64,000 nt of DNA from Yinghuangia seranimata (GTDB lineage: Bacteria; Actinomycetota; Actinomycetes; Streptomycetales; Streptomycetaceae): positions 186,001 to 250,000 of the forward strand of contig NZ_JASAOI010000011.1 of assembly GCF_029953285.1 (NCBI RefSeq), in the 5' to 3' direction. Positions 1-64,000 of this stretch are shown here, piece after piece (position 1 is the first letter of the stretch; the number at the start of each line of letters is the position of its first letter). The notes beneath the pieces are model-generated. The model searched no databases. It saw only the letters and a list, made by a program, of their open reading frames with translations, and was not told where the DNA came from. The position numbers and the translations under genes are program-made.

Positions 1-602
1 TCGCCAAGGACGGTCTGACCAAGGCCGGCGTCCAGGTCCAGAGCGAGTCGGCGCCGCAGAAGACGCCGGACTACACGTCGCTCGCGACCAAGGTCAAGAA
101 CTCCGGCGCCGACGGCCTCATCTACGCGGGCTACTACGACGACGCCGCGCCGTTCGCCAAGAAGCTCAAGGAAGCCGGCGTCACGATCCCGATGATCTCG
201 GGTGACGGCACCAAGGACGACAAGTTCGTCGACAACGCCAAGGACGCCGCCGAGAACTGGCTGCTGACCTGCCCGTGCATGGACGCGAGCAAGGAAGCCA
301 AGACCGCCAAGTTCGTGACGGACTACAAGGCCAAGTACAAGGAGGACCCGGGCGCCTACTCGGCCGAGTCCTACGACCTGGCGAACTTCGCGATCGAGCA
401 GATGAAGACCTTCTCGGACCCGAAGTCCATCACCCGCGAGGCGCTGCTCGGCAAGCTGAAGGCGGCCACCTACACCGGTCTGACCAAGACCTTCAAGTTC
501 GACCAGAACGGTGAGTACGTGGGCGAGGACATCTTCCTGTACACCGTCAAGGGCGGGAAGATCGAGTACACCGGCAACATCAAGGAGCTCTCCAAGAGCT
601 GA
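1..602 (+). CDS. livK: Branched-chain amino-acid ABC transporter substrate-binding protein, C-terminal part (5' truncated by window edge)
   Basis: The reading frame is open from base 3 to the TGA at 600-602, so only the last 199 residues or so of a periplasmic-binding-protein type I (Leu/Ile/Val-binding) protein are present. The visible part has the C-terminal lobe pattern of the family: a segment ending DGLIYAGYYDDAAPFAKKLK, then AYSAESYDLANFAIEQ near the hinge, then a final TFKFDQNGE segment. In the family the protein captures branched-chain amino acids outside the membrane and delivers them to LivHM. The four genes downstream encode the matching permeases and ATPases, which supports the assignment. 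The real start and the lipoprotein signal lie upstream of the window. The exact ligand cannot be read from the sequence. Confidence 0.93.
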   Translation, partial: AKDGLTKAGVQVQSESAPQKTPDYTSLATKVKNSGADGLIYAGYYDDAAPFAKKLKEAGVTIPMISGDGTKDDKFVDNAKDAAENWLLTCPCMDASKEAKTAKFVTDYKAKYKEDPGAYSAESYDLANFAIEQMKTFSDPKSITREALLGKLKAATYTGLTKTFKFDQNGEYVGEDIFLYTVKGGKIEYTGNIKELSKS

Positions 603-633
603 CGCTCGGACTCGCCGGACGTGAGACACCAAG

Positions 634-674
634 CGGCCCGGGTTCTTCCCGAGGGTGGGGGAGGGCCCGGGCCG
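634..674 (+). terminator. Hairpin between livK and livH (attenuator or partial terminator)
   Basis: A perfect 9-bp stem (634-642 paired with 666-674, cggcccggg/cccgggccg) encloses a 23-nt loop. It lies 32 nt after the livK stop, in the 212-nt gap before livH. The gap otherwise holds no gene. There is no T-run, so it is more likely a partial terminator or RNA-stabilising 3' hairpin that keeps binding-protein mRNA in excess over permease mRNA, as is common in such operons. That role is inference. Confidence 0.5.
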
Positions 675-814
675 TTCCTGTCCTGATCCGGATCGCGACG
701 ACGTAAGTCCGAGTCCTTCTCCCGTACCGCACCGTCCATGTACGGTCGGGCCGTTCGCCGCCCACAAGGCGCCCGCGAACGCCCGCCGGAAGCTCCCGCT
801 GAGGAAACTCGCGT

Positions 815-1735
815 ATGACTGTCCAGGAATTCTGGGACTACCTGATCCCAGGTATTGCGCTCGGCGCCCTGTACGCCGTCATCGCCATCGGCTACACGAT
901 GGTGTACGGCGTGCTCCAACTGATCAACTTCGCGCACAGCGAGGTGTTCATGGTCGGCGGTTTCGCCGTCCTGATGGTGTTCACCAAGATCGATTTCAAC
1001 GACCCGTCGGTCGGCATGTCGGTCCTGCTTGTGCTGCTCGGCTTCGCCACCGCCGGATTCGCCGGCGCGGGTACCGCGTTCGCCCTGGAAAAGGTCGCGT
1101 ACAGACCGCTCAGAAAACGTAACGCACCCCGACTCGCGTTCCTCATCAGCGCGATCGGCGCGTCGTTCCTGCTGTCGAACCTCGCGGGCAAGCTGTTCGG
1201 CCGCAACAACCACAGCCTCACCATCCCGTTCGAGAACAAAAAAGTGTTCACCGTGATGAACGCGCAGGTGACGGTGCTTCAGGTGCTGATCGTCTGCTCC
1301 GCGGTGATCATGATGATCGGCCTCGACCTGCTGGTGAACCGCACCAAGATGGGCGCCGGCATCCGCGCCGTCGCGCAGGACGCCGAGACCGCGGGTCTCA
1401 TGGGCGTCGACATCGACAAGGTCATCTCGCGGACCTTCATCGTCGGCGGACTCCTCGGCGGCATCGCCGGGTTCCTGTTCGCGATGAACTCGTCGGTCGG
1501 CTACACGATGGGCTTCTTCCCGGGCATCACCGCCTTCGCCGCGGCCGTCGTCGGCGGCATCGGCAACGTGCGCGGCGCCATGCTCGGCGGTCTGCTGCTC
1601 GGCCTCGTGGAGAGCTTCTCGTCGCCGCTGTTCGGCGAGGAGTGGCGCTATGTCTCGGCGTTCGTCGTCCTGATCCTGGTGCTGATGTTCCGCCCGACCG
1701 GCATCCTCGGGGAACGTCTGGGGAGGACCGCATGA
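815..1735 (+). CDS. livH: Branched-chain amino-acid ABC transporter permease LivH
   Basis: This 306-residue integral membrane protein matches the usual LivH length. The N-terminus (IPGIALGALYAVIAIGYTMVYG) is the classic LivH first helix, and about eight hydrophobic segments follow. The cytoplasmic EAA-type loop that docks on the ATPases lies near residues 180-205 (RAVAQDAETAGLMGVD). The protein forms a membrane heterodimer with LivM for import of Leu/Ile/Val-type substrates. The ATG is preceded by gaggaaactcgcgt. The stop overlaps the livM start (ATGA at 1732-1735), which indicates translational coupling. Confidence 0.95.
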   Translation: MTVQEFWDYLIPGIALGALYAVIAIGYTMVYGVLQLINFAHSEVFMVGGFAVLMVFTKIDFNDPSVGMSVLLVLLGFATAGFAGAGTAFALEKVAYRPLRKRNAPRLAFLISAIGASFLLSNLAGKLFGRNNHSLTIPFENKKVFTVMNAQVTVLQVLIVCSAVIMMIGLDLLVNRTKMGAGIRAVAQDAETAGLMGVDIDKVISRTFIVGGLLGGIAGFLFAMNSSVGYTMGFFPGITAFAAAVVGGIGNVRGAMLGGLLLGLVESFSSPLFGEEWRYVSAFVVLILVLMFRPTGILGERLGRTA

Positions 1736-3126
1736 GCACGATCACCCGCCCCGAAGCGGACGAGCGCGACATGGTCGTCATGGACCTCGCCAAGCTCCGC
1801 CGCGTCCCGTGGTACCGGCAGCCGCGCTGGACCCGGCTGTTCGGCATGGTGCTGGCCGCCGCGCTGCTCGCCCTGGCGACCGGCCCCAACGCGAGCACCG
1901 ACGACATCTTCTTCTCGGTCAACGAGTCGATGACCGACGGTGTCCGCCTCCCGGTCTGCATCGCCCTCATGGTGGCCTTCTGGGCCTTCTTCGAGTTCGT
2001 GCCCAAGGCCCCGGTGGAACGCGCGAAGGCCACCGCCAGGGCGAACACCGTTGACATGCCCGCCTGGCAGAACACCAAGAAGGCGTTCGACAAGACCCCG
2101 GTCAAGCTCGGCGCCCTCGCCGTCGTCGTGGTGGTCCTCGCGGTCCTGCCGCTGTTCATCTCGACCCGCTGGAACCAGGTCCTCGTCGGCAACGTCGCGG
2201 TCTACGTCCTGCTGGCGATCGGCCTCAACGTCGTGGTCGGCTGGGCCGGCCTGCTGGACCTCGGCTTCATCGCGTTCTTCGCGATCGGCGCGTACTCGAC
2301 GGCGTTCTGGACGGGTTCGCTGCCCACCAAGCCGCCGGTCGAGCTCAACCCGTTCCTGGCCATGCCGATCGCGGTGGTGACCTGCCTCATCGCGGGCGTG
2401 CTGCTCGGCGCCCCGACGCTGCGGCTGCGCGGCGACTACCTGGCGATCGTGACGCTCGGCTTCCACGAGATCGTCTACCTGATCGCCAACAACGCCAACG
2501 GCTTCAGCGGCGGTTCGGGCGGCGCGACGAACATCCCGCACCCGAGCGTCCACCTCGGCTTCCTCGACTACGAGTGGGAGCTCGACCCCAAGCCGTACTG
2601 GTGGCTGATCATGGGCATGGCGGCGGTCGTCGTGTTCCTGTTCATCCGCCTCGAGCACTCGCGGGTCGGCCGGGCCTGGACCGCCATCCGCGAGGACGAG
2701 ATCGCGGCGGCCGCCAACGGCGTCAACACCGTCAAGTACAAGCTGATGGCGTTCGCGATCGGCGCGTCGACGTCCGGCCTGGCCGGCGGGGTCTACGCCT
2801 CCAAGACCGGCTTCATCTCGCCGGAGAGCTTCAAGCTGATGTTCTCCGTGCTGGTGCTCGCCTACGTCATCTTCGGCGGCATGGGCTCCATCTGGGGCGT
2901 CATGGTCGGCACCGCGCTCCTCGCGTGGCTGCCCGAGTACCTGAAGGACTGGGTCGACGAGAACGACCGCATCACCTACCTCGGCGCGCTGCTCGTCATC
3001 ATGATGATCTACCGCCCGCAGGGCCTCATCCCTTCCCGTCGGCGCAAGCGTGAGCTGACACTGGCCAAGGAAGGCATCGGGGACGCCGACGCCATGACCG
3101 AACCGGCCGGCGGGAGGATCGCGTGA
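1732..3126 (+). CDS. livM: Branched-chain amino-acid ABC transporter permease LivM
   Basis: This is a 464-residue membrane protein. The ATG at 1732 was chosen because it overlaps the livH stop and follows gggaggaccgc; an upstream in-frame start would lie inside livH. The first 150 residues or so are an extension with two or three hydrophobic segments, as seen in actinobacterial LivM. The conserved LivM core follows (VGWAGLLDLGFIAFFAIGAY, then LRLRGDYLAIVTLGF). The EAA loop is near residues 315-335 (RAWTAIREDEIAAAANGV). It partners LivH in the transmembrane channel. The end overlaps livG by 4 nt. Confidence 0.95.
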   Translation: MSTITRPEADERDMVVMDLAKLRRVPWYRQPRWTRLFGMVLAAALLALATGPNASTDDIFFSVNESMTDGVRLPVCIALMVAFWAFFEFVPKAPVERAKATARANTVDMPAWQNTKKAFDKTPVKLGALAVVVVVLAVLPLFISTRWNQVLVGNVAVYVLLAIGLNVVVGWAGLLDLGFIAFFAIGAYSTAFWTGSLPTKPPVELNPFLAMPIAVVTCLIAGVLLGAPTLRLRGDYLAIVTLGFHEIVYLIANNANGFSGGSGGATNIPHPSVHLGFLDYEWELDPKPYWWLIMGMAAVVVFLFIRLEHSRVGRAWTAIREDEIAAAANGVNTVKYKLMAFAIGASTSGLAGGVYASKTGFISPESFKLMFSVLVLAYVIFGGMGSIWGVMVGTALLAWLPEYLKDWVDENDRITYLGALLVIMMIYRPQGLIPSRRRKRELTLAKEGIGDADAMTEPAGGRIA

Positions 3127-3974
3127 GCACCACGTCCATGACCAAGGAGACGACGCCGCAGACCACCGACGCGGTCGTCACAGCGCGGGGGTTGACCCTG
3201 CGCTTCGGCGGCCTGGTGTGTCTCAACGACGTCGACCTCACCCTCAACCGGGGCGAGATCCTCGCGGTCATCGGCCCCAACGGGGCCGGCAAGACCTCGC
3301 TGTTCAACTCGCTGACCGGCGTGTACGTGCCGCAGGAGGGCCGCATCACGCTGTCCGCCGACGGCGGCGAGCAGAACCTGCTCGGCCGCAAGCCGCACGT
3401 CGTCAACCGGCTCGGCGTCGCCCGCACGTTCCAGAACATCCGCCTGTTCGGCGCGCTCACCGCGCTCGAGAACGTGAAGATCGCCGCCGAGACCCGGCAG
3501 AAGTCCGGCCCGGTCGGCATCATGCTCGGCATGCCGTGGGCGCGCCGCAACGAGCGCGCCAGCGACCGCCGCTCGCACGAGCTGCTCGACTTCGTCGGCA
3601 TGGCCGACAAGCTCAACGAGCTTGCCGCGTCGCTCAGTTACGGCGACCAGCGACGCCTGGAGATCGCCCGCGCGCTCGCGACCGACCCCCAGGTGCTGCT
3701 CCTCGACGAGCCGGCGGCCGGCACCAACCCGACCGAGAAGCTCGAACTCGCCGAGCTGATCAAGCACATCAACCGCGAACTCGGCATCAGCGTGCTGCTG
3801 ATCGAACACGACATGCGCCTGGTCATGTCCGTGGCCGACCGCGTGACCGTGCTCAACTTCGGAAAGGTGATCGCCTCCGGCACGCCTGCCGAGGTCCAGC
3901 ACAACCCCGCGGTGGTCGAGGCGTACCTGGGAGCCTCCGACGAGGAAGCCGTTCCGGGCGAGGAGGACAAGTGA
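3123..3974 (+). CDS. livG: Branched-chain amino-acid ABC transporter ATP-binding protein LivG
   Basis: This 283-residue ABC ATPase has Walker A GPNGAGKTS at about residues 50-58, the signature LSYGDQRRLEIARAL, and Walker B VLLLDEPAAG followed by the H-loop in LLIEHDMRLV. The segment NRLGVARTFQNIRLF is typical of LivG. The GTG start overlaps the livM stop (GTGA at 3123-3126), so translation is coupled. It powers uptake together with LivF on the cytoplasmic face. The short C-terminal acidic tail is unremarkable. Confidence 0.95.
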   Translation: MSTTSMTKETTPQTTDAVVTARGLTLRFGGLVCLNDVDLTLNRGEILAVIGPNGAGKTSLFNSLTGVYVPQEGRITLSADGGEQNLLGRKPHVVNRLGVARTFQNIRLFGALTALENVKIAAETRQKSGPVGIMLGMPWARRNERASDRRSHELLDFVGMADKLNELAASLSYGDQRRLEIARALATDPQVLLLDEPAAGTNPTEKLELAELIKHINRELGISVLLIEHDMRLVMSVADRVTVLNFGKVIASGTPAEVQHNPAVVEAYLGASDEEAVPGEEDK

Positions 3975-4753
3975 GCACGATCGAGACGCCCGAGGTGAAC
4001 GGGCTGACGCAGCCGGCGGCCGCGAAGCCGCCGGTGACCCCGCTGCTCGAACTCCACGAGATGCACGTCTACTACGGCGCCATCCAGGCGCTGAAGGGCA
4101 TCAACGTCACGGTCGGCGAGGGCGAGATCGTCACGCTGCTCGGCGCCAACGGCGCGGGCAAGACCACGACGCTGCGCACCATCTCGGGCCTGCTGAGCCC
4201 GCGCAGCGGCGAGGTCCGGCTCAACGGCGAGCGCATCGACGGCATCCCGCCGCACCACGTGGTGGCGCTCGGCATCGGGCAGAGCCCCGAGGGCCGCCGG
4301 GTGTTCCCGCGCATGACGGTGCTGGAGAACCTCCAGATGGGCGCGTACCGCTTCAAGTCCGTGCCGAAGGCCGAACTCGAGCGCGTGTACGAGCTGTTCC
4401 CGCGCCTGCACGAGCGCCGCTCGCAGCAGGCGGGCACGCTGTCCGGCGGCGAGCAGCAGATGCTCGCCATCGGCCGCGCGCTGATGGGCCGGCCGCGCGT
4501 CCTGCTCCTCGACGAGCCGTCGATGGGCCTGGCGCCGCTGATCGTCGCCCAGATCTTCTCGATCATCAAGGAGATCAACGCGCAGGGCACCACGGTGCTC
4601 CTGGTCGAGCAGAACGCCGCGCAGGCGCTCAAGCTGTCCGACCGCGCGTACGTGCTGGAGACCGGCAGCGTGATGATGTCCGGCACGGCCGGCGAACTGC
4701 TCGCGGACCCGCGGGTCCGCGAGGCGTACCTCGGCGAGGGCGCGGGCGCCTGA
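3971..4753 (+). CDS. livF: Branched-chain amino-acid ABC transporter ATP-binding protein LivF
   Basis: This 260-residue ABC ATPase is the last gene of the transporter operon. Walker A GANGAGKTT lies near residues 58-66, the signature is LSGGEQQMLAIGRALM, and Walker B is VLLLDEPSMGLAP, the last being characteristic of LivF. The GTG start at 3971 overlaps the livG stop. A start further upstream would only translate the wrong frame of livG. The first 25 residues are a low-complexity extension before the ATPase domain begins at LLELHEMHVYYG. A strong bidirectional hairpin ends the operon. Confidence 0.95.
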   Translation: MSTIETPEVNGLTQPAAAKPPVTPLLELHEMHVYYGAIQALKGINVTVGEGEIVTLLGANGAGKTTTLRTISGLLSPRSGEVRLNGERIDGIPPHHVVALGIGQSPEGRRVFPRMTVLENLQMGAYRFKSVPKAELERVYELFPRLHERRSQQAGTLSGGEQQMLAIGRALMGRPRVLLLDEPSMGLAPLIVAQIFSIIKEINAQGTTVLLVEQNAAQALKLSDRAYVLETGSVMMSGTAGELLADPRVREAYLGEGAGA

Positions 4754-4782
4754 CGCCCGGGCACACGCACGGTACGCGCTGA

Positions 4783-4828
4783 GCACGACGAAGGCCCCAC
4801 CGGTCGCCCGGCGGGGCCTTCGTCGTGC
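4783..4828. terminator. Bidirectional terminator between livF and the convergent DUF4352-like gene
   Basis: A perfect 16-bp inverted repeat pairs 4783-4798 with 4813-4828 around a 14-nt loop. It sits between two convergent genes (stops at 4753 and 4846). The arms gcacgacgaaggcccc and its complement give A-rich and T-rich flanks in both orientations, so it can serve both transcripts. Confidence 0.85.
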
Positions 4829-4845
4829 CACCCGGCGCGGCCGGG

Positions 4846-5517
4846 TCAGGGCTTCCACTGGTGGGCCGGCAGCGGCACTTCGACCGTCGGCAGGTCCGCC
4901 GTGCCCTTCAGCCGGATCGCGGTGGGCTGGGTGTCCGCGGCGATGTCGTACCAGTACTCCAGCACGACGATGTTGTGCGCGCCGACGGGCTGCAGCCCGA
5001 TCTGCCGGCGGATCAGCATGGACTGGTTGTCCGGGGCCGCCGTCGCGCCGTTCGCCAGGACCAGTTGCTGCGTGGTGCTGTCGACGTTGACGCTGGTCGT
5101 CTGGTCGTTGCGGATCTGGACGCCGACCCGGCATATCTGGCCCTGCTCGGCGAAGTGCTCCGCGTGCGTCCCGGTGATGAACGACATCCCGCAGCGCAGC
5201 GTCAGCACGGTGAGTTCGACGTTGCCGCTGCGCTGCGGCGCCGCGCCGACCGCGATGTCGCCCTCGACCATGCCCGGCACGGCCGGTGCGGCGGGCGGCG
5301 GAGGGGGTTTCGGCTTCTCGTGCTCGGGCCACCGCGCGGCGGCGACCCCGGCCGCCGCGCCGCCGCCGAGCAGGAGCCCGAAGACGGCGGCGAGGACGAC
5401 GCCGGGCCGGGCTCTGGGCCCCGGTGCCTCCTGGTCCTCGGCGCCGGGTGCCGGCCTGCCGTGGGGCCTCTCCGGTTCGCCGCCGGGTGTTTCCGTGGTG
5501 CGCTGCTCGTCACTCAT
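4846..5517 (-). CDS. Membrane-anchored DUF4352-like protein
   Basis: This 223-residue protein has a hydrophilic, Pro/Glu-rich N-terminus (residues 1-37), one transmembrane segment at about 38-60 (GVVLAAVFGLLLGGGAAAGVAA), and a Pro-rich stalk (KPKPPPPPAAPA). The extracytoplasmic domain of about 140 residues has the beta-sandwich pattern of DUF4352/telomeric-repeat-factor-like proteins (CRVGVQIRNDQTTSVNVDS, HNIVVLEYWYDIAAD). The ATG at 5517 is preceded by gggagga. Two Cys in the outer domain (GMSFI and ICRVGV regions) could form a disulfide. No enzyme motif is seen and the function is unknown. The DUF4352 assignment is by pattern only. Confidence 0.75.
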   Translation of the reverse strand: MSDEQRTTETPGGEPERPHGRPAPGAEDQEAPGPRARPGVVLAAVFGLLLGGGAAAGVAAARWPEHEKPKPPPPPAAPAVPGMVEGDIAVGAAPQRSGNVELTVLTLRCGMSFITGTHAEHFAEQGQICRVGVQIRNDQTTSVNVDSTTQQLVLANGATAAPDNQSMLIRRQIGLQPVGAHNIVVLEYWYDIAADTQPTAIRLKGTADLPTVEVPLPAHQWKP

Positions 5518-5655
5518 TCCGACCGGTCCTCCCGCTGGACGCGCGTAGTGCAGGCACGTGCGCAGTACGCTACGGGCCGCACGACGCGCGTGTCAGCAGT
5601 CGGAGACCGGTCCGCTACAGGGAATTCCGGCCCGCGGGGCCGCGAACCCGCCCGG

Positions 5656-6099
5656 TCAGGCGGAGCGGCGGATCATGCAGCTCAGCCGCGACGTGCACAC
5701 GCGCTTGCCCGCCTCGTCGGTGATGACGATCTCGTACGTCGCGAGCGTGCGGCCGAGGTGGATCGGCGTGGCCACACCGGTGACCAGGCCCGAGGTGGCC
5801 GAGCGGTGGTGGGTCGCGCTGATCTCGATGCCGACCGCGATGGCGTCCGGCCCGGCGTGCATCGCGGAGCCGATCGAGCCCAGCGTCTCGGCGAGGACGC
5901 ACGACGCACCGCCGTGCAGCAGCCCGTACGGCTGGATGTTGCCCTCGACCGGCATGGTGGCGACCAGGCGCTCGACGGAGGCCTCCTGGACGACGATGCC
6001 CATCTTCGTGCCCAGCGTCTCACCGACAGTGTTCGTGCCGAACAGCTTGACCAGCTCGTCGACGGGGATGGGGAACTCGACGTGCGGCATCGTGCTCAT
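5656..6099 (-). CDS. PaaI-family hotdog-fold thioesterase
   Basis: This 147-residue single-domain hotdog protein has the usual PaaI/YbgC-like length. The segment PYGLLHGGASCVLAETLGSIGS contains the HGG motif and the following helix with the catalytic Glu/Asp position of the PaaI subgroup. ATHHRSATSGLVTGVA is the substrate-tunnel strand. Members hydrolyse acyl- or aroyl-CoA thioesters in the cytoplasm. The ATG at 6099 is preceded by gaggag. The gene is divergent from polA, with both promoters in the 93-nt gap. The natural CoA substrate cannot be inferred. Confidence 0.9.
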   Translation of the reverse strand: MSTMPHVEFPIPVDELVKLFGTNTVGETLGTKMGIVVQEASVERLVATMPVEGNIQPYGLLHGGASCVLAETLGSIGSAMHAGPDAIAVGIEISATHHRSATSGLVTGVATPIHLGRTLATYEIVITDEAGKRVCTSRLSCMIRRSA

Positions 6100-6180
6100 G
6101 GTGGTGCTGCTCCTCTGCGTGACGGACTCGTTCGGCCACGCGAGGGGGGTGACATGACCGTATGTGTCGGTTCACCAGCC

Positions 6181-6193
6181 TAGGATCTGTCCG
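6181..6193 (+). promoter_or_regulatory. Predicted -10 element for a leaderless polA transcript
   Basis: TAGGAT (6181-6186) fits the actinobacterial -10 consensus TANNNT and ends exactly 6 nt before the polA GTG at 6193. Transcription would therefore start at or next to the start codon. No convincing -35 was found. Confidence 0.5.
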
Positions 6194-8964
6194 TGGCTTC
6201 CACTGACGCACCCCAGGCTTCTGTACGCACCGGCACCCGCCCGCGGCTTCTGCTGCTCGACGGGCACTCCTTGGCCTACCGCGCGTTCTACGCGCTCAAG
6301 GAGGCCACGATGTCGACGGCGACCGGGCAGCCGACGCAGGCGGTGTTCGGGTTCGCCTCGATGTTGGCCAACGTGCTGCGCGACGAGGCGCCGACCCACC
6401 TAGGCGTGGCGTTCGACGTGTCGCGGCAGTCGTTCCGCACCGACCGCTTCCCGGAGTACAAGGCGAACCGCTCGGCGACGCCGGACGAGTTCAAGGGCCA
6501 GGTCGAGCTGATCATCGAACTGCTCGACGCGATGGGCGTGCGCACCATGCGGGTCGAGGGCTTCGAGGCCGACGACGTCATCGCCACGGTGTCCACGCAG
6601 GCCGCCGAGGAGGGCTACGAGGTCCTCATCCTGACCGGGGACCGCGACTCGCTGCAGCTCGTCACGCCGGACGTCACGGTGCTCTACCCGATGATGGGCG
6701 TCAGCAAGCTGCACCGGTTCACGCCGCAGGCCGTCGAGGAGAAGTACCAGCTGACGCCGCAGCAGTACCCGGACTTCGCGGCGCTGCGCGGCGACCCCTC
6801 CGACAACCTGCCCGGCATCCCCGGGGTCGGCGAGAAGACCGCCGCCAAGTGGATCCGCGAGTTCGGCTCGTTCCAGGAGCTGGTCGAGCGCGCCGACGAG
6901 GTGAAGGGCAAGGCCGGCGAGAACTTCCGCGCCCACCTCGAGGCGGTCCGGCTCAACCGCGAGCTGACCGAACTGGTCCGGGACGTACCGCTGGAGGTCG
7001 GACCGGCCGACCTGGAGCGGACGCCGTTCGACCGGTCCGCCGTCGAACAGGTGCTGGACGCACTGGAGTTCCGCGCCAACAACTTCCGCGACCGGCTGTG
7101 GGCGGTCGACCCGGGCCTGGCCACGGCCGGCGGGGAAGCCGAAGGGGCCGTCGTCGAGGACGGCTTCGAACTGGACACCACCGTCCTGGAGACCGGCGCG
7201 CTGGGCGACTGGCTGGCCGAGCACGCGGCGGGCACCGGGCGCACCGGCCTGGCGGTGGACGGCACATGGGGACGCGGCACCGGCACGGTCGCGGGCGTCG
7301 CGTTCGCGGCGGCCGACGGCACCGCGGCCTTCGTCGACGCGTCGGCGCTGGACGAGGCCGACGACGCGGCGCTCGCGGCGTGGCTCGCGGACCCCGAGCG
7401 GGAGAAGGCCGTCCACGACGCCAAGGGGCCGATGCTGGCCCTCAAGGCGCACGGCTGGGACCTGGCGGGCGTCACGTCCGACACGGCGCTCGGCGCCTAC
7501 CTGGTGCTGCCCGGGCAGCGCTCGTTCGCCCTGGAGACCCTCACGCAGCGCTTCCTCGGCCGCGAGCTGAAGGTCGACGAGGCCTCCGACAGCGGCCAGT
7601 TGGCGCTCGACATGTCGGGCGAGGACGACGCCGAGGCGGCGCGCGGCGAGGCGCTCATGCTCGCCGCCCGCGCGGTGGTCGACGTCGCCGCCGAGCTCGA
7701 CGAGCAGCTGGAGAGCCGCGGCGCGCTCAAGCTGCTCCAGGACATGGAGCTGCCGCTGCTGACCGTGCTGGCACGCATGGAGCGGGTCGGCATCGCCGCC
7801 GACCGCGACCACCTCGACCGGCTGGAGGCGCAGTTCGGCGCGGCCGTCAAGCAGGCCACCGAGCAGGCGCACGGCGCGGTCGGGCGGGACTTCAACCTCG
7901 GCTCGCCGAAGCAGCTGCAGGAGATCCTGTTCGGCGAGCTCAACCTGCCGAAGACCAAGAAGATCAAGACCGGCTACACCACCGACGCCGACGCGCTGGT
8001 GTGGCTCGCCACCCAGCCCGGCATCCCCGAGCCCGCGCAGGACCTGCTGACCGCGCTGCTGCGGCACCGCGACCAGAGCAAGCTGCGCGTCACGGTCGAA
8101 GGGCTGATCAAGACCGTCACCGAGGACGGGCGGATCCACACGACGTTCCACCAGACCGTCGCCGCGACGGGCCGGCTGTCGTCGTCCGACCCGAACCTCC
8201 AGAACATCCCGATCCGCACCGACGAAGGGCGGCAGATCCGCAGCTCCTTCGTCGTGGGCGACGGCTACGAGGGCCTGCTGACCGCGGACTACAGCCAGAT
8301 CGAGCTGCGCATCATGGCGCACCTGAGCGGCGACGAGGCGCTGATCGACGCGTTCGCGTCCGGCGAGGACCTCCACAACACCGTCGCCTCGGCGGTGTTC
8401 GAGGTGCCGCGCGACCGGGTCGACGCCGAGATGCGCCGCAAGATCAAGGCGATGTCGTACGGACTGGCCTACGGGCTCTCGGCGTTCGGGCTGTCGCAGC
8501 AGCTCGACATCACGCCCGAGGAAGCCCGCAAGCTGATGGCGAACTACTTCGAGCGGTTCGGCGGCGTGCGCGACTACCTGCGCGCCGTCGTCGACGAGGC
8601 CCGCCAGACCGGCTACACCGAGACGGTGTTCGGCCGCCGCCGCTACCTGCCGGACCTCACCAGCGACAACCGGCAGCGCCGCGAGATGGCCGAGCGCATG
8701 GCGCTCAACGCGCCGATCCAGGGCAGTGCGGCGGACATCGTCAAGGTCGCCATGCTGGGCGTCGACAAGGCTCTGACGGACGGCGGGTTCGGCTCGCGGA
8801 TACTGCTCCAGGTCCACGACGAACTCGTGCTCGAGATCGCGCCGGGGGAGCGCGCCGCGGTCGAGGCGCTGGTGCGGCGCGAGATGGCGGGGGCGTACCC
8901 GCTGCGTGCTCCGCTGGACGTCTCGGTCGGCTTCGGCGCGACGTGGGAGGACGCCGGGCACTGA
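6193..8964 (+). CDS. polA: DNA polymerase I
   Basis: This 923-residue polymerase I has an N-terminal 5'-3' exonuclease (residues 1-290; LLLLDGHSLAYRAF and VRTMRVEGFEADDVIATV with metal-binding Asp). A degenerate 3'-5' exonuclease-like middle domain spans roughly 325-520, and the polymerase domain follows. Motif A is TADYSQIELRIM (near 698), motif B RRKIKAMSYGLAYG (747-760) and motif C QVHDELVLE (near 875). The middle domain lacks the DxE metal site (VDGTWG in its place), so proofreading is not expected. The residue equivalent to E. coli Phe762 is Tyr756. It functions in Okazaki-fragment processing and repair gap filling. GTG start at 6193, probably leaderless. Confidence 0.97.
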   Translation: MASTDAPQASVRTGTRPRLLLLDGHSLAYRAFYALKEATMSTATGQPTQAVFGFASMLANVLRDEAPTHLGVAFDVSRQSFRTDRFPEYKANRSATPDEFKGQVELIIELLDAMGVRTMRVEGFEADDVIATVSTQAAEEGYEVLILTGDRDSLQLVTPDVTVLYPMMGVSKLHRFTPQAVEEKYQLTPQQYPDFAALRGDPSDNLPGIPGVGEKTAAKWIREFGSFQELVERADEVKGKAGENFRAHLEAVRLNRELTELVRDVPLEVGPADLERTPFDRSAVEQVLDALEFRANNFRDRLWAVDPGLATAGGEAEGAVVEDGFELDTTVLETGALGDWLAEHAAGTGRTGLAVDGTWGRGTGTVAGVAFAAADGTAAFVDASALDEADDAALAAWLADPEREKAVHDAKGPMLALKAHGWDLAGVTSDTALGAYLVLPGQRSFALETLTQRFLGRELKVDEASDSGQLALDMSGEDDAEAARGEALMLAARAVVDVAAELDEQLESRGALKLLQDMELPLLTVLARMERVGIAADRDHLDRLEAQFGAAVKQATEQAHGAVGRDFNLGSPKQLQEILFGELNLPKTKKIKTGYTTDADALVWLATQPGIPEPAQDLLTALLRHRDQSKLRVTVEGLIKTVTEDGRIHTTFHQTVAATGRLSSSDPNLQNIPIRTDEGRQIRSSFVVGDGYEGLLTADYSQIELRIMAHLSGDEALIDAFASGEDLHNTVASAVFEVPRDRVDAEMRRKIKAMSYGLAYGLSAFGLSQQLDITPEEARKLMANYFERFGGVRDYLRAVVDEARQTGYTETVFGRRRYLPDLTSDNRQRREMAERMALNAPIQGSAADIVKVAMLGVDKALTDGGFGSRILLQVHDELVLEIAPGERAAVEALVRREMAGAYPLRAPLDVSVGFGATWEDAGH

Positions 8965-8985
8965 CCGGGATCCCGTTGCCGTGCG

Positions 8986-9027
8986 CGGGCCCCGCACCAC
9001 CCGGTTCGCAGGGTGGCGCGGGGCCCG
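8986..9027 (+). terminator. polA terminator hairpin
   Basis: A 17-bp stem pairs 8986-9002 with 9011-9027 (one A/C mismatch) around an 8-nt loop, 21 nt after the polA stop. There is no T-tail, which is common for actinobacterial terminators. Confidence 0.75.
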
Positions 9028-9215
9028 TGTCGTGTGGGGCGGCACGACTGTCCGGCGACAAATGCCGCAGACCCTGCGAAACGCCGCCGTGGGGCTAGAG
9101 CGGTGGCCAAACCTGACGTAGTTTCATCTCCGCTCGTCGTCAGCCTGGTTCGGCTCCGCCCGGAAACCGGAGGCGGCGCGCGGACATGCAGCCAGCCAGG
9201 CGAAGGGGGCGGTTC

Positions 9216-10760
9216 GTGGACGAGGCCGAACAGGGGCCCGGTCCGCGGGATCAGGCGATACCGCGGCAGCCGGGGGCGGCCGGCGGGAACGCGGACTGGA
9301 CCCGGAACCTGACCACGATCGCGGTGGTGGCATCGCCGCCGACGGCGGAGCCGCCGGAGGCCGCGACCGGGGTCGAGACCGACATCGAGCCCGTGGCCGC
9401 GCCCGCGCGTGACGTCGAGCCGGAGCCGGAGCCGGCGGCCGCGCCTGAGCTCGAAACCGGGCTCGAGCCCGCAGCCGAGCCGGAGCCCGAGCCTGAACCT
9501 GAGGTCACGGCCGAACTCGAGCCGGAACCCGAGCCCGACGCGGCCGTGGAGCCCGAGGCCGAGTCGGAGCCCGCCGAACCGGAGGCCGAGCCCGAAACCG
9601 AGCCCCAGGTCGCGCCCGAGGCCGAGCCCGTCGCGGTCGAGGCGGCCGCCGAGGCGCCCACCGCGGTCATCCCGCGCACCGGCGCGCGGGACGGCGACGA
9701 ACTCGACTCGTGGGTCGCCTCGCTCGGCGCGACGCCGAAGGAACTGGCCGCCAAGGCGGACGACGACGCCGCGCCCGCGGCCGAGACCGACGAGGACGGC
9801 GCCGAGGGCGGCGGCGGCGCGCAGACCGTCCCCGCCCGCCGCCGGTACATCAACCCGTGGTTCGGCGGCGCGGCCGTCGTCGCGCTGCTGCTGGCCGCCG
9901 CCACGGCCGTGAACAACCCGTTCACGATGGCGACCTCCGAGCGGGTGCCCGTCTCCGACGTGGCGCGCATGTCGGACCCGGAACCGCCCAGCAGCCTGGG
10001 CCCGGTGGACGGCGGCGCCCCGCGCGTCTACGACCTGCCGCCGGTGCAGCCCGCGGCCGCGCCGGGCGCGCCCTCGTCGGCCGTGCCGACGACCGCGGTG
10101 GCGACCGGCCCCATCCGGGTCCCGGCGCCGCAGACGGTGGGCGGGGGAGGCATCCCGCAGATCGTGCTCGCGGCGTACCAGCAGGCGGCCACGACGATGG
10201 CGTCCGCCAACACGAAGTGCAAGCTGCCGTGGGAACTCCTGGCCGGCATCGGCCGCGTCGAGTCCTCGCACGCCAACAACGGCCAGGTGGACACCACCGG
10301 CCGGGCGCTCACGCCGATCCTCGGCCCGCGCCTGGACGGCAGTGGCTCGACCAAGGCCATCAAGGACACCGACAAGGGCGTCCTCGACCTGGACACCGAG
10401 TACGACCGCGCGGTCGGCCCGATGCAGTTCATCCCGTCCACCTGGAAGGCGTACGAGAAGGACGGCAACAAGGACGGCAAGGCGGACCCGCAGAACGTCT
10501 TCGACGCCGCCCTGACGGCGGGCCGCTACCTGTGCGCGGGCAACCGCGACCTGACCGACCCGGCGTCGCTGGACGCGGCGATCCTGAGCTACAACCAGTC
10601 GACCGACTACCTGCGCACGGTCAAGGCGTGGATGCAGTACTACCAGAACGGCGGTCGCCCGAACCCGGCCGCGACGACGCCCGCGGGCGGCAAGACGACC
10701 GCCACGGGCGGAAGCCCGTCGAAGTCCGGGACGAAGTCACCGTCGAAATCCGGCGGCTGA
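9216..10760 (+). CDS. Membrane-anchored lytic transglycosylase with long acidic Pro-Glu repeat
   Basis: This protein is 514 residues from the GTG at 9216, chosen because gaaggggg sits 6 nt upstream; an in-frame ATG at 9186 with ggagg 12 nt away is the alternative. Residues 50-150 are an extreme Glu/Pro/Ala repeat (PEPEPE units) on the cytoplasmic side, followed by one transmembrane helix at about 216-232. The outer C-terminal half is a murein transglycosylase domain (residues 313-480) with the catalytic Glu in GRVESSH (E349), RAVGPMQFIPSTW and AILSYNQS, closest to the MltB/SLT_2 type. It would cleave peptidoglycan glycan strands. The tail is Ser/Lys/Gly-rich. The acidic cytoplasmic region is unusual for this enzyme class and may recruit a partner. 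Confidence 0.85.
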   Translation: MDEAEQGPGPRDQAIPRQPGAAGGNADWTRNLTTIAVVASPPTAEPPEAATGVETDIEPVAAPARDVEPEPEPAAAPELETGLEPAAEPEPEPEPEVTAELEPEPEPDAAVEPEAESEPAEPEAEPETEPQVAPEAEPVAVEAAAEAPTAVIPRTGARDGDELDSWVASLGATPKELAAKADDDAAPAAETDEDGAEGGGGAQTVPARRRYINPWFGGAAVVALLLAAATAVNNPFTMATSERVPVSDVARMSDPEPPSSLGPVDGGAPRVYDLPPVQPAAAPGAPSSAVPTTAVATGPIRVPAPQTVGGGGIPQIVLAAYQQAATTMASANTKCKLPWELLAGIGRVESSHANNGQVDTTGRALTPILGPRLDGSGSTKAIKDTDKGVLDLDTEYDRAVGPMQFIPSTWKAYEKDGNKDGKADPQNVFDAALTAGRYLCAGNRDLTDPASLDAAILSYNQSTDYLRTVKAWMQYYQNGGRPNPAATTPAGGKTTATGGSPSKSGTKSPSKSGG

Positions 10761-10825
10761 CCGTCCGTCACGGCGCGCTCGAGGGCGCGCTCGGGGGCCG
10801 ATAACAGCAACGCGTTCTCGTTCGC

Positions 10826-10852
10826 CGCCCTCCGGGAATCGCCCGGAGGGCG
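10826..10852 (+). terminator. Terminator after the lytic transglycosylase gene
   Basis: A perfect 11-bp stem pairs 10826-10836 with 10842-10852 around a 5-nt loop (aatcg), 66 nt after the stop codon. There is no T-run. Confidence 0.75.
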
Positions 10853-10936
10853 TGTCGGCGTGTCGACGAATATGCAGATGAAGCTGGCATATTGTGCCAA
10901 CCGTACGTTCGCAACATCTGTTGTTCGGGAAAAATC

Positions 10937-10974
10937 TGAAACGTGTTCTCATTCGCGCCCTTCCTTGCTACCGT
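10937..10974 (+). promoter_or_regulatory. Promoter of the small-peptide/DUF3068 operon with overlapping KstR-like operator
   Basis: TTCTCA (10946-10951), a 17-nt spacer and TACCGT (10969-10974) form a plausible vegetative promoter 32 nt before the 45-residue ORF. TGAAACGTGTTCTC (10937-10950) overlaps the -35 and fits TNNAACNNGTTNNA at all but the last position. That pattern is known for KstR-type TetR repressors of lipid and sterol genes. Binding by such a regulator is inference. Confidence 0.45.
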
Positions 10975-11006
10975 GCCGTCTCCGTGAGCGCAAAGGAGAG
11001 TTTTTG

Positions 11007-11144
11007 ATGCGTGCCTTCGCCGCGGTCCTCATCGGTCTGGTGCTCGCCGCCGGCGCCGCGTACCTGCTGACCACTTTCGCGGTACCGGAGCCCAAGGCGA
11101 TCGACAAGCCGCTCCAGGTGACCCAGGTCCCCGCGAAGCCCTGA
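11007..11144 (+). CDS. Small single-pass membrane peptide (45 aa)
   Basis: A 45-residue ORF starts at the ATG at 11007, with aaaggaga 8 nt upstream. It has one hydrophobic segment (residues 4-24, FAAVLIGLVLAAGAAYLLTTF) and a short polar tail (PEPKAIDKPLQVTQVPAKP). It is followed after 62 nt by the DUF3068 gene on the same strand and shares its likely promoter, so it may be an accessory subunit or a secreted/anchored peptide of that system. The organisation resembles small DUF2613-type actinobacterial peptides, but I cannot assign a family with confidence. Confidence 0.7.
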   Translation: MRAFAAVLIGLVLAAGAAYLLTTFAVPEPKAIDKPLQVTQVPAKP

Positions 11145-11206
11145 AGACCGCATTTCCCGCACGACCGCAACCTGTAGTTCGTTCCATCGGCAAGGGGACA
11201 TTCTCG

Positions 11207-12439
11207 ATGCGTCGTAGGTCCAGCCTGGTCCTCCTGACCCTGGCGGTGTTCTGCGTGGCGCTCGCGCCACTGCTGCGCGAATACGCCTTTCCGCGGCTTG
11301 TCGCGAAGGCGCTCAACAGCGACCAGGCCTACAAGGTGATGGTCCTCGAGGCCGACAACGCGACGCTTTTCGGCGCGCCCGAAGGCGACGGCAAGGCCAA
11401 GGCGTACATCATCCAAACGGTGAAGCCCAACCCCGACGAGGCCACGGGCCAGTCGGTGGTGTGGGACATGAACCTCGCCATGGTCGACAGCACCGGCAAG
11501 GTCGTCACCCAGATTCCCGAGCGCTACGTCTTCGACGCCGTCTCGCAGGCCCCCAAGAACTGCTGCGGTGAGCAGATCGACGGCAAGCCCGTCGCGCACA
11601 CCGGAATCCAGTACAAGTGGCCGTTCTTCGTCCAGAAGCGCGGTTACAACTACTACGACGCGCAGGCGCACACCGCCGCGACGATCGATTACAAGGGCAC
11701 CGAGAACTTCAACGGGCTCGAGGTCTACCGCTTCGAGCAGAGCGTTCCGTGGACCAAGGTCCCCGTGCCCAGCCAACTGCCCGGCGGCCTCACCCCCGAG
11801 AGCGTCGAACAGGCCGGCATGGAGCGCTGGTACACCACCGTGCGCACCTTCTGGGTCGAGCCCGTCACCGGCGCCCCCGTCTACGCGGAGGAGAAGCACC
11901 GGGAGGAGATGCGGACGCCCAACCCGGACGACCCCGCGCACCCGGGCGTCCTCGTCGTGTTCGACGGGCACGTGAAGATGCTCCCCGCGTGGTCCAACGC
12001 GCTCATCGCGGACGCCAAGGACCAGCGCGCTCAGATGCTCCTCATCCACGACCAGCTGCCGCTGGGCCTCGTCGTGGTCGGCGTCGTGCTCTTCCTCGTC
12101 GCGCTCCTCCTGGAGTTCCTCGGCCGGCGCAAGAAGGCCGACCCGGCGACGGGCGGCGGCACCCGGGGCGACGACGCGTCGCCGTCCGGGCCCGGCGGAA
12201 GCGGTAACGAGGGCACGGCCGGGCGCGAGCCCGTGGCGGTCGGAGCGTCCGGCGGCGGGGCGGGCGCGAACGCGGCCGAGACCGCCGTCCTGCCCCGCGT
12301 CGCCGACTCGCCGCCACTGAGCGGGGTCACCTCAGAGTCGGCCGCGGTCGCGGCGGACGCCCCCGCGCCGGCCAGCAACGGCAAGACCCCGGCGACCGCG
12401 TTCCCGGACCGACCCACGTCGCCGCCTCCGGCGAGCTGA
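11207..12439 (+). CDS. DUF3068 (PorA-family-like) membrane protein
   Basis: This 410-residue protein has an N-terminal transmembrane or signal-anchor segment (residues 6-24), a large extracytoplasmic domain of about 260 residues, a second transmembrane helix at about 285-305 (LGLVVVGVVLFLVALLLEFL), and a low-complexity Ala/Pro/Gly-rich cytoplasmic tail of about 100 residues. The segments MVDSTGKVVTQIPERYVFDAV, CCGEQIDGKPVAHTGIQYKW and FEQSVPWTKVPVPSQLPGG are characteristic of DUF3068. That family is restricted to actinobacteria and named after a channel-forming protein. ATG at 11207 with aagggga upstream. A porin role is doubtful in an organism without a mycolate outer membrane. Molecular function unknown. 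Confidence 0.85.
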   Translation: MRRRSSLVLLTLAVFCVALAPLLREYAFPRLVAKALNSDQAYKVMVLEADNATLFGAPEGDGKAKAYIIQTVKPNPDEATGQSVVWDMNLAMVDSTGKVVTQIPERYVFDAVSQAPKNCCGEQIDGKPVAHTGIQYKWPFFVQKRGYNYYDAQAHTAATIDYKGTENFNGLEVYRFEQSVPWTKVPVPSQLPGGLTPESVEQAGMERWYTTVRTFWVEPVTGAPVYAEEKHREEMRTPNPDDPAHPGVLVVFDGHVKMLPAWSNALIADAKDQRAQMLLIHDQLPLGLVVVGVVLFLVALLLEFLGRRKKADPATGGGTRGDDASPSGPGGSGNEGTAGREPVAVGASGGGAGANAAETAVLPRVADSPPLSGVTSESAAVAADAPAPASNGKTPATAFPDRPTSPPPAS

Positions 12440-12480
12440 CCCAGCCCCCGGTCCGACGGCGCCCCGCCGTCCATGAACCC

Positions 12481-12512
12481 GGCCTGCCGCCCTGGTATGA
12501 GGGCGGCGGGCC
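12481..12512. terminator. Bidirectional terminator between convergent DUF3068 and GH18-like genes
   Basis: A 13-bp stem with one G-T pair joins 12481-12493 to 12500-12512 around a 6-nt loop, between convergent stops at 12439 and 12555. A second, smaller perfect hairpin (7 bp, 12455-12471) precedes it on the plus strand. Confidence 0.75.
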
Positions 12513-12554
12513 GTGTCTGTTACCCGGCCGTGTCCGTAAGGAGCGCGCGGGCTT

Positions 12555-13640
12555 TCAGCGCACCCATTCGCTCCGGTACGCCGCCCAGTCCTCGTCCGTC
12601 GCCGCGAAGTCCACGTACAGCGCCACCCCGAACGCCCGCCGGTCCGGCTCCGCCGACAGGCCGAGCCGCACCGCCCGGGCCGCCGTCGCCACCCGCTCCG
12701 CGTCCTCGTGGTGCCCGACGGTGTCGTCGTGGAAGAACGGCAGGCCGATCAGCAGATCGACGTCCGGCGGCGTGCGGTCGAGCGCGAGGCGGGTCTGGCG
12801 GACGACATAGCCGCCGAACAGCCCGCGGGTGGGCATCCAGGTGTCGTACGCCATCACCGCGACCTGGTCGACGCGCGACGCGACCTCGCCGAAGTAGCCG
12901 GGCGACCACCACTTCGTACGCTGCACGCCGGCGGTCCGCGCCAGCGCGACCAGGTTCCCGGCCGGTTCGATCTGGTGCGCCGCGACCGACAGCACCTTTC
13001 CGCGCGCGTGCGTGAGCGCACGTGCGCGGGTCAGGACGTCGAGGTAGTCGCGGTCGCCGTCGGGCATCGGCTCCAGGTCGAAGTGGACGCCGTCGAACCC
13101 GGCCTCCACGGCCTGCCCCGCGGACGCCACCACACGGTCCCGCCGCGCCCCGTCGCGCAGGTCGAGCCGACCGGGCCCGACCACGTCGCCCAGCCAGGCC
13201 TGCACCCGCGTGCCGGGGAGGGCGGCGTGCAGCGCGTCGACCATCCGCCGCGCCTCCGGATACCGGGCGGGATCCAGGCTCCCGTCGTGCGCCAGCGGTC
13301 CCGCGTGGACGTACAGGTCCCGCACCCCGGTCCCGCGCAGGCGCTCGGCCAGTGCCGCAACGTCGACCGCCCCCTTGCGGCCGTCCACCCACGCGTGCCC
13401 CAGCCACAACGCGTCCCGCCCCCGCGACCGCGCCGACTCGGCGGGCGACCCGGTGTACTCCAGCCGCAACCAGGTCAGCGACCCGATCGTGACGACGAGC
13501 ACGGCCACGACGAACGACGAGGTGACGGCGATTCCGACGCGCACCAGCCGCCGGAGCCGCGGGCGCGGCGGTACGCGTGGGGCGTCGGATGCCTCTGGGA
13601 CCCCGGCGTCGACAGGGCCGGACGGGTCGGGTGTGGTCAC
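12555..13640 (-). CDS. Glycoside hydrolase 18-like TIM-barrel protein, membrane-anchored
   Basis: This protein is 361 residues from the GTG at 13640. A cytoplasmic Pro/Arg-rich N-terminus precedes a transmembrane helix at about 36-58 (VGIAVTSSFVVAVLVVTIGSL). The outer domain is a TIM barrel whose strand DGVHFDLEPMPDGD matches the GH18 DxxDxDxE signature with the catalytic acid Glu. VDQVAVMAYDTWMP is the matching later strand with a conserved MxYD motif. GH18 enzymes act on GlcNAc-containing polymers such as chitin or peptidoglycan-derived glycans, but some members have lost activity. The longer ORF upstream (to 13742) overlaps the methyltransferase gene and has no ribosome-binding site. Substrate unknown. 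Confidence 0.75.
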   Translation of the reverse strand: MTTPDPSGPVDAGVPEASDAPRVPPRPRLRRLVRVGIAVTSSFVVAVLVVTIGSLTWLRLEYTGSPAESARSRGRDALWLGHAWVDGRKGAVDVAALAERLRGTGVRDLYVHAGPLAHDGSLDPARYPEARRMVDALHAALPGTRVQAWLGDVVGPGRLDLRDGARRDRVVASAGQAVEAGFDGVHFDLEPMPDGDRDYLDVLTRARALTHARGKVLSVAAHQIEPAGNLVALARTAGVQRTKWWSPGYFGEVASRVDQVAVMAYDTWMPTRGLFGGYVVRQTRLALDRTPPDVDLLIGLPFFHDDTVGHHEDAERVATAARAVRLGLSAEPDRRAFGVALYVDFAATDEDWAAYRSEWVR

Positions 13641-13692
13641 CCGCGCATCCTGCCGGACCCGCGCCGCCCGCGCACCGGACGCCCGGGCGGGG

Positions 13693-14547
13693 TCAGTCCT
13701 TGTCGCAGACGAAGATCGCCGTGCCCGGCAGCTTCCGGCCACGCGTCGGGCTCCAGCCGCCCCACACCTGGGTCAGGGCCTCCGGCCACTCCGGTTCGAT
13801 CAGGTCGACGATGCGGAAACCGGCCGCGGCGGCCTCGCGGACGCGCATGCCGAGGGTGCGGTGGTGCTCGACGTAGGTCGCGTGGCCGTCCTCGTCCTCC
13901 TCGACGTAGGGCGTGATGTCGAAGTAGGAGTACGCCGCGGTCAGCCCGCCCTCGCCCGGGTCGTCCGGGAACGCCCAGCGGATCGGGTGGGTCAGCGAGA
14001 AGACCCAGCGCCCGCCGGGCTTGAGGACGCGGTGGACCTCGCGCATGATCTTGGCGCCCTCGGGGCTGAACGGCAGGGCGCCGTAGGCCGAGAAGGCGGT
14101 GTCGAAGGACTCGTCGGCGAACGGCAGGGCCGCCGCGTCCGCCTGGATCACCGGGACGTCCAGCCCGACCGCCGCGTCGATGCGCCGTGAGTGCTGGAGC
14201 TGGCGGTAGGAGAGGTCCAGCGCCACCGGGTACGCGCCGCGGGCGGCCAGGTTGCGGGCGCACTGGGCCGCGCCGGCGCCGACCTCGAGGATCCGGCGGC
14301 CCTCGACGTCGCCGAGGAGTTGCGCGTCCTGCTCGTCGAGCCCTTCCGGGCCCCACACGAACCGCGCGTCGCCGAGGAAGTCGCCGTGCTCCGCCTGGTA
14401 CTCGTCGGCGTTCGCGTCCCACCACGAGCGCCCGGCCCGGACGCTCTCCGCCGGACCGACCTCGCGCCGTCCGACACCGCCCGCGGCGTCGCCGCCGGCC
14501 TCCCACGGGTCGTCGTCGAAGGAGGCCGCCGACCAGGGTTCGCTCAT
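13693..14547 (-). CDS. Class I SAM-dependent methyltransferase
   Basis: This 284-residue protein has a Rossmann methyltransferase core: motif I RRILEVGAGAAQCARNLA (about residues 80-100), the acidic end of strand 2 (YPVALDLSYRQL), motif II-like VIQADAAALPFADESFD and the post-motif LKPGGRWVFSLTHPIRW. The Methyltransf_11 (UbiE-like) pattern suggests a small-molecule substrate. The N-terminal 45 residues (acidic, Trp-containing) are a short extension ending SWWDANADEYQ, typical of actinobacterial members. It lies 52 nt upstream of the GH18-like gene on the same strand and is divergent from rpsA. The methyl acceptor cannot be deduced. Confidence 0.9.
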   Translation of the reverse strand: MSEPWSAASFDDDPWEAGGDAAGGVGRREVGPAESVRAGRSWWDANADEYQAEHGDFLGDARFVWGPEGLDEQDAQLLGDVEGRRILEVGAGAAQCARNLAARGAYPVALDLSYRQLQHSRRIDAAVGLDVPVIQADAAALPFADESFDTAFSAYGALPFSPEGAKIMREVHRVLKPGGRWVFSLTHPIRWAFPDDPGEGGLTAAYSYFDITPYVEEDEDGHATYVEHHRTLGMRVREAAAAGFRIVDLIEPEWPEALTQVWGGWSPTRGRKLPGTAIFVCDKD

Positions 14548-14675
14548 ATGACTTGCCTCACACGCTGTTGTTCAGGGTCGGCGTACGTTATCGTGCGCGC
14601 GTGCGGAGATGGCCTGGCGGCCGGTCCGCGGCGGCCTCGGCGCGTCGCGGCGGTGTCCGCCCCTCAACCCGCGCG

Positions 14676-14704
14676 TTGACCGCGCCTGGGCGGCCCCGTA
14701 TGCT
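14676..14704 (+). promoter_or_regulatory. rpsA promoter, close to vegetative consensus
   Basis: TTGACC (14676-14681), a 17-nt spacer and TATGCT (14699-14704) form an almost ideal housekeeping promoter. The predicted transcription start, near 14711, gives an rpsA leader of about 160 nt. Confidence 0.8.
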
Positions 14705-14786
14705 GCAAGTTGCGCCGCGGGCCTGCGTGAACTCAGACGGAGCAGGTCGCGCTCACCTTTGTCGTTCCGTTCCGCCAGCTCAATTG

Positions 14787-14803
14787 CTGTCGGTGTCCGA
14801 CAG
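14787..14803 (+). promoter_or_regulatory. Hairpin in the rpsA 5' leader
   Basis: A perfect 7-bp stem with a 3-nt loop (CTGTCGG tgt CCGACAG) lies 67 nt before the rpsA start, inside the predicted leader. S1 is known in other bacteria to repress its own translation through leader structures. A similar role here is inference. Confidence 0.4.
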
Positions 14804-14869
14804 GGCGAAACCGGGTCCTGGAGCGTGGTTTTACCGACGACTTCTGTCCGTACCGGAGCCCTTTCCCAC

Positions 14870-16351
14870 ATGACGAGCAGCACCGAGGCCCCTCGCACCA
14901 CCCCGCAGGTGGCGGTCAACGACATCGGTTCCGAGGAAGCTTTCCTCGCCGCAATCGACGAGACGATCAAGTACTTCAACGACGGCGACATCGTGGATGG
15001 CGTGATCGTCAAGGTCGACCGGGACGAGGTCCTGCTCGACATCGGTTACAAGACCGAAGGCGTCATCCCCTCCCGCGAGCTGTCCATCAAGCACGACGTG
15101 GACCCGCACGAGGTTGTCGCGGTCGGCGACAACATCGAGGCCCTCGTCCTCCAGAAGGAGGACAAGGAAGGCCGCCTGATCCTCTCGAAGAAGCGTGCGC
15201 AGTACGAGCGCGCGTGGGGCACCATCGAGAAGATCAAGGAAGAGGACGGCATCGTCACCGGTACCGTCATCGAGGTCGTCAAGGGTGGTCTCATCCTCGA
15301 CATCGGCCTCCGCGGCTTCCTCCCGGCCTCGCTGGTCGAGATGCGTCGTGTGCGCGACCTCCAGCCGTACGTCGGCAAGGAGCTCGAGGCCAAGATCATC
15401 GAGCTGGACAAGAACCGCAACAACGTGGTCCTGTCCCGCCGTGCCTGGCTCGAGCAGACCCAGTCGGAGGTGCGCCAGACCTTCCTCACGACCCTGCAGA
15501 AGGGTCAGGTCCGCTCCGGCGTCGTCTCCTCGATCGTCAACTTCGGTGCGTTCGTGGACCTGGGCGGCGTGGACGGCCTCGTGCACGTCTCCGAGCTGTC
15601 CTGGAAGCACATCGACCACCCGTCCGAGGTCGTCGAGGTCGGCCAGGAGGTCACGGTCGAGGTCCTGGACGTCGACATGGACCGCGAGCGCGTCTCCCTG
15701 TCGCTGAAGGCGACCCAGGAAGACCCGTGGCAGCAGTTCGCCCGCACCCACCAGATCGGCCAGGTCGTTCCGGGCAAGGTCACCAAGCTGGTGCCGTTCG
15801 GTGCGTTCGTCCGCGTCGACGAGGGCATCGAGGGCCTGGTCCACATCTCCGAGCTGGCCGAGCGCCACGTCGAGATCCCGGAGCAGGTCGTCCAGGTCGG
15901 CGACGAGATCTTCGTCAAGGTCATCGACATCGACCTCGAGCGTCGCCGCATCAGCCTGTCGCTGAAGCAGGCCAACGAGGCGTTCGGCGCGGACCCGGCC
16001 GAGGCCGAGTTCGACCCGACCCTCTACGGCATGGCCGCGACGTACGACGACGCGGGCAACTACATCTACCCCGAGGGCTTCGACCCGGAGACCAACGACT
16101 GGCTCGAGGGCTACGACAAGCAGCGCGAGGAGTGGGAGCGGCAGTACGCCGAGGCCCAGACGCGCTTCGAGTCGCACCAGCAGCAGGTCGTCAAGGCCCG
16201 CGAGGCCGAGGCCGAGGCGGCTGTCGAGAGCGGTGCCGGCGGCGGCTCGTACTCCTCGGCTCCGGCCGAGGCCCCGCAGGGTGGCGGCGCGCTGGCCTCC
16301 GACGAGGCGCTCGCCGCGCTCCGCGAGAAGCTGGCGGGCGGCCAGAGCTGA
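14870..16351 (+). CDS. rpsA: 30S ribosomal protein S1
   Basis: This 493-residue protein has four S1 (OB-fold) repeats at roughly residues 36-105, 123-188, 209-277 and 294-363, each with the G-x-V/F-G-A-F-V or related core (SSIVNFGAFVDLGGVDGLVH, TKLVPFGAFVRVDEGIEGLVH). A disordered acidic and Gln-rich C-terminal tail follows (KQREEWERQYAEAQTRFESH). Four repeats plus a tail is the usual actinobacterial form, against six repeats in E. coli. S1 binds mRNA and recruits it to the 30S subunit. The ATG at 14870 was chosen because the domain start and leader fit; an upstream in-frame extension is non-conserved. A strong terminator follows. Confidence 0.97.
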   Translation: MTSSTEAPRTTPQVAVNDIGSEEAFLAAIDETIKYFNDGDIVDGVIVKVDRDEVLLDIGYKTEGVIPSRELSIKHDVDPHEVVAVGDNIEALVLQKEDKEGRLILSKKRAQYERAWGTIEKIKEEDGIVTGTVIEVVKGGLILDIGLRGFLPASLVEMRRVRDLQPYVGKELEAKIIELDKNRNNVVLSRRAWLEQTQSEVRQTFLTTLQKGQVRSGVVSSIVNFGAFVDLGGVDGLVHVSELSWKHIDHPSEVVEVGQEVTVEVLDVDMDRERVSLSLKATQEDPWQQFARTHQIGQVVPGKVTKLVPFGAFVRVDEGIEGLVHISELAERHVEIPEQVVQVGDEIFVKVIDIDLERRRISLSLKQANEAFGADPAEAEFDPTLYGMAATYDDAGNYIYPEGFDPETNDWLEGYDKQREEWERQYAEAQTRFESHQQQVVKAREAEAEAAVESGAGGGSYSSAPAEAPQGGGALASDEALAALREKLAGGQS

Positions 16352-16679
16352 CGCTCTGACCCTCCGGTAGTGCAGTAGTTCCGGGCCTGTCCGTCAGGTC
16401 GAGTCCGGTGGTTCGTTCAGAAGGCCCCGCCCCCGAGGCGGGGCCTTCTGGCGTTTCCCCCTCCGTCCCCCCTCCGTCCCGGTCCCCCCGCCGCCCGGTC
16501 TTCCCCGGTCCGGGCGGCGCCGGTTCTCCCCGACGGGGTGGTGCCCCGTAGGCGTGGGCGGCTACACCGGATGCCACACCGGATCACTCGAACGAGGGAT
16601 CAAGGCCGGTGTCCCGCCTGCCGATCTGGGCCTGGTCGAAGCCCAGCGGCGGGGCGGGGCGCGCCACTAGGGTTCTCGC
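16352..16679 (+). other. Intergenic region (328 nt) after rpsA
   Basis: Apart from the terminator at 16418-16450 and the -10 element at 16668-16673, this stretch is a C/T-rich then G/C-rich sequence with no supported gene. Confidence 0.7.
16418..16450 (+). terminator. rpsA terminator
   Basis: A perfect 14-bp stem pairs 16418-16431 with 16437-16450 around a 5-nt loop (cccga), 66 nt after the rpsA stop. It is followed by ggcgtttcccc, with only a short T-run. Confidence 0.88.
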
Positions 16680-16680
16680 G
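16668..16680 (+). promoter_or_regulatory. Predicted -10 element for a leaderless MFS-gene transcript
   Basis: TAGGGT (16668-16673) ends 6 nt before the GTG at 16680, and no Shine-Dalgarno sequence precedes the GTG. This fits a leaderless mRNA. Confidence 0.5.
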
Positions 16681-17945
16681 TGTACCTGTCCTCCAGTCGC
16701 AGCCAGGACACCGCGACCGGGGTCCGCCGGGACAGGGCGCGGGCCGCCGGCGGCGTGGTCACCGCCAACGTCGTGGCGCTCGGGCTGGTCAGCCTCGTCA
16801 CGGACATATCGTCCGAGATGGTCACCGCCGTCATGCCGGTCTACCTGGTGGCCGGACTCGGGCTGTCGATACTGCAGTTCGGCTTCCTCGACGGCCTCTA
16901 CCAGGGCGTCACGGTCTTCCTCCGGCTGGCCGGCGGGCACATCGCCGACCGGTTCGCGGCGCGCAAGAAGGTCGCCGCGGTCGGCTACGGGGTGTCCGCG
17001 GTCAGCAAGCTCGGCTTCCCGCTGATCGGCGCGTCCGTGCCGGGCATCGGCACGCTGCTGGCGGTCGACCGCGCGGGCAAGGGCCTGCGGACCGCGCCGC
17101 GCGACGCGCTGATCTCGCTGTCCAGCACACCGGAGTCGCAGGGCAAGGCGTTCGGCGTGCACCGCGCGCTTGACACCGTCGGGGCGTTCACCGGGCCGTT
17201 CATCGCGTTCCTGATCCTGTCGGCGGTCGCGACCGCGTACGACGCGGTGTTCGTGGTGAGCTTCTGCGTCGGCGCGGTCGGGCTGCTGATGCTGCTGCTG
17301 TTCGTCCGCGACCGGCCGAGCCCCGCGTCCGAGCGGAAGGCCGCGTCGACGCGGGCCGGGCTGCGGCTGCTGCGCGACGCCCCGTTCCGCCGGCTGTGCG
17401 GGTGCGCGCTGCTGCTCGGCGCGGCGACCGTCAGCGACGCGTTCGTCTTCCTGGTCCTTCAACGCCGCCTCGACCTCGCGGGCCACTGGTTCCCGCTGCT
17501 GCCGCTCGGCACGGCGGGCGTGTACCTGCTGCTGGCCCTGCCGATGGGCCTGGTCGCGGACCGCGTCGGACGCCGCACGGTCTTCCTGCTCGGGCATGTG
17601 GCGCTCGGCGGGGTGTACGCGCTGCTCGCCGGCCCGGTCGGCGGACTCGCGCTGCTCGCGGGCGTGTTCGTGCTGCACGGCACGTTCTACGCGATGACCG
17701 ACGGCGTACTGATGGCCGCCGCGGGCGCGGGGCTGCCCGCTCCGCTGCGCACCAGCGGGCTCGCGGTACTGCAGACCGGCCAGGCGGCGGGGAAGTTCGT
17801 GTCGTCCGTCGCGTTCGGGTGGGCGTGGACCCGCTGGGGGCCCGAACGGGCGGTGATGTGGTCGGGTGCGGCACTGGCGGTGGCCTTCGCGGTCAGCGCC
17901 GCGGTGATGGGAGGGGCGCGCGCACGTGCACGATGGGGACGCTGA
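16680..17945 (+). CDS. Major facilitator superfamily transporter
   Basis: This 421-residue protein has about twelve hydrophobic segments in two halves. The MFS motif A region is GGHIADRFAARKK after helix 2, repeated in the second half as GLVADRVGRRTVF. The segment LLAVDRAGKGLRTAPRDALIS is typical of a drug/metabolite-efflux-type MFS subgroup found in bacteria. The protein starts directly at GTG 16680, probably leaderless. It overlaps the following TolB-like gene by 20 nt, so the two are probably co-transcribed. The substrate cannot be read from sequence. Confidence 0.9.
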   Translation: MYLSSSRSQDTATGVRRDRARAAGGVVTANVVALGLVSLVTDISSEMVTAVMPVYLVAGLGLSILQFGFLDGLYQGVTVFLRLAGGHIADRFAARKKVAAVGYGVSAVSKLGFPLIGASVPGIGTLLAVDRAGKGLRTAPRDALISLSSTPESQGKAFGVHRALDTVGAFTGPFIAFLILSAVATAYDAVFVVSFCVGAVGLLMLLLFVRDRPSPASERKAASTRAGLRLLRDAPFRRLCGCALLLGAATVSDAFVFLVLQRRLDLAGHWFPLLPLGTAGVYLLLALPMGLVADRVGRRTVFLLGHVALGGVYALLAGPVGGLALLAGVFVLHGTFYAMTDGVLMAAAGAGLPAPLRTSGLAVLQTGQAAGKFVSSVAFGWAWTRWGPERAVMWSGAALAVAFAVSAAVMGGARARARWGR

Positions 17946-18981
17946 ACCGGTAGGGGCGCTGTTCACCCGGAGGCGGGTCCTCGCCTTCGTCCTGGCGCTG
18001 GTGGTGCTGGCCGGGCTGGGCGTCGCGTACACCGTCCACGCTATAGAGCGCGAGGACAAGAAGAAGTACGGCGGCAACGGCACCGCGCCCGGCCCCGTGC
18101 CGCTGAGCCTGCAGGGCCCGCCGCGGTTGCTGTTCCGCAGCACCGAGTCCGGGCCCGGCTACGGACACGTCGCGGCCGTCGACGCGGCGGCTCCCGGCGG
18201 GGCCCGCCAGGTCGCGGACCGCACGTGCGACCGCCTCTACGCGGCGGCCGGCCGCGCGCTGTGCCTGATCGTCGACCGCGGCGTCATCTCCCGCAACTAC
18301 GCGCTGGTCCTCGACGACCAACTGCGCGAGGTGCGGCGCGTCGAGCTCGCCGGCACCCCGAACCGCGCACGGCTGTCCGCGTCCGGCCGGATGGCCTCGT
18401 GGACGGTTTTCGTCTACGGCGACTCGTACGCCGCGACGTCGTTCTCCACCCGCACCTCGGTCCTGGACACCCGGTCCGGTGAACTCGTGCAGAGCCTGGA
18501 GGACTTCGCGGTGACCAAGGACGGCGCCGACGTGCGCACGCCCGACCGGAACTTCTGGGGCGTCACCTTCACCGCCGACGACAACACCTTCTACGCGACC
18601 ATGTCGACCGGCGGCCCGCCGCACACCTACCTGGTCCGCGGCGACCTGAAGGCCCGCACGATGACGGTGCTGCGCGAGAACGTCGAGTGCCCGTCGCTGT
18701 CACCGGACGGCACCCGGCTGGTGTTCAAGAAGAAGGTCTCCAACGACGGGCGCAACCCGTGGCGTTTGTACGTGCTCGACCTCGCGTCCGGCACCGAGAC
18801 CGCGTTGGCCGAGACGCGCGGCGTGGACGACCAGGCGGTGTGGCTCGACGACCACACCGTCGCCTACGGACTGCCCACCGGCGCGGGCGCGGGGTCCGAC
18901 GTGTGGTCGGTCCCGGCCGACGGATCGGGTGCCGCGACGCGGTTGGTCGCGGGCGCGTTCTCCCCGGCGCCGCTGCGGTGA
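17926..18981 (+). CDS. TolB-like beta-propeller protein with N-terminal membrane anchor
   Basis: This 351-residue protein has a transmembrane segment at about residues 17-39 (VLAFVLALVVLAGLGVAYTV) and an extracytoplasmic domain of repeated beta-propeller blades. Blade signatures include CPSLSPDGTRLVFKKK, LYVLDLASGTETALAETR and DDQAVWLDDHTVAYG, as in TolB/WD40-like proteins. The GTG at 17926 has gaggggcg upstream and lies within the end of the MFS gene. No catalytic motif was seen. Its coupling to the transporter suggests a joint envelope function, which is inference. Confidence 0.8.
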   Translation: MHDGDAEPVGALFTRRRVLAFVLALVVLAGLGVAYTVHAIEREDKKKYGGNGTAPGPVPLSLQGPPRLLFRSTESGPGYGHVAAVDAAAPGGARQVADRTCDRLYAAAGRALCLIVDRGVISRNYALVLDDQLREVRRVELAGTPNRARLSASGRMASWTVFVYGDSYAATSFSTRTSVLDTRSGELVQSLEDFAVTKDGADVRTPDRNFWGVTFTADDNTFYATMSTGGPPHTYLVRGDLKARTMTVLRENVECPSLSPDGTRLVFKKKVSNDGRNPWRLYVLDLASGTETALAETRGVDDQAVWLDDHTVAYGLPTGAGAGSDVWSVPADGSGAATRLVAGAFSPAPLR

Positions 18982-19346
18982 CCACGCCCGAACCGGCCCG
19001 CCACACACGGCCCATGGGCGCGCACAGGCCTCGGGAATGCCACAGTTGTGTCACGAACGGGTGGTTTAGCCGTTCGCCCGCCGCTCCGCCGACCGGCCTC
19101 TGACCTGCGTGGACGGTACACGGAACGACCGTCGGGCGGACCCGGGGCACGGCCCGGTGAGGGCTCACCTGGGCGAAGCGGGGCCCCGCCGTTCGTCTAG
19201 GCTGAGGGCTTTGGCGCCGGGTGCCGAGCTGTCCGCCGCCGCGGACGCAGTGCATCCGGTGACCGGGCCGGACCGACAACCGACGGACGACGACTCGGGG
19301 GCCGCCGGGCCCAATGCCGTCGCGACATGTGGGAATGAGGATTCGC
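18982..19346 (+). other. Intergenic region (365 nt) before the DPA cassette
   Basis: No gene is supported. A 7-bp hairpin (19054-19060 with 19070-19076) may terminate the TolB-like gene. TAGGCT at 19198-19203 is a candidate -10 for the downstream operon, giving a leader of about 135 nt, but no -35 is recognisable. Confidence 0.5.
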
Positions 19347-19916
19347 ATGGCCTCTGGTGGGCTTCCGGCCACCGGCCAGGTATTGAGCATCGTCACCGGT
19401 ACGGATGTGGCCCTGTACCGGCACGTACGCGGACGGACCGGGCATCCGACGATCCAGAGGGCGAGCAAGGCCCTCTCTTTTGTGGGCGAGCACGGCGGGC
19501 TCTTCCTCGCGACCGGCCTGGTCGGTGCCGCCGTCGACCGTGAGCGGCGCGGCCAGTGGCTGCGCGCGACCGCGACGATCGCGACCGCGCACGCCGCGAG
19601 CATGGCCCTGAAGCGGGTCGTGCGCCGCCCCCGCCCGAACTTCGAGGGGCTCGAGCCGCTGGTGCGCACCGCCGGCCGGCACAGCTTCCCGTCCTCGCAC
19701 TCCGTCTCCGCGGCGGCCTCGGTCGTCGCGTTCCGCGGCCTGGTGCCGGCCCGGGTCACCGTGCCGGCCGCGGTCGCCATGGGCTTCTCCCGGCTCGTCG
19801 TCGGCGTCCACTACCCGACCGACGTCCTCGGTGGCGCGGCGATGGGCGTGGCCGCCGCCCGCGTGGGCCGGTCCTGGTCCGAGCGGTCCGTACCGAAATC
19901 CACGAAGGGGCGCTGA
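19347..19916 (+). CDS. PAP2-family phosphatase, probable decaprenylphosphoryl-5-phosphoribose phosphatase
   Basis: This protein is 189 residues from the ATG at 19347 (gagga 5 nt upstream; an in-frame ATG at 19335 and GTG at 19329 are alternatives). It carries the three PAP2 signature motifs: KRVVRRPRP (residues 89-97), PSSHS (115-119) and SRLVVGVHYPTDVLGG (148-163), with catalytic His in the second and third. Three to five hydrophobic helices surround them. It abuts UbiA (3-nt gap), DprE1 and DprE2, so it most likely removes the 5-phosphate from decaprenylphosphoryl-phosphoribose. That role was assigned in mycobacteria to the homologous gene next to ubiA. The substrate is inferred from context. 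Confidence 0.85.
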   Translation: MASGGLPATGQVLSIVTGTDVALYRHVRGRTGHPTIQRASKALSFVGEHGGLFLATGLVGAAVDRERRGQWLRATATIATAHAASMALKRVVRRPRPNFEGLEPLVRTAGRHSFPSSHSVSAAASVVAFRGLVPARVTVPAAVAMGFSRLVVGVHYPTDVLGGAAMGVAAARVGRSWSERSVPKSTKGR

Positions 19917-19919
19917 GCC

Positions 19920-20873
19920 GTGAGCACGTCCGAGATCGAGGCAGTGCCGCAGCAGAGCGGCGTCGGCACCGTCGAGGCGCCGCCGCGTCCGCCCCGGGGC
20001 GGGCTGCTCGGCGGGCTGGTCAAGCTCGCGCGCCCCAAGCAGTGGGTGAAGAACGTCCTGGTGTTCGCGGCGCCGTTGGCCGCCGGGAAGATCAACCACT
20101 GGGACGTCCTGCGCCAGTGCGTCTTCATCTTCGTGATCTTCAGCATCGCGGCGTCGGCGATCTACTACGTCAACGACGCGTTCGACGTGGAGTCCGACCG
20201 GCAGCACCCGAAGAAGAAGTACCGGCCGATCGCGTCCGGCGTCGTCCCGGTCAAGCTGGCCTGGGTGCTCGGCCCGGTGCTCGCGGTCGTCGCGGTCGGG
20301 CTGTCGTTCCTGCTGTGCAACGCCGGCACCGCGCTGATCGTCGGCCTGTACGTCGTGCTGCACGTGCTCTACAGCTTCGCGTTCAAGCACGTCCAGGTCC
20401 TCGACCTGATGATGGTCGCCTCCGGCTTCCTGTTCCGCGCCATGGTCGGCGGCGTCGCCGCCGACATCCCGCTGTCCCGCTGGTTCCTGCTGACCGCCGG
20501 CTTCGGCTCGCTGTTCATGGTCGCCGGCAAGCGGTACTCGGAGATGGTGCTGATGGGCGAGGAGGCCGCCAAGACCCGCGCGTCGCTGGCCAACTACTCC
20601 ATCACCTACCTGCGCTTCGTGTGGCAGATGTCGGTCGCGGTCACCGTGCTGACCTACAGCCTGTGGGCGTTCGACATCCCGCGCGGCGGCTCGACGCTGG
20701 CCTGGCAGCAGCTCTCGCTGGTCCCGTTCGGGTTCGTCCTGCTGCGGTACGCCGTTTACGTGGACGCAGGAACCGCGGGTGCCCCCGAGGACGTTGTGCT
20801 GAAGGACAAGGTCATCGTCGGACTCGGGTTCGCGTGGCTGCTCATGTTCGTCCTGGGAGTTTTCCATGTCTGA
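19920..20873 (+). CDS. ubiA: UbiA-family decaprenyl-phosphate phosphoribosyltransferase
   Basis: This 317-residue membrane prenyltransferase has the first Asp-rich motif NDAFDVESDRQHPKKKYRP near residues 83-101, which matches the phosphoribosyl-transferring subfamily (NDxxDxxxDxxHPxKxxRP). About nine hydrophobic helices are present. It transfers 5-phosphoribose from PRPP to polyprenyl phosphate, the first committed step of decaprenylphosphoryl-arabinose (DPA) synthesis. The N-terminal 33 residues are a Pro/Gly-rich extension. The GTG at 19920 is 3 nt after the phosphatase stop, and the 3' end overlaps dprE1 by 8 nt, giving a tight operon. The enzyme assignment is strong by motif plus context. 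Confidence 0.92.
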   Translation: MSTSEIEAVPQQSGVGTVEAPPRPPRGGLLGGLVKLARPKQWVKNVLVFAAPLAAGKINHWDVLRQCVFIFVIFSIAASAIYYVNDAFDVESDRQHPKKKYRPIASGVVPVKLAWVLGPVLAVVAVGLSFLLCNAGTALIVGLYVVLHVLYSFAFKHVQVLDLMMVASGFLFRAMVGGVAADIPLSRWFLLTAGFGSLFMVAGKRYSEMVLMGEEAAKTRASLANYSITYLRFVWQMSVAVTVLTYSLWAFDIPRGGSTLAWQQLSLVPFGFVLLRYAVYVDAGTAGAPEDVVLKDKVIVGLGFAWLLMFVLGVFHV

Positions 20874-22254
20874 CGGCCCCTCGGCCGAGCTCTTCCCCGC
20901 CGCGCGCCGCAAGGCGCTGACCGGTTGGGGCCGCACCTCGCCGACCTTCGCGGACGTCGTCGTGCCGATGACCCGCGAGCAGGTCGCGGCCGCCGTGCAG
21001 CGGCGCACCGAGCGGGGTGTGATCGCCCGCGGCCTGGGCCGCTCGTACGGCGACCCCGCGCAGAACGGCGGCGGCCTCGTCCTCGACATGAGCGGCATGA
21101 ACCGCGTGCTCGACGCCGACCTCGAGACCGGTGTCGTCACCGTCGAGGCCGGGGTCAGCCTCGACCGCCTCATTGAACTGTTCGTGCCGTTCGGGTTCTT
21201 CGTGCCCGTCACCCCCGGCACGCGGCAGGTCACCGTCGGCGGCGCGATCGGCGCCGACGTGCACGGCAAGAACCACCACGCCGACGGCAGCTTCTGCGAC
21301 CACGTCCTGTCCATGGACCTGCTGCTCGCCGACGGCACCGTCCGCACCGTCACCCCCGAGGACGACCCGGAGCTGTTCTGGGCCACCGCGGGCGGCATGG
21401 GCCTGACCGGCATCGTGCTCTCGGCGGTCGTCCGCCTGATCCCGATCGAGACCTCGCTCGTGTCCGTCGACACCGACCGCACGCGCGACCTCGACGAGAT
21501 CATGGCGCTGATGGCCGAGACCGACGAGAAGTACCGCTACACCGTCGCGTGGCTCGACTGCCTGGCCAAGGGCCGCAACCTCGGCCGCTCGGTGCTCACC
21601 TGCGGCGAGTTCGCCCGCCTGGAGGACCTGCCGGCGAAGAAGCGCGCGAAGCCGCTGCACTTCAAGAGCGGCAGCCTGGTGACCGTCCCCGACCTGGTGC
21701 CGGGGCGTCTGCCGAACAAGTTCACCATGGGCCTGTTCAACGAGCTGTGGTACCGCAAGGCGCCCCAGCACAAGGTCGGCCAGCTCCAGGGCATCTCGCC
21801 GTTCTTCCACCCGCTGGACGCCGTCCAGGAGTGGAACCGCGCGTACGGGAAGACCGGCTTCCTCCAGTACCAGTTCGTCGTCCCGTTCGAGAACGAGGAC
21901 GCGATGCGCACGATCGTGAAGACGATCAGCGACGCGGGCGCCCCGTCCTCGCTGACCGTCCTCAAGCGGTTCGGCCCCGGCAACCGCGGCTTCCTGTCGT
22001 TCCCCAAGCCGGGCTGGACGCTCACGCTGGACTTCCCGACCAACACCCCCGGGCTGTCCGCGCTGCTGCGCCGCCTCGACGAGATCGTGCTGTCCAACGA
22101 CGGCCGCTTCTACCTCGCCAAGGACTCCCGCATGGACCCCTCCGACCTGGCGGCGATGTACCCGCGGCTCGAGGAGTTCCGCGCGGTCCGCGCCAAGGTC
22201 GACCCGGACGGCGTGTTCGTCTCCGACCAGGCCCGCCGGCTCGGGCTCGCCTGA
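20866..22254 (+). CDS. dprE1: Decaprenylphosphoryl-beta-D-ribose 2'-oxidase DprE1
   Basis: This 462-residue FAD-dependent oxidase of the VAO/PCMH fold has ARGLGRSYGD (FAD-binding, about residues 49-58), GGAIGADVHGKNHH (His133 region) and the C-terminal YLAKDSRM with the active-site Lys. It oxidises the 2'-OH of decaprenylphosphoryl ribose, and DprE2 then reduces the ketone to the arabinose epimer. The position corresponding to the mycobacterial Cys387, in the segment GWTLTLDFP (residues 383-391), is Thr387. That Cys is the covalent target of benzothiazinones, so this enzyme is predicted not to be trapped by them. ATG at 20866 overlaps ubiA. Confidence 0.94.
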   Translation: MSDGPSAELFPAARRKALTGWGRTSPTFADVVVPMTREQVAAAVQRRTERGVIARGLGRSYGDPAQNGGGLVLDMSGMNRVLDADLETGVVTVEAGVSLDRLIELFVPFGFFVPVTPGTRQVTVGGAIGADVHGKNHHADGSFCDHVLSMDLLLADGTVRTVTPEDDPELFWATAGGMGLTGIVLSAVVRLIPIETSLVSVDTDRTRDLDEIMALMAETDEKYRYTVAWLDCLAKGRNLGRSVLTCGEFARLEDLPAKKRAKPLHFKSGSLVTVPDLVPGRLPNKFTMGLFNELWYRKAPQHKVGQLQGISPFFHPLDAVQEWNRAYGKTGFLQYQFVVPFENEDAMRTIVKTISDAGAPSSLTVLKRFGPGNRGFLSFPKPGWTLTLDFPTNTPGLSALLRRLDEIVLSNDGRFYLAKDSRMDPSDLAAMYPRLEEFRAVRAKVDPDGVFVSDQARRLGLA

Positions 22255-22292
22255 GACCGCCCGCCCGAACCCCACGTTGTGAAGGAAGCACG

Positions 22293-23048
22293 GTGAAAGA
22301 CGCTTTGGGCGCACCGCAGTCCCTGCTGATCCTCGGCGGCACGTCCGAGATCGCGCTCCACACCGCCCGCAAGCTCGTCGACGACCGGGTCCGCCGGGTC
22401 GTCCTGGCCGGCCGTCCGTCCGAGGGCCTCGACCGGGCGGCCGACGAGCTGCGCGGGCGCGGCGCCGAGGTCGAGGTCGTCGGCTTCGACGCGGCCGAGC
22501 CCGACACCCACGAGAAAGTGATCGACGGGGTGTTCGCCGACGGCGACATCGACGTCGTGCTGCTGGCCTTCGGCGTGCTCGGCGACCAGGAGGCCGACGA
22601 GCAGGACCCGGTCGCGGCCGCCAAGGTCGCCCAGGTCAACTACGTCGGCGGCGTCTCCGCGGGCCTCGCCTCGGTCAAGGCGCTGCGCCGGCAGGGCCAC
22701 GGCTCGCTCGCGGTGATCTCGTCCGTCGCCGCGGAGCGCGCCCGCAAGGCCAACTTCATCTACGGCTCGTCCAAGGCCGGCCTCGACGCCTTCGCGCAGG
22801 GCCTGGCGGACAAGACGCACGGCACCGGCGTGCACGTCATGGTCGTGCGCCCCGGCTTCGTGAAGACGAAGATGACGCAGGGCATGCCCGACGGGCCGAT
22901 GGCCACGACGCCGGACGTCGTCGCCGACGGCATCATCAAGGGCCTGCGCAAGGGCTCGACGACCATCTGGGTCCCGGGCCAGCTGCGGTTCGTGTTCTCG
23001 GCGCTGCGGCACGTGCCGCGGCCGATCTTCCGGAAGCTCCCGATCTGA
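22293..23048 (+). CDS. dprE2: Decaprenylphosphoryl-D-2-keto-erythropentose reductase DprE2 (SDR)
   Basis: This protein is 251 residues from the GTG at 22293 (gaaggaag upstream). It is a short-chain dehydrogenase with the NAD(P) motif LGGTSEIALHTARKL near residues 12-26 (the GGTSEIG-like form typical of DprE2), the catalytic Ser in VISSVAAER, and YxxxK as YGSSK. It completes the epimerisation begun by DprE1, producing decaprenylphosphoryl arabinose, the donor for cell-wall arabinan in mycobacteria. It is separated from dprE1 by 38 nt on the same strand and followed by a terminator, so it closes the four-gene cassette. Confidence 0.93.
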   Translation: MKDALGAPQSLLILGGTSEIALHTARKLVDDRVRRVVLAGRPSEGLDRAADELRGRGAEVEVVGFDAAEPDTHEKVIDGVFADGDIDVVLLAFGVLGDQEADEQDPVAAAKVAQVNYVGGVSAGLASVKALRRQGHGSLAVISSVAAERARKANFIYGSSKAGLDAFAQGLADKTHGTGVHVMVVRPGFVKTKMTQGMPDGPMATTPDVVADGIIKGLRKGSTTIWVPGQLRFVFSALRHVPRPIFRKLPI

Positions 23049-23076
23049 CCGACGGGCTCGACTCCGCGAGACGCTG

Positions 23077-23110
23077 AACGGGCGGTCCCCCTCCAGGGGG
23101 GCCGCCCGTT
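23077..23110. terminator. Terminator between dprE2 and the convergent lipoprotein gene
   Basis: A hairpin with a stem of about 14 bp (aacgggcgg plus a C-run, paired with ggg plus ccgcccgtt; one wobble) spans 23077-23110 between convergent stops at 23048 and 23133. The AA and TT outer ends fit use in both directions. Confidence 0.78.
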
Positions 23111-23132
23111 CGTGTGTTCCGGGGACGGGGGC

Positions 23133-24800
23133 TCAGGGCCGGACGCCGACGTCCTCGGGGCGGGCCGCGGTCGCGAGGAGGTTGTCCGGGGTCGGCGGCG
23201 GAAGCGGCTTCGCCGGGTGCTTCACGGCGGCCGGGCCCTCGGCGAACGCGCGCAGGACGGTCTCGGTCATGCGCTCCAGCGCGGCGCGGCTCGTCGGGTC
23301 GACCGGCATCTCGTGGCACTGGCCGCGGAGTTGGCACGGCCAGTAGGTCGTCCCGCCCGAGAACACGCCCGCGCCCGACGCGGCCGTGTAGTACGACATC
23401 GTGCCCATCGCGGCCTGCGGGCCGACCCTGAGCGGGGCCGCGGCGATCACGGCCAGGCCCGGCGGGGAGTCGGCGGCGTCCGGCACGGCGACGTCGTACT
23501 CGCCGCCGAGCGAGTTCGCCAGCACCTGGCCGTCCCGCAACCCCGTGCCGGCGAAGATCCACGACGCCGCGTCGAGGACCCGGAACGAACCCACCACGCC
23601 CAGCCCGCCCCACGTCGCCCCGACGAGGCGGTGCTCACCGCGGTCCAGCGGCGACTCCCGCCAGGTGACGGTCGCCTGCTGCGGGTCGTCCTTCGCGAGC
23701 GGGTCCTCGTCGAGCTTGCGGTAGACGGCCATGCGCCGGTCGGGACCCGCCGCCGACGGCTCCAGACGGGCGTGCCAGTAAACGGTGTTCGCGCCGAAGA
23801 ACGCGATGTTCACGCCCCGGTCGCGGGCGGCCTCCGCGGCGTCGTACATGCGGCGCGTCCAGTACTCGTCGTGGCCGCCGACGACCAGCGCCTTGTGCCG
23901 CAGCAGTTGCGACGGCCTGCGGTCCACGTCGACGTCCGTCACGTATCCGACGTCCAGGCCGGTGCGCTCCATCGCCTGCACCATCGGGATGTCGTACCAG
24001 AACGGCACCAGGTAACCGCTGCCGGTGTACGGGCGTTCGAAGCTCGCCACCCGCGCCCGGTCGCTGCGCGCGCCGCTGGTGTCCTTGGGGCCGCTGTAGA
24101 GGCCGTACGCGCCGAACGTGTTGTACGCCTGCGCGGTCAGGTTCGCCGCCTGGAACAGCAGCGGCGCCGAGCCCGCGTCGTCGCGCACCGTCAGCTGGAT
24201 GCCGTACGCGCTGCCCGCCGGATTGCGCACGACCAGCAGGTAGTAGCCCGGCGGCCACTCCTCGGTCACCGGAAACTCCAGCGACACCGGCCAGTTCGTC
24301 TCCACGGTGTACGTCGGCGCCGCGGCCTTCGGCTTCGGCCGCTCCATGCTCGGCACCGGGCCCGACGACCACACCAGCCGCCCGCCGGTGCCGCCGTACC
24401 AGCCCATCCGGTACGCCGACACCGTGCCCGGGCCCGGGCCCGTCAGGCGCAGCCGGACCGTGTCGCCGCACGCCACGCTGTCGCTGTCGACGAACCCCAT
24501 CAGGTCCGCGCCCCACCGCTCCGGAACCCGCCAATCACCGGTGCCCGGACGCCTGTTCTCGTCGGCGACCCACCCGGCCGGGAGCCGCTTGCGGGCACAC
24601 GGCGCGGTCGCCGGCCCGCCGCGGTCCTCCGGCATCACGCCTCGGCTCACCGGACGGTCGGCCGTTTCCGGCGAGGACGGCACGGGCCCTGTCCTCGCCG
24701 CGGGCGCGGGCGCGGCGGCGCGCGAAGGCACGTCGTCGCACGCCGGTAACGCGCAGAGCAGAACGGCGAACAGCACGGTCGCGAGCCGGGTGCGGGCCAT
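23133..24800 (-). CDS. Lipoprotein with N,N-dimethylformamidase beta-subunit-like domain
   Basis: This 555-residue protein has a signal peptide ending in the lipobox LPAC (ALLCALPAC, Cys near residue 21), so it is probably lipid-anchored outside the membrane. A Pro/Ala/Arg-rich linker and a beta-sandwich region (GDTVRLRLTGPGPGTVSAYR, YRMGWYGGTGGR) follow. The main domain is that found at the C-terminus of N,N-dimethylformamidase large subunits (FWYDIPMVQAMERTGLDVGY, LVVGGHDEYWTRRMYDA, VNIAFFGANTVYWHAR). Such proteins are widespread in actinobacteria and their activity is mostly untested; amidase activity should not be assumed. Start ATG 24800 with gagga upstream. It is divergent from coaE. 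Confidence 0.82.
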   Translation of the reverse strand: MARTRLATVLFAVLLCALPACDDVPSRAAAPAPAARTGPVPSSPETADRPVSRGVMPEDRGGPATAPCARKRLPAGWVADENRRPGTGDWRVPERWGADLMGFVDSDSVACGDTVRLRLTGPGPGTVSAYRMGWYGGTGGRLVWSSGPVPSMERPKPKAAAPTYTVETNWPVSLEFPVTEEWPPGYYLLVVRNPAGSAYGIQLTVRDDAGSAPLLFQAANLTAQAYNTFGAYGLYSGPKDTSGARSDRARVASFERPYTGSGYLVPFWYDIPMVQAMERTGLDVGYVTDVDVDRRPSQLLRHKALVVGGHDEYWTRRMYDAAEAARDRGVNIAFFGANTVYWHARLEPSAAGPDRRMAVYRKLDEDPLAKDDPQQATVTWRESPLDRGEHRLVGATWGGLGVVGSFRVLDAASWIFAGTGLRDGQVLANSLGGEYDVAVPDAADSPPGLAVIAAAPLRVGPQAAMGTMSYYTAASGAGVFSGGTTYWPCQLRGQCHEMPVDPTSRAALERMTETVLRAFAEGPAAVKHPAKPLPPPTPDNLLATAARPEDVGVRP

Positions 24801-24868
24801 GGGTCCTCGATCAGGCGGGCGGTCAGGCGGGGCACGAGTACCCCCGAGATCGGACGGACCAACACGCT

Positions 24869-24876
24869 ATACGTAT
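24869..24876. promoter_or_regulatory. AT-rich palindrome in the divergent coaE/lipoprotein promoter region
   Basis: ATACGTAT is a perfect 8-nt palindrome in an otherwise GC-rich gap. On the minus strand, TATAGC beside it may be the -10 of the lipoprotein gene. No regulator can be named. Confidence 0.35.
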
Positions 24877-24943
24877 GACAGGGCGGAGCCGCCCAAGTCG
24901 GACGCAGACCAGCCCGAGGAGGGACGACCCGCCCCCGGCGCAC

Positions 24944-24957
24944 TACGCTGCGTGCCA
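24944..24957 (+). promoter_or_regulatory. Predicted -10 element for a leaderless coaE transcript
   Basis: TACGCT (24944-24949) ends 7 nt before the coaE ATG at 24957, and no Shine-Dalgarno sequence lies between them. Confidence 0.45.
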
Positions 24958-25568
24958 TGGCCATGGTCAACGTGGGGCTCACCGGCGGCATCGGCTCCGG
25001 CAAGAGCGAGGTGTCGCGACGGCTCGCCGCGTACGGCGCCGTCGTCATCGACTCCGACCTGATCGCGCGCGAGGTCGTCGAACCCGGAACGCCGGGGCTG
25101 GCGGCGGTCGTCGCCGAGTTCGGGCCCGACGTCCTGGCCGCCGACGGCACCCTCGACCGGCCCAAGCTCGGAACCCTCGTCTTCGGCGACCCCGCCCGGC
25201 TCGCGGCGCTGAACGCCATCGTCCACCCCCTGGTGGGCGCCCGCGCCGCGGAGCTGACGGCCTCGGCGGGCGAGGACGCGGTCCTCGTGAACGACGTACC
25301 GCTGCTCGCCGAGAACCACCTCGAGAAGCTGTACGACCTGGTCGTGGTCGTCGACGCGTCCCCGGAGACCCAGCTCGACCGCCTCGTGCGTTTCCGCGGC
25401 ATGACCGAACACGACGCCCGCGCCCGCATGGCCGCCCAGGCCACCCGCGCCGACCGCCTCGCGATAGCCGACGTCGTCATCGACAACGACGGACCGATCG
25501 AGGCGCTGGAACCCCAGCTGCGGGCGCTCTGGACCCGCCTGACGGACAACGCGCCGAAGACGACCTGA
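24957..25568 (+). CDS. coaE: Dephospho-CoA kinase
   Basis: This 203-residue P-loop kinase has the usual length for the minimal form. Walker [12 protein letters not shown] (about residues 7-17), the DSD motif ([12 protein letters not shown]), the lid ([20 protein letters not shown]) and the conserved NDVPLLAE and DVVIDN segments are all present. It catalyses the last step of coenzyme A synthesis, ATP-dependent phosphorylation of the 3'-OH of dephospho-CoA. The protein lacks the C-terminal UPF0157/GrpB extension found in some actinobacterial CoaE. ATG at 24957, with Met3 as an alternative, probably leaderless. Confidence 0.96.
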
Positions 25569-25611
25569 CGCGAGGCCGAACCCCGCCCCGCGCCGGACGC
25601 GAGGGGCGGGC

Positions 25612-28203
25612 ATGCACGACGAGACAACCGGCCGCGCCGACGATCCGACCGCAACAACGGACTCCGGCGACCCGGTCGCCCACCGACGCCCCCCGCACCA
25701 GACGGTGAACGCTCCCACACCCCACGAGCGCGCCCCAGACACCGCTCCACCGCCCCCTGAACGCCCTCCAGCCGCGCCGCAGCGGCACCACGAGCCGCCG
25801 ACTGCGGGAATGGTCCTCCCGCCCCCGAGAAGCCACCCCAACGCCGCCGCGACGGAGAACGACGCGACGGCACAGCCTGACGCGACGGCTGCGGACGCGC
25901 CTGCGGAACGGGTCGACGCCGACGCGGTTCGTGCTGACCACGCCCTGACCCAGCCCGCCGATGCGGGGCCCGAGGCACCGGCTGAAGCCGCCCCGGCTTC
26001 CGTCGGTCGGGGGTGGCGGCGCTTTGCCGGTGTGGCTGCGCCGGCCGCGCGCGGGGTCGGCGGGTGGGTCGCCGGCGGCCACGGCGGCTCCGTCGGTGCG
26101 GACGACGACGCGACGGCTGCGGACGCGCCTGCGGAACGGGTCGACCCCAACGTCCCCGCCGACCGCGCCCGACCCCAGCCCGCCGAAGCAGGATCCGCGG
26201 CCCCGCCAGCCGAACCCGCCCCGGCCCCCCCTGGTCGGCGGTGGCTGCGCTGTGTCGACGTGGCTGTGCGCGTGGTCGGCGGGCGGGGTGCCCGGGGGCG
26301 CGGCAGCTCTGTTGGCGTGGGGGAGGACTCCACCGCGCGGGCCGGGGTGTTCGCGGAGTCGTGGGTCGGACCGGGGCCTGCTGGTGTTCGAGCCCGTCGG
26401 TGGTTGTTGTCCATTGCCCATGTGCCGCAAAGGGCCGCGGCCCGTCCGACTGCTCAGGGTGTCGTCGGTGAGTCGGCTAACTGGTCGACCCGCTCCGCTC
26501 GTCGGCGGTGGGTGGGGGTCGGAGTCCATCTCGTCTGGCCGTCGCTGCTCGCCACCTGGCTCACCTACTCCGTCGGGCGGTACGGGTTCGCGCCGATGGA
26601 CCAAGGGTTCACGCAAGCGCTCTCGTGGCGGATCCTGCACGGGCAGGTGCCGCACGCGGACTTCTTCTCTCCTCGGCCCGCCGGGTCGGCGGTGTTCCAT
26701 CTCGTCGACTTCGTTCTGCCGGGGCCGCTCATGCTGGTCCAAGCCTGGGTCGCGTGCCTGGAGTTCGTTGGTTCGGCGGTGGCTCTGGCCGTGCTCGCGA
26801 CCGGGCGGGGGGTTGTTCGGTTCGGGCCGTTGCTCGTCGGGTGTGTGGCGGCGGCTGCGATGGTCGATCTGCATATGTGGCCTGCCATGACGTGGCACAC
26901 CACGGACGGGATCTTCTTCGCGTCGGTCGGCTGGGCTCTCGTCGATCGGGGCCGCCGTAGGACGGCCGTGCGGCGGAGCGGGCTGGTCGTCGCCGGGTGT
27001 GCCGTCGTGTGCAAGCAGAGTTTCGCGCCCGTGCCGCTGGTCGCCGCTGCGTTGCTGTTGTCGGGGCCGGATCGGCGTGCCCGGGTTCGGGAGCTGCCGC
27101 TCCTCGCCGGGGTGCCCGTCGCGTACGTCGTGTGGGTCGTGCTCGGCGGCGGTGCGGCCGAGCTGCCGGATCAGCTGCTCGGGGCCGACGGGGTCTGGGG
27201 TGAGCGGCTGCTGACGATGCTGCCCGACATGTTGCGGGGCACTCCGCAGGAGGCCCGATGGGCGGTGCTGTACGGCCTGGCGCTCGTCGGGTGGGTGCTC
27301 GCCCGGCGCCTCCCCACAGTCCCGCGGTGGGCCGACCTCGGGGCGCGTGCCGTGGCCTCGGTGGCGGTCGTCGGGGAGCTCGCACAGGCGAGCATGAGTT
27401 TCGACCGGGTCCTCTACTCCTGCCTGCTGTGGTGGATGCTCCTGGCCGCCGCCGTCGCGGACGCCCTCGTCCGGCGCCGGCCGCCCGTCCGGGCGCTGCC
27501 GGTGCTCGCGCTCGGGTGGATGGCCGCGTTGTCGTACGGCTACGACGTGCCCGCGCTGGTCGGCGGCTCGCTGGCCCTGACGCTCCTGGTCGTGCTGTGG
27601 CGGGACGTGCCACCGCCGATCCGTCCCGGAGGGCTCCGACGCACGGGCGTGCTCGTCGTCGCCGGGGCGCTCGTCGCGTCCGCCGGCGCCGTCAAGCTGA
27701 TCCACGTCCGCGACACCTACGGCTACCTCGACGGCGGCCGTCCAGGCCTGACCCACGGCATGGGCGCGGTCTCGTCGGACCTGCGGGGCATCCGCACCAC
27801 CGAGGGCGACCTGCGGTACATGGCGCAGATCCGCGACTGCGTCGCGGCGCGGCCCGCGAGCCGGGTCGCGGTGCTGCCGGACGCCGCCGCGGCGTATCCG
27901 CTGTTCCGCCTGGACAACCCGTTCCCGATGGACTGGCTGTACGTCAAGGAGGTCACCAACCCCGAGGCCCGCAAGCTCATGGTCAAGAGGGCCAAGGAGC
28001 TCGACCGCGAGGGCGACTACCTGGTGCTGTTCTCGACGCTGGACGTGCGGTTCCTGGCGAAGCCCGGCTACGTGCCCGACCTGGTGCGCCCCGACCAGCC
28101 CATCCGGCACTGGTCGCGCATCGAGGTGCTGGTGCGCCGTGAGCTGCACGGGGAGGTGTTCGGGTGCGGGTCCTTCGTCGCGGTGTGGGCCCCCGGGCGC
28201 TGA
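25612..28203 (+). CDS. GT-C-type membrane glycosyltransferase-like protein with duplicated low-complexity N-terminus
   Basis: This protein is 863 residues from the ATG at 25612 (gagggg 5 nt upstream). The first 300 residues or so are hydrophilic and Ala/Pro/Asp-rich and contain a tandem duplication of about 76 residues (both copies begin DATAADAPAERVD). From about residue 305 it becomes a polytopic membrane protein of roughly ten helices. Its first external loop (GRYGFAPMDQGFTQALSWRI, then HGQVPHADFFSPRPAG) has the Asp-containing arrangement of GT-C enzymes that use polyprenyl-phosphate sugars. The C-terminal 180 residues are a soluble extracytoplasmic domain. It lies 2.5 kb from the DPA cassette, so a DPA-dependent arabinosyltransferase role is possible but unproven. 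Translation of the low-complexity N-terminus is less certain than the core. Confidence 0.65.
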   Translation: MHDETTGRADDPTATTDSGDPVAHRRPPHQTVNAPTPHERAPDTAPPPPERPPAAPQRHHEPPTAGMVLPPPRSHPNAAATENDATAQPDATAADAPAERVDADAVRADHALTQPADAGPEAPAEAAPASVGRGWRRFAGVAAPAARGVGGWVAGGHGGSVGADDDATAADAPAERVDPNVPADRARPQPAEAGSAAPPAEPAPAPPGRRWLRCVDVAVRVVGGRGARGRGSSVGVGEDSTARAGVFAESWVGPGPAGVRARRWLLSIAHVPQRAAARPTAQGVVGESANWSTRSARRRWVGVGVHLVWPSLLATWLTYSVGRYGFAPMDQGFTQALSWRILHGQVPHADFFSPRPAGSAVFHLVDFVLPGPLMLVQAWVACLEFVGSAVALAVLATGRGVVRFGPLLVGCVAAAAMVDLHMWPAMTWHTTDGIFFASVGWALVDRGRRRTAVRRSGLVVAGCAVVCKQSFAPVPLVAAALLLSGPDRRARVRELPLLAGVPVAYVVWVVLGGGAAELPDQLLGADGVWGERLLTMLPDMLRGTPQEARWAVLYGLALVGWVLARRLPTVPRWADLGARAVASVAVVGELAQASMSFDRVLYSCLLWWMLLAAAVADALVRRRPPVRALPVLALGWMAALSYGYDVPALVGGSLALTLLVVLWRDVPPPIRPGGLRRTGVLVVAGALVASAGAVKLIHVRDTYGYLDGGRPGLTHGMGAVSSDLRGIRTTEGDLRYMAQIRDCVAARPASRVAVLPDAAAAYPLFRLDNPFPMDWLYVKEVTNPEARKLMVKRAKELDREGDYLVLFSTLDVRFLAKPGYVPDLVRPDQPIRHWSRIEVLVRRELHGEVFGCGSFVAVWAPGR
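25879..25917 (+). repeat. 39-bp direct repeat, copy 1, within the GT-C-like gene
   Basis: This is identical over 39 bp to 26107-26145. The copies are 228 bp (76 codons) apart and in frame, marking a recent internal duplication in the N-terminal low-complexity region. Confidence 0.9.
26107..26145 (+). repeat. 39-bp direct repeat, copy 2, within the GT-C-like gene
   Basis: This is identical to 25879-25917. The surrounding 76-residue units are otherwise diverged, so the exact match may reflect gene conversion or a shorter recent copy. Confidence 0.9.
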
Positions 28204-28242
28204 CCGCGCCGCGGATCGCCGCCGTTTGTCGGAGCGAAGCCG

Positions 28243-28254
28243 TACGGTGGTCGC

Positions 28255-28255
<1 letters not shown>
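28243..28255 (+). promoter_or_regulatory. Predicted -10 element for a leaderless uvrB transcript
   Basis: TACGGT (28243-28248) ends 6 nt before the uvrB GTG. The 51-nt gap to the previous stop contains no ribosome-binding site. No LexA-type box was seen here. Confidence 0.45.
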
Positions 28256-30336
<2,081 letters not shown>

Positions 30337-30535
30337 CGGGGCGGTCGCACGCCCTATCAGGCGAACCCGTGGAGAACAGAGGGAACGACCCGCTGTATCG
30401 AAACGTCATGAACGATAGGTTCGTCACGGATAGGACCTCGGCCGATTCCTTCAGCGGGAACTCCGGCTGGGCACTACGCTGCGGGCGCGAGCCGCGTGCA
30501 GCGGAACAAAGCATTTTGTGAGGGGAGACATCACA

Positions 30536-31108
30536 GTGTCCGTCAACATGGTCAAGGGTCAGCGCCTGTCGCTCGAAAAGCAGGGCGGCGGCCAGCTCAC
30601 CCTGGTCCGGATGGGCCTGGGCTGGGACGCGGTGAAGAAGAAGGGCCTGTTCGGCAGCCGCGAGCGGGACATCGACCTGGACGCCTCGTGCGTGCTGTTC
30701 GCCGACCAGCAGCCGGTCGACGCCGTGTACTTCGGCCACCTTCGCAGCGACGACGGCTCGGTCCAGCACACCGGTGACAACCTGACGGGTGCCGGCGACG
30801 GCGACGACGAGTCGATCATCGTCGACCTGACCCGTGTCCCGGTGCACGTGACCCAGATCATCTTCACCGTGAACTCGTTCCAGGGCCAGACCTTCCAGGA
30901 GGTCGAGAACGCGTTCTGCCGCATCGTCGACGAGACCAACGGCCAGGAGCTGGCCCGTTACACGCTCTCCGGCGGTGGCCCGAACAACGCCCAGATCATG
31001 GCGAAGCTGTACCGCCACGGCGACGGCTGGAAGATGAGCGCCATCGGTGAGCCGGCCAACGGCCGCACCTTCACCGAGCTCATGCCGGCGCTCGCCGCGC
31101 ACCTGTAA
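30536..31108 (+). CDS. terD: TerD-family stress protein
   Basis: This protein is 190 residues from the GTG at 30536 (gaggggaga upstream). It is a canonical TerD-domain protein: MVKGQRLSLEK at the N-terminus, GLGWDAVKKKGLFGSRERDIDLDASCV with the Ca2+-binding Asp cluster, FGHLRSDDGSVQHTGDNLTGAGDGDDE, and GEPANGRTFTELMPAL at the end. TerD proteins bind calcium and belong to Ter systems linked to tellurite, oxidative and phage stress and to surface or differentiation processes in actinomycetes. TACGCT at 30475-30480 is a possible -10. The next gene encodes a longer TerD fusion, making a pair. Confidence 0.93.
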   Translation: MSVNMVKGQRLSLEKQGGGQLTLVRMGLGWDAVKKKGLFGSRERDIDLDASCVLFADQQPVDAVYFGHLRSDDGSVQHTGDNLTGAGDGDDESIIVDLTRVPVHVTQIIFTVNSFQGQTFQEVENAFCRIVDETNGQELARYTLSGGGPNNAQIMAKLYRHGDGWKMSAIGEPANGRTFTELMPALAAHL

Positions 31109-31251
31109 GACCGAACACGCCGGACCGCCCCTTCGTGCGTAGGGGCCGGTCCGGCACCGATTTTCGAAGCGGGCCGGGGCCACGTCAGGGACATCCGACG
31201 GCCCCGGCTCGTGCGGTTCCGTCCCTCGGGGGGCGGGGAGGGGAACGCACC

Positions 31252-33045
31252 ATGACCACCGAACTCGTCCGGGGACAAAACCTGCCGCTGCCGGCGTCGC
31301 AGGTCGTGGTCGAGATGACCGCGCAATGCCCGGTCGAACTCGTCGCCGTGCTGCTCGACGCGGACCTGAAGGTGCGCGACGACGCCGACGTGCTCCAGCG
31401 CGACGGGGGTTCGGCGCCCGGCGTGACGCTCCGGCCCCGCGCCGTCGAGGTCGACCTGACGGCGCTGCCGGACGCCGTCGAGCGGGTCATGGTCACGGCG
31501 ACGATCGAGGGCAGCGGCGTGGACCGCTTCGGCGCGGTCGCCGCCCCGGTCGCCACCGTCACCTCCGGGGGCACCCCGGTCGCCACGTTCACCATCGGCG
31601 ACCTGCACACCGAGCGGGCCCTGCAGGCGGTCGAGATCTACCGGCGCCAGGGCGCCTGGAAGGTCCGCGCCGTCGGCCAGGGCTACGAGGGCGGCCTCGA
31701 CGTCCTGCTGCGTGACATGGGCGTCCAGCTGCGTGCCCCGATCGTGGACCGTGCGCGCACGCTGCTCGCCGGCCCCGGCGGCGCCCCGCACACCGCGGCC
31801 AACGCCCCGACGCCGCAGCCGGCCGCCGCCGAGCAGCCCGCGGACACCGCGTCGCCGTTCGCCGGTTCCGCGCCGCGCCCGCAGCCGACCGCCGGGATGA
31901 GCGACGCGCAGCGCGAGGCGGCCGCCCTGGAGGCCCGCCGCCGCGTCGAGCGCCTCTACGAGCAGGTCTGGGGCATCTTCGAGGACGCCGCCCGGTCCGC
32001 CGCCTCGTACCGCTCCTCGGTCGAGTACGCCGACAACCGCCTCGACAACGAGCTCGCCGACGTGCTCGGCGACCCGGCCGCGCGCACGTCGCAGGCCGGT
32101 CTCGCGGCGCAGGACGCGGCACGCGCCAAGCACCGCGACCTGGTCGAGCGGGCGCGTGCCGGACTCGACAAGGACGCCGCGCAACTGAGCGCCGAGGTGG
32201 CGCAGTTGGAGCCGCAGCTGCCGCCGGAGCTGGCGCGCTGGGACTCCCCGGCGTGGGCCGCGTGGAGCGCCCCCGAGGACGTCGCGCTCGCGGTGCGCCT
32301 GGGCGACTTGCACCTGCCGGAGAACCCGCAGCTGCGCATCCCGATGGTGCTGCGCCTGCCGATGGAGCGCGGCCTGTGGATCGACAGCGGCGCCACCGGC
32401 CTGGACGGCGACTCGGTGTCGCGCGGCCCGGAGCAGGTCCGCGCGCGGGCGTCGGAGCTCGCGGCGACGCTGGTCGCGCGCATGCTCTCGGCGTTCCCGG
32501 TCGGCGACCTCAAGCTGCACATCGTCGACCCGGAGGGCAAGGGCGCCGCGGCCGGCCCGTTCGCGCCGCTGGGCGCCACCGGCCTGCTGGTCGGCCCGCC
32601 CGCGACGACGGCGCCGGAGATCACCGCGCTGATGTCGCGGCTCATGGACCGCGTCGAGCTGGCGCGCATGGCGATCGAGAGCGGCGCGACCGACGCGCTG
32701 CCCGAGCACATCGACTTCAGCCGCCAGCTGCTGGTGGTGCACGGCTTCCCGTACGGCTTCGACGACCGCACCGTGACGCAGCTGCGGCACCTGGTCGAGG
32801 AGGGCGGCCGGGTCGGCGTGCACGTCATCGTCGTCGGCGGCCGTGAGGACGCCGCGTCGTTCGGCCCGCTGCTCGACCCGCTGTGGCGCGCGATGCTGCG
32901 TCTGACGCCGATCCCCGAGGACCACATCGCCGACCCGTGGGTGCACCACTCGTGGACCTACACGCCCGACCTGCCGTCCGACGGCACGGGCGTGACGCAG
33001 ACTCTGCTGTCCTGGGTGGCGTCCAGCGCGGCCGGCGGGAGCTGA
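31252..33045 (+). CDS. TerD domain fused to a degenerate FtsK/HerA-like domain
   Basis: This protein is 597 residues from the ATG at 31252 (ggggagggg upstream). Residues 1-165 are a divergent TerD domain (MTTELVRGQNLPLP start; DLHTERALQAVEIYRRQGAWKVRAVGQGYEGGL). A Pro/Ala linker (170-215) and a long helical region (216-345) follow. Residues 345-597 align by eye with FtsK/SpoIIIE ATPases. The P-loop position reads GATGLDGDS (380-388), without the Lys. KLHIVDPEG (421-429) matches the strand ending in IDPK. The Walker B position reads LLVVHGFP (493-500), without the acidic residues. ATP hydrolysis is therefore unlikely, and the region may act as a protein scaffold or pseudo-ATPase. It lies 143 nt after terD and is probably functionally paired with it. 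Confidence 0.8.
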   Translation: MTTELVRGQNLPLPASQVVVEMTAQCPVELVAVLLDADLKVRDDADVLQRDGGSAPGVTLRPRAVEVDLTALPDAVERVMVTATIEGSGVDRFGAVAAPVATVTSGGTPVATFTIGDLHTERALQAVEIYRRQGAWKVRAVGQGYEGGLDVLLRDMGVQLRAPIVDRARTLLAGPGGAPHTAANAPTPQPAAAEQPADTASPFAGSAPRPQPTAGMSDAQREAAALEARRRVERLYEQVWGIFEDAARSAASYRSSVEYADNRLDNELADVLGDPAARTSQAGLAAQDAARAKHRDLVERARAGLDKDAAQLSAEVAQLEPQLPPELARWDSPAWAAWSAPEDVALAVRLGDLHLPENPQLRIPMVLRLPMERGLWIDSGATGLDGDSVSRGPEQVRARASELAATLVARMLSAFPVGDLKLHIVDPEGKGAAAGPFAPLGATGLLVGPPATTAPEITALMSRLMDRVELARMAIESGATDALPEHIDFSRQLLVVHGFPYGFDDRTVTQLRHLVEEGGRVGVHVIVVGGREDAASFGPLLDPLWRAMLRLTPIPEDHIADPWVHHSWTYTPDLPSDGTGVTQTLLSWVASSAAGGS

Positions 33046-33148
33046 CCTCCGCCCCGCTCCGACCGAAGGAATGCGCCCGGAGCGGGTGCGAAGCATCCCT
33101 TACGAGTGGAACCGGCCCGATCCGCCCAACCGCCGGGCCGGTTCTCAC

Positions 33149-33159
33149 TAGGGTGTCCA
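33149..33159 (+). promoter_or_regulatory. Predicted -10 element next to the DnaQ-like start codon
   Basis: TAGGGT (33149-33154) lies only 4 nt before the ATG at 33159, and no Shine-Dalgarno is present. This suggests a leaderless or near-leaderless transcript. Confidence 0.4.
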
Positions 33160-33923
33160 TGGCCGCTGACGGACGACCCTTGGAGTACCTGCCCGTGTTC
33201 TCGTATGCAGGCGTGCCCGGACCCCGTAGTGCGGCCGGGGCGCCCCGGCCGATCGACACGCCTGCCGGGCGGGTCGGCGCGATCGCCGTCCGCGACCTGG
33301 AGTTCGCGGTGGTGGACCTGGAGACGACGGGCTTCTCGCCGGGACGCGGCGACCGCATCGTCGAGATCGGCGTGGTCCGGATCGCGGGCGACGGGCGGGT
33401 GCTGCGCGAGTGGACGACGCTGGTGGACCCGGGGCGCGGCGTCGGCGCGACGCAGGTGCACCGGATCACCGAGGCTGACGTCGCGGGCGCCCCTCGGTTC
33501 GTCGACATCGCGGGGGAGCTGGCCGGGCTGCTGGCCGGCGCGGTGGTGGTCGCGCACAACGCGGCGTTCGAACAGCGGTTCCTGGAGGCGGAGTTCGCGG
33601 CGGCCGGGGTGGCCATGCCGATGGTGCCGGCACTGTGCACGATGCGCCTGGCGAAGGCCACCGCGCTGCCGGTCGCGGACAGCAAGCTCGGCACCTGCTG
33701 CGCCTATTTCGGCCTGGAGTTCCCCGACGCGCACGCGGCGCTCGCGGACGCGCGCGTGACGGCGCGGCTGCTGCCGCTGCTGCTGCGCGAGGCGGGCGCC
33801 GCCGCGCTGACGCTGGCGGTGCCGCCCGCGCGGGCGCCGGAGTACCCGGCGTACACGGGGGTGCTGCGCCCGCGGCGCGGCTTCGAGGCGGACCCGGCGC
33901 GCGGCCTCGGGAAAACCATGTAA
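33159..33923 (+). CDS. DnaQ-like DEDDh 3'-5' exonuclease
   Basis: This protein is 254 residues from the ATG at 33159 (a GTG at 33153 is the alternative). It has the DEDDh exonuclease fold: Exo I FAVVDLETTGFSPGRGDRIVEIG (Asp and Glu), Exo II VVVAHNAAFEQRFLEAEF and Exo III FPDAHAALADARVTARLL with the His and last Asp. It resembles the epsilon subunit of DNA polymerase III but is a stand-alone protein, as in many actinobacterial genomes with several epsilon-like exonucleases. The first 45 residues and the last 60 (PPARAPEYPAYTGVLRPRRG) are outside the domain. Its location within the Uvr/Ter block suggests a DNA-repair or stress role. That is inference from context. Confidence 0.88.
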   Translation: MAADGRPLEYLPVFSYAGVPGPRSAAGAPRPIDTPAGRVGAIAVRDLEFAVVDLETTGFSPGRGDRIVEIGVVRIAGDGRVLREWTTLVDPGRGVGATQVHRITEADVAGAPRFVDIAGELAGLLAGAVVVAHNAAFEQRFLEAEFAAAGVAMPMVPALCTMRLAKATALPVADSKLGTCCAYFGLEFPDAHAALADARVTARLLPLLLREAGAAALTLAVPPARAPEYPAYTGVLRPRRGFEADPARGLGKTM

Positions 33924-33956
33924 AGGTAAAGATCGACTTGGTTATCCCTTTACCTT
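33923..33956 (+). promoter_or_regulatory. AT-rich 9-bp inverted repeat before the TerC-family gene
   Basis: AAGGTAAAG (33923-33931) and CTTTACCTT (33948-33956) are perfect complements separated by 16 nt. They overlap the stop of the exonuclease gene and precede the TerC-family gene by 88 nt. In this GC-rich sequence the AT content stands out. It could be an operator, with TACCTT doubling as a -10, or a hairpin. It lacks a T-tail, so a terminator is less likely. Confidence 0.5.
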
Positions 33957-34044
33957 CTGGCATGCTGGGCGGGGTACCCGTCAGCGTGCCCGGAAGCGAC
34001 CTCCGGCATCGACGACGCACCCTGCCACGTCCGCCGGAGGCCCT

Positions 34045-35049
34045 GTGGATATTTCCCTCACCACCTGGATCGTGACGATCGTGGTCCTGCTGGCCCTGGT
34101 CGGCGTGGACCTGCTCATCAACCGCAAGCCGCACGAGGTGACCCTCAAGGAAGCCGCGCTGTGGGGCGTCTTCTGGGTCGCCCTCGCCGTGCTGTTCGGC
34201 GTCGGACTGTGGGTCGTCTCGGGGGCGGAGCCGGCCGGCGAGTTCTTCGCGGGCTTCATCACCGAGAAGTCGCTCAGCGTCGACAACCTGTTCGTGTTCG
34301 TCCTGATCATGGGCAAGTTCGCGGTCCCCGCGCAGTACCAGCAGCGGGTGCTGCTCGTCGGCGTGCTGCTCGCGCTCGTGCTGCGCGGCGTGTTCATCGG
34401 CCTCGGCGCCGCCGCGGTCGCCGCGTTCTCGTGGGTGTTCTTCATCTTCGGCGCGTTCCTCATCTGGACCGCGTGGAAGCTGGTCAAGGAGGCCCAGTCC
34501 GACGAGGAGGAGGAGTTCGAGGAGAACGCCGTCCTCCGGTGGGTCGAGAAGGTCGCGCCGACCACGAAGGACTACCGCGGCACCAAGCTGGTCGTGAGGG
34601 AGAACGGCAAGCGGCTCGTCACACCGATGCTGATCGTCATGATCGCGATCGGCACCACCGACGTGCTGTTCGCGCTCGACTCGATCCCGGCGATCTTCGG
34701 CCTCACGCAGGAGCCGTACATCGTCTTCACCGCGAACGCGTTCGCGCTGATGGGCCTGCGCCAGCTGTACTTCCTCATCGGCGGGCTGCTGAAGAAGCTG
34801 GTCTACCTGTCGTACGGGCTGTCGATCATCCTCGGCTTCATCGGCGTCAAGCTGGTCCTGGAGGCGCTGCACGGCCAGGGCGTGCACGTGCCGGAGATCG
34901 GGATCCCCGCGTCGCTGGGCTTCATCGTCGTCACGCTGGCGGTTACGACCGTGCTGAGCCTGCGCAAGTCGAAGAAGGACGCCGAGCTCGCCGCCGCGGC
35001 CGAGCGCGAGGCGCGGGACGCGACGGACGAGCCGAGCCGCACCGGCTGA
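34045..35049 (+). CDS. TerC-family integral membrane protein
   Basis: This protein is 334 residues from the GTG at 34045 (cggagg upstream). It has about nine transmembrane helices and the family signature acidic motifs in the membrane: FITEKSLSVDNLFVF (about residues 71-85) and AIGTTDVLFALDSIPAIFG (about 208-226), both with Asp/Glu predicted to coordinate a metal ion. Characterised TerC/Alx relatives export Mn2+ or support metal loading of exported proteins. A charged C-terminal tail (KSKKDAELAAAAEREARD) is cytoplasmic. Its position beside TerD genes fits the known TerC-TerD partnership. The yybP-ykoY riboswitch that often controls such genes was not recognised. Confidence 0.92.
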   Translation: MDISLTTWIVTIVVLLALVGVDLLINRKPHEVTLKEAALWGVFWVALAVLFGVGLWVVSGAEPAGEFFAGFITEKSLSVDNLFVFVLIMGKFAVPAQYQQRVLLVGVLLALVLRGVFIGLGAAAVAAFSWVFFIFGAFLIWTAWKLVKEAQSDEEEEFEENAVLRWVEKVAPTTKDYRGTKLVVRENGKRLVTPMLIVMIAIGTTDVLFALDSIPAIFGLTQEPYIVFTANAFALMGLRQLYFLIGGLLKKLVYLSYGLSIILGFIGVKLVLEALHGQGVHVPEIGIPASLGFIVVTLAVTTVLSLRKSKKDAELAAAAEREARDATDEPSRTG

Positions 35050-35071
35050 CCCGGCGGGCACGACGCGGCAA

Positions 35072-35161
35072 AACGGCGGTGGGGGGGGGCCCGCCCGGGC
35101 CCCCCCCCCCCCCGCCCCGGGGGGGGGGGGGCCCCCCGGGGGGGCCCCCCCCACCGCCGTT
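35072..35161. terminator. G/C homopolymer tract over a probable bidirectional terminator
   Basis: The segment starts aacggcggt followed by nine G and ends with eight C followed by accgccgtt, giving a stem of up to 17 bp with its ends at 35072 and 35161. Between them are several runs of 6-14 G or C. It sits between convergent stops (35049 and 35186), where other such gaps in the window hold clean hairpins. The outer hairpin is credible. The internal homopolymers may not be true sequence. Confidence 0.55.
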
Positions 35162-35185
35162 CGCGTGTCCGTCGAGCCCGGGCGC

Positions 35186-35845
35186 CTACCAGCCGCGCTC
35201 GCGCCACTCCGCCAGGCTCGGCCGCTCCGCGCCCAGCGTGGTGTCGTTGCCGTGCCCCGGGTACACCCAGGTCTCGTCCGGCAGCCGCCCGAAGAGCTTC
35301 TCCTCGACGCCGCCGAGCAGCGACTGGAAGGCTTCCGGGTCGTCGAACGTGTTGCCGACCCCGCCCGGGAACAGGCAGTCGCCGGTGAACAGGTGCGGGT
35401 GGCCCTGCGGGTCGTCGTAGACCAGGGCGATGCTGCCCGGCGTGTGCCCGACGAGGTGGATCGCGGTCAGCGGGACGTCGCCGACCGTGACGGTGTCCCC
35501 GTCGTCCAGGAGCCGGTCGGTCGGCACCGGGACGCCCTCGGCGTCGAACCGCCCGGCCAGCGTCTCGGCGCCCGTCGCCGCCACGACCTCGGCCAGCGCC
35601 TGCCAGTGGTCGGCGTGCCGGTGCGTGGTCACCACCTGCCGGATGCCGTCCGCGCCGATGAGCGTGAGCAGTGTGCCCGCGTCGTTGGCCGCGTCGATCA
35701 GCAGCTGCTCGCCGGTCGCGCGGCAGCGCAGGAGGTAGCAGTCGTTGTCGTAGGGCCCGACCGCGACCTTCGTGATGATCAGATGCGCCAGCTCGCGGAC
35801 CGCCGGCGAGCCGCCGACCTTCACCGCGCCGTGATACGTCGTCAT
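35186..35845 (-). CDS. MBL-fold metallo-hydrolase (glyoxalase II-like)
   Basis: This protein is 219 residues from the ATG at 35845 (gggagga upstream; the longer ORF adds a non-conserved Arg/Pro stretch). The metallo-beta-lactamase motif THRHADHW is THxHxDH, followed by metal ligands in HLVGHTPGS, FTGDCLFPGG and VYPGHGND. This arrangement is that of hydroxyacylglutathione hydrolase-like enzymes. In an organism using mycothiol, the substrate would more probably be a mycothiol thioester or another ester. The next gene upstream encodes a mycothiol-dependent-enzyme homologue, 26 nt away, suggesting an operon for thiol-linked detoxification. Confidence 0.9.
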   Translation of the reverse strand: MTTYHGAVKVGGSPAVRELAHLIITKVAVGPYDNDCYLLRCRATGEQLLIDAANDAGTLLTLIGADGIRQVVTTHRHADHWQALAEVVAATGAETLAGRFDAEGVPVPTDRLLDDGDTVTVGDVPLTAIHLVGHTPGSIALVYDDPQGHPHLFTGDCLFPGGVGNTFDDPEAFQSLLGGVEEKLFGRLPDETWVYPGHGNDTTLGAERPSLAEWRERGW

Positions 35846-35871
35846 AGGGCCATCCTCCCGCCAGGGCGGGT

Positions 35872-36606
35872 CTACATCCAGGCGGGAAGCGGCGGCAGCG
35901 CGCCGGGGGGGTCCATCGTCAGGCCGTCGCCGCCCGTACGGCCGATCAGCCACGCCAGCAGCGTGCGCCGCGGGCCCGACACGACCGCCAGCGGGGCGGC
36001 CTCCTCGGGGCCTATCGCCAGGCGCCGACCGCTGTCCTCGTCGTGCAGCAGCAGCGGCACGGTGTCCGGACGGCCGCGGAACGACGCCGCGGCGTCCAAC
36101 AGTTCACGGGTCGCGAAGTCGCCCGGCCAGTGCGCCGGCGTCCAGCCCGCGTTGAGGTCGACGTGGTGGATGTAGAGCTCACGGATGCGCTTGTACGGCA
36201 GCTGGAGCGCCGCGAACTCGCGCCCGTCCCGCCCGGCCACCTTCGCGCCCCACGCCGCGTACGACAGCGAGGCCAGCGCGTGTTCGAGCCGCTCCGACGC
36301 GGCCTGGAGGTCGGCCACGATCTCGGCGCCGGGGCGCTGCGCGCCCTGCTCGATCGCGGCGTCGCGCGCCCCGCCCGGCGGGTACATGGGTGTGACCACG
36401 CCGGTCGCCGCCCAGTGCGCCAGGTTGGCGAGCCCGTCGGCGTTGCGGGCGAGGTGGGTGAGCACGTGCGCACGCGACCAGCCGGGCAGGCCCGACGGGC
36501 CGGCCATGCGCTCCGGGGTCAGGCGCTCCGCGGTGTCCACCACCTGCGCGGTGGCGGTGGCCATCTCGTCGACGAGGGCGGCGGGGTCGAACCCGTCCGT
36601 GGTCAA
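35872..36606 (-). CDS. Maleylpyruvate isomerase family (DinB-fold) mycothiol-dependent enzyme homologue
   Basis: This 244-residue protein has an N-terminal MDMPI/DinB four-helix domain: LPGWSRAHVLTHLARNADGLANL carries the HxxxN/D metal-binding signature, and RELYIHHVDLNAGWTP carries the later His pair. A C-terminal MDMPI_C-like domain (SGPRRTLLAWLIGRTGGDGL) is present. Family members coordinate Zn2+ and use mycothiol as cofactor for isomerisation or thiol transfer. The length is standard. ATG at 36606 is preceded by gggagg. It probably forms an operon with the MBL-fold gene downstream. The reaction catalysed here is unknown. Confidence 0.88.
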   Translation of the reverse strand: MTTDGFDPAALVDEMATATAQVVDTAERLTPERMAGPSGLPGWSRAHVLTHLARNADGLANLAHWAATGVVTPMYPPGGARDAAIEQGAQRPGAEIVADLQAASERLEHALASLSYAAWGAKVAGRDGREFAALQLPYKRIRELYIHHVDLNAGWTPAHWPGDFATRELLDAAASFRGRPDTVPLLLHDEDSGRRLAIGPEEAAPLAVVSGPRRTLLAWLIGRTGGDGLTMDPPGALPPLPAWM

Positions 36607-36961
36607 GCATGCCTCCCGAGAACCCCGCGCACGCCGTCCGGCACGCGCTCCGCACGCTCAGACCGTATCTGCTGGCGGGCCCGTGGGGCGACCTGCTTGA
36701 GACACTTCTAGATCATCGTCCAGTGACATTGTCGAGTGCGGCGCGGTCACAGATCCGTCCCACGATCGAGTGAATCGGTGGGGCGTCCGGCGCATTTTCG
36801 AATGCGTGTGCGATAACCTGGGGGTCGCGATCGGGGAACAAACGCCGCCGCCGAGCGGCTTACGATTGCCGGGGGACCAGACCAGTCTGACCGGGATCGA
36901 GCGGTTCTCATCCAGCGCTCGTACCACCCAAGCCGAGCTGTCGAAGGGTTTCGATTCTCCA
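36607..36961. other. Intergenic region (355 nt) between divergent MDMPI-like and uvrA genes
   Basis: The uvrA frame stays open upstream of its start, but the encoded sequence is not conserved and has no translation signal I trust. The region contains the LexA-like uvrA promoter (36798-36819). I see no RNA gene. Confidence 0.6.
36798..36819 (+). promoter_or_regulatory. LexA (SOS)-like box and -10 upstream of uvrA
   Basis: TCGAATGCGTGTGCGA (36798-36813) matches the actinobacterial SOS box TCGAACNNNNGTTCGA at 10 of 12 defined positions. It abuts TAACCT (36814-36819), a good -10. uvrA is a known LexA target in many bacteria. The predicted transcript has a leader of about 135 nt to the GTG at 36962. 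Confidence 0.5.
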
Positions 36962-39808
<2,847 letters not shown>

Positions 39809-39915
39809 GTACGACGCACACGAGGCACAACGCACGACACACGCGGGACGGGTGCCCGGCCGGAGGTGGGATCATGAACCCCGGCCAGGCACCCGCACGC
39901 GTCAGGGAGAAGCGC

Positions 39916-40362
39916 ATGACCCAGCCCACCCCGTCCACCCCCGACCGCCGCACCGTCCTGCGGGGCGTGGCCGCGGCCGGCGCCGTCGGCGCGGCCGGCG
40001 TCGCGCTCAGCGCGTGCAGCAAGGCCAGCTACGGCGGCGAGAAGGCGGCCGGCGACCAGGCCGGCGCCAAGGGCCCGGTCACCGTCGGCAAGGCCCCCAC
40101 CGTGGCGGTCGGCGCGGGTAAGGTCTTCGACGACTCGCGGGTCGTCGTGACGCAGCCCACCAAGGACGTCTACAAGGCGTTCGACGCCCGTTGTCCCCAT
40201 CAGGGCTGCCTGGTCAACAAGGTCGAGCAGGGTGTCATCAAGTGCCCGTGCCACGGCAGCCAGTTCTCCGTCACCGACGGCTCGGTGATCCGCGGCCCGG
40301 CCGCCAGCGGGCTGCCCGAGCTGCCGGCCAAGGTGGTCGACGGCGACATCGTCGTCGGCTGA
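39916..40362 (+). CDS. Rieske [2Fe-2S] lipoprotein, Tat-exported
   Basis: This protein is 148 residues from the ATG at 39916 (agggagaagcgc upstream; an ATG at 39874 is the alternative). It begins with a twin-arginine signal ([25 protein letters not shown]) whose end has a lipobox-like LSAC, so it is probably exported folded and lipidated. The Rieske cluster ligands are C93-x-H95 and C110-x-x-H113, with C98 and C112 placed for the disulfide. It would act in electron transfer on the outer membrane face. It is a stand-alone ferredoxin-like Rieske protein, not part of a cytochrome bc complex here. The placement between uvrA and uvrC recurs in related actinobacteria as far as I recall. Confidence 0.9.
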
Positions 40363-40402
40363 CCGTTCCGTCCGCAGACCCGACGAACCCCCGAGGTGGC
40401 AG

Positions 40403-42415
40403 ATGGCCGACCCGGCAACGTACCGCCCGAAGCCGGGCGAGATCCCGACCGGTCCCGGGGTGTACCGCTTCCGGGACGTGCACGGGCGGGTCGTGTACGT
40501 CGGCAAGGCCAAGAACCTGCGGCAGCGGCTCTCGTCGTACTTCCAGGACCTCGCGGGCCTGCACCCGCGGACGCAGACGATGGTCACGACGGCCGCTTCC
40601 GTGGAGTGGACGGTCGTCGGCACCGAGGTCGAGGCGCTCCAGCTCGAGTACTCCTGGATCAAGGAGTTCGACCCGCGGTTCAACGTCAAGTACCGCGACG
40701 ACAAGAGCTACCCGAGCCTCGCGGTCACCCTCAACGAGGAGTTCCCGCGCGTCCAGGTGATGCGCGGGCCCAAGCGCAAGGGCGTGCGCTACTTCGGCCC
40801 GTACGGGCACGCGTGGGCCATCCGCGAGACCGTCGACCTGCTGCTGCGCGTCTTCCCGGTGCGCACGTGCAGCAACGGCGTGTTCAAGGCCGCCAAGCAG
40901 TCCGGCCGGCCCTGCCTGCTCGGCTACATCGACAAGTGCTCGGCCCCGTGCGTCGGCCGCGTCGACGCCGAGCGGCACCGTGAACTGGCCGAGGAGTTCT
41001 GCGACTTCATGGCCGGCCAGACCGGCCCGTACCTGCGCCGCCTGGAACGCGAGATGAAGCAGGCCGCGGCGGAGATGGAGTACGAGAAGGCCGCCCGGCT
41101 GCGCGACGACATAGCGGCGCTGACACGCGCGATGGAGAAGAACGCCATCGTGCTCGGCGACGGCACCGACGCCGACGTGATCGCCCTGGCCGACGACGAA
41201 CTCGAGGCCGCGGTGCAGATCTTCCACGTCCGCGACGGCCGTGTGCGCGGCCAGCGAGGCTGGGTCGTCGACAAGGTCGAGGACGTCACCCCCGGCGACC
41301 TCGTCGAGCACTTCCTCCAGCAGATCTACGGCGACCAGAGCGGCGACGCGGTGCCCCGCGAGGTGCTCGTCCCTGCGCTGCCGCCCGAGGCCGCGGCGGT
41401 CGCCGAGTGGCTCTCCGGCCTGCGCGGCTCGCGCGTGGACCTGCGCGTCCCGCAACGCGGCGACAAGAAGGCGCTGCAGGAGACCGTGCTGCGCAACGCC
41501 CAGCAGTCCCTCGTGCTGCACAAGACCCGCCGCGCCGGCGACCTGACCACGCGCTCGCTCGCGCTCCAGGAGATCGCCGACGCGCTCGGCCTGGACACCG
41601 CGCCGCTGCGCATCGAGTGCTTCGACATCTCGCACCTCCAGGGCACCGAGGTGGTCGCCTCAATGGTGGTCTTCGAGGACGGCCTGCCGCGCAAGAGCGA
41701 GTACCGCACCTTCGCGATCAAGTCGTTCGAGGGCCAGGACGACGTGCGGTCCATGCACGAGGTGCTGACCCGGCGCTTCAAGCACTACCTGGCCGAGCGC
41801 GCGAAGACCGGCGAGCCCGAGCTGGCCGGCGTCGACGAGGCGGAGGGGCCGTCCGGGCCGATCGACCCGGAGACCGGCAAGCCGAAGCGCTTCGCGTACC
41901 CGCCGCAGCTGGTCGTCGTCGACGGCGGCCAGCCGCAGGTCGCGGCCGCCAAGCGGGCGCTGGACGAGCTCGGCGTCGACGACGTCGCCGTGTGCGGCCT
42001 GGCGAAGAAGCTGGAGGAGGTGTGGCTGCCCGGCGAGGACGACCCCGTCGTGCTGCCGCGCAGCAGCGAGGCGCTGTACCTGATGCAGCGGGTCCGCGAC
42101 GAGGCGCACCGCTTCGCCATCACCTTCCACCGCAGGAAGCGCTCGAAGGCGATGACCGCGAGCGCGCTGGACAGCGTGCCGGGCCTCGGCGAGACCCGCC
42201 GCAAGGCGCTGCTCGACCACTTCGGGTCGCTGCGCAAGCTCAAGGCGGCGACCGTCGAGCAGGTCATGGAGGTGCCCGGAGTGGGGCGCCGCACCGCGGA
42301 GAGCGTGCTCGCCGCGCTCGCCGCGAAGGCGCCGAAGATCGCGGTCAACACCGCGACGGGAGAGATCACCACGGACGCTCCGGATGAGATCGTGGAACCG
42401 GATCGTTCTGGATGA
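40403..42415 (+). CDS. uvrC: Excinuclease ABC subunit UvrC
   Basis: This 670-residue protein is full length. The N-terminal GIY-YIG nuclease domain begins [30 protein letters not shown] Cys-rich segment follows ([23 protein letters not shown]), then a UVR domain that contacts UvrB ([20 protein letters not shown]), an RNase H-like endonuclease domain ([20 protein letters not shown]) with catalytic Asp, and a C-terminal (HhH)2 domain ([20 protein letters not shown]). UvrC makes both incisions around the lesion. It follows the Rieske gene by 40 nt with gaggtggcag before the ATG. Confidence 0.97.
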
Positions 42416-42496
42416 ACGTGACCCGAGCAAACCGAGTGTCGGTGTGAGTGTGGGTGGAGGACCAGTGAGACAGCGCGGCGTCGCCCGGAGGCAACC

Positions 42497-43420
42497 ATGA
42501 GTGACGCGGCCAGTACCGACGCGGCCGGAGAGTCCGTCGAGGCGGTCGACCAGGTCCCCGGCATCCCCGAGCTGGTGATCATCTCCGGCATGTCCGGGGC
42601 CGGCCGGTCGACCGCGGCGAAGGGCCTGGAGGACCTGGGCTGGTTCGTCGTCGACAACCTGCCGCCGTCGCTGATCCCGGCGATGGTGGACCTCGGCGCG
42701 CGCACGCAGGGGGCCGTGGCGCGCATTGCGGTCGTGGTCGACGTGCGCGGCCGGACCTTCTTCGACGACCTGCGCGAGGCGCTCGACCAGCTCGAGACCG
42801 CCGCCGTCGTGCGGCGCATCGTGTTCCTCGAGGCCGCCGACGACGCGCTCGTGCGCCGCTTCGAGAACGTCCGCCGCCCGCACCCGCTGCAGGGCGACGG
42901 CCGCATCGTCGACGGCATCGCCGCCGAGCGCGCGCTGCTCACCGAGCTGCGCGGCCAGGCGGACCTCGTCATCGACACCACGAACCTCAACGTGCACGAG
43001 CTGCGGGCCAAGATGGACGCCCAGTTCGCGGGGTCCAGCGAGCCGCGGCTCAAGGCCACCGTGATGTCGTTCGGGTTCAAGTACGGCCTGCCGGTCGACG
43101 CCGACCTCGTCGTCGACTGCCGGTTCCTGCCCAACCCGCACTGGATCCCCGAGCTGCGCCCGTTCACCGGCACCGACGAGCCCGTCGCGCGCTACGTCTT
43201 CGACCAGCCCGGTGCCAAGGAGTTCCTGGACGGCTACACGGAGCTGCTGCGCATCATCACCGAGGGCTACCGTCGTGAGGGCAAGCGCTACCTGACGCTC
43301 GCCGTCGGCTGCACGGGCGGCAAGCACCGCAGTGTGGCGATGGCGGAGCGGCTGGCCAAGCGCATGCAGGAGGACGGCGTGGAGGCCGTTGTGGTGCACC
43401 GCGACAAGGGCCGGGAGTAG
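42497..43420 (+). CDS. rapZ: RapZ/YvcJ-like nucleotide-binding protein
   Basis: This 307-residue protein opens the conserved rapZ-yvcK-whiA operon. The N-terminal P-loop reads SGMSGAGRST near residues 33-42, with Arg in place of the usual Walker A Lys. The C-terminal half carries the conserved GCTGGKHRSVAMAERLA segment that in E. coli RapZ contributes to RNA and phosphate binding. In enterobacteria RapZ controls amino-sugar synthesis through small RNAs. In actinobacteria its role is unknown. The first 20 residues are an acidic extension. ATG at 42497 has ggaggcaacc upstream; the stop overlaps the yvcK start. Confidence 0.94.
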   Translation: MSDAASTDAAGESVEAVDQVPGIPELVIISGMSGAGRSTAAKGLEDLGWFVVDNLPPSLIPAMVDLGARTQGAVARIAVVVDVRGRTFFDDLREALDQLETAAVVRRIVFLEAADDALVRRFENVRRPHPLQGDGRIVDGIAAERALLTELRGQADLVIDTTNLNVHELRAKMDAQFAGSSEPRLKATVMSFGFKYGLPVDADLVVDCRFLPNPHWIPELRPFTGTDEPVARYVFDQPGAKEFLDGYTELLRIITEGYRREGKRYLTLAVGCTGGKHRSVAMAERLAKRMQEDGVEAVVVHRDKGRE

Positions 43421-44436
43421 TGACGCGAGTTGATGGCCTCGTGAACAACGGATACGAGCACGCCCGGCACACCGGCCCCAAGGTCGTCGCGCTCGGCGGC
43501 GGCCACGGCCTGCACGCCTCCCTGTCCGCGCTGCGCCGGCTCACCGACGACCTGACCGCGGTGGTCACGGTCGCCGACGACGGCGGCTCGAGCGGTCGGC
43601 TGCGGCGCGACCTCGGCGTGCTGCCGCCCGGCGATTTGCGCATGGCGCTGGCCGCGCTGTGCGGCGACGACGAGTGGGGCAACACGTGGAGCAGGGTGAT
43701 CCAGCACCGGTTCCGCTGCGAGGGCGACCTCAACGGCCACGCGGTGGGCAACCTGCTGATCGTCGCGCTGTGGGAGCTGCTGGACGACGACCCGGTGTCC
43801 GCGCTGCAGTGGATGGGCCGACTGCTCGGCGCGCACGGCAGTGTGCTCCCGATGTCGGCGGTGCCGCTGGACATCGAGGCGGACGTGCGCGGCCACGACC
43901 GCCTCGCGCCGGCCGCGGTGACGACGGTGCGCGGCCAGCACGCGCTGGCCAAGACGCCCGGCGAGGTGCTCGGCATGCGGCTGCTGCCGGAGGACCCGCC
44001 GGCGGTGCCGGAGGCGGTCGCCGCCGTGCGGGACGCCGACTGGATCGTGCTCGGTCCGGGATCGTGGTTCACCAGCGTGCTGCCGCACCTGCTGGTGCCC
44101 GAGCTCGCCGCCGCGCTGGTGGAGACGCGGGCCCGCAAGGTGCTGGCGCTCAACCTGGCGCCGCAGCCGGGGGAGACCGACGGCTTCTCGCCCGCGCGGC
44201 ACCTGGAGGTGCTCGCCGAGCACGCGCCGGGGCTGACGTTCGACCTGGTGCTCGGCGACAGCGACCTCGTGGACGACGTCGACGGGCTCGCGAAGGCCGC
44301 CGCGCAGCTCGGCGGGCAGGTGCTGCTCACCCCCGTCGCGGTCGGGGACGGCACACCGCGACACGATCCGGGTCGGCTGGCCGCCGCCTACGGCCGGATC
44401 TTCGTTGATCGTGAAAGGATCGCGCCATGGCGATGA
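43420..44436 (+). CDS. yvcK: YvcK/CofD-like gluconeogenesis factor
   Basis: This 338-residue protein belongs to the CofD-like family. The nucleotide-sugar binding loop is [20 protein letters not shown] (about residues 22-41). The segments [31 protein letters not shown] and [14 protein letters not shown] are diagnostic of YvcK rather than of F420 transferases. YvcK-type proteins bind UDP-sugars and link central metabolism to cell-wall synthesis. The GTG at 43420 shares its G with the rapZ TAG, and a GTG at 43441 is an alternative. It overlaps whiA by 10 nt, so the three genes form one transcription unit. Confidence 0.94.
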
Positions 44437-45407
44437 CGGCAGCAGTGAAAGACGAGCTCAGTCGGCTCCCGGTGACGCGGTCGTGCTGTCGCAAGGCGGA
44501 GGTCTCGGCCCTTCTGCGGTTCGCTGGAGGCCTGCACCTGGTCGGCGGACGGATCGTCGTCGAGGCGGAGCTGGACACCGGGGCCGCGGCGCGGCGTGTG
44601 CGCAAGGACATCCTGGAGGTGTACGGGCACCAGTCCGAGCTCCTCGTGGTGTCGGCCGGCGGCCTGCGCAAGACCAGCCGGTACGTGGTCCGGGTGGCCA
44701 AGGACGGCGACCAACTCGCCCGGCAGACGGGGCTGTTGGACGCCCGTGGGCGTCCGGTGCGCGGGCTGCCGCCGCAGGTGGTCTCCGGTGCGACGTGCGA
44801 CGCGGAGGCCGCGTGGCGCGGCGCGTTCCTGGCGCACGGCTCGCTGACCGAGCCCGGCCGCTCCTCGGCGCTCGAGGTGACCTGCCCCGGTTCGGAGGCG
44901 GCGCTCGCGCTGGTGGGTGCCGCGCGGCGGCTGAGCATCTCGGCGAAGGCCCGTGAGGTGCGCGGCGTGGACCGCGTCGTGGTGCGCGACGGCGACTCGA
45001 TCGGCGCGCTGCTCACCCGGCTCGGCGCGCACGAAAGCGTGCTGGCGTGGGAGGAGCGGCGGATGCGCCGCGAGGTGCGCGCGACGGCGAACCGCCTGGC
45101 GAACTTCGACGACGCGAACCTGCGGCGTTCGGCCCGCGCGGCGGTGGCCGCCGGGGCCCGGGTCCAGCGGGCGCTGGAGATCCTGGGCGAGGAGGTGCCG
45201 GAGCACCTGGCGGCGGCGGGCAAGCTGCGCCTGGAGCACAAGCAGGCCTCGCTGGAGGAGCTGGGCGGTCTGGCCGACCCGCCGTTGACGAAGGACGCGG
45301 TCGCCGGCCGCATCCGCCGCCTGCTGGCGATGGCGGACAAGCGGGCGAGCGACATGGGGATGCCCGGCACGGACGCCAATCTGACGGCGGACATGCTGGT
45401 CTCGTAG
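44427..45407 (+). CDS. whiA: Sporulation transcription factor WhiA
   Basis: This 326-residue protein has the standard WhiA architecture: an N-terminal pair of LAGLIDADG homing-endonuclease-like domains without nuclease residues ([39 protein letters not shown]) and a C-terminal helix-turn-helix ([33 protein letters not shown]). In Streptomyces, WhiA works with WhiB to switch on the genes for sporulation septation. In non-sporulating bacteria it has cell-division roles. ATG at 44427 with aaagga 7 nt upstream, inside the end of yvcK. A T-tailed terminator follows. Confidence 0.97.
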
Positions 45408-45436
45408 GCGGTCGCGCCAAGCGGATAATTCAGTCG

Positions 45437-45483
45437 AAAGCGTCGGCCGGAGGGGCTTAGGGTCTCTTCGGCCGGCGCTTTTT
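45437..45483 (+). terminator. Rho-independent terminator after whiA
   Basis: A 12-bp stem (AAGCGTCGGCCG with CGGCCGGCGCTT, one G-T pair) joins 45437-45448 to 45468-45479 and is followed directly by a run of T. It ends the rapZ-yvcK-whiA operon. Confidence 0.88.
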
Positions 45484-45544
45484 CGCTGCCCTTTTCCCGC
45501 CTGCCCCCGCTTCTCCGCCCTCCTCAACCCCCCTGAGAGGAACC

Positions 45545-46798
45545 ATGGACATTCGCACGGTCACGGAAGACGAACTGGGCGCGTGGGGCGCGGCGATGGA
45601 CGTCGGGTTCCTGCGCGTGCCGGACTACTCGAAGGAAGTCCGGGAGCAGTGGGCGGACTACCTGCGCGACGTGGTCGACCTGTCGCGGACCCGGGGGGCG
45701 TTCGACGGCGACCAGTGCGTGGGGACGTTCCGCAGCTGGGGCGGTGACATCATCGTTCCGGGCGGCGCCGCCGTGTCGGCGAGCGCGATCACCAATGTGA
45801 CGGTCAGCGCGACGCACCGCCGCCGTGGCCTGCTGACCCGCATGATGCGCGCGGACCTGGACGCGTCGGCCGCGCGCGGCGAGGCGCTCGCCGTGCTGAT
45901 CGCCGCCGAGTACCGGATCTACGGCCGCTTCGGGTTCGGCCCGGCGACCGACTACACGGTCTTCCGTGTCGACCTGACGCGCACGAGGCTCACCGAGCAC
46001 ACCCTCTCGCTCAAGGAGGACGGCGGCAGCGTGGCGATCGTGCCGCCCGAGACGTTCGTCGAGCTCGGGCCGGCGATCCACGACGCGTTCCGGCGCCGCA
46101 CGCCCGGCGCGCTCAGCCGCCAGGAGCTGTGGTTCCCGCTGTACTCGCGGGTGCGGCTGCGTCCGTCAGGCCACAACCCGGACCCGCGCTTCTACGCGGT
46201 GTACCGGGACGCGTCGGGCACGCCGACCGGCTACCTGGCGTACCGCGTGGAGGAGTCCTGGGAGGACTTCGTGCCCAAGGCCACGCTGCACATGGACCAG
46301 CTGATCGCGGCGGACCGCGCCGCCGAGGTCGCGCTGTGGGAGTTCGCGACGCAGGTGGACTACGTCGCGCGGATCAGCGCGGGGGAGCGGGCGAGCGACG
46401 ACCTGCTGCGCGGCATGTTCACCGATCCGCGCGCGGTCACGTGGGACAGCCCGCGGGACTTCGTGTGGGTGCGGCCGCTGGACGTGCCGGCCGCGCTGTC
46501 CGCGCGCACCTATCCGGTCGCGGGCCGGCTCGTCCTCGAGGTGGAGGACGAACTCGGTTACGCGGCGGGACGGTTCGCACTGGACGGCGGCCCGCAGGGG
46601 GCGGTCTGCACGCGCACCGACGAGCCGGCGCACCTGGTGCTCGGCGCGTCGGCGCTCGGCTCGCTGTACCTGGGCGGCGGCTCGGCGGTGCGGTTGGCCG
46701 CGCAGGGTGCCATCACGGAGCTGATCCCCGGATCGCTGGAACTGGCCGAGGTGATGTTCCGTACCGCGCGCGGGCCGTGGTGCCCGGACTGGTTCTGA
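45545..46798 (+). CDS. Eis-like GNAT N-acetyltransferase
   Basis: This 417-residue protein matches the Eis family: a first GNAT domain with the acetyl-CoA motif NVTVSATHRRRGLLTRMM (about residues 82-99), a second degenerate GNAT domain, and a C-terminal SCP2-like sterol-carrier domain ending with the family-typical aromatic terminus (WCPDWF), which places a carboxylate in the active site. Eis proteins form hexamers and acetylate multiple amines. In M. tuberculosis overexpression causes kanamycin resistance. Natural substrates are uncertain. ATG at 45545 with gagaggaacc upstream; monocistronic, between the whiA terminator and the M14 peptidase gene. Confidence 0.93.
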   Translation: MDIRTVTEDELGAWGAAMDVGFLRVPDYSKEVREQWADYLRDVVDLSRTRGAFDGDQCVGTFRSWGGDIIVPGGAAVSASAITNVTVSATHRRRGLLTRMMRADLDASAARGEALAVLIAAEYRIYGRFGFGPATDYTVFRVDLTRTRLTEHTLSLKEDGGSVAIVPPETFVELGPAIHDAFRRRTPGALSRQELWFPLYSRVRLRPSGHNPDPRFYAVYRDASGTPTGYLAYRVEESWEDFVPKATLHMDQLIAADRAAEVALWEFATQVDYVARISAGERASDDLLRGMFTDPRAVTWDSPRDFVWVRPLDVPAALSARTYPVAGRLVLEVEDELGYAAGRFALDGGPQGAVCTRTDEPAHLVLGASALGSLYLGGGSAVRLAAQGAITELIPGSLELAEVMFRTARGPWCPDWF

Positions 46799-46913
46799 CG
46801 CGCGGGCCGACCCCCGGCCGCCTTCTGTCCCGGTTCGGCGGTGTTCGCCCCGGCAGGCCCCAACTGATCGTTAAGCGGACACCAAAGTCCGTACAGCGGT
46901 TTCCCGAAGAGCC

Positions 46914-46941
46914 TTGTCGCGGAACGGGATTCCCGTACCAT
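46914..46941 (+). promoter_or_regulatory. Promoter of the M14 peptidase gene with palindrome in the spacer
   Basis: TTGTCG (46914-46919), a 16-nt spacer and TACCAT (46936-46941) form a plausible promoter 125 nt before the GTG. The spacer holds the 13-nt palindrome ACGGGATTCCCGT (46924-46936), a possible repressor site. Confidence 0.5.
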
Positions 46942-47065
46942 GCGTAACGCGTGTAGCTCGACGGGCCTCTGATTGCATCAACAACCGCCTCTGACCCGGT
47001 GGTTGGCACCAGGGGCCCGTCGCGCTTCATCCCCACGCGCTTGCCCACTCACATCAGGGGGTTGA

Positions 47066-50000
47066 GTGAGACGCACAACGGGTTCCCGACGATCTACGCG
47101 CATCGCCGGAACGGGACTGGCCGCGATATCGCTGGTGATCGGCATGGTCTCGGCCATGCCGGCGGCCAATGCCGCGAAGGCGCCGGCGCCGTCGGACGAA
47201 CTGCCGATAGCGACACAGATCCCGACAGTGAAACTGCCCCAGGCGGGCGACGATGGGAAGAAGGCGTATCTCGCGACCTTCGACCCCAAGGACGCCCAGA
47301 AGGTCTACGACCTCGGTATCGACCGCACCGAGACCGACTCCGTGATCGGGGCCGACGGCAAGGCCTCCGCCGAACTCGTCCTCTCCGAGGCGGAGGCCGC
47401 CAAGCTCACCAAGGCCGGCATATCCGTGCAGGTCCGCGGCAACCAGCAGGCGAAGGCGGGCCTCCGGTCCGCCGCGCCGACCGGCGGGGTGTTCAAGCAC
47501 TACGCCGGTGAAGGCGGCCTCGCCGCCGAGATGCTGGACGTCGCCAAGGCCAACCCCGACATCACCAAGGTGGTGTCGATCGGCAAGTCGACGCTCGGCC
47601 AGGACATCCTGGCGATCAAGGTGAGCAAGGAGGCGAAGACCAGTCGGGACGGCACCAAGCCGCCCGTGCTGTACGTCGCCAACCAGCACGCCCGCGAGTG
47701 GATCACGCCGGAGATGAACCGCCGGCTGCTCCACTACTACGTGGACGGCTACAAGTCGAACAACCAGGACGTCAAGAAGATCGTCAACTCGACCGAGCTG
47801 TGGTTCGTGCTGTCCGCGAACCCGGACGGCTACGAGTGGACGTGGCAGCCGGGTCAGCGCCAGTGGCGCAAGACGCTGCGCGACAACGACGGCAACGGTG
47901 TCATCACCGGTGCCGACGGCGTCGACCCGAACCGCAACTTCAACTACAAGTGGGGCTACGACAACGAGGGTTCGTCCGCGGACTCCTTCAACGACACGTG
48001 GCGCGGACCGGGCCCGAACTCCGAGCCCGAGACGAAGGCGCTCGACAACCTGCTGGGCAGGATCCACCCCAGGTTCGTCGTGAACTACCACTCGGCGGCG
48101 CAGCTCCTGCTGTACGGCGTCGGCTGGCAGGTCGCCACCCACAGCCCCGACGACTACATCGCGCAGGCGTTGGCCGGCAACCACAACAACCCCGCCGTCC
48201 CGGGCTACGAGCCCGAGCTCGGCGCGGCGCTGTACGCCACCAACGGTGACACCGACGGCTACGTGGACCACCAGTACGGTGCGATCCCGTTCACGCCGGA
48301 GATGTCCACGTGCGAGACGGCGTCGAACTGGGACCCGAACGACGCCTGGGACCCCGCCGACTGCGCGGGCATCTTCAACTTCCCGGACGACGAGACGCTG
48401 ATCCAGAAGGAGTTCACCAACAACCTCGGATTCGCGCTCTCGGTGGCCAAGTCGGCGCCGACGCCGGACGAGCCGGTCTCCTCGCTGGGCTACACCGCGC
48501 CGGACCTGGCGATCCACAAGTTCGACACGTCCTACGCCGAGGACGGCGACGAGCAGCCGGTCGCCGTCGACGCGAAGCAGAAGCTCACCAACCTGAAGAT
48601 CAACTACAAGGTCAACGGCGGTCCCGCCAAGACCGACGGTGTGCTTCCGTGGGACGGCGGCAAACGCTACGGCCAGGACGGAATCAACTGGTACAAGCAG
48701 TACCGGGGTTCCGTCGACCACAGCAAACCCGGTGACAGCGTCGAGGTCTGGTACACGGCCAACAAGCCCGGCAAGGGCAAGGTCGAGTCCGAGCACTTCA
48801 CGTACAAGGTCGCGCCCAACGTCGAGAAGGGCGCCGACGTCCTCGTGATCGCCAACGAGGACTACAAGGGTGTGAACCCGACCTACCCGGCCGGGACCAA
48901 CGCGCCCAAGTACGCGAACGAGTACCTGGACGCGCTCAAGGCGTCCGGCGCCAAGACCGCGCTGTGGGACGTCGACCAGCAGGGCGTGCCCGACGCGCTC
49001 GGCGTGCTCGGCCACTTCAAGGCCGTCGTCTGGTACCTCGGCGACAACCGGCTCACCCAGGACGCCGCGGACGAGCCGACCCAGGTCGGCAGCCGCTTCG
49101 TCCCGGACAGCACGGTCGCCGACCGCGCGTTCTCCCTCACGATGAACGTGCGCGACTACCTCAACGAGGGCGGCAAGCTCCTCTACTCCGGTGAGACCAC
49201 CGCCTACTACGGCCCGCTGCGCGGCGCCAACGGCGGCGGCATCTACTACGGCCTCAAGGGCCAGCCGGACAAGAAGTGCGTGATCACCACCAGCTACCGT
49301 GACGACTGCGACATCCTGTCGGACGACTTCACGCAGTACTGGCTCGGCGCATACGACCGCAGCTCGGTCAACGGCGTCAACGGCATCACCGGCGTCGCGG
49401 ACCCGCTCACCGGGGTCAACACCGGTCTGCCGGGCACCGCGAGCAACCCGGTCAACGAAGCCGGCGGCTTCCTGTCCACCAGCACCGTGCTGCCGCCCGC
49501 GCAGTTCCCGCAGTTCCAGAGCGGGCCCGCCGCGGTCTACGCCGGTGTCCCGAAGGGGCCGTTCACCCCGTTCGAAGGCTCGAAGTACGTCGCGGGCCCG
49601 CACCAGGACGACTCGTACATGCGCCTCACGCGCACCGTCGACCTGACCGGGACCACGGCGGCCGACGCGCCGAAGCTCACCGCGCAGGTGTCGTGGGACA
49701 CCGAGGAGAGCTACGACAACGTCATCTTCGAGGCGCACACCGTCGGCCAGGACGACTGGACGACGCTGCCGGACCTCAACGGTCGCTCGTCGACCGCGGT
49801 TCCGGCCGAGTGCGCGGCGGACAGCTTCCTCATCAAGGACCACCCGTTCCTGGCGCACTACCTGACCCAGACCACCCCGTGCACGCCGTCCGGCAGCACG
49901 GGCCAGTGGAACGCCTTCACCGGCAACTCCGGTGGCTGGCAGCAGGTGGCGTTCGACCTGTCCGCGTACGCGGGCAAGCAGGTCGAGGTCTCGATCAGCT

Positions 50001-50299
50001 TCGTGACCGACCCGGGCAGCGGTGGCACCGGCGTCTTCGTCGACGACACGCACATCGTCAAGAACGGCGCCGCGGTCGAGTCCGAGGGCTTCGAGAACGG
50101 TCTCGGCGCCTGGTCGACCCCCGGCCCGCCGCCGGGCGACCACTCGCCGGCGAACTTCCTGCACACGAACTCGGTGTTCGGGAACTCCGCCGTCGCCACG
50201 CCGGACACGCTGCTCCTCGGCTTCGGCCTCGAGCAGCTGCCGACGCAGGCGGACAAGAACGCGGTCATGGCGAAGGTGGTCCAGTACCTGCTCAAGTAG
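47066..50299 (+). CDS. Large secreted M14 zinc carboxypeptidase
   Basis: This protein is 1077 residues from the GTG at 47066. A Sec signal peptide (Arg-rich start, hydrophobic 12-30, AANAA cleavage region near 37) precedes a propeptide-like region (residues 60-125). The M14 catalytic domain starts near residue 140: zinc ligands H208 and E211 in NQHAREW, substrate-binding Arg in DPNRNFNYKWG, third zinc ligand in VVNYHSAAQ, and the general-base Glu region near FTPEMSTCE. The C-terminal half adds a Thr/Tyr-rich domain resembling the immune inhibitor A region (QVSWDTEESYDNVIFEAHT, GGTGVFVDDTHI). It would digest extracellular peptides. The length is at the upper end for the family. Confidence 0.9.
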   Translation: MRRTTGSRRSTRIAGTGLAAISLVIGMVSAMPAANAAKAPAPSDELPIATQIPTVKLPQAGDDGKKAYLATFDPKDAQKVYDLGIDRTETDSVIGADGKASAELVLSEAEAAKLTKAGISVQVRGNQQAKAGLRSAAPTGGVFKHYAGEGGLAAEMLDVAKANPDITKVVSIGKSTLGQDILAIKVSKEAKTSRDGTKPPVLYVANQHAREWITPEMNRRLLHYYVDGYKSNNQDVKKIVNSTELWFVLSANPDGYEWTWQPGQRQWRKTLRDNDGNGVITGADGVDPNRNFNYKWGYDNEGSSADSFNDTWRGPGPNSEPETKALDNLLGRIHPRFVVNYHSAAQLLLYGVGWQVATHSPDDYIAQALAGNHNNPAVPGYEPELGAALYATNGDTDGYVDHQYGAIPFTPEMSTCETASNWDPNDAWDPADCAGIFNFPDDETLIQKEFTNNLGFALSVAKSAPTPDEPVSSLGYTAPDLAIHKFDTSYAEDGDEQPVAVDAKQKLTNLKINYKVNGGPAKTDGVLPWDGGKRYGQDGINWYKQYRGSVDHSKPGDSVEVWYTANKPGKGKVESEHFTYKVAPNVEKGADVLVIANEDYKGVNPTYPAGTNAPKYANEYLDALKASGAKTALWDVDQQGVPDALGVLGHFKAVVWYLGDNRLTQDAADEPTQVGSRFVPDSTVADRAFSLTMNVRDYLNEGGKLLYSGETTAYYGPLRGANGGGIYYGLKGQPDKKCVITTSYRDDCDILSDDFTQYWLGAYDRSSVNGVNGITGVADPLTGVNTGLPGTASNPVNEAGGFLSTSTVLPPAQFPQFQSGPAAVYAGVPKGPFTPFEGSKYVAGPHQDDSYMRLTRTVDLTGTTAADAPKLTAQVSWDTEESYDNVIFEAHTVGQDDWTTLPDLNGRSSTAVPAECAADSFLIKDHPFLAHYLTQTTPCTPSGSTGQWNAFTGNSGGWQQVAFDLSAYAGKQVEVSISFVTDPGSGGTGVFVDDTHIVKNGAAVESEGFENGLGAWSTPGPPPGDHSPANFLHTNSVFGNSAVATPDTLLLGFGLEQLPTQADKNAVMAKVVQYLLK

Positions 50300-50363
50300 C
50301 GGGCACCCCACCGGCGCCGTGACGGCGTAGGGAGAGGGAAAGGGCTGAGGAAAGGCGCGACCG

Positions 50364-50394
50364 GGACCCCGGTGGGCTCGACCCACCGGGGTCC
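50364..50394 (+). terminator. Terminator after the M14 peptidase gene
   Basis: A perfect 13-bp stem pairs 50364-50376 with 50382-50394 around a 5-nt loop (ctcga), 64 nt after the stop. Confidence 0.82.
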
Positions 50395-50463
50395 TGACGT
50401 CTCCGGCCGCAACTCTTCGGGCCCGCACCGCGCGCGAACTGTGGGGGAACTCCCTCAACCTTG

Positions 50464-50494
50464 CCGACAAATCGGGTGATGAATCGTTTGTCGG
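50464..50494 (+). promoter_or_regulatory. Dyad CCGACAAA-N15-TTTGTCGG upstream of the Pro/Gln-rich membrane protein gene
   Basis: A perfect 8-bp inverted repeat (50464-50471 and 50487-50494) with a 15-nt AT-richer spacer lies about 60 nt upstream of TAGCCT (50552-50557), a candidate -10. It looks like an operator. The regulator is unknown. Confidence 0.4.
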
Positions 50495-50597
50495 TGGCAA
50501 ACGCCCAGCTCAGCGGGCGGTTTTCGATAGCACGGCGACGGCCTGGGCCGCTAGCCTCGACCGTCCTTCCCCATGCGTCCCTGGGAGACGAGAACTC

Positions 50598-51203
50598 GTG
50601 AGTGGATACAACGGCCCGGGCTACGGCGGTCCGCCGCAGCAGCCGGGTCCCTACGGGCAGCAGCAGCCGTACGGCCAGCCTCAGCAGCCCTACGGTCAGC
50701 AGCCGGGCCCCTACGGGCAGGTCCCGCAGCAGCCGGGCCCCTACGGCCAGCCTGGCGGCGGCTTCGGACCGGGCGGAGGCGGCCCGATGCAGCGCCCGCC
50801 GCGCACCGGTAGCGCGGTGGTGGCCGGCCTGGTCGCGTTCCTGGTGACCACGGCCATCTACGGCTTCATCTTCTGGAAGGCCGACGGCCGCCAGATCGGT
50901 TACATCGCGGTGGGTGCCGGCGCCATCGTCGGCTTCGCGGTCGGCAAGGTCGGCGGCAAGCACCCGGCGCTCCCGTTGTTCGCGGCGCTCCTCGGCTTCG
51001 GCAGCGTGATCCTCGGCCAGATCACCGGGTTCGTCTTCGCGCTGCACTTCGACCTCGACGCGTCGTTCGGCGACATCTTCGACCACTTCGACGTCGTCAC
51101 GCAGGCGTGGAAGGACTACCTGAAGCCGGTGGACTTCCTCTTCTACGCGCTGGGCGCCGGCGCGGGCTTCAGCATCGCCAGGAAGGTCGGCGACCAGTCC
51201 TGA
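50598..51203 (+). CDS. Membrane protein with Pro/Gln/Tyr-rich N-terminal repeats
   Basis: This protein is 201 residues from the GTG at 50598. Residues 1-70 are imperfect repeats of QQPGPYGQ/PYGQPQQ type followed by a Gly stretch. Residues 72-160 contain three or four hydrophobic helices (AVVAGLVAFLVTTAIYGFIFW, IGYIAVGAGAIVGFAVG, ALPLFAALLGFGSVIL). A short amphipathic region (FDHFDVVTQAWKDYLKP) and a last helix end the protein. Such repeat-plus-helices proteins are common, uncharacterised actinobacterial membrane proteins. The repeat may mediate protein contacts at the membrane. No enzymatic motif seen. Monocistronic upstream of gap. Confidence 0.8.
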   Translation: MSGYNGPGYGGPPQQPGPYGQQQPYGQPQQPYGQQPGPYGQVPQQPGPYGQPGGGFGPGGGGPMQRPPRTGSAVVAGLVAFLVTTAIYGFIFWKADGRQIGYIAVGAGAIVGFAVGKVGGKHPALPLFAALLGFGSVILGQITGFVFALHFDLDASFGDIFDHFDVVTQAWKDYLKPVDFLFYALGAGAGFSIARKVGDQS

Positions 51204-51340
51204 GCGGCTGACCCTGTTCCGCCGCGGCCCCGGTGCCCGGACCCCCGTGGTCCGGGGCCGGGGCTTCGCCGTGTCGGGGCGGCTTCTACCACGTCCGTAG
51301 GGTGGACACCGCGTCACGGCCAATGTATGGGGCGCGATAG

Positions 51341-52438
<1,098 letters not shown>

Positions 52439-52625
52439 CGACGCCGGTCCGCTCGCGGATCCGCCGTCAGACCGGGTGACCCGGAGTGACAGCGCGCGGG
52501 CCCGGACGATCCGTCGTCCGGGCCCGCCGCACACCGCGCCCCCTCGCGCGGCAGCAGACCCGAAGGTTCGAACCCCAGGCCGTCCACCCTCAGCGGCCTG
52601 AACCGACGAGGATGATCCGAAAACC

Positions 52626-53813
52626 ATGAAGACCATCGACGACCTCGATGTCGCCGGCAAGCGTGTCCTGGTCCGCGCCGACCTGAACGTGCCGCTCGAC
52701 GGCGCGACCATCACCGACGACGGTCGCATCCGCGCGAGCCTGCCCACCATCGCGGACCTCGCCTCGCGCGGCGCCCGTGTCATCGTGACGGCCCACCTCG
52801 GCCGCCCGAAGGGCGCCCCCGACCCCGCCTACTCGCTCGCCCCGGTCGCCGCGCGTCTCGGCGAACTGCTGGGCAAGGACGTGAAGTTCGCCGCCGACAC
52901 GGTCGGCGAGCAGGCCCGCGCCACCGTCGCTTCCCTCGGCGACGGCGATGTCGCGGTGCTGGAGAACGTGCGCTTCAACGCCGCCGAGACCAGCAAGGAC
53001 GACGCCGAGCGCGGCGCGTTCGCCGACCAGCTGGCCGGCCTCGCGGACCTGTACGTGGGCGACGGCTTCGGCGCGGTGCACCGCAAGCACGCGTCCGTGT
53101 ACGACGTCGCGCACAAGCTGCCGCACGCGGCGGGCCGGCTGATCGCCGCCGAGCTCGACGTCCTCAAGCGGCTGACCGACAACGTCGAGCGGCCGTACGC
53201 GGTCGTGCTCGGCGGGTCGAAGGTGTCCGACAAGCTCGGCGTCATCGACAACCTGCTCGGCAAGGCCGACCGCATCCTCATCGGCGGCGGCATGGTGTAC
53301 ACCTTCCTGGCCGCACAGGGCCACGAGGTCGGCACCAGCCTGCTCGAGAAGGACCAGATCGACACGGTCCGCGAGTACCTGGCCCGCGCCGAGGCGAACG
53401 GTGTCGAGTTCGTGCTGCCCGTCGACGTGATCGCCGCCGCGGCCTTCGCCGCCGACGCCGACCACGCCGTCGTCACGGCCGACGCGATCCCCTCCGACCG
53501 CATGGGCCTGGACATCGGCCCCGAGTCCGGCGCGCTGTTCGCCGGCAAGCTCGCGGACGCCAAGACGGTGTTCTGGAACGGCCCCATGGGCGTCTTCGAG
53601 ATGACCCCCTACGCCGGCGGCACCCGTGCCGTCGCGCAGGCGCTGATCGAATCCGACGCCTTCACCGTCGTCGGCGGCGGCGACTCGGCCGCCGCGGTGC
53701 GTACGCTCGGCTTCGACGAGAACGCGTTCGGTCACATCTCGACCGGCGGCGGTGCGAGCCTGGAATACCTCGAGGGCAAGAACCTGCCCGGCCTCGACGC
53801 GCTGGAAGGCTGA
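52626..53813 (+). CDS. pgk: Phosphoglycerate kinase
   Basis: This 395-residue enzyme is of typical length. The N-terminal domain has [14 protein letters not shown] with the substrate Arg/Asp/Asn, then HLGRPKG and [10 protein letters not shown]. The C-terminal domain has [25 protein letters not shown] and the nucleotide-binding [11 protein letters not shown]. It transfers the acyl phosphate of 1,3-bisphosphoglycerate to ADP. ATG at 52626 after gaggatgatccgaaaacc. Only 3 nt separate it from tpiA, so the two are translated from one mRNA. Confidence 0.97.
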
Positions 53814-53816
53814 ACC

Positions 53817-54635
53817 ATGGCGACCAAGAAGAACCCCGCGGGCAGCGCCGTGACCGGCCGCGTCCCGCTGATGGCCGGCAACTGGAAGATGAACCTCAAC
53901 CACCTCGAGGCCATCGCCCTGGTGCAGAAGCTCGCCTTCGCGCTCGACGACAAGGACTTCGACCAGGTCGAGGTCGCCGTCCTGCCGCCGTTCACGGACC
54001 TGCGCTCGGTGCAGACCCTCGTGGACGGCGACAAGCTGCGCATCGTGTTCGGCGCGCAGGACGTCTCGCAGCACACCGGCGGCGCGTACACGGGCGAGAT
54101 CGCCGGCTCGATGCTCGCCAAGCTCAAGTGCACCTACGTCACCGTGGGCCACTCGGAGCGCCGGCAGTACCACAACGAGACCGACGAGATCGTCAACGCC
54201 AAGGCCAAGGCGGCGTTCGCGAACGGCATCGTGCCGATCCTGTGCGTCGGCGAGGGCCTCGACGTCCGCAAGGCCGGCGAGCACGTCGCCTACACGCTCG
54301 CCCAGGTCGACGGCGGTCTGAAGGGCATCCCGGCCGCGCAGGCCGAGACGATCGTGATCGCGTACGAGCCCGTGTGGGCGATCGGCACCGGCGAGGTCGC
54401 GACCCCCGAGGACGCGCAGGAGGTGTGCGCCGCGATCCGCGCGCGCGTCGCCGAGCTGTACGACCCGGAGCTGGCCGGCAAGGTCCGCGTGCTGTACGGC
54501 GGCTCGGTCAAGGCGTCGAATGTGGCCGGCATCATGGCCAAGCCCGACGTCGACGGTGGTCTGGTCGGCGGCGCGAGCCTCGACGCCGAGGAGTTCGTCA
54601 AGCTGGTCCGCTTCCGGGACCAGGCCGTAGGTTAG
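53817..54635 (+). CDS. tpiA: Triosephosphate isomerase
   Basis: This protein is 272 residues, slightly longer than the 250-260 norm because of a 14-residue N-terminal extension ([14 protein letters not shown]) before [14 protein letters not shown]. The catalytic Lys is in NWKMN, the His in VGHSERRQ and the Glu in [11 protein letters not shown]. The C-terminal phosphate-binding loop GGSVKASN and [11 protein letters not shown] are intact. It interconverts dihydroxyacetone phosphate and glyceraldehyde 3-phosphate. The gene follows pgk directly and is separated from secG by a hairpin. Confidence 0.97.
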
Positions 54636-54649
54636 CCGGTACCGCGAGT

Positions 54650-54694
54650 TTCCCCGCCCCGGTCGCGACTTTGGTTGCCACTGGGGCGGGGGAA
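54650..54694 (+). terminator. Hairpin between tpiA and secG
   Basis: TTCCCCGCCCC (54650-54660) pairs with GGGGCGGGGGAA (54683-54694) with one bulged G and a 22-nt loop, 15 nt after the tpiA stop. It probably ends the glycolytic transcript. Confidence 0.65.
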
Positions 54695-54705
54695 CCGCGT
54701 ACCCT
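54675..54705 (+). promoter_or_regulatory. Candidate secG promoter
   Basis: TTGCCA (54675-54680), a 19-nt spacer and TACCCT (54700-54705) could start a secG transcript with a leader of about 80 nt. It overlaps the 3' arm of the upstream hairpin. Confidence 0.4.
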
Positions 54706-54793
54706 GTCCGAGGCCAGGAATCCCTGGTCGTGCGTCCGGAGCGGACCGGGGCGGGGCCCCGCGAAGCTCACTGATGAGGAGTTGGGCCAGGCC

Positions 54794-55024
54794 GTGACTG
54801 TCGCGTTCTCGATCGCCCTGATCATCTTCAGCGCCCTGATGGTGCTGCTTGTCCTGCTGCACAAGGGCAAGGGCGGTGGCCTGTCCGACCTGTTCGGCGG
54901 CGGTATGTCGTCCTCGCTCGGCGGCTCGTCGGTCGTCGAGAAGAATCTCGACCGCATCACGATCGTCGTCGGCTCCTTGTGGTTCGTCTGCATCGTCGTG
55001 TTGGGTCTCCTCCTCAAGAACTAG
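54794..55024 (+). CDS. secG: Preprotein translocase subunit SecG
   Basis: This protein is 76 residues from the GTG at 54794. It has the SecG pattern of two transmembrane helices (AFSIALIIFSALMVLLVLLHKGKGGGL and ITIVVGSLWFVCIVVLGLLL) flanking a Gly/Ser-rich loop (LFGGGMSSSLGGSSVVEKNLDR). SecG is the small subunit of the SecYEG channel and stimulates SecA-driven export. The nearest Shine-Dalgarno-like aggag lies 12 nt upstream, rather far. The tpiA-secG order is typical of actinobacteria. Confidence 0.95.
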   Translation: MTVAFSIALIIFSALMVLLVLLHKGKGGGLSDLFGGGMSSSLGGSSVVEKNLDRITIVVGSLWFVCIVVLGLLLKN

Positions 55025-55240
55025 CGGTTTCGCGACGCTGCGGTACGCGGCCATGTCACCGGCCCCACAAGCTTCCTGACGCTATGTCGGAAAGCCTGCG
55101 GGACGCGGTTCCCGGCCCCGCGAGCCGCACGTACACTGGTTCGCGAGGCAGCCGCCAGGGCTGACGCATTTCCGCCCGGCGGCACCTTCCGAGTCGCGCG
55201 ACCGGGCGCGCGACCATCAGATCCAAGGGGAGTTTTAACC

Positions 55241-55576
55241 GTGGCAAGTGGCAACGCCATTCGTGGGAGCCGGGTCGGCGCGGGTCCGATGGGTGAGGCC
55301 GAGCGCGGCGAAGCGGCCCCCCGCCTGCGCATCTCGTTCTGGTGTGCCAACAAGCACGAGACCCAGCCGAGTTTCGCGACCGACGCCCAGGTCCCCGAGA
55401 CGTGGGACTGCCCGCGCTGCGGACTGCCGGCCGGGCAGGACAGCGAGAACCCGCCGGACGCGCCGCGCACCGAGCCTTACAAGACGCACCTCGCGTACGT
55501 GCGCGAGCGCCGCAGCGACGCGGACGGCGAGGCGATCCTCGCCGAGGCGCTGGCGAAGCTGCGCGGCGAGATCTGA
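55241..55576 (+). CDS. rbpA: RNA polymerase-binding protein RbpA
   Basis: This protein is 111 residues from the GTG at 55241 (aaggggag upstream), the usual RbpA size. The zinc-binding core has C35 and H39 (FWCANKHE) with C57 and C60 (WDCPRCG). The C-terminal sigma-interaction domain ends THLAYVRERRSDADGEAILAEAL. The basic linker and N-terminal tail (MASGNAIRGSRVGAG) are family-typical. RbpA binds RNA polymerase with principal sigma factors and stabilises the open complex. TACACT (55132-55137) is a plausible -10. Whether this is the main RbpA or a paralogue cannot be told from the window. Confidence 0.94.
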   Translation: MASGNAIRGSRVGAGPMGEAERGEAAPRLRISFWCANKHETQPSFATDAQVPETWDCPRCGLPAGQDSENPPDAPRTEPYKTHLAYVRERRSDADGEAILAEALAKLRGEI

Positions 55577-55633
55577 TCCCGAGCCGACGGCTCGACGCGG
55601 CGGCCGGACCGCCGCGGCAGTAGTTTTCACGTC

Positions 55634-55682
55634 CCGCAGGGGCGCGGTCATCGTCAGGTGACCGCGCCCCTGCGGCGTTTTT
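55634..55682 (+). terminator. Rho-independent terminator after rbpA
   Basis: A perfect 17-bp stem pairs 55634-55650 with 55659-55675 around an 8-nt loop and is followed by cgttttt. It is the clearest intrinsic terminator in the window. Confidence 0.92.
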
Positions 55683-55853
55683 CGCTCCGCTCGGTCCGGT
55701 GGGGCGCCCGCCAGGCCCGAACGGGTTGTCCTGATGCGCCCGTCGGGCGAACCACGGCGCGTGGGCCCGGCCGTGGGGCGGGGGCCGCTCACACTGAGGA
55801 GTGATGGTCGGGCGGCCGCGCGCCGCCCGGAGCCGCCGTTGAGGAGTGCGCGC

Positions 55854-56585
55854 GTGGGCAGCCGAGCAGCAATCCACCGGGTCGTCGGCGCGGGCGGCCG
55901 GGTCGCCGCGGTCGTCGGAATGGTGCTCGCGGTCGGGGTGGGCGGTGCCTCGGCGTGGGCGGAGGAGACCCCCGTGGCGAACCCCCCGGCCGACGGGCCG
56001 GCGCCGGACTACGGCACGACCGCCGCCCCCACCGCCGCCATGCCGGTTCCCGTCCCGCCGTCGCGTCCGGCCCTGTCCATCAAGGTGGACGACGGCACGA
56101 TGAAGACCGCCGAGCACCGCGAACACACCTACACCGTGCGGCTGCGCAACCTCGGTTCCACGGACATCGACCAGCTGACCATGGTCGAGACGCTCCCCGT
56201 CGGCCTGACGCTCGTGAGCGCGACCGAAGGCGGCGCCCCGGGCGGGCACGAGGGACAGATCGCGTGGACCGTCGACCTGCCCGCCGGCGGCGAGGTCGTC
56301 CGCGCGGTCAAGGCGCGCGTCGACAAGCTGCCGCAGGGACGGGGCATCGCGTCGACCGCGTGCGCGCAGCTTGCGGGCAGCGCCGTTCCGGTCGTCTGCT
56401 CGACCGACGTGGACCAACTCCCCAGCGACGCCGAGCTCGCGGCTGCGGCCGGGCTGCCGAAGTCCACGGTGTACGGCGGCATCGCGGCTACCTTGGCGGC
56501 GACGGGCATCGGCACCTGGTACGTGATGCGCCGACGCCGTCGTTTGGCTGCGGCCCGGCCGGCTGCGGAGGGGGCGTCGGCCTGA
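55854..56585 (+). CDS. Secreted/anchored DUF11-like repeat-domain protein
   Basis: This protein is 243 residues from the GTG at 55854 (gaggag 8 nt upstream; an ORF extension to 55734 lacks support). It has a signal peptide or N-terminal anchor (VAAVVGMVLAVGVGGASAWA), a Pro/Thr-rich stretch, and one DUF11-like beta-sandwich domain (EHTYTVRLRNLGSTDIDQLTMVETLPVGLTLVSA, IAWTVDLPAGGEVVRAVKARV). A C-terminal transmembrane helix (VYGGIAATLAATGIGTWYVM) with a positively charged tail completes it. The layout is that of a cell-wall-exposed protein held in the membrane. Function unknown. Confidence 0.82.
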   Translation: MGSRAAIHRVVGAGGRVAAVVGMVLAVGVGGASAWAEETPVANPPADGPAPDYGTTAAPTAAMPVPVPPSRPALSIKVDDGTMKTAEHREHTYTVRLRNLGSTDIDQLTMVETLPVGLTLVSATEGGAPGGHEGQIAWTVDLPAGGEVVRAVKARVDKLPQGRGIASTACAQLAGSAVPVVCSTDVDQLPSDAELAAAAGLPKSTVYGGIAATLAATGIGTWYVMRRRRRLAAARPAAEGASA

Positions 56586-56606
56586 CGGCGTACGCTGCGG
56601 CCGTTT

Positions 56607-56658
56607 GGCTGTGGGTTGGCCTGGTGACGAATGCCGTCGTCTTTGGGCTGTGGGTTGG
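56607..56658 (+). repeat. Short G/T-rich direct repeat after the DUF11-like gene
   Basis: GGCTGTGGGTTGG occurs at 56607-56619 and 56646-56658 (39-nt offset), each inside a longer similar unit (tttggctgtgggttggcctggtg versus tgggctgtgggttggtctggtg). Confidence 0.7.
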
Positions 56659-56773
56659 TCTGGTGGTGAGCGCCGCCGCCGGTTGTCCGCATCGCGCGCG
56701 TGTCTGGTCGATCTCCCCCTGCTGAGGCCATCCTTGCTGGTAGGAGCAGGTTCGGCGGATACGGGGTGGTGCC

Positions 56774-57406
56774 ATGCGACTGACGGTTTTGGGCGGCACG
56801 GGCGGCACCGGCCGCTTTGTCGTCGACCAGGGGCTGCGGGAAGGCCACGAGGTCGTGGCGCTCGTACGGGACCCCGCGAAGCTGCCGGCGCGGGAGCGGC
56901 TGCACGCGGTGGTGGGCGACGTCCGGGACGCGAAGGCGGTCGCGCAGGCCGTCGAGGGCAGCGACGCCGTCGTGAGCACCCTCGGACAGCGGGCGCTGCG
57001 GACGACGGTGTGCGGCGACGCGATGGAGACGCTGCTCCCGGCGATGTCCGCCGCGGGGGTCCGACGGCTCGTCGCCCTCAGCGACTTCGGCGTGGGGGAC
57101 AGCCGCGGACGGGACTTCTTCTCGGTGACCATCTGGCTGATGCTCCGGTCGATCATGAAGGACAAGACCGTCATGGAGGACCGCATCCACGGCACCCGCG
57201 ACATCGACTGGACGATCGTGCGCCCCGCGGTGCTGCGGGATCGCTCCGCGACGGGCGACTACCGGGCCGGCGTGGACCTGCGGCTGTCCTGGGCGTCGGG
57301 GATCGCGCGGGCGGATGTCGCGGACTTCATGCTGGGGCAGCTCACCAGCGAGGAGTACGTGCGTAAGGCGGTGGCCATCGGGCCGGTGGGGCGTCGGCGG
57401 GGGTAG
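56774..57406 (+). CDS. NmrA-like/atypical SDR NAD(P)H-binding protein
   Basis: This 210-residue protein begins with the Rossmann signature LTVLGGTGGTGRFVVDQGLREGHEVVALVRDP (GxxGxxG near residues 8-14). It continues with the NmrA-like pattern (VVGDVRDAKAVAQAVEGSDAVVSTLGQ, RRLVALSDFGVGDSRG) and the late IDWTIVRPAVL and VARADVADFML-type segments. It lacks the canonical SDR YxxxK triad, as is usual for this NAD(P)H-sensor or quinone-oxidoreductase-like group. ATG at 56774. No operon partner; the next gene is convergent. Its cofactor preference and reaction are unknown. Confidence 0.88.
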   Translation: MRLTVLGGTGGTGRFVVDQGLREGHEVVALVRDPAKLPARERLHAVVGDVRDAKAVAQAVEGSDAVVSTLGQRALRTTVCGDAMETLLPAMSAAGVRRLVALSDFGVGDSRGRDFFSVTIWLMLRSIMKDKTVMEDRIHGTRDIDWTIVRPAVLRDRSATGDYRAGVDLRLSWASGIARADVADFMLGQLTSEEYVRKAVAIGPVGRRRG

Positions 57407-57481
57407 CGTGGCTTTCTCGCTGCACCGTTCCTGACCTGGTTTGTGGTTTTGGGCTGACGCCCCTCCCGCTTTTTGATTTTC

Positions 57482-57571
57482 GCGCGGACGGCCCGCGCGT
57501 CAAGCCGTTCCTGGCAGCGCTCGGTCTGGTGGCCTTGTCCTGTTGCGGCTTGACCCGCGGGCCGTCCGCGC
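57482..57571. repeat. 26-bp inverted repeat (25 matches) with 38-nt loop
   Basis: The arms 57482-57507 and 57546-57571 are complementary except for one base. The structure lies between convergent genes (stops at 57406 and 57850) and could act as a bidirectional terminator, or it could be a mobile palindromic element. Confidence 0.8.
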
Positions 57572-57620
57572 TGAACCACCTCGCATCTGGCGGGAGGGGC
57601 GCGGGGTGTGGTGGCTCTTT

Positions 57621-57703
57621 GGGTTTTGTTGCGCTGCCGGGCTGCGGTCGTTCTGTGGGTGCGGGTTTTGTTGCGGGGTTTTGTTGCGCTGCCGGGCTGC
57701 GGT
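57621..57703 (+). repeat. 28-bp direct repeats, two full copies and one partial
   Basis: The 28-nt unit beginning gggttttgttgcgctgccgg is exact at 57621-57648 and 57676-57703. Its first 13 nt recur at 57663-57675, directly adjoining the second copy. Confidence 0.85.
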
Positions 57704-57849
57704 TCCAGCGTGGGGCCGCGCCTGCTGACTCGGTCGGGGGCACGGCCTCGACCCCCCATCACTTTGCCGTCACGTATGCGAATCACCAGAACTCCCTCAT
57801 TGGGGGGTGTTCGCGTCACACCTGCGTCACCGCGCTGGGAGCGCAAGAC

Positions 57850-59310
57850 TCAGACAGGGTGCGTCGGTTCGGCGTCGGTGCGGGGGCGGCGGGTCTGGAC
57901 GGCGGGGATCGGGCGGCGTGCGGGGCGGTCCGGTGAGGGCGGGGGCGCTGGTGCTGGTGCCGGTGCGGGTTCGGGCGCGGCGGGGGTGGTCGGTGCAGCG
58001 GGGGGAGGGGTCTCGGGTCTCGCCGCGCGGGGTGGAATGCGGCCGCCTGCGACGGCTGTTCGCGTGCCGGTGATCCACGACGGGGGGTTCTCGCCGGTGG
58101 CCGCGCGCCAGCGCGATCGGACGGCGGCGGGTTCGGCGCGGTGGGCGCGGATCAGTGCGTCGCCGGCCATGTCGACGACCTGGGGGAGGTTCAGCGCGGT
58201 GCCCACGCCGAGCGCGGCGGCGAGCGGGGGGACGGCGTCGGCGGGCCGGTCGGCGGCTATCAGCACGAGCCCGTACACCGCGTAGGTGACCGGCACTTCG
58301 GGGTTGCGGGCGAGTGCGGGGTCGAAGCGGACCCGGCGGGCGCGCAGGGCGACGGCCTCTTCCAGGGCCTCGACGGCGTCGTCGTGCCGGTTCGCGCCGC
58401 TCAACAGCAGGCCGAAGCTCTGCAGCGCGGCGGCCAGCGCGTCGTCGCCGCGGCCCGCGGCGGCCGTTGTGCCGGTGCGGCGCAGGCGTACCGCGGAGTG
58501 TGCGCGTTCGAGGGCCTCGTCGACGCGGCCGACGCGGGCCAGCAGGTTGGCCTGCCGGGTCGTGACCTGGGCGAGCACGTCGGCGTCGGAGAGGGTGAGC
58601 AGCCGGGCCGCCTCGTCGAACAGCAGCAGGGCGTCGTCGACGAGGCCGTTCTCCGCGAGTCGTCCCGCGAACTCGTCGAGCGCGTCGGCGAGTCCGGCCC
58701 GGTGCAGCTCGGGGGCGCGGGAGGCCAGGGTGCGGTACGCCTCGACGCATTCGTACAGCACGGCCAGCGCGCGTTCGGCCTCGCCCGCGTCGCCCAGGCG
58801 CGCGCCGAGGTCGCGCAACGTGGCGGCGAGCAGCGGCCGGTGGCGGTGGACGTCCAGGGCGGCGAGCCGGCGGGCGCGGGTGACGGCGTTCTCGGCGACC
58901 TTGACGGCGTCGGCGTACGCGCGGCCGCCCGCGAGGACGGCGGCGAGGGCGCGCAGGGCGTCGACGAGGGCGGGGGAGTGCTCGGCGGGGTCCTGTTCGG
59001 CGAGGTCGCCGAGTACGCGGACGGCGGCGCGGGCGGGTGCGGAGGCCTCGGTGTGCCGGCCGGCCCGGGAGAGGCGGCGGGCGCGTTCGGCGAGCATCGC
59101 GGCACGGTCGCGTTCCTCGCGGCGTACGGCGGCGGCGACGGCGCGGGCGGTGCTTGGTTGAGGCGGAAGTTCGCCCTCCGGATCGGCCGGATTTCGCGCG
59201 TGGGGTATGGAGGCGGCGGGGACGAGGGCGGTGCCGGCCTCGGCCTGTTCGAGCCGGAGCCGGTACTCGGCCAAGTGGCGTTCATGCCGACGACGCCATA
59301 CGAAGACCAC
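57850..59310 (-). CDS. Tetratricopeptide-repeat protein
   Basis: This protein is 486 residues from the GTG at 59310 (ggaggggt upstream). It is almost entirely helical with TPR-like 34-40-residue units between about 70 and 400 (LSRAGRHTEASAPARAAVRVL, GDAGEAERALAVLYECVEAYR, LSGANRHDDAVEALEEAVALR, IAADRPADAVPPLAAALGV). A Pro/Ala-rich, probably disordered C-terminus follows (PAPEPAPAPAPAPPP). There is no signal peptide or helix-turn-helix, so it is a likely cytoplasmic scaffold. Related actinobacterial TPR proteins accompany NTPase/effector or regulatory genes. Here the neighbours are a small RHH-like gene (divergent) and an NmrA-like gene. Function unknown. Confidence 0.82.
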   Translation of the reverse strand: MVFVWRRRHERHLAEYRLRLEQAEAGTALVPAASIPHARNPADPEGELPPQPSTARAVAAAVRREERDRAAMLAERARRLSRAGRHTEASAPARAAVRVLGDLAEQDPAEHSPALVDALRALAAVLAGGRAYADAVKVAENAVTRARRLAALDVHRHRPLLAATLRDLGARLGDAGEAERALAVLYECVEAYRTLASRAPELHRAGLADALDEFAGRLAENGLVDDALLLFDEAARLLTLSDADVLAQVTTRQANLLARVGRVDEALERAHSAVRLRRTGTTAAAGRGDDALAAALQSFGLLLSGANRHDDAVEALEEAVALRARRVRFDPALARNPEVPVTYAVYGLVLIAADRPADAVPPLAAALGVGTALNLPQVVDMAGDALIRAHRAEPAAVRSRWRAATGENPPSWITGTRTAVAGGRIPPRAARPETPPPAAPTTPAAPEPAPAPAPAPPPSPDRPARRPIPAVQTRRPRTDAEPTHPV

Positions 59311-59456
59311 GCCCGCCCACCCCTCCCCACAGCTCGCCCACTGTTCGGGGCGACGCTACCGCGCGGGGTTGGTGGCCGGGGGCGGGACGGAGAGGATCAA
59401 GCCAAGGAGCCCGTTACGCCCAGGGCGGACGTGGTTGGCGATCCCCCGAGCACGAC

Positions 59457-59471
59457 GTAATGTCAATTACA
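59457..59471 (+). promoter_or_regulatory. Palindrome and -10 immediately before the RHH-like gene
   Basis: GTAAT-GTCA-ATTAC (59457-59470) is a perfect palindrome ending at the base before the ATG at 59471. TAATGT within it (59458-59463) is a fitting -10 for a leaderless mRNA. A repressor bound here would block transcription directly, and autoregulation by the encoded protein is a natural hypothesis. Confidence 0.5.
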
Positions 59472-59995
59472 TGATTACAAACGAGCAGCAGGACAAGGTC
59501 AGGGGCTGGTTCGCCGGGCGACTGCCCGAGGGGCTGTTCAGCGAGGCGGCCGAGATCACCGTCGACCGCGAGGAGATCACCGTCGTCGGGCGCATCCCCG
59601 AACCCGAACTCGCCGAGGACGCCTCCGACGCCACCCGTGAGGGCGCGATCGAGGGCAAGGTGTCGGAGTTCCGCGAGCGCACCCGCGAGGCCCGTATCAA
59701 GGTCGCCCGGGAAGCCGAGCGGAAGTTCGGGCGCAAGGTGTCGTGGGGCGTCCTGTGCGGCGACCGCCGCGCGCTCTTCACCCACGTCGCCGCACCGGTC
59801 ATGACGCGGCTGCGGCAGCCCGAGCGGCAGGTGCTCGACACGCTCATCGCGGGCGGCGTCGCGAAGAGCCGCAGCGAGGCGCTCGCGTGGTGCGTCCGCC
59901 TCGTCGAACGCAACACCGACGCGTGGCTCACGGAACTGCGCGATTCGCTGGAGCACGTCCAGCGGGTCCGCGCCTCGGGCCCGGACGCTGTGTAG
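59471..59995 (+). CDS. Ribbon-helix-helix-like (SRSEA-motif) small protein
   Basis: This protein is 174 residues from the ATG at 59471. The C-terminal segment RQVLDTLIAGGVAKSRSEALAWCVRLVERN is the pattern of ribbon-helix-helix/Arc-like DNA-binding proteins (beta-strand, turn, SRSEAL helix). The N-terminal 110 residues are acidic-basic helices (GWFAGRLPEGLFSEAAEITVDREEITVVGRIPEPE, then a charged coiled region). No catalytic motif. An AT-rich palindrome overlaps the start, consistent with self-repression. It is divergent from the TPR gene and convergent with the lectin genes. The DNA-binding role is inferred from pattern only. Confidence 0.75.
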   Translation: MITNEQQDKVRGWFAGRLPEGLFSEAAEITVDREEITVVGRIPEPELAEDASDATREGAIEGKVSEFRERTREARIKVAREAERKFGRKVSWGVLCGDRRALFTHVAAPVMTRLRQPERQVLDTLIAGGVAKSRSEALAWCVRLVERNTDAWLTELRDSLEHVQRVRASGPDAV

Positions 59996-60016
59996 GGCGG
60001 CGTCCGGACGTAGACC

Positions 60017-60088
60017 CGGGGGGGGGGGGGGGCGGCGGGCGCCCCCCCCCCCGGGCGGGGGGGGGGCCCCCCCCCCCCCCCCGCCCCG
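60017..60088. terminator. G/C homopolymer tract between convergent RHH-like and lectin genes
   Basis: Runs of 10-17 G or C alternate through 60017-60088 between convergent stops at 59995 and 60110. The outline cccgggg... to ...ccccggg can fold on itself and probably marks a terminator. The exact run lengths are doubtful. Confidence 0.5.
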
Positions 60089-60109
60089 GGCCGGTCACCG
60101 GGGCGCGCC

Positions 60110-60646
60110 TCAGAACCGGTACGTCTGCCAGTACTGGTTGTTGCCGCCGTTCTGCGGCCAGATGATCGCCTGGGTGCCCCATGTCCTCGACCCGCCCGGG
60201 TCGTCCAGGACCATGCCGCTCGCGGGGTTCTTGAAATATGTGTCCGACGAGAAGTACCAGGTCTGGTTGGTGCCGCCGTTGCAGTCCCACTGCACCAGTC
60301 GGGTGCCCGCGTTGAAGTTGTACTCCGGGATGTCGAGGCACTTCCCGCTCTTGTAGTTCTTCAGCATGTGGGAGCCGTCCTCCCGCGTGAAGTACGACCA
60401 CTTCTGGTCGTAGTTGCCGTTGCACTCCCAGATGATCACCGGGGCGCCGTTGTCCGTGCTTCCGTTCAGGACGCCGAGGCACAGGTTCGGTCGCGGCTCG
60501 TTCCCGTAGGGGTCGACCAGGATCGGCTGGAGCACGGACGTCCACTGGTGGGTCTCGGCGGACGCCGTTCCGGTGCCCGCGCCGAGCAGGCCGGCCGCGA
60601 GGGCGAGGGACCCCGCGGCGGATGTGAGCAGTCTGCGGATCTTCAC
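60110..60646 (-). CDS. Secreted ricin-type beta-trefoil lectin-like protein (first of a tandem pair)
   Basis: This protein is 178 residues from the GTG at 60646 (cggaga upstream). It has a Sec signal peptide (KIRRLLTSAAGSLALAAGLLGAG, cleavage near ASAE). The mature domain is a single ricin-B-type trefoil with QxW repeats: CNGNYDQKWSYF, CNGGTNQTWYF and GGNNQYWQTY, plus CLGVLNGSTDNGAPVIIWEC and KCLDIPEYNFNAGTRLVQWDC strands. Such domains bind sugars outside the cell. No catalytic domain is attached. It is paralogous to the next gene upstream (60823-61365). Confidence 0.88.
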   Translation of the reverse strand: MKIRRLLTSAAGSLALAAGLLGAGTGTASAETHQWTSVLQPILVDPYGNEPRPNLCLGVLNGSTDNGAPVIIWECNGNYDQKWSYFTREDGSHMLKNYKSGKCLDIPEYNFNAGTRLVQWDCNGGTNQTWYFSSDTYFKNPASGMVLDDPGGSRTWGTQAIIWPQNGGNNQYWQTYRF

Positions 60647-60822
60647 AGTTCTCCGATCGTCGACGCCGCGGGCGGGTGGCCCCGGCGCGACGAGATCCTC
60701 GCACCGCGAACCGCCCGCGCCGACGAACAGACCGGGAGGAACAAGGGCGTTCGCCGCGCACAGTGGAGCGCGCGACACACGCGCCCGCGGTCACTGTGCG
60801 CCGGTCAACCGGCGCGGCCGCG

Positions 60823-61365
60823 TCAGAGTGAGGTCGTGGCGCGCCAGATCTGGTTGTAGCCCTCGTGGTAGGGCCAGATGATCGGACGGGTGCCCCACGC
60901 CGTCGAGCTGTTCGGGTCGTCGAGGACCATGTGGCTCGCCGGGTTCCTGAACGTGAAGCCGTCCCGCACCCACTCCTGGTTCGCCCCGCCGTGGCAGTCC
61001 CACTGGTCGAGCTGGGCCCCGGCCCTGAAGTCCCAGTTGAAGATGTCCAGGCACTTGCCGCTCTTCCAGTTGACCAGCTGGGTCATCCCGGCACTGTTGG
61101 TGGTGTAGGTCCACTTCTGGTCGTCGTTGCCGTTGCACTCCCACAGGATCACCGCGGCCCCGTTGTCCCTGGATCCGCCCTGCACACCCATGCAGAGGTT
61201 CGGGTCCCGCTCGTTCGACCACGGGAAGTGCAGGATCGGCGTCACCATCGTCCACCAGAGGTAGTCGTCGGTGGTGGCGGACGCGCTGCCGCCCGTGCCG
61301 GCGAGCAGTCCGGCCGCCAGGCCCAGCGCGGTGGCGGCGGAGCAGAGCGCCTTGCGGATGTTCAT
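60823..61365 (-). CDS. Secreted ricin-type beta-trefoil lectin-like protein (second of the pair)
   Basis: This protein is 180 residues from the ATG at 61365. It has a signal peptide (MNIRKALCSAATALGLAAGLLAGTG, cleavage near ASAT), then one trefoil with the same order of segments as its neighbour: NLCMGVQGGSRDNGAAVILWEC, CNGNDDQKWTY, KCLDIFNWDFRAGAQLDQWDC, CHGGANQEW, FRNPASHMVLDDP and YNQIWRAT. The two proteins share the framework but differ in most loop residues, so they are diverged tandem duplicates that may bind different sugars. The gap between them is 176 nt. Confidence 0.88.
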   Translation of the reverse strand: MNIRKALCSAATALGLAAGLLAGTGGSASATTDDYLWWTMVTPILHFPWSNERDPNLCMGVQGGSRDNGAAVILWECNGNDDQKWTYTTNSAGMTQLVNWKSGKCLDIFNWDFRAGAQLDQWDCHGGANQEWVRDGFTFRNPASHMVLDDPNSSTAWGTRPIIWPYHEGYNQIWRATTSL

Positions 61366-61530
61366 GCGTGTCCCTCTCGGTCGGGCCCGCGCCGATGAGG
61401 CGGGCGGCCTTGAGGATCCTGGCAGGCGCGACTCCGGAAATACCGTTACAAGACAGGCATTTCGCCGCTCGCTGGAGCGATCGACACCGCTCACTGGGCG
61501 GCCCGTTACCGCCCTGTTGTGGAGTTCCGC

Positions 61531-62553
61531 TCAGCGCGGGCCGTAGGTGTGGAGGTACAGCACCGCGCCGTCGCCGAGGGCGCCTCGGGTGTTCAGGTCG
61601 CGGAGAGCGGCCAACGCCTTTGCGGTGTACACCGGTTCGAGGTCCGGGCCGCCCGCGGCGCGGGAGTCCACGATGATCCGGTCGGCTTCGGGGGTCGGGT
61701 GGCCGTAGCCGGCGCCGAGCCAGTCGCGGGTCATGGTCACGTCGCCCGGGCTCAGGTCGGCGACGCGGAAGTCGCCCGTGCGCTTGCGCAGCAGCCGTGC
61801 CGTCTTGTTGGCCATCGCGGCGATGTGCGGCGCGTCCAACGGGAGTTGGTCGTTGACGATGACGCCGAGGACGCGGGTGCGCAGCCCGGCCAGGCGCAAC
61901 CCGAGGGCGAGCCCGGCCGCCGTGCCGCCGCTGCCCACCGGGAGCACCACGTGGGACGGCTCGGGCAGGTCGCCCGCCCGGACCTGCGCGGCGATCTCCA
62001 GGCCGCACTCGACGTACCCGAGCATGCCGACCGGCGACGACCCGCCGGTCGGCAGCACGTACGCGGGCCGGAACCGCCCGCCCACGAACCTGCCGTGACG
62101 CAGGATCAGCCACGGCGCGAGCAGATAGGTGCGGCGCTTGGTGCGCGTGCGGTGGATCGTCGCCCCGGACGCCTCGAGCCGTGCGAGCTGCGCGCGCACG
62201 TGGTCGTCCACCGGCTGGTCGACGAGCGCGAGCGCGACCGGCACCCCGTGTGCTTGGGCGAACCTGGCCGTCGCCAGTCCGTGGTTGGTGCCCAGGGCGC
62301 CGAAGGTGAGGATCGTCGGCGAGCGCCGCGCCTGCGCGTCCGCGATGATCCACTCGAGCTTGCGGACCTTGTTGCCGCCCCACTGGTCCCCGAAGCCGCT
62401 CTCGTCCTTCACCCACACCTCGGCCGCGCCGTCGGCGAGCCCGGCGGCCAGCCGCGCCACGGGGGTCGGCCGGTCGCCGAGCGGGACGTGCCGGAAGAAC
62501 GGCGCGCCGGGGTCGTGGGAGGGGAAGCGCTCGTGCAGCAGCGGTGTGTCCAC
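61531..62553 (-). CDS. PLP-dependent ACC deaminase/D-cysteine desulfhydrase-family enzyme
   Basis: This protein is 340 residues from the GTG at 62553. That start was chosen because TACGCT (62561-62566, minus strand) sits 7 nt upstream as a -10; an in-frame start at 62574 would give 347. It is a fold-type II PLP enzyme: the PLP Lys is in GGNKVRKLEW, and FGALGTNHGLATA and the phosphate loop VGSGGTAAGLALG are conserved. ACC deaminase and D-cysteine desulfhydrase cannot be separated here. The motif pattern only shows a pyridoxal enzyme for small amino acids or their analogues. It follows the SDR-like gene by a very short gap. Confidence 0.87.
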   Translation of the reverse strand: MDTPLLHERFPSHDPGAPFFRHVPLGDRPTPVARLAAGLADGAAEVWVKDESGFGDQWGGNKVRKLEWIIADAQARRSPTILTFGALGTNHGLATARFAQAHGVPVALALVDQPVDDHVRAQLARLEASGATIHRTRTKRRTYLLAPWLILRHGRFVGGRFRPAYVLPTGGSSPVGMLGYVECGLEIAAQVRAGDLPEPSHVVLPVGSGGTAAGLALGLRLAGLRTRVLGVIVNDQLPLDAPHIAAMANKTARLLRKRTGDFRVADLSPGDVTMTRDWLGAGYGHPTPEADRIIVDSRAAGGPDLEPVYTAKALAALRDLNTRGALGDGAVLYLHTYGPR

Positions 62554-62587
62554 GGTGACCAGCGTACGGATCACCCGGCCCCGTAGG

Positions 62588-63433
62588 TCAGTTCGCGGTG
62601 GTCTCGATCTTCCCGGCCTTCTTCGCCTTCTTGGCCTTGCCGTCCTTCGCGGCCTTCTCCGCCAGGTAGTCCTCCCATGTGCGCACGCCCACCGCGTGGT
62701 CGGGGGTGGTCAGCGCGCCCGCGCGCAGGCCTGCGCCCGCCTTGCCGGGGATCCTGACCGGCAGCACCGGGCGCCGCTTGCGGGCCGCCTTCAGCCAGCT
62801 CTTCGCCAGGTCGGTGAGCAGGTACGTGCGCGGCCCGCCGAACTCCTCCGCGTGCCCGACCGGCCCGCCCTGCGCCAGCGCGACGAGCCGGTCGGCGACC
62901 TCGCCCTGGTCGACGGGCTGGCACGTGCTGCGCGACGGCGCGATCAGGAACGGGAGCTTCGAGCCCATGCCGAAGAACATGTTGAGCAGCTCGGGGAACT
63001 GCGTCGCCCGCAGGTTCGTCCACGGGACGCCCGACGCGGCGAGCAGGCGCTCGCCCTCCAGCTTGATGTTGTAGTAGGTCATCGGGATGCGGTCGATGCC
63101 GACGATCGAGATGTTGACCAGGTGCCCGACCCCGGCGCGCTCGGCGGCGTCGAGCAGGTGGCGGAAGCCCGGGATGTCGTTCTTCGGGTGGCGCGTGTCG
63201 GACGCGCAGTGGATCACCGTCGCTACGCCGTCGAACGCCGCGTCCAGTCCCTCGCCGCTCAGCAGGTCGCCGCGCACCCAGACGACGCCCGGCTCGTCCG
63301 GCAGATCCGCCCGCCGGGTCATCGCGCGCACGGGCAGCCCCGCGGCCTTCACCCGCGCGAGCACCTCGCGGCCCAGTACGCCGGTGGCGCCCGTGACCAG
63401 GATCGTCCCCGTGTTCGGCAGCTCGTTCGACAT
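62588..63433 (-). CDS. NAD(P)H-binding extended SDR/NmrA-like protein, likely ECF41 partner
   Basis: This 281-residue protein has the Rossmann start TILVTGATGVLGREVLARVK (GxxGxxG near residues 15-21). The segments TVIHCASDTRHPKNDIPGFRHLLDAAERAGVGHLV and NIKLEGERLLAASGVPWTNLRATQFPEL follow the atypical SDR/NmrA pattern in which the usual YxxxK has become YxxxK-like (YYNIK). A Lys-rich tail (KAAKDGKAKKAKKAGK) ends it. ATG at 63433 with gaggaggt upstream. The sigma-factor gene directly upstream is ECF41-like, and that group is known to lie next to oxidoreductase or epimerase genes it controls. Confidence 0.85.
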   Translation of the reverse strand: MSNELPNTGTILVTGATGVLGREVLARVKAAGLPVRAMTRRADLPDEPGVVWVRGDLLSGEGLDAAFDGVATVIHCASDTRHPKNDIPGFRHLLDAAERAGVGHLVNISIVGIDRIPMTYYNIKLEGERLLAASGVPWTNLRATQFPELLNMFFGMGSKLPFLIAPSRSTCQPVDQGEVADRLVALAQGGPVGHAEEFGGPRTYLLTDLAKSWLKAARKRRPVLPVRIPGKAGAGLRAGALTTPDHAVGVRTWEDYLAEKAAKDGKAKKAKKAGKIETTAN

Positions 63434-63489
63434 CGCCCTGACCTCCTCGTTCGCGCCCGCCTTTGCCGGCGCTCCACAAGGAGGAACCG

Positions 63490-63511
63490 GACGGCTAGGC
63501 GTTCTGTGACA
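63490..63511 (-). promoter_or_regulatory. Possible ECF41-type promoter for the SDR-like gene
   Basis: On the minus strand TGTCACA (63511-63505) is followed after 11 nt by CGTC (63493-63490), upstream of the SDR-like gene and overlapping the end of the sigma-factor gene. These words match the reported ECF41 -35 and -10 cores, but the spacing is shorter than I would expect. Confidence 0.3.
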
Positions 63512-64000
63512 GGTCCTGAGACTGATTTTCGAGGAAAGCGAGTTTGTCCGGGTTGCGGATGATCCGGACGCCCGTCACCAGGCCGTCCGGTCCGATGTCG
63601 ACCGACGCCGCGCCGATCAGCCGCCCGTTCTCCCAGCCCAGCACCGCCGCATCGCCGTTGACCTCGGTGAACGCGATCTCGACGCCCTCGACGAAGCGGG
63701 TGAACAGGCCGATGACGAAGCGTGCGACGTTGCTCCGGCCGGTGACCGGGCGGGTCGCCGAGCGCACCTTGCCGCCGCCGTCCGCCCAGGTGACGGCGTC
63801 CTCGGCGAGCAGCGACTCCAGCTTGTCCAGCGCGCCCTCGGCGGCCGCCGCCAGGAACGTCGCCAGCAGGTCGGTGCGCGGGGCCACCGGCGCCTCGAAC
63901 CGGGCCCGGCCGTCCGCCAGGTGCTGCTTCGCGCGCCGGTACGTCTGCCGCGCCGCCGCCTCCGAGACGTCCAGCACCTCCGCGATCTCGCGATGGCTGT
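63495..64000 (-). CDS. ECF41-type sigma factor, C-terminal part (5' end outside window)
   Basis: Only the last 168 residues or so are in the window; the frame is open at the edge. The visible start (HREIAEVLDVSEAAARQTYRRAKQHL) is the sigma region 4.2 helix-turn-helix. It is followed by a SnoaL-like domain of about 110 residues (FLAAAAEGALDKLESLLAEDAVTWADGGGKV, then VNGDAAVLGWENGRLIGAASVDIGPDGLV and IIRNPDKLAFL). The SnoaL-like C-terminal extension defines ECF41/SigJ-type sigma factors and regulates their activity in place of an anti-sigma factor. The NPDKL motif near the end is typical. The downstream SDR-like gene is the probable target. Confidence 0.88.
   Translation of the reverse strand, partial: SHREIAEVLDVSEAAARQTYRRAKQHLADGRARFEAPVAPRTDLLATFLAAAAEGALDKLESLLAEDAVTWADGGGKVRSATRPVTGRSNVARFVIGLFTRFVEGVEIAFTEVNGDAAVLGWENGRLIGAASVDIGPDGLVTGVRIIRNPDKLAFLENQSQDLSQNA

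Follow-up and report, generated by a model that had tools for sequence, protein, structure and literature searches.

A threonine at the benzothiazinone-target position of DprE1 from a Streptomycetaceae-type actinomycete, and the restricted distribution of Cys387 in its class sample

Covalent benzothiazinones require the thiol of Cys387 of DprE1, a residue that is dispensable for DprE1 activity (PMC6128881). The residue is described as highly conserved in orthologues of various Actinobacteria, with Ala in M. avium and Ser in M. aurum (PMC3206020, citing earlier work), and as present in named corynebacterial, nocardial and rhodococcal orthologues and not in M. avium (PMC3035642). An earlier note on the 64,000-nucleotide stretch of DNA analysed here (the window) read a Thr at this position in a putative DprE1. 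The locus raises the question of whether the protein is a DprE1, whether its residue 387 is a Thr, and what such a residue means for drug sensitivity. We are confident that the protein is an ordinary DprE1, encoded on the chromosome of a Streptomycetaceae-type actinomycete and carrying Thr387, whose covalent inactivation by benzothiazinones is predicted to fail.

The features of the locus are collected in Table 1. The dprE1 ORF matched the NCBIfam DprE1 equivalog with 713 bits (cut-off 500). When the protein was compared with PDB chains using phmmer, M. smegmatis DprE1 (4aut, E 2e-144) ranked first and M. tuberculosis DprE1 next. The AlphaFold model (34 sequences) had a mean pLDDT of 89.7, and its closest fold match was M. 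tuberculosis DprE1. Among the top 49 PDB fold matches, which share 43-50% identity with the window protein, DprE1 is named in the titles of 45, whereas the titles of the remaining four (4pfa, 4pfd) give M. tuberculosis plus a ligand. From the sequence matches and the model we take the ORF to encode a genuine DprE1, which would oxidize polyprenylphosphoryl ribose.

Table 1. Coordinates of the dprE1 module and of the residue 387 region in the window
Feature	Coordinates	Strand	Evidence
PAP2-family phosphatase	19314..19916	+	PF01569 69 bits; same order in 5/5 relatives
UbiA-family decaprenyl-phosphate phosphoribosyltransferase	19920..20873	+	NCBIfam NF008978 403 bits, cut-off 207; PF01040
dprE1, decaprenylphosphoryl-beta-D-ribose oxidase, 462 aa	20866..22254	+	NCBIfam NF053785, PDB sequence matches, AlphaFold model
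Segment GWTLTLDFP, equivalent of mycobacterial GWNICVDFP	22012..22038	+	Translation and alignment
Codon ACG, Thr387, at the site of the benzothiazinone-reactive Cys387	22024..22026	+	Translation and alignment
dprE2, decaprenylphospho-2-ketoribose reductase (start uncertain)	22254..23048	+	NCBIfam NF053786 361 bits, cut-off 250; PF00106

The UbiA gene, dprE1 and dprE2 are adjacent on one strand, each with an equivalog-level NCBIfam match, and the first two overlap by 8 bases if dprE1 starts at the ATG at 20866. The PAP2 phosphatase is probably the phosphoribosyl-lipid phosphatase of the DprE1 pathway, a role suggested by its position. In the proposed pathway UbiA would transfer the phosphoribosyl group, PAP2 would remove the phosphate, and DprE1 and DprE2 would act in turn, DprE2 by keto reduction, so that the four-gene module would convert polyprenyl-phosphoryl ribose to polyprenyl-phosphoryl arabinose. 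The order rpsA-MFS-WD40-PAP2-UbiA-dprE1-dprE2-coaE-uvrB (the third being WD40-like) was kept in all five relatives from the window's genus and the neighbouring genus, and rpsA, coaE, UbiA, dprE1, dprE2 and uvrB were found together in both genomes examined from a second family in the order. The region of genome G014 is without the dprE1 module and gave only a 25% match. In a set of 247 loci, which includes some duplicates, 223 had a DprE2 match downstream of dprE1 and in the same orientation, the flank being too short to judge in 7 of the other 24; a UbiA match was present within the flanking DNA examined in 183, but in only 2 of 30 Cys loci. The window genome has a single dprE1 copy (next match, E 5e-16), and this, together with the conserved rpsA-coaE-uvrB neighbourhood, suggests that the gene is housekeeping and not a self-resistance copy. 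Adjoining dprE2, on the minus strand at 23133-24800, is a gene whose product resembles the N,N-dimethylformamidase beta subunit (PF20254, 351 bits). One of the two relatives from the window's genus has this gene in the same position, and none of the three from the neighbouring genus does.

The segment around residue 387 reads GGC TGG ACG CTC ACG CTG GAC TTC CCG. Its fifth codon specifies Thr, which is residue 387 both by the protein's own count and, in the alignment, by native M. tuberculosis numbering. This Thr aligned with the Cys of the M. tuberculosis motif and of M. smegmatis GWNVCVDFP; no gap lay inside the motif, and the nearest, of one residue, was three residues beyond it. The alignment thus bears out the earlier reading of Thr, and not Cys, at the target position. 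A sequencing error is an unlikely source of Thr387, since the residue was found in 6/6 sampled genomes, three from the window's genus (its own included) and three from the neighbouring one. These six sequences formed one tree group with a support of 100. Three Cys residues of the window protein lie away from position 387, at 144, 232 and 246 (M. tuberculosis positions 143, 233 and 247).

The alignment revealed that the equivalents of M. tuberculosis Tyr60, Gly117, His132, Gly133, Lys134, Trp230, Gln334, Gln336, Val365, Lys367, Phe369 and Lys418 are kept, and hence all five residues reported to face the drug CF3 group (His132, Gly133, Lys134, Lys367 and Phe369; PMC6128881). The note had further held that the Lys and FAD residues are retained, and this agrees with the presence of the Lys418 equivalent, shared by 136 of the 139 class sequences sampled (window included), and with a match of 100 bits to the FAD-binding domain PF01565. 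The window protein differs from M. tuberculosis DprE1 in having Phe for Tyr314, Arg for Leu368, Thr for Asn385 and Thr for Cys387. The three differences besides 387 are the majority states in the 139-sequence sample (Phe314 in 95, Arg368 in 101 and Thr385 in 94), and they could shift non-covalent binding either way.

Non-covalent binding of the drug precedes the covalent step (PMC6128881). With Thr387 in place of a thiol, a benzothiazinone that the flavin has reduced to its nitroso form would have no bonding partner at this site, and irreversible inactivation should fail. The window enzyme is without Cys at 387, as a naturally insensitive DprE1 should be, and, by analogy with the mycobacterial data, it can soundly be predicted to be insensitive to covalent benzothiazinones. 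How resistant an enzyme is varies with the residue at 387. MICs above 100 ug/ml are given for five species (M. avium, M. abscessus, M. bolletii, M. massiliense and M. vaccae), with Ala or Ser at 387 named as the probable cause, and an M. smegmatis Cys-to-Gly mutant still responds to BTZ043 at 25 ug/ml and to PBTZ169 at 6.25 ug/ml (PMC3958311). Thr is among the 387 resistance substitutions in the table of a review (PMC8152995, citing Foo et al. 2016); the literature passages searched gave no MIC or enzyme figure for Thr387.

The class survey consisted of a protein search of 394 genomes, the window's included, with a cut-off of E 1e-60. Matches were obtained in 136 genomes, and residue 387 was read by alignment in 139 sequences covering all of them (window included): Ala in 104, Cys in 24, Thr in 9, and Ser and Glu in one each. 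The oddity that the note had implied for Thr387 was not upheld, because 115 of the 139 sequences are without Cys; for the window genome itself, Thr387 is real but ordinary. Cys387 is a minority, lineage-restricted residue in the class sample. Where Cys is missing, the residue is commonly Ala or Thr, and Ala387 predominates in the sampled homologues from outside the mycobacterial lineage. Cys was confined to two families, f6 (23 of 36 sequences, the rest being 12 Ala and 1 Ser) and f48 (1 of 2). Family f6 was taken as Mycobacteriaceae on two grounds: Emb is present in every one of its 35 DprE1-bearing genomes, and the M. tuberculosis reference lies among the f6 Cys sequences in the tree. In the window's family, none of the 21 sampled sequences had Cys; 19 had Ala, the window Thr and one Glu. 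This last one (L237, genome G388) is a DprE1-like protein that also has Gln367, and perhaps has a different function. One f6 genome (G409) carries two DprE1 copies, with Ser387 (L165) and Cys387 (L212), a pair that resembles that of Nocardia brasiliensis.

Among the best 80 of 586 named loci, 59 had Ala, 13 Thr, 6 Cys (5 from Pseudonocardiaceae and 1 from Mycolicibacterium) and 2 Ser; these loci scored highest against a query alignment headed by the window enzyme, which biases them against Cys, so the proportions at 387 are taken from the class sample. In two MAG records titled Bifidobacterium breve there are DprE1-like genes that share 56% (L062) and 53% (L092) identity with the query, and here the title or the bin is probably wrong; DprE1 homologues on MAG contigs titled Chloroflexi and Acidobacteria (L070 and L093) reflect either transfer or a binning error. 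A search of the open literature by term found no wide survey of residue 387.

On the FastTree tree, whose many long branches and flagged joins make change counts rough and without direction, Thr387 was scattered outside the window's group; its distribution needed a minimum of 12 changes, 7 of them forced by starred branches, and that of Cys387 a minimum of 5, with 4 forced. At 387 in the sample, Ala was encoded by GCN, Thr by ACN, all 3 Ser by AGC and Cys by TGC or TGT. The four codons Ala GCC, Thr ACC, Ser AGC and Cys TGC, all present in the sample, are joined in this order by single-base steps only. It is conceivable, though rather unlikely, that Cys387 is derived and arose within the Pseudonocardiaceae-Mycobacteriaceae line, and that the older Cys-free DprE1, the window's included, keeps the drug pocket and may reduce nitro-benzothiazinones repeatedly without being trapped, so that it would work on them as a harmless nitroreductase and not be a suicide target.

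The genome of the window, estimated to be 98% complete, gave no match at E 0.001 to Emb (PF04602), AftA (PF12250) or AftD (PF11847), each of which was detected in the Corynebacterium glutamicum control, and hence the genes that mark the mycobacterial arabinogalactan pathway were not found in it. As none of these three families supplies a user of the arabinose donor here, the product of the pathway is deduced from the neighbouring genes only, and insensitivity of the strain would tell little about DprE1. At 25612-28203 (plus strand) there is an 863-amino acid ORF with the look of a membrane protein and no Pfam or NCBIfam match. A tblastn search of the region gave a match in both same-genus relatives and in none of the three from the neighbouring genus. 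Its candidacy as the missing arabinosyltransferase was not supported, since it has neither a family match nor a counterpart near dprE1 in the three neighbouring-genus genomes, all of which retain the module. At 11207-12439 (plus strand), in this genome without Emb-type arabinan genes, there is a strong match to the Pfam family Porin PorA (236 bits).

In the class sample, whose genomes are related, a Cys copy was present in 24 of the 37 Emb-positive genomes with DprE1 and in 0 of 99 Emb-negative ones. In 14 named genomes chosen for their residue, Emb was present in 5 of 6 with Cys, 3 of 6 with Thr and 1 of 2 with Ser, and Saccharothrix carnea has Cys387 without Emb. We make no claim that Cys387 marks Emb-type arabinan, because the class genomes are related and the 14-genome test weakened the link.

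Could the protein instead be a different oxidase from the flavoprotein superfamily of DprE1, acting on a sugar or polyol, so that residue 387 would be irrelevant to benzothiazinones? Pfam alone gave only a generic FAD_binding_4 and a modest ALO match, and the missing Emb, AftA and AftD matches point in the same direction. Nevertheless, the DprE1 equivalog was matched well above its cut-off, the DprE2 and UbiA equivalogs are adjacent, and identity falls from the range of the first 49 fold matches to 15% at the 50th, a galactonolactone dehydrogenase. We rejected a misread oxidase on the equivalog and fold matches, and consider it very improbable. With the enzyme accepted as a DprE1, strong inhibition could still occur non-covalently or via another nucleophile, as the CF3-facing residues are all kept and drug binding does not begin with the covalent bond. 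This is improbable, given that natural Ala and Ser enzymes go with the high MICs of the five mycobacterial species named above (PMC3958311) and that Arg368 and Thr385 are further differences in the pocket.

A different proposal concerns the origin of Thr387, which might have been selected as a self-resistance change against a nitroaromatic natural inhibitor of DprE1. Change at 387 is a known route to target resistance in mycobacteria (PMC3206020, PMC3958311), and the at least 12 tree changes of Thr, 7 of them forced, point to repeated gain or loss. A self-resistance copy was nonetheless rejected, and selection of this kind appears extremely improbable: dprE1 occurs only once in the genome, within a core rpsA-coaE-uvrB block and with no recognisable biosynthetic genes beside it, the commonest state (Ala in 104 of 139) is already Cys-free, so that there was probably nothing to protect, and the survey suggests a Cys-free ancestor for the window's family. 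An ordinary housekeeping DprE1 with Thr387 is thus the reading that we retain.

Residue 387 should not be read as conserved across Actinobacteria, contrary to the passages in PMC3206020 and, drawn from a few mycolic-acid genera, in PMC3035642. As Cys was found in only 24 of the 139 sampled sequences, covalent benzothiazinones should spare DprE1 in many soil actinomycetes. A passage in PMC4608729 states that Streptomyces do not possess DprE1 orthologues. In genus g9, taken as Streptomyces, 20 of the 39 listed genomes had a match at E 1e-60, although identity was only 49% in G024 and 47% in G388. A DprE1 match was also present in named Streptomyces records, so that the statement needs narrowing.

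Compared with the DprE1 enzymes of M. tuberculosis and M. smegmatis (PDB 4fdn, 4ncr, 4aut and 4f4q), the window enzyme has the fold and the FAD domain in common, whereas its genome differs from theirs in being without an Emb match. The naturally resistant enzymes of M. avium (Ala) and M. aurum (Ser; PMC3206020) resemble it in having no thiol at 387, and would likewise offer no covalent trap there; however, they come from a family in which Cys is common, if f6 is Mycobacteriaceae, and the window's family is without it in the sample. The second DprE1 of Nocardia brasiliensis, with Ser, is also a natural non-Cys enzyme, but that species has a Cys copy as well (PMC4608729), whereas the window genome has one copy only. 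The Ala387 enzymes of Streptomyces, Catenulispora, Streptosporangium and others are without Cys as the window enzyme is, whose Arg368 and Thr385 are likewise the commonest states in the sample, and they have Ala where the window enzyme has Thr.
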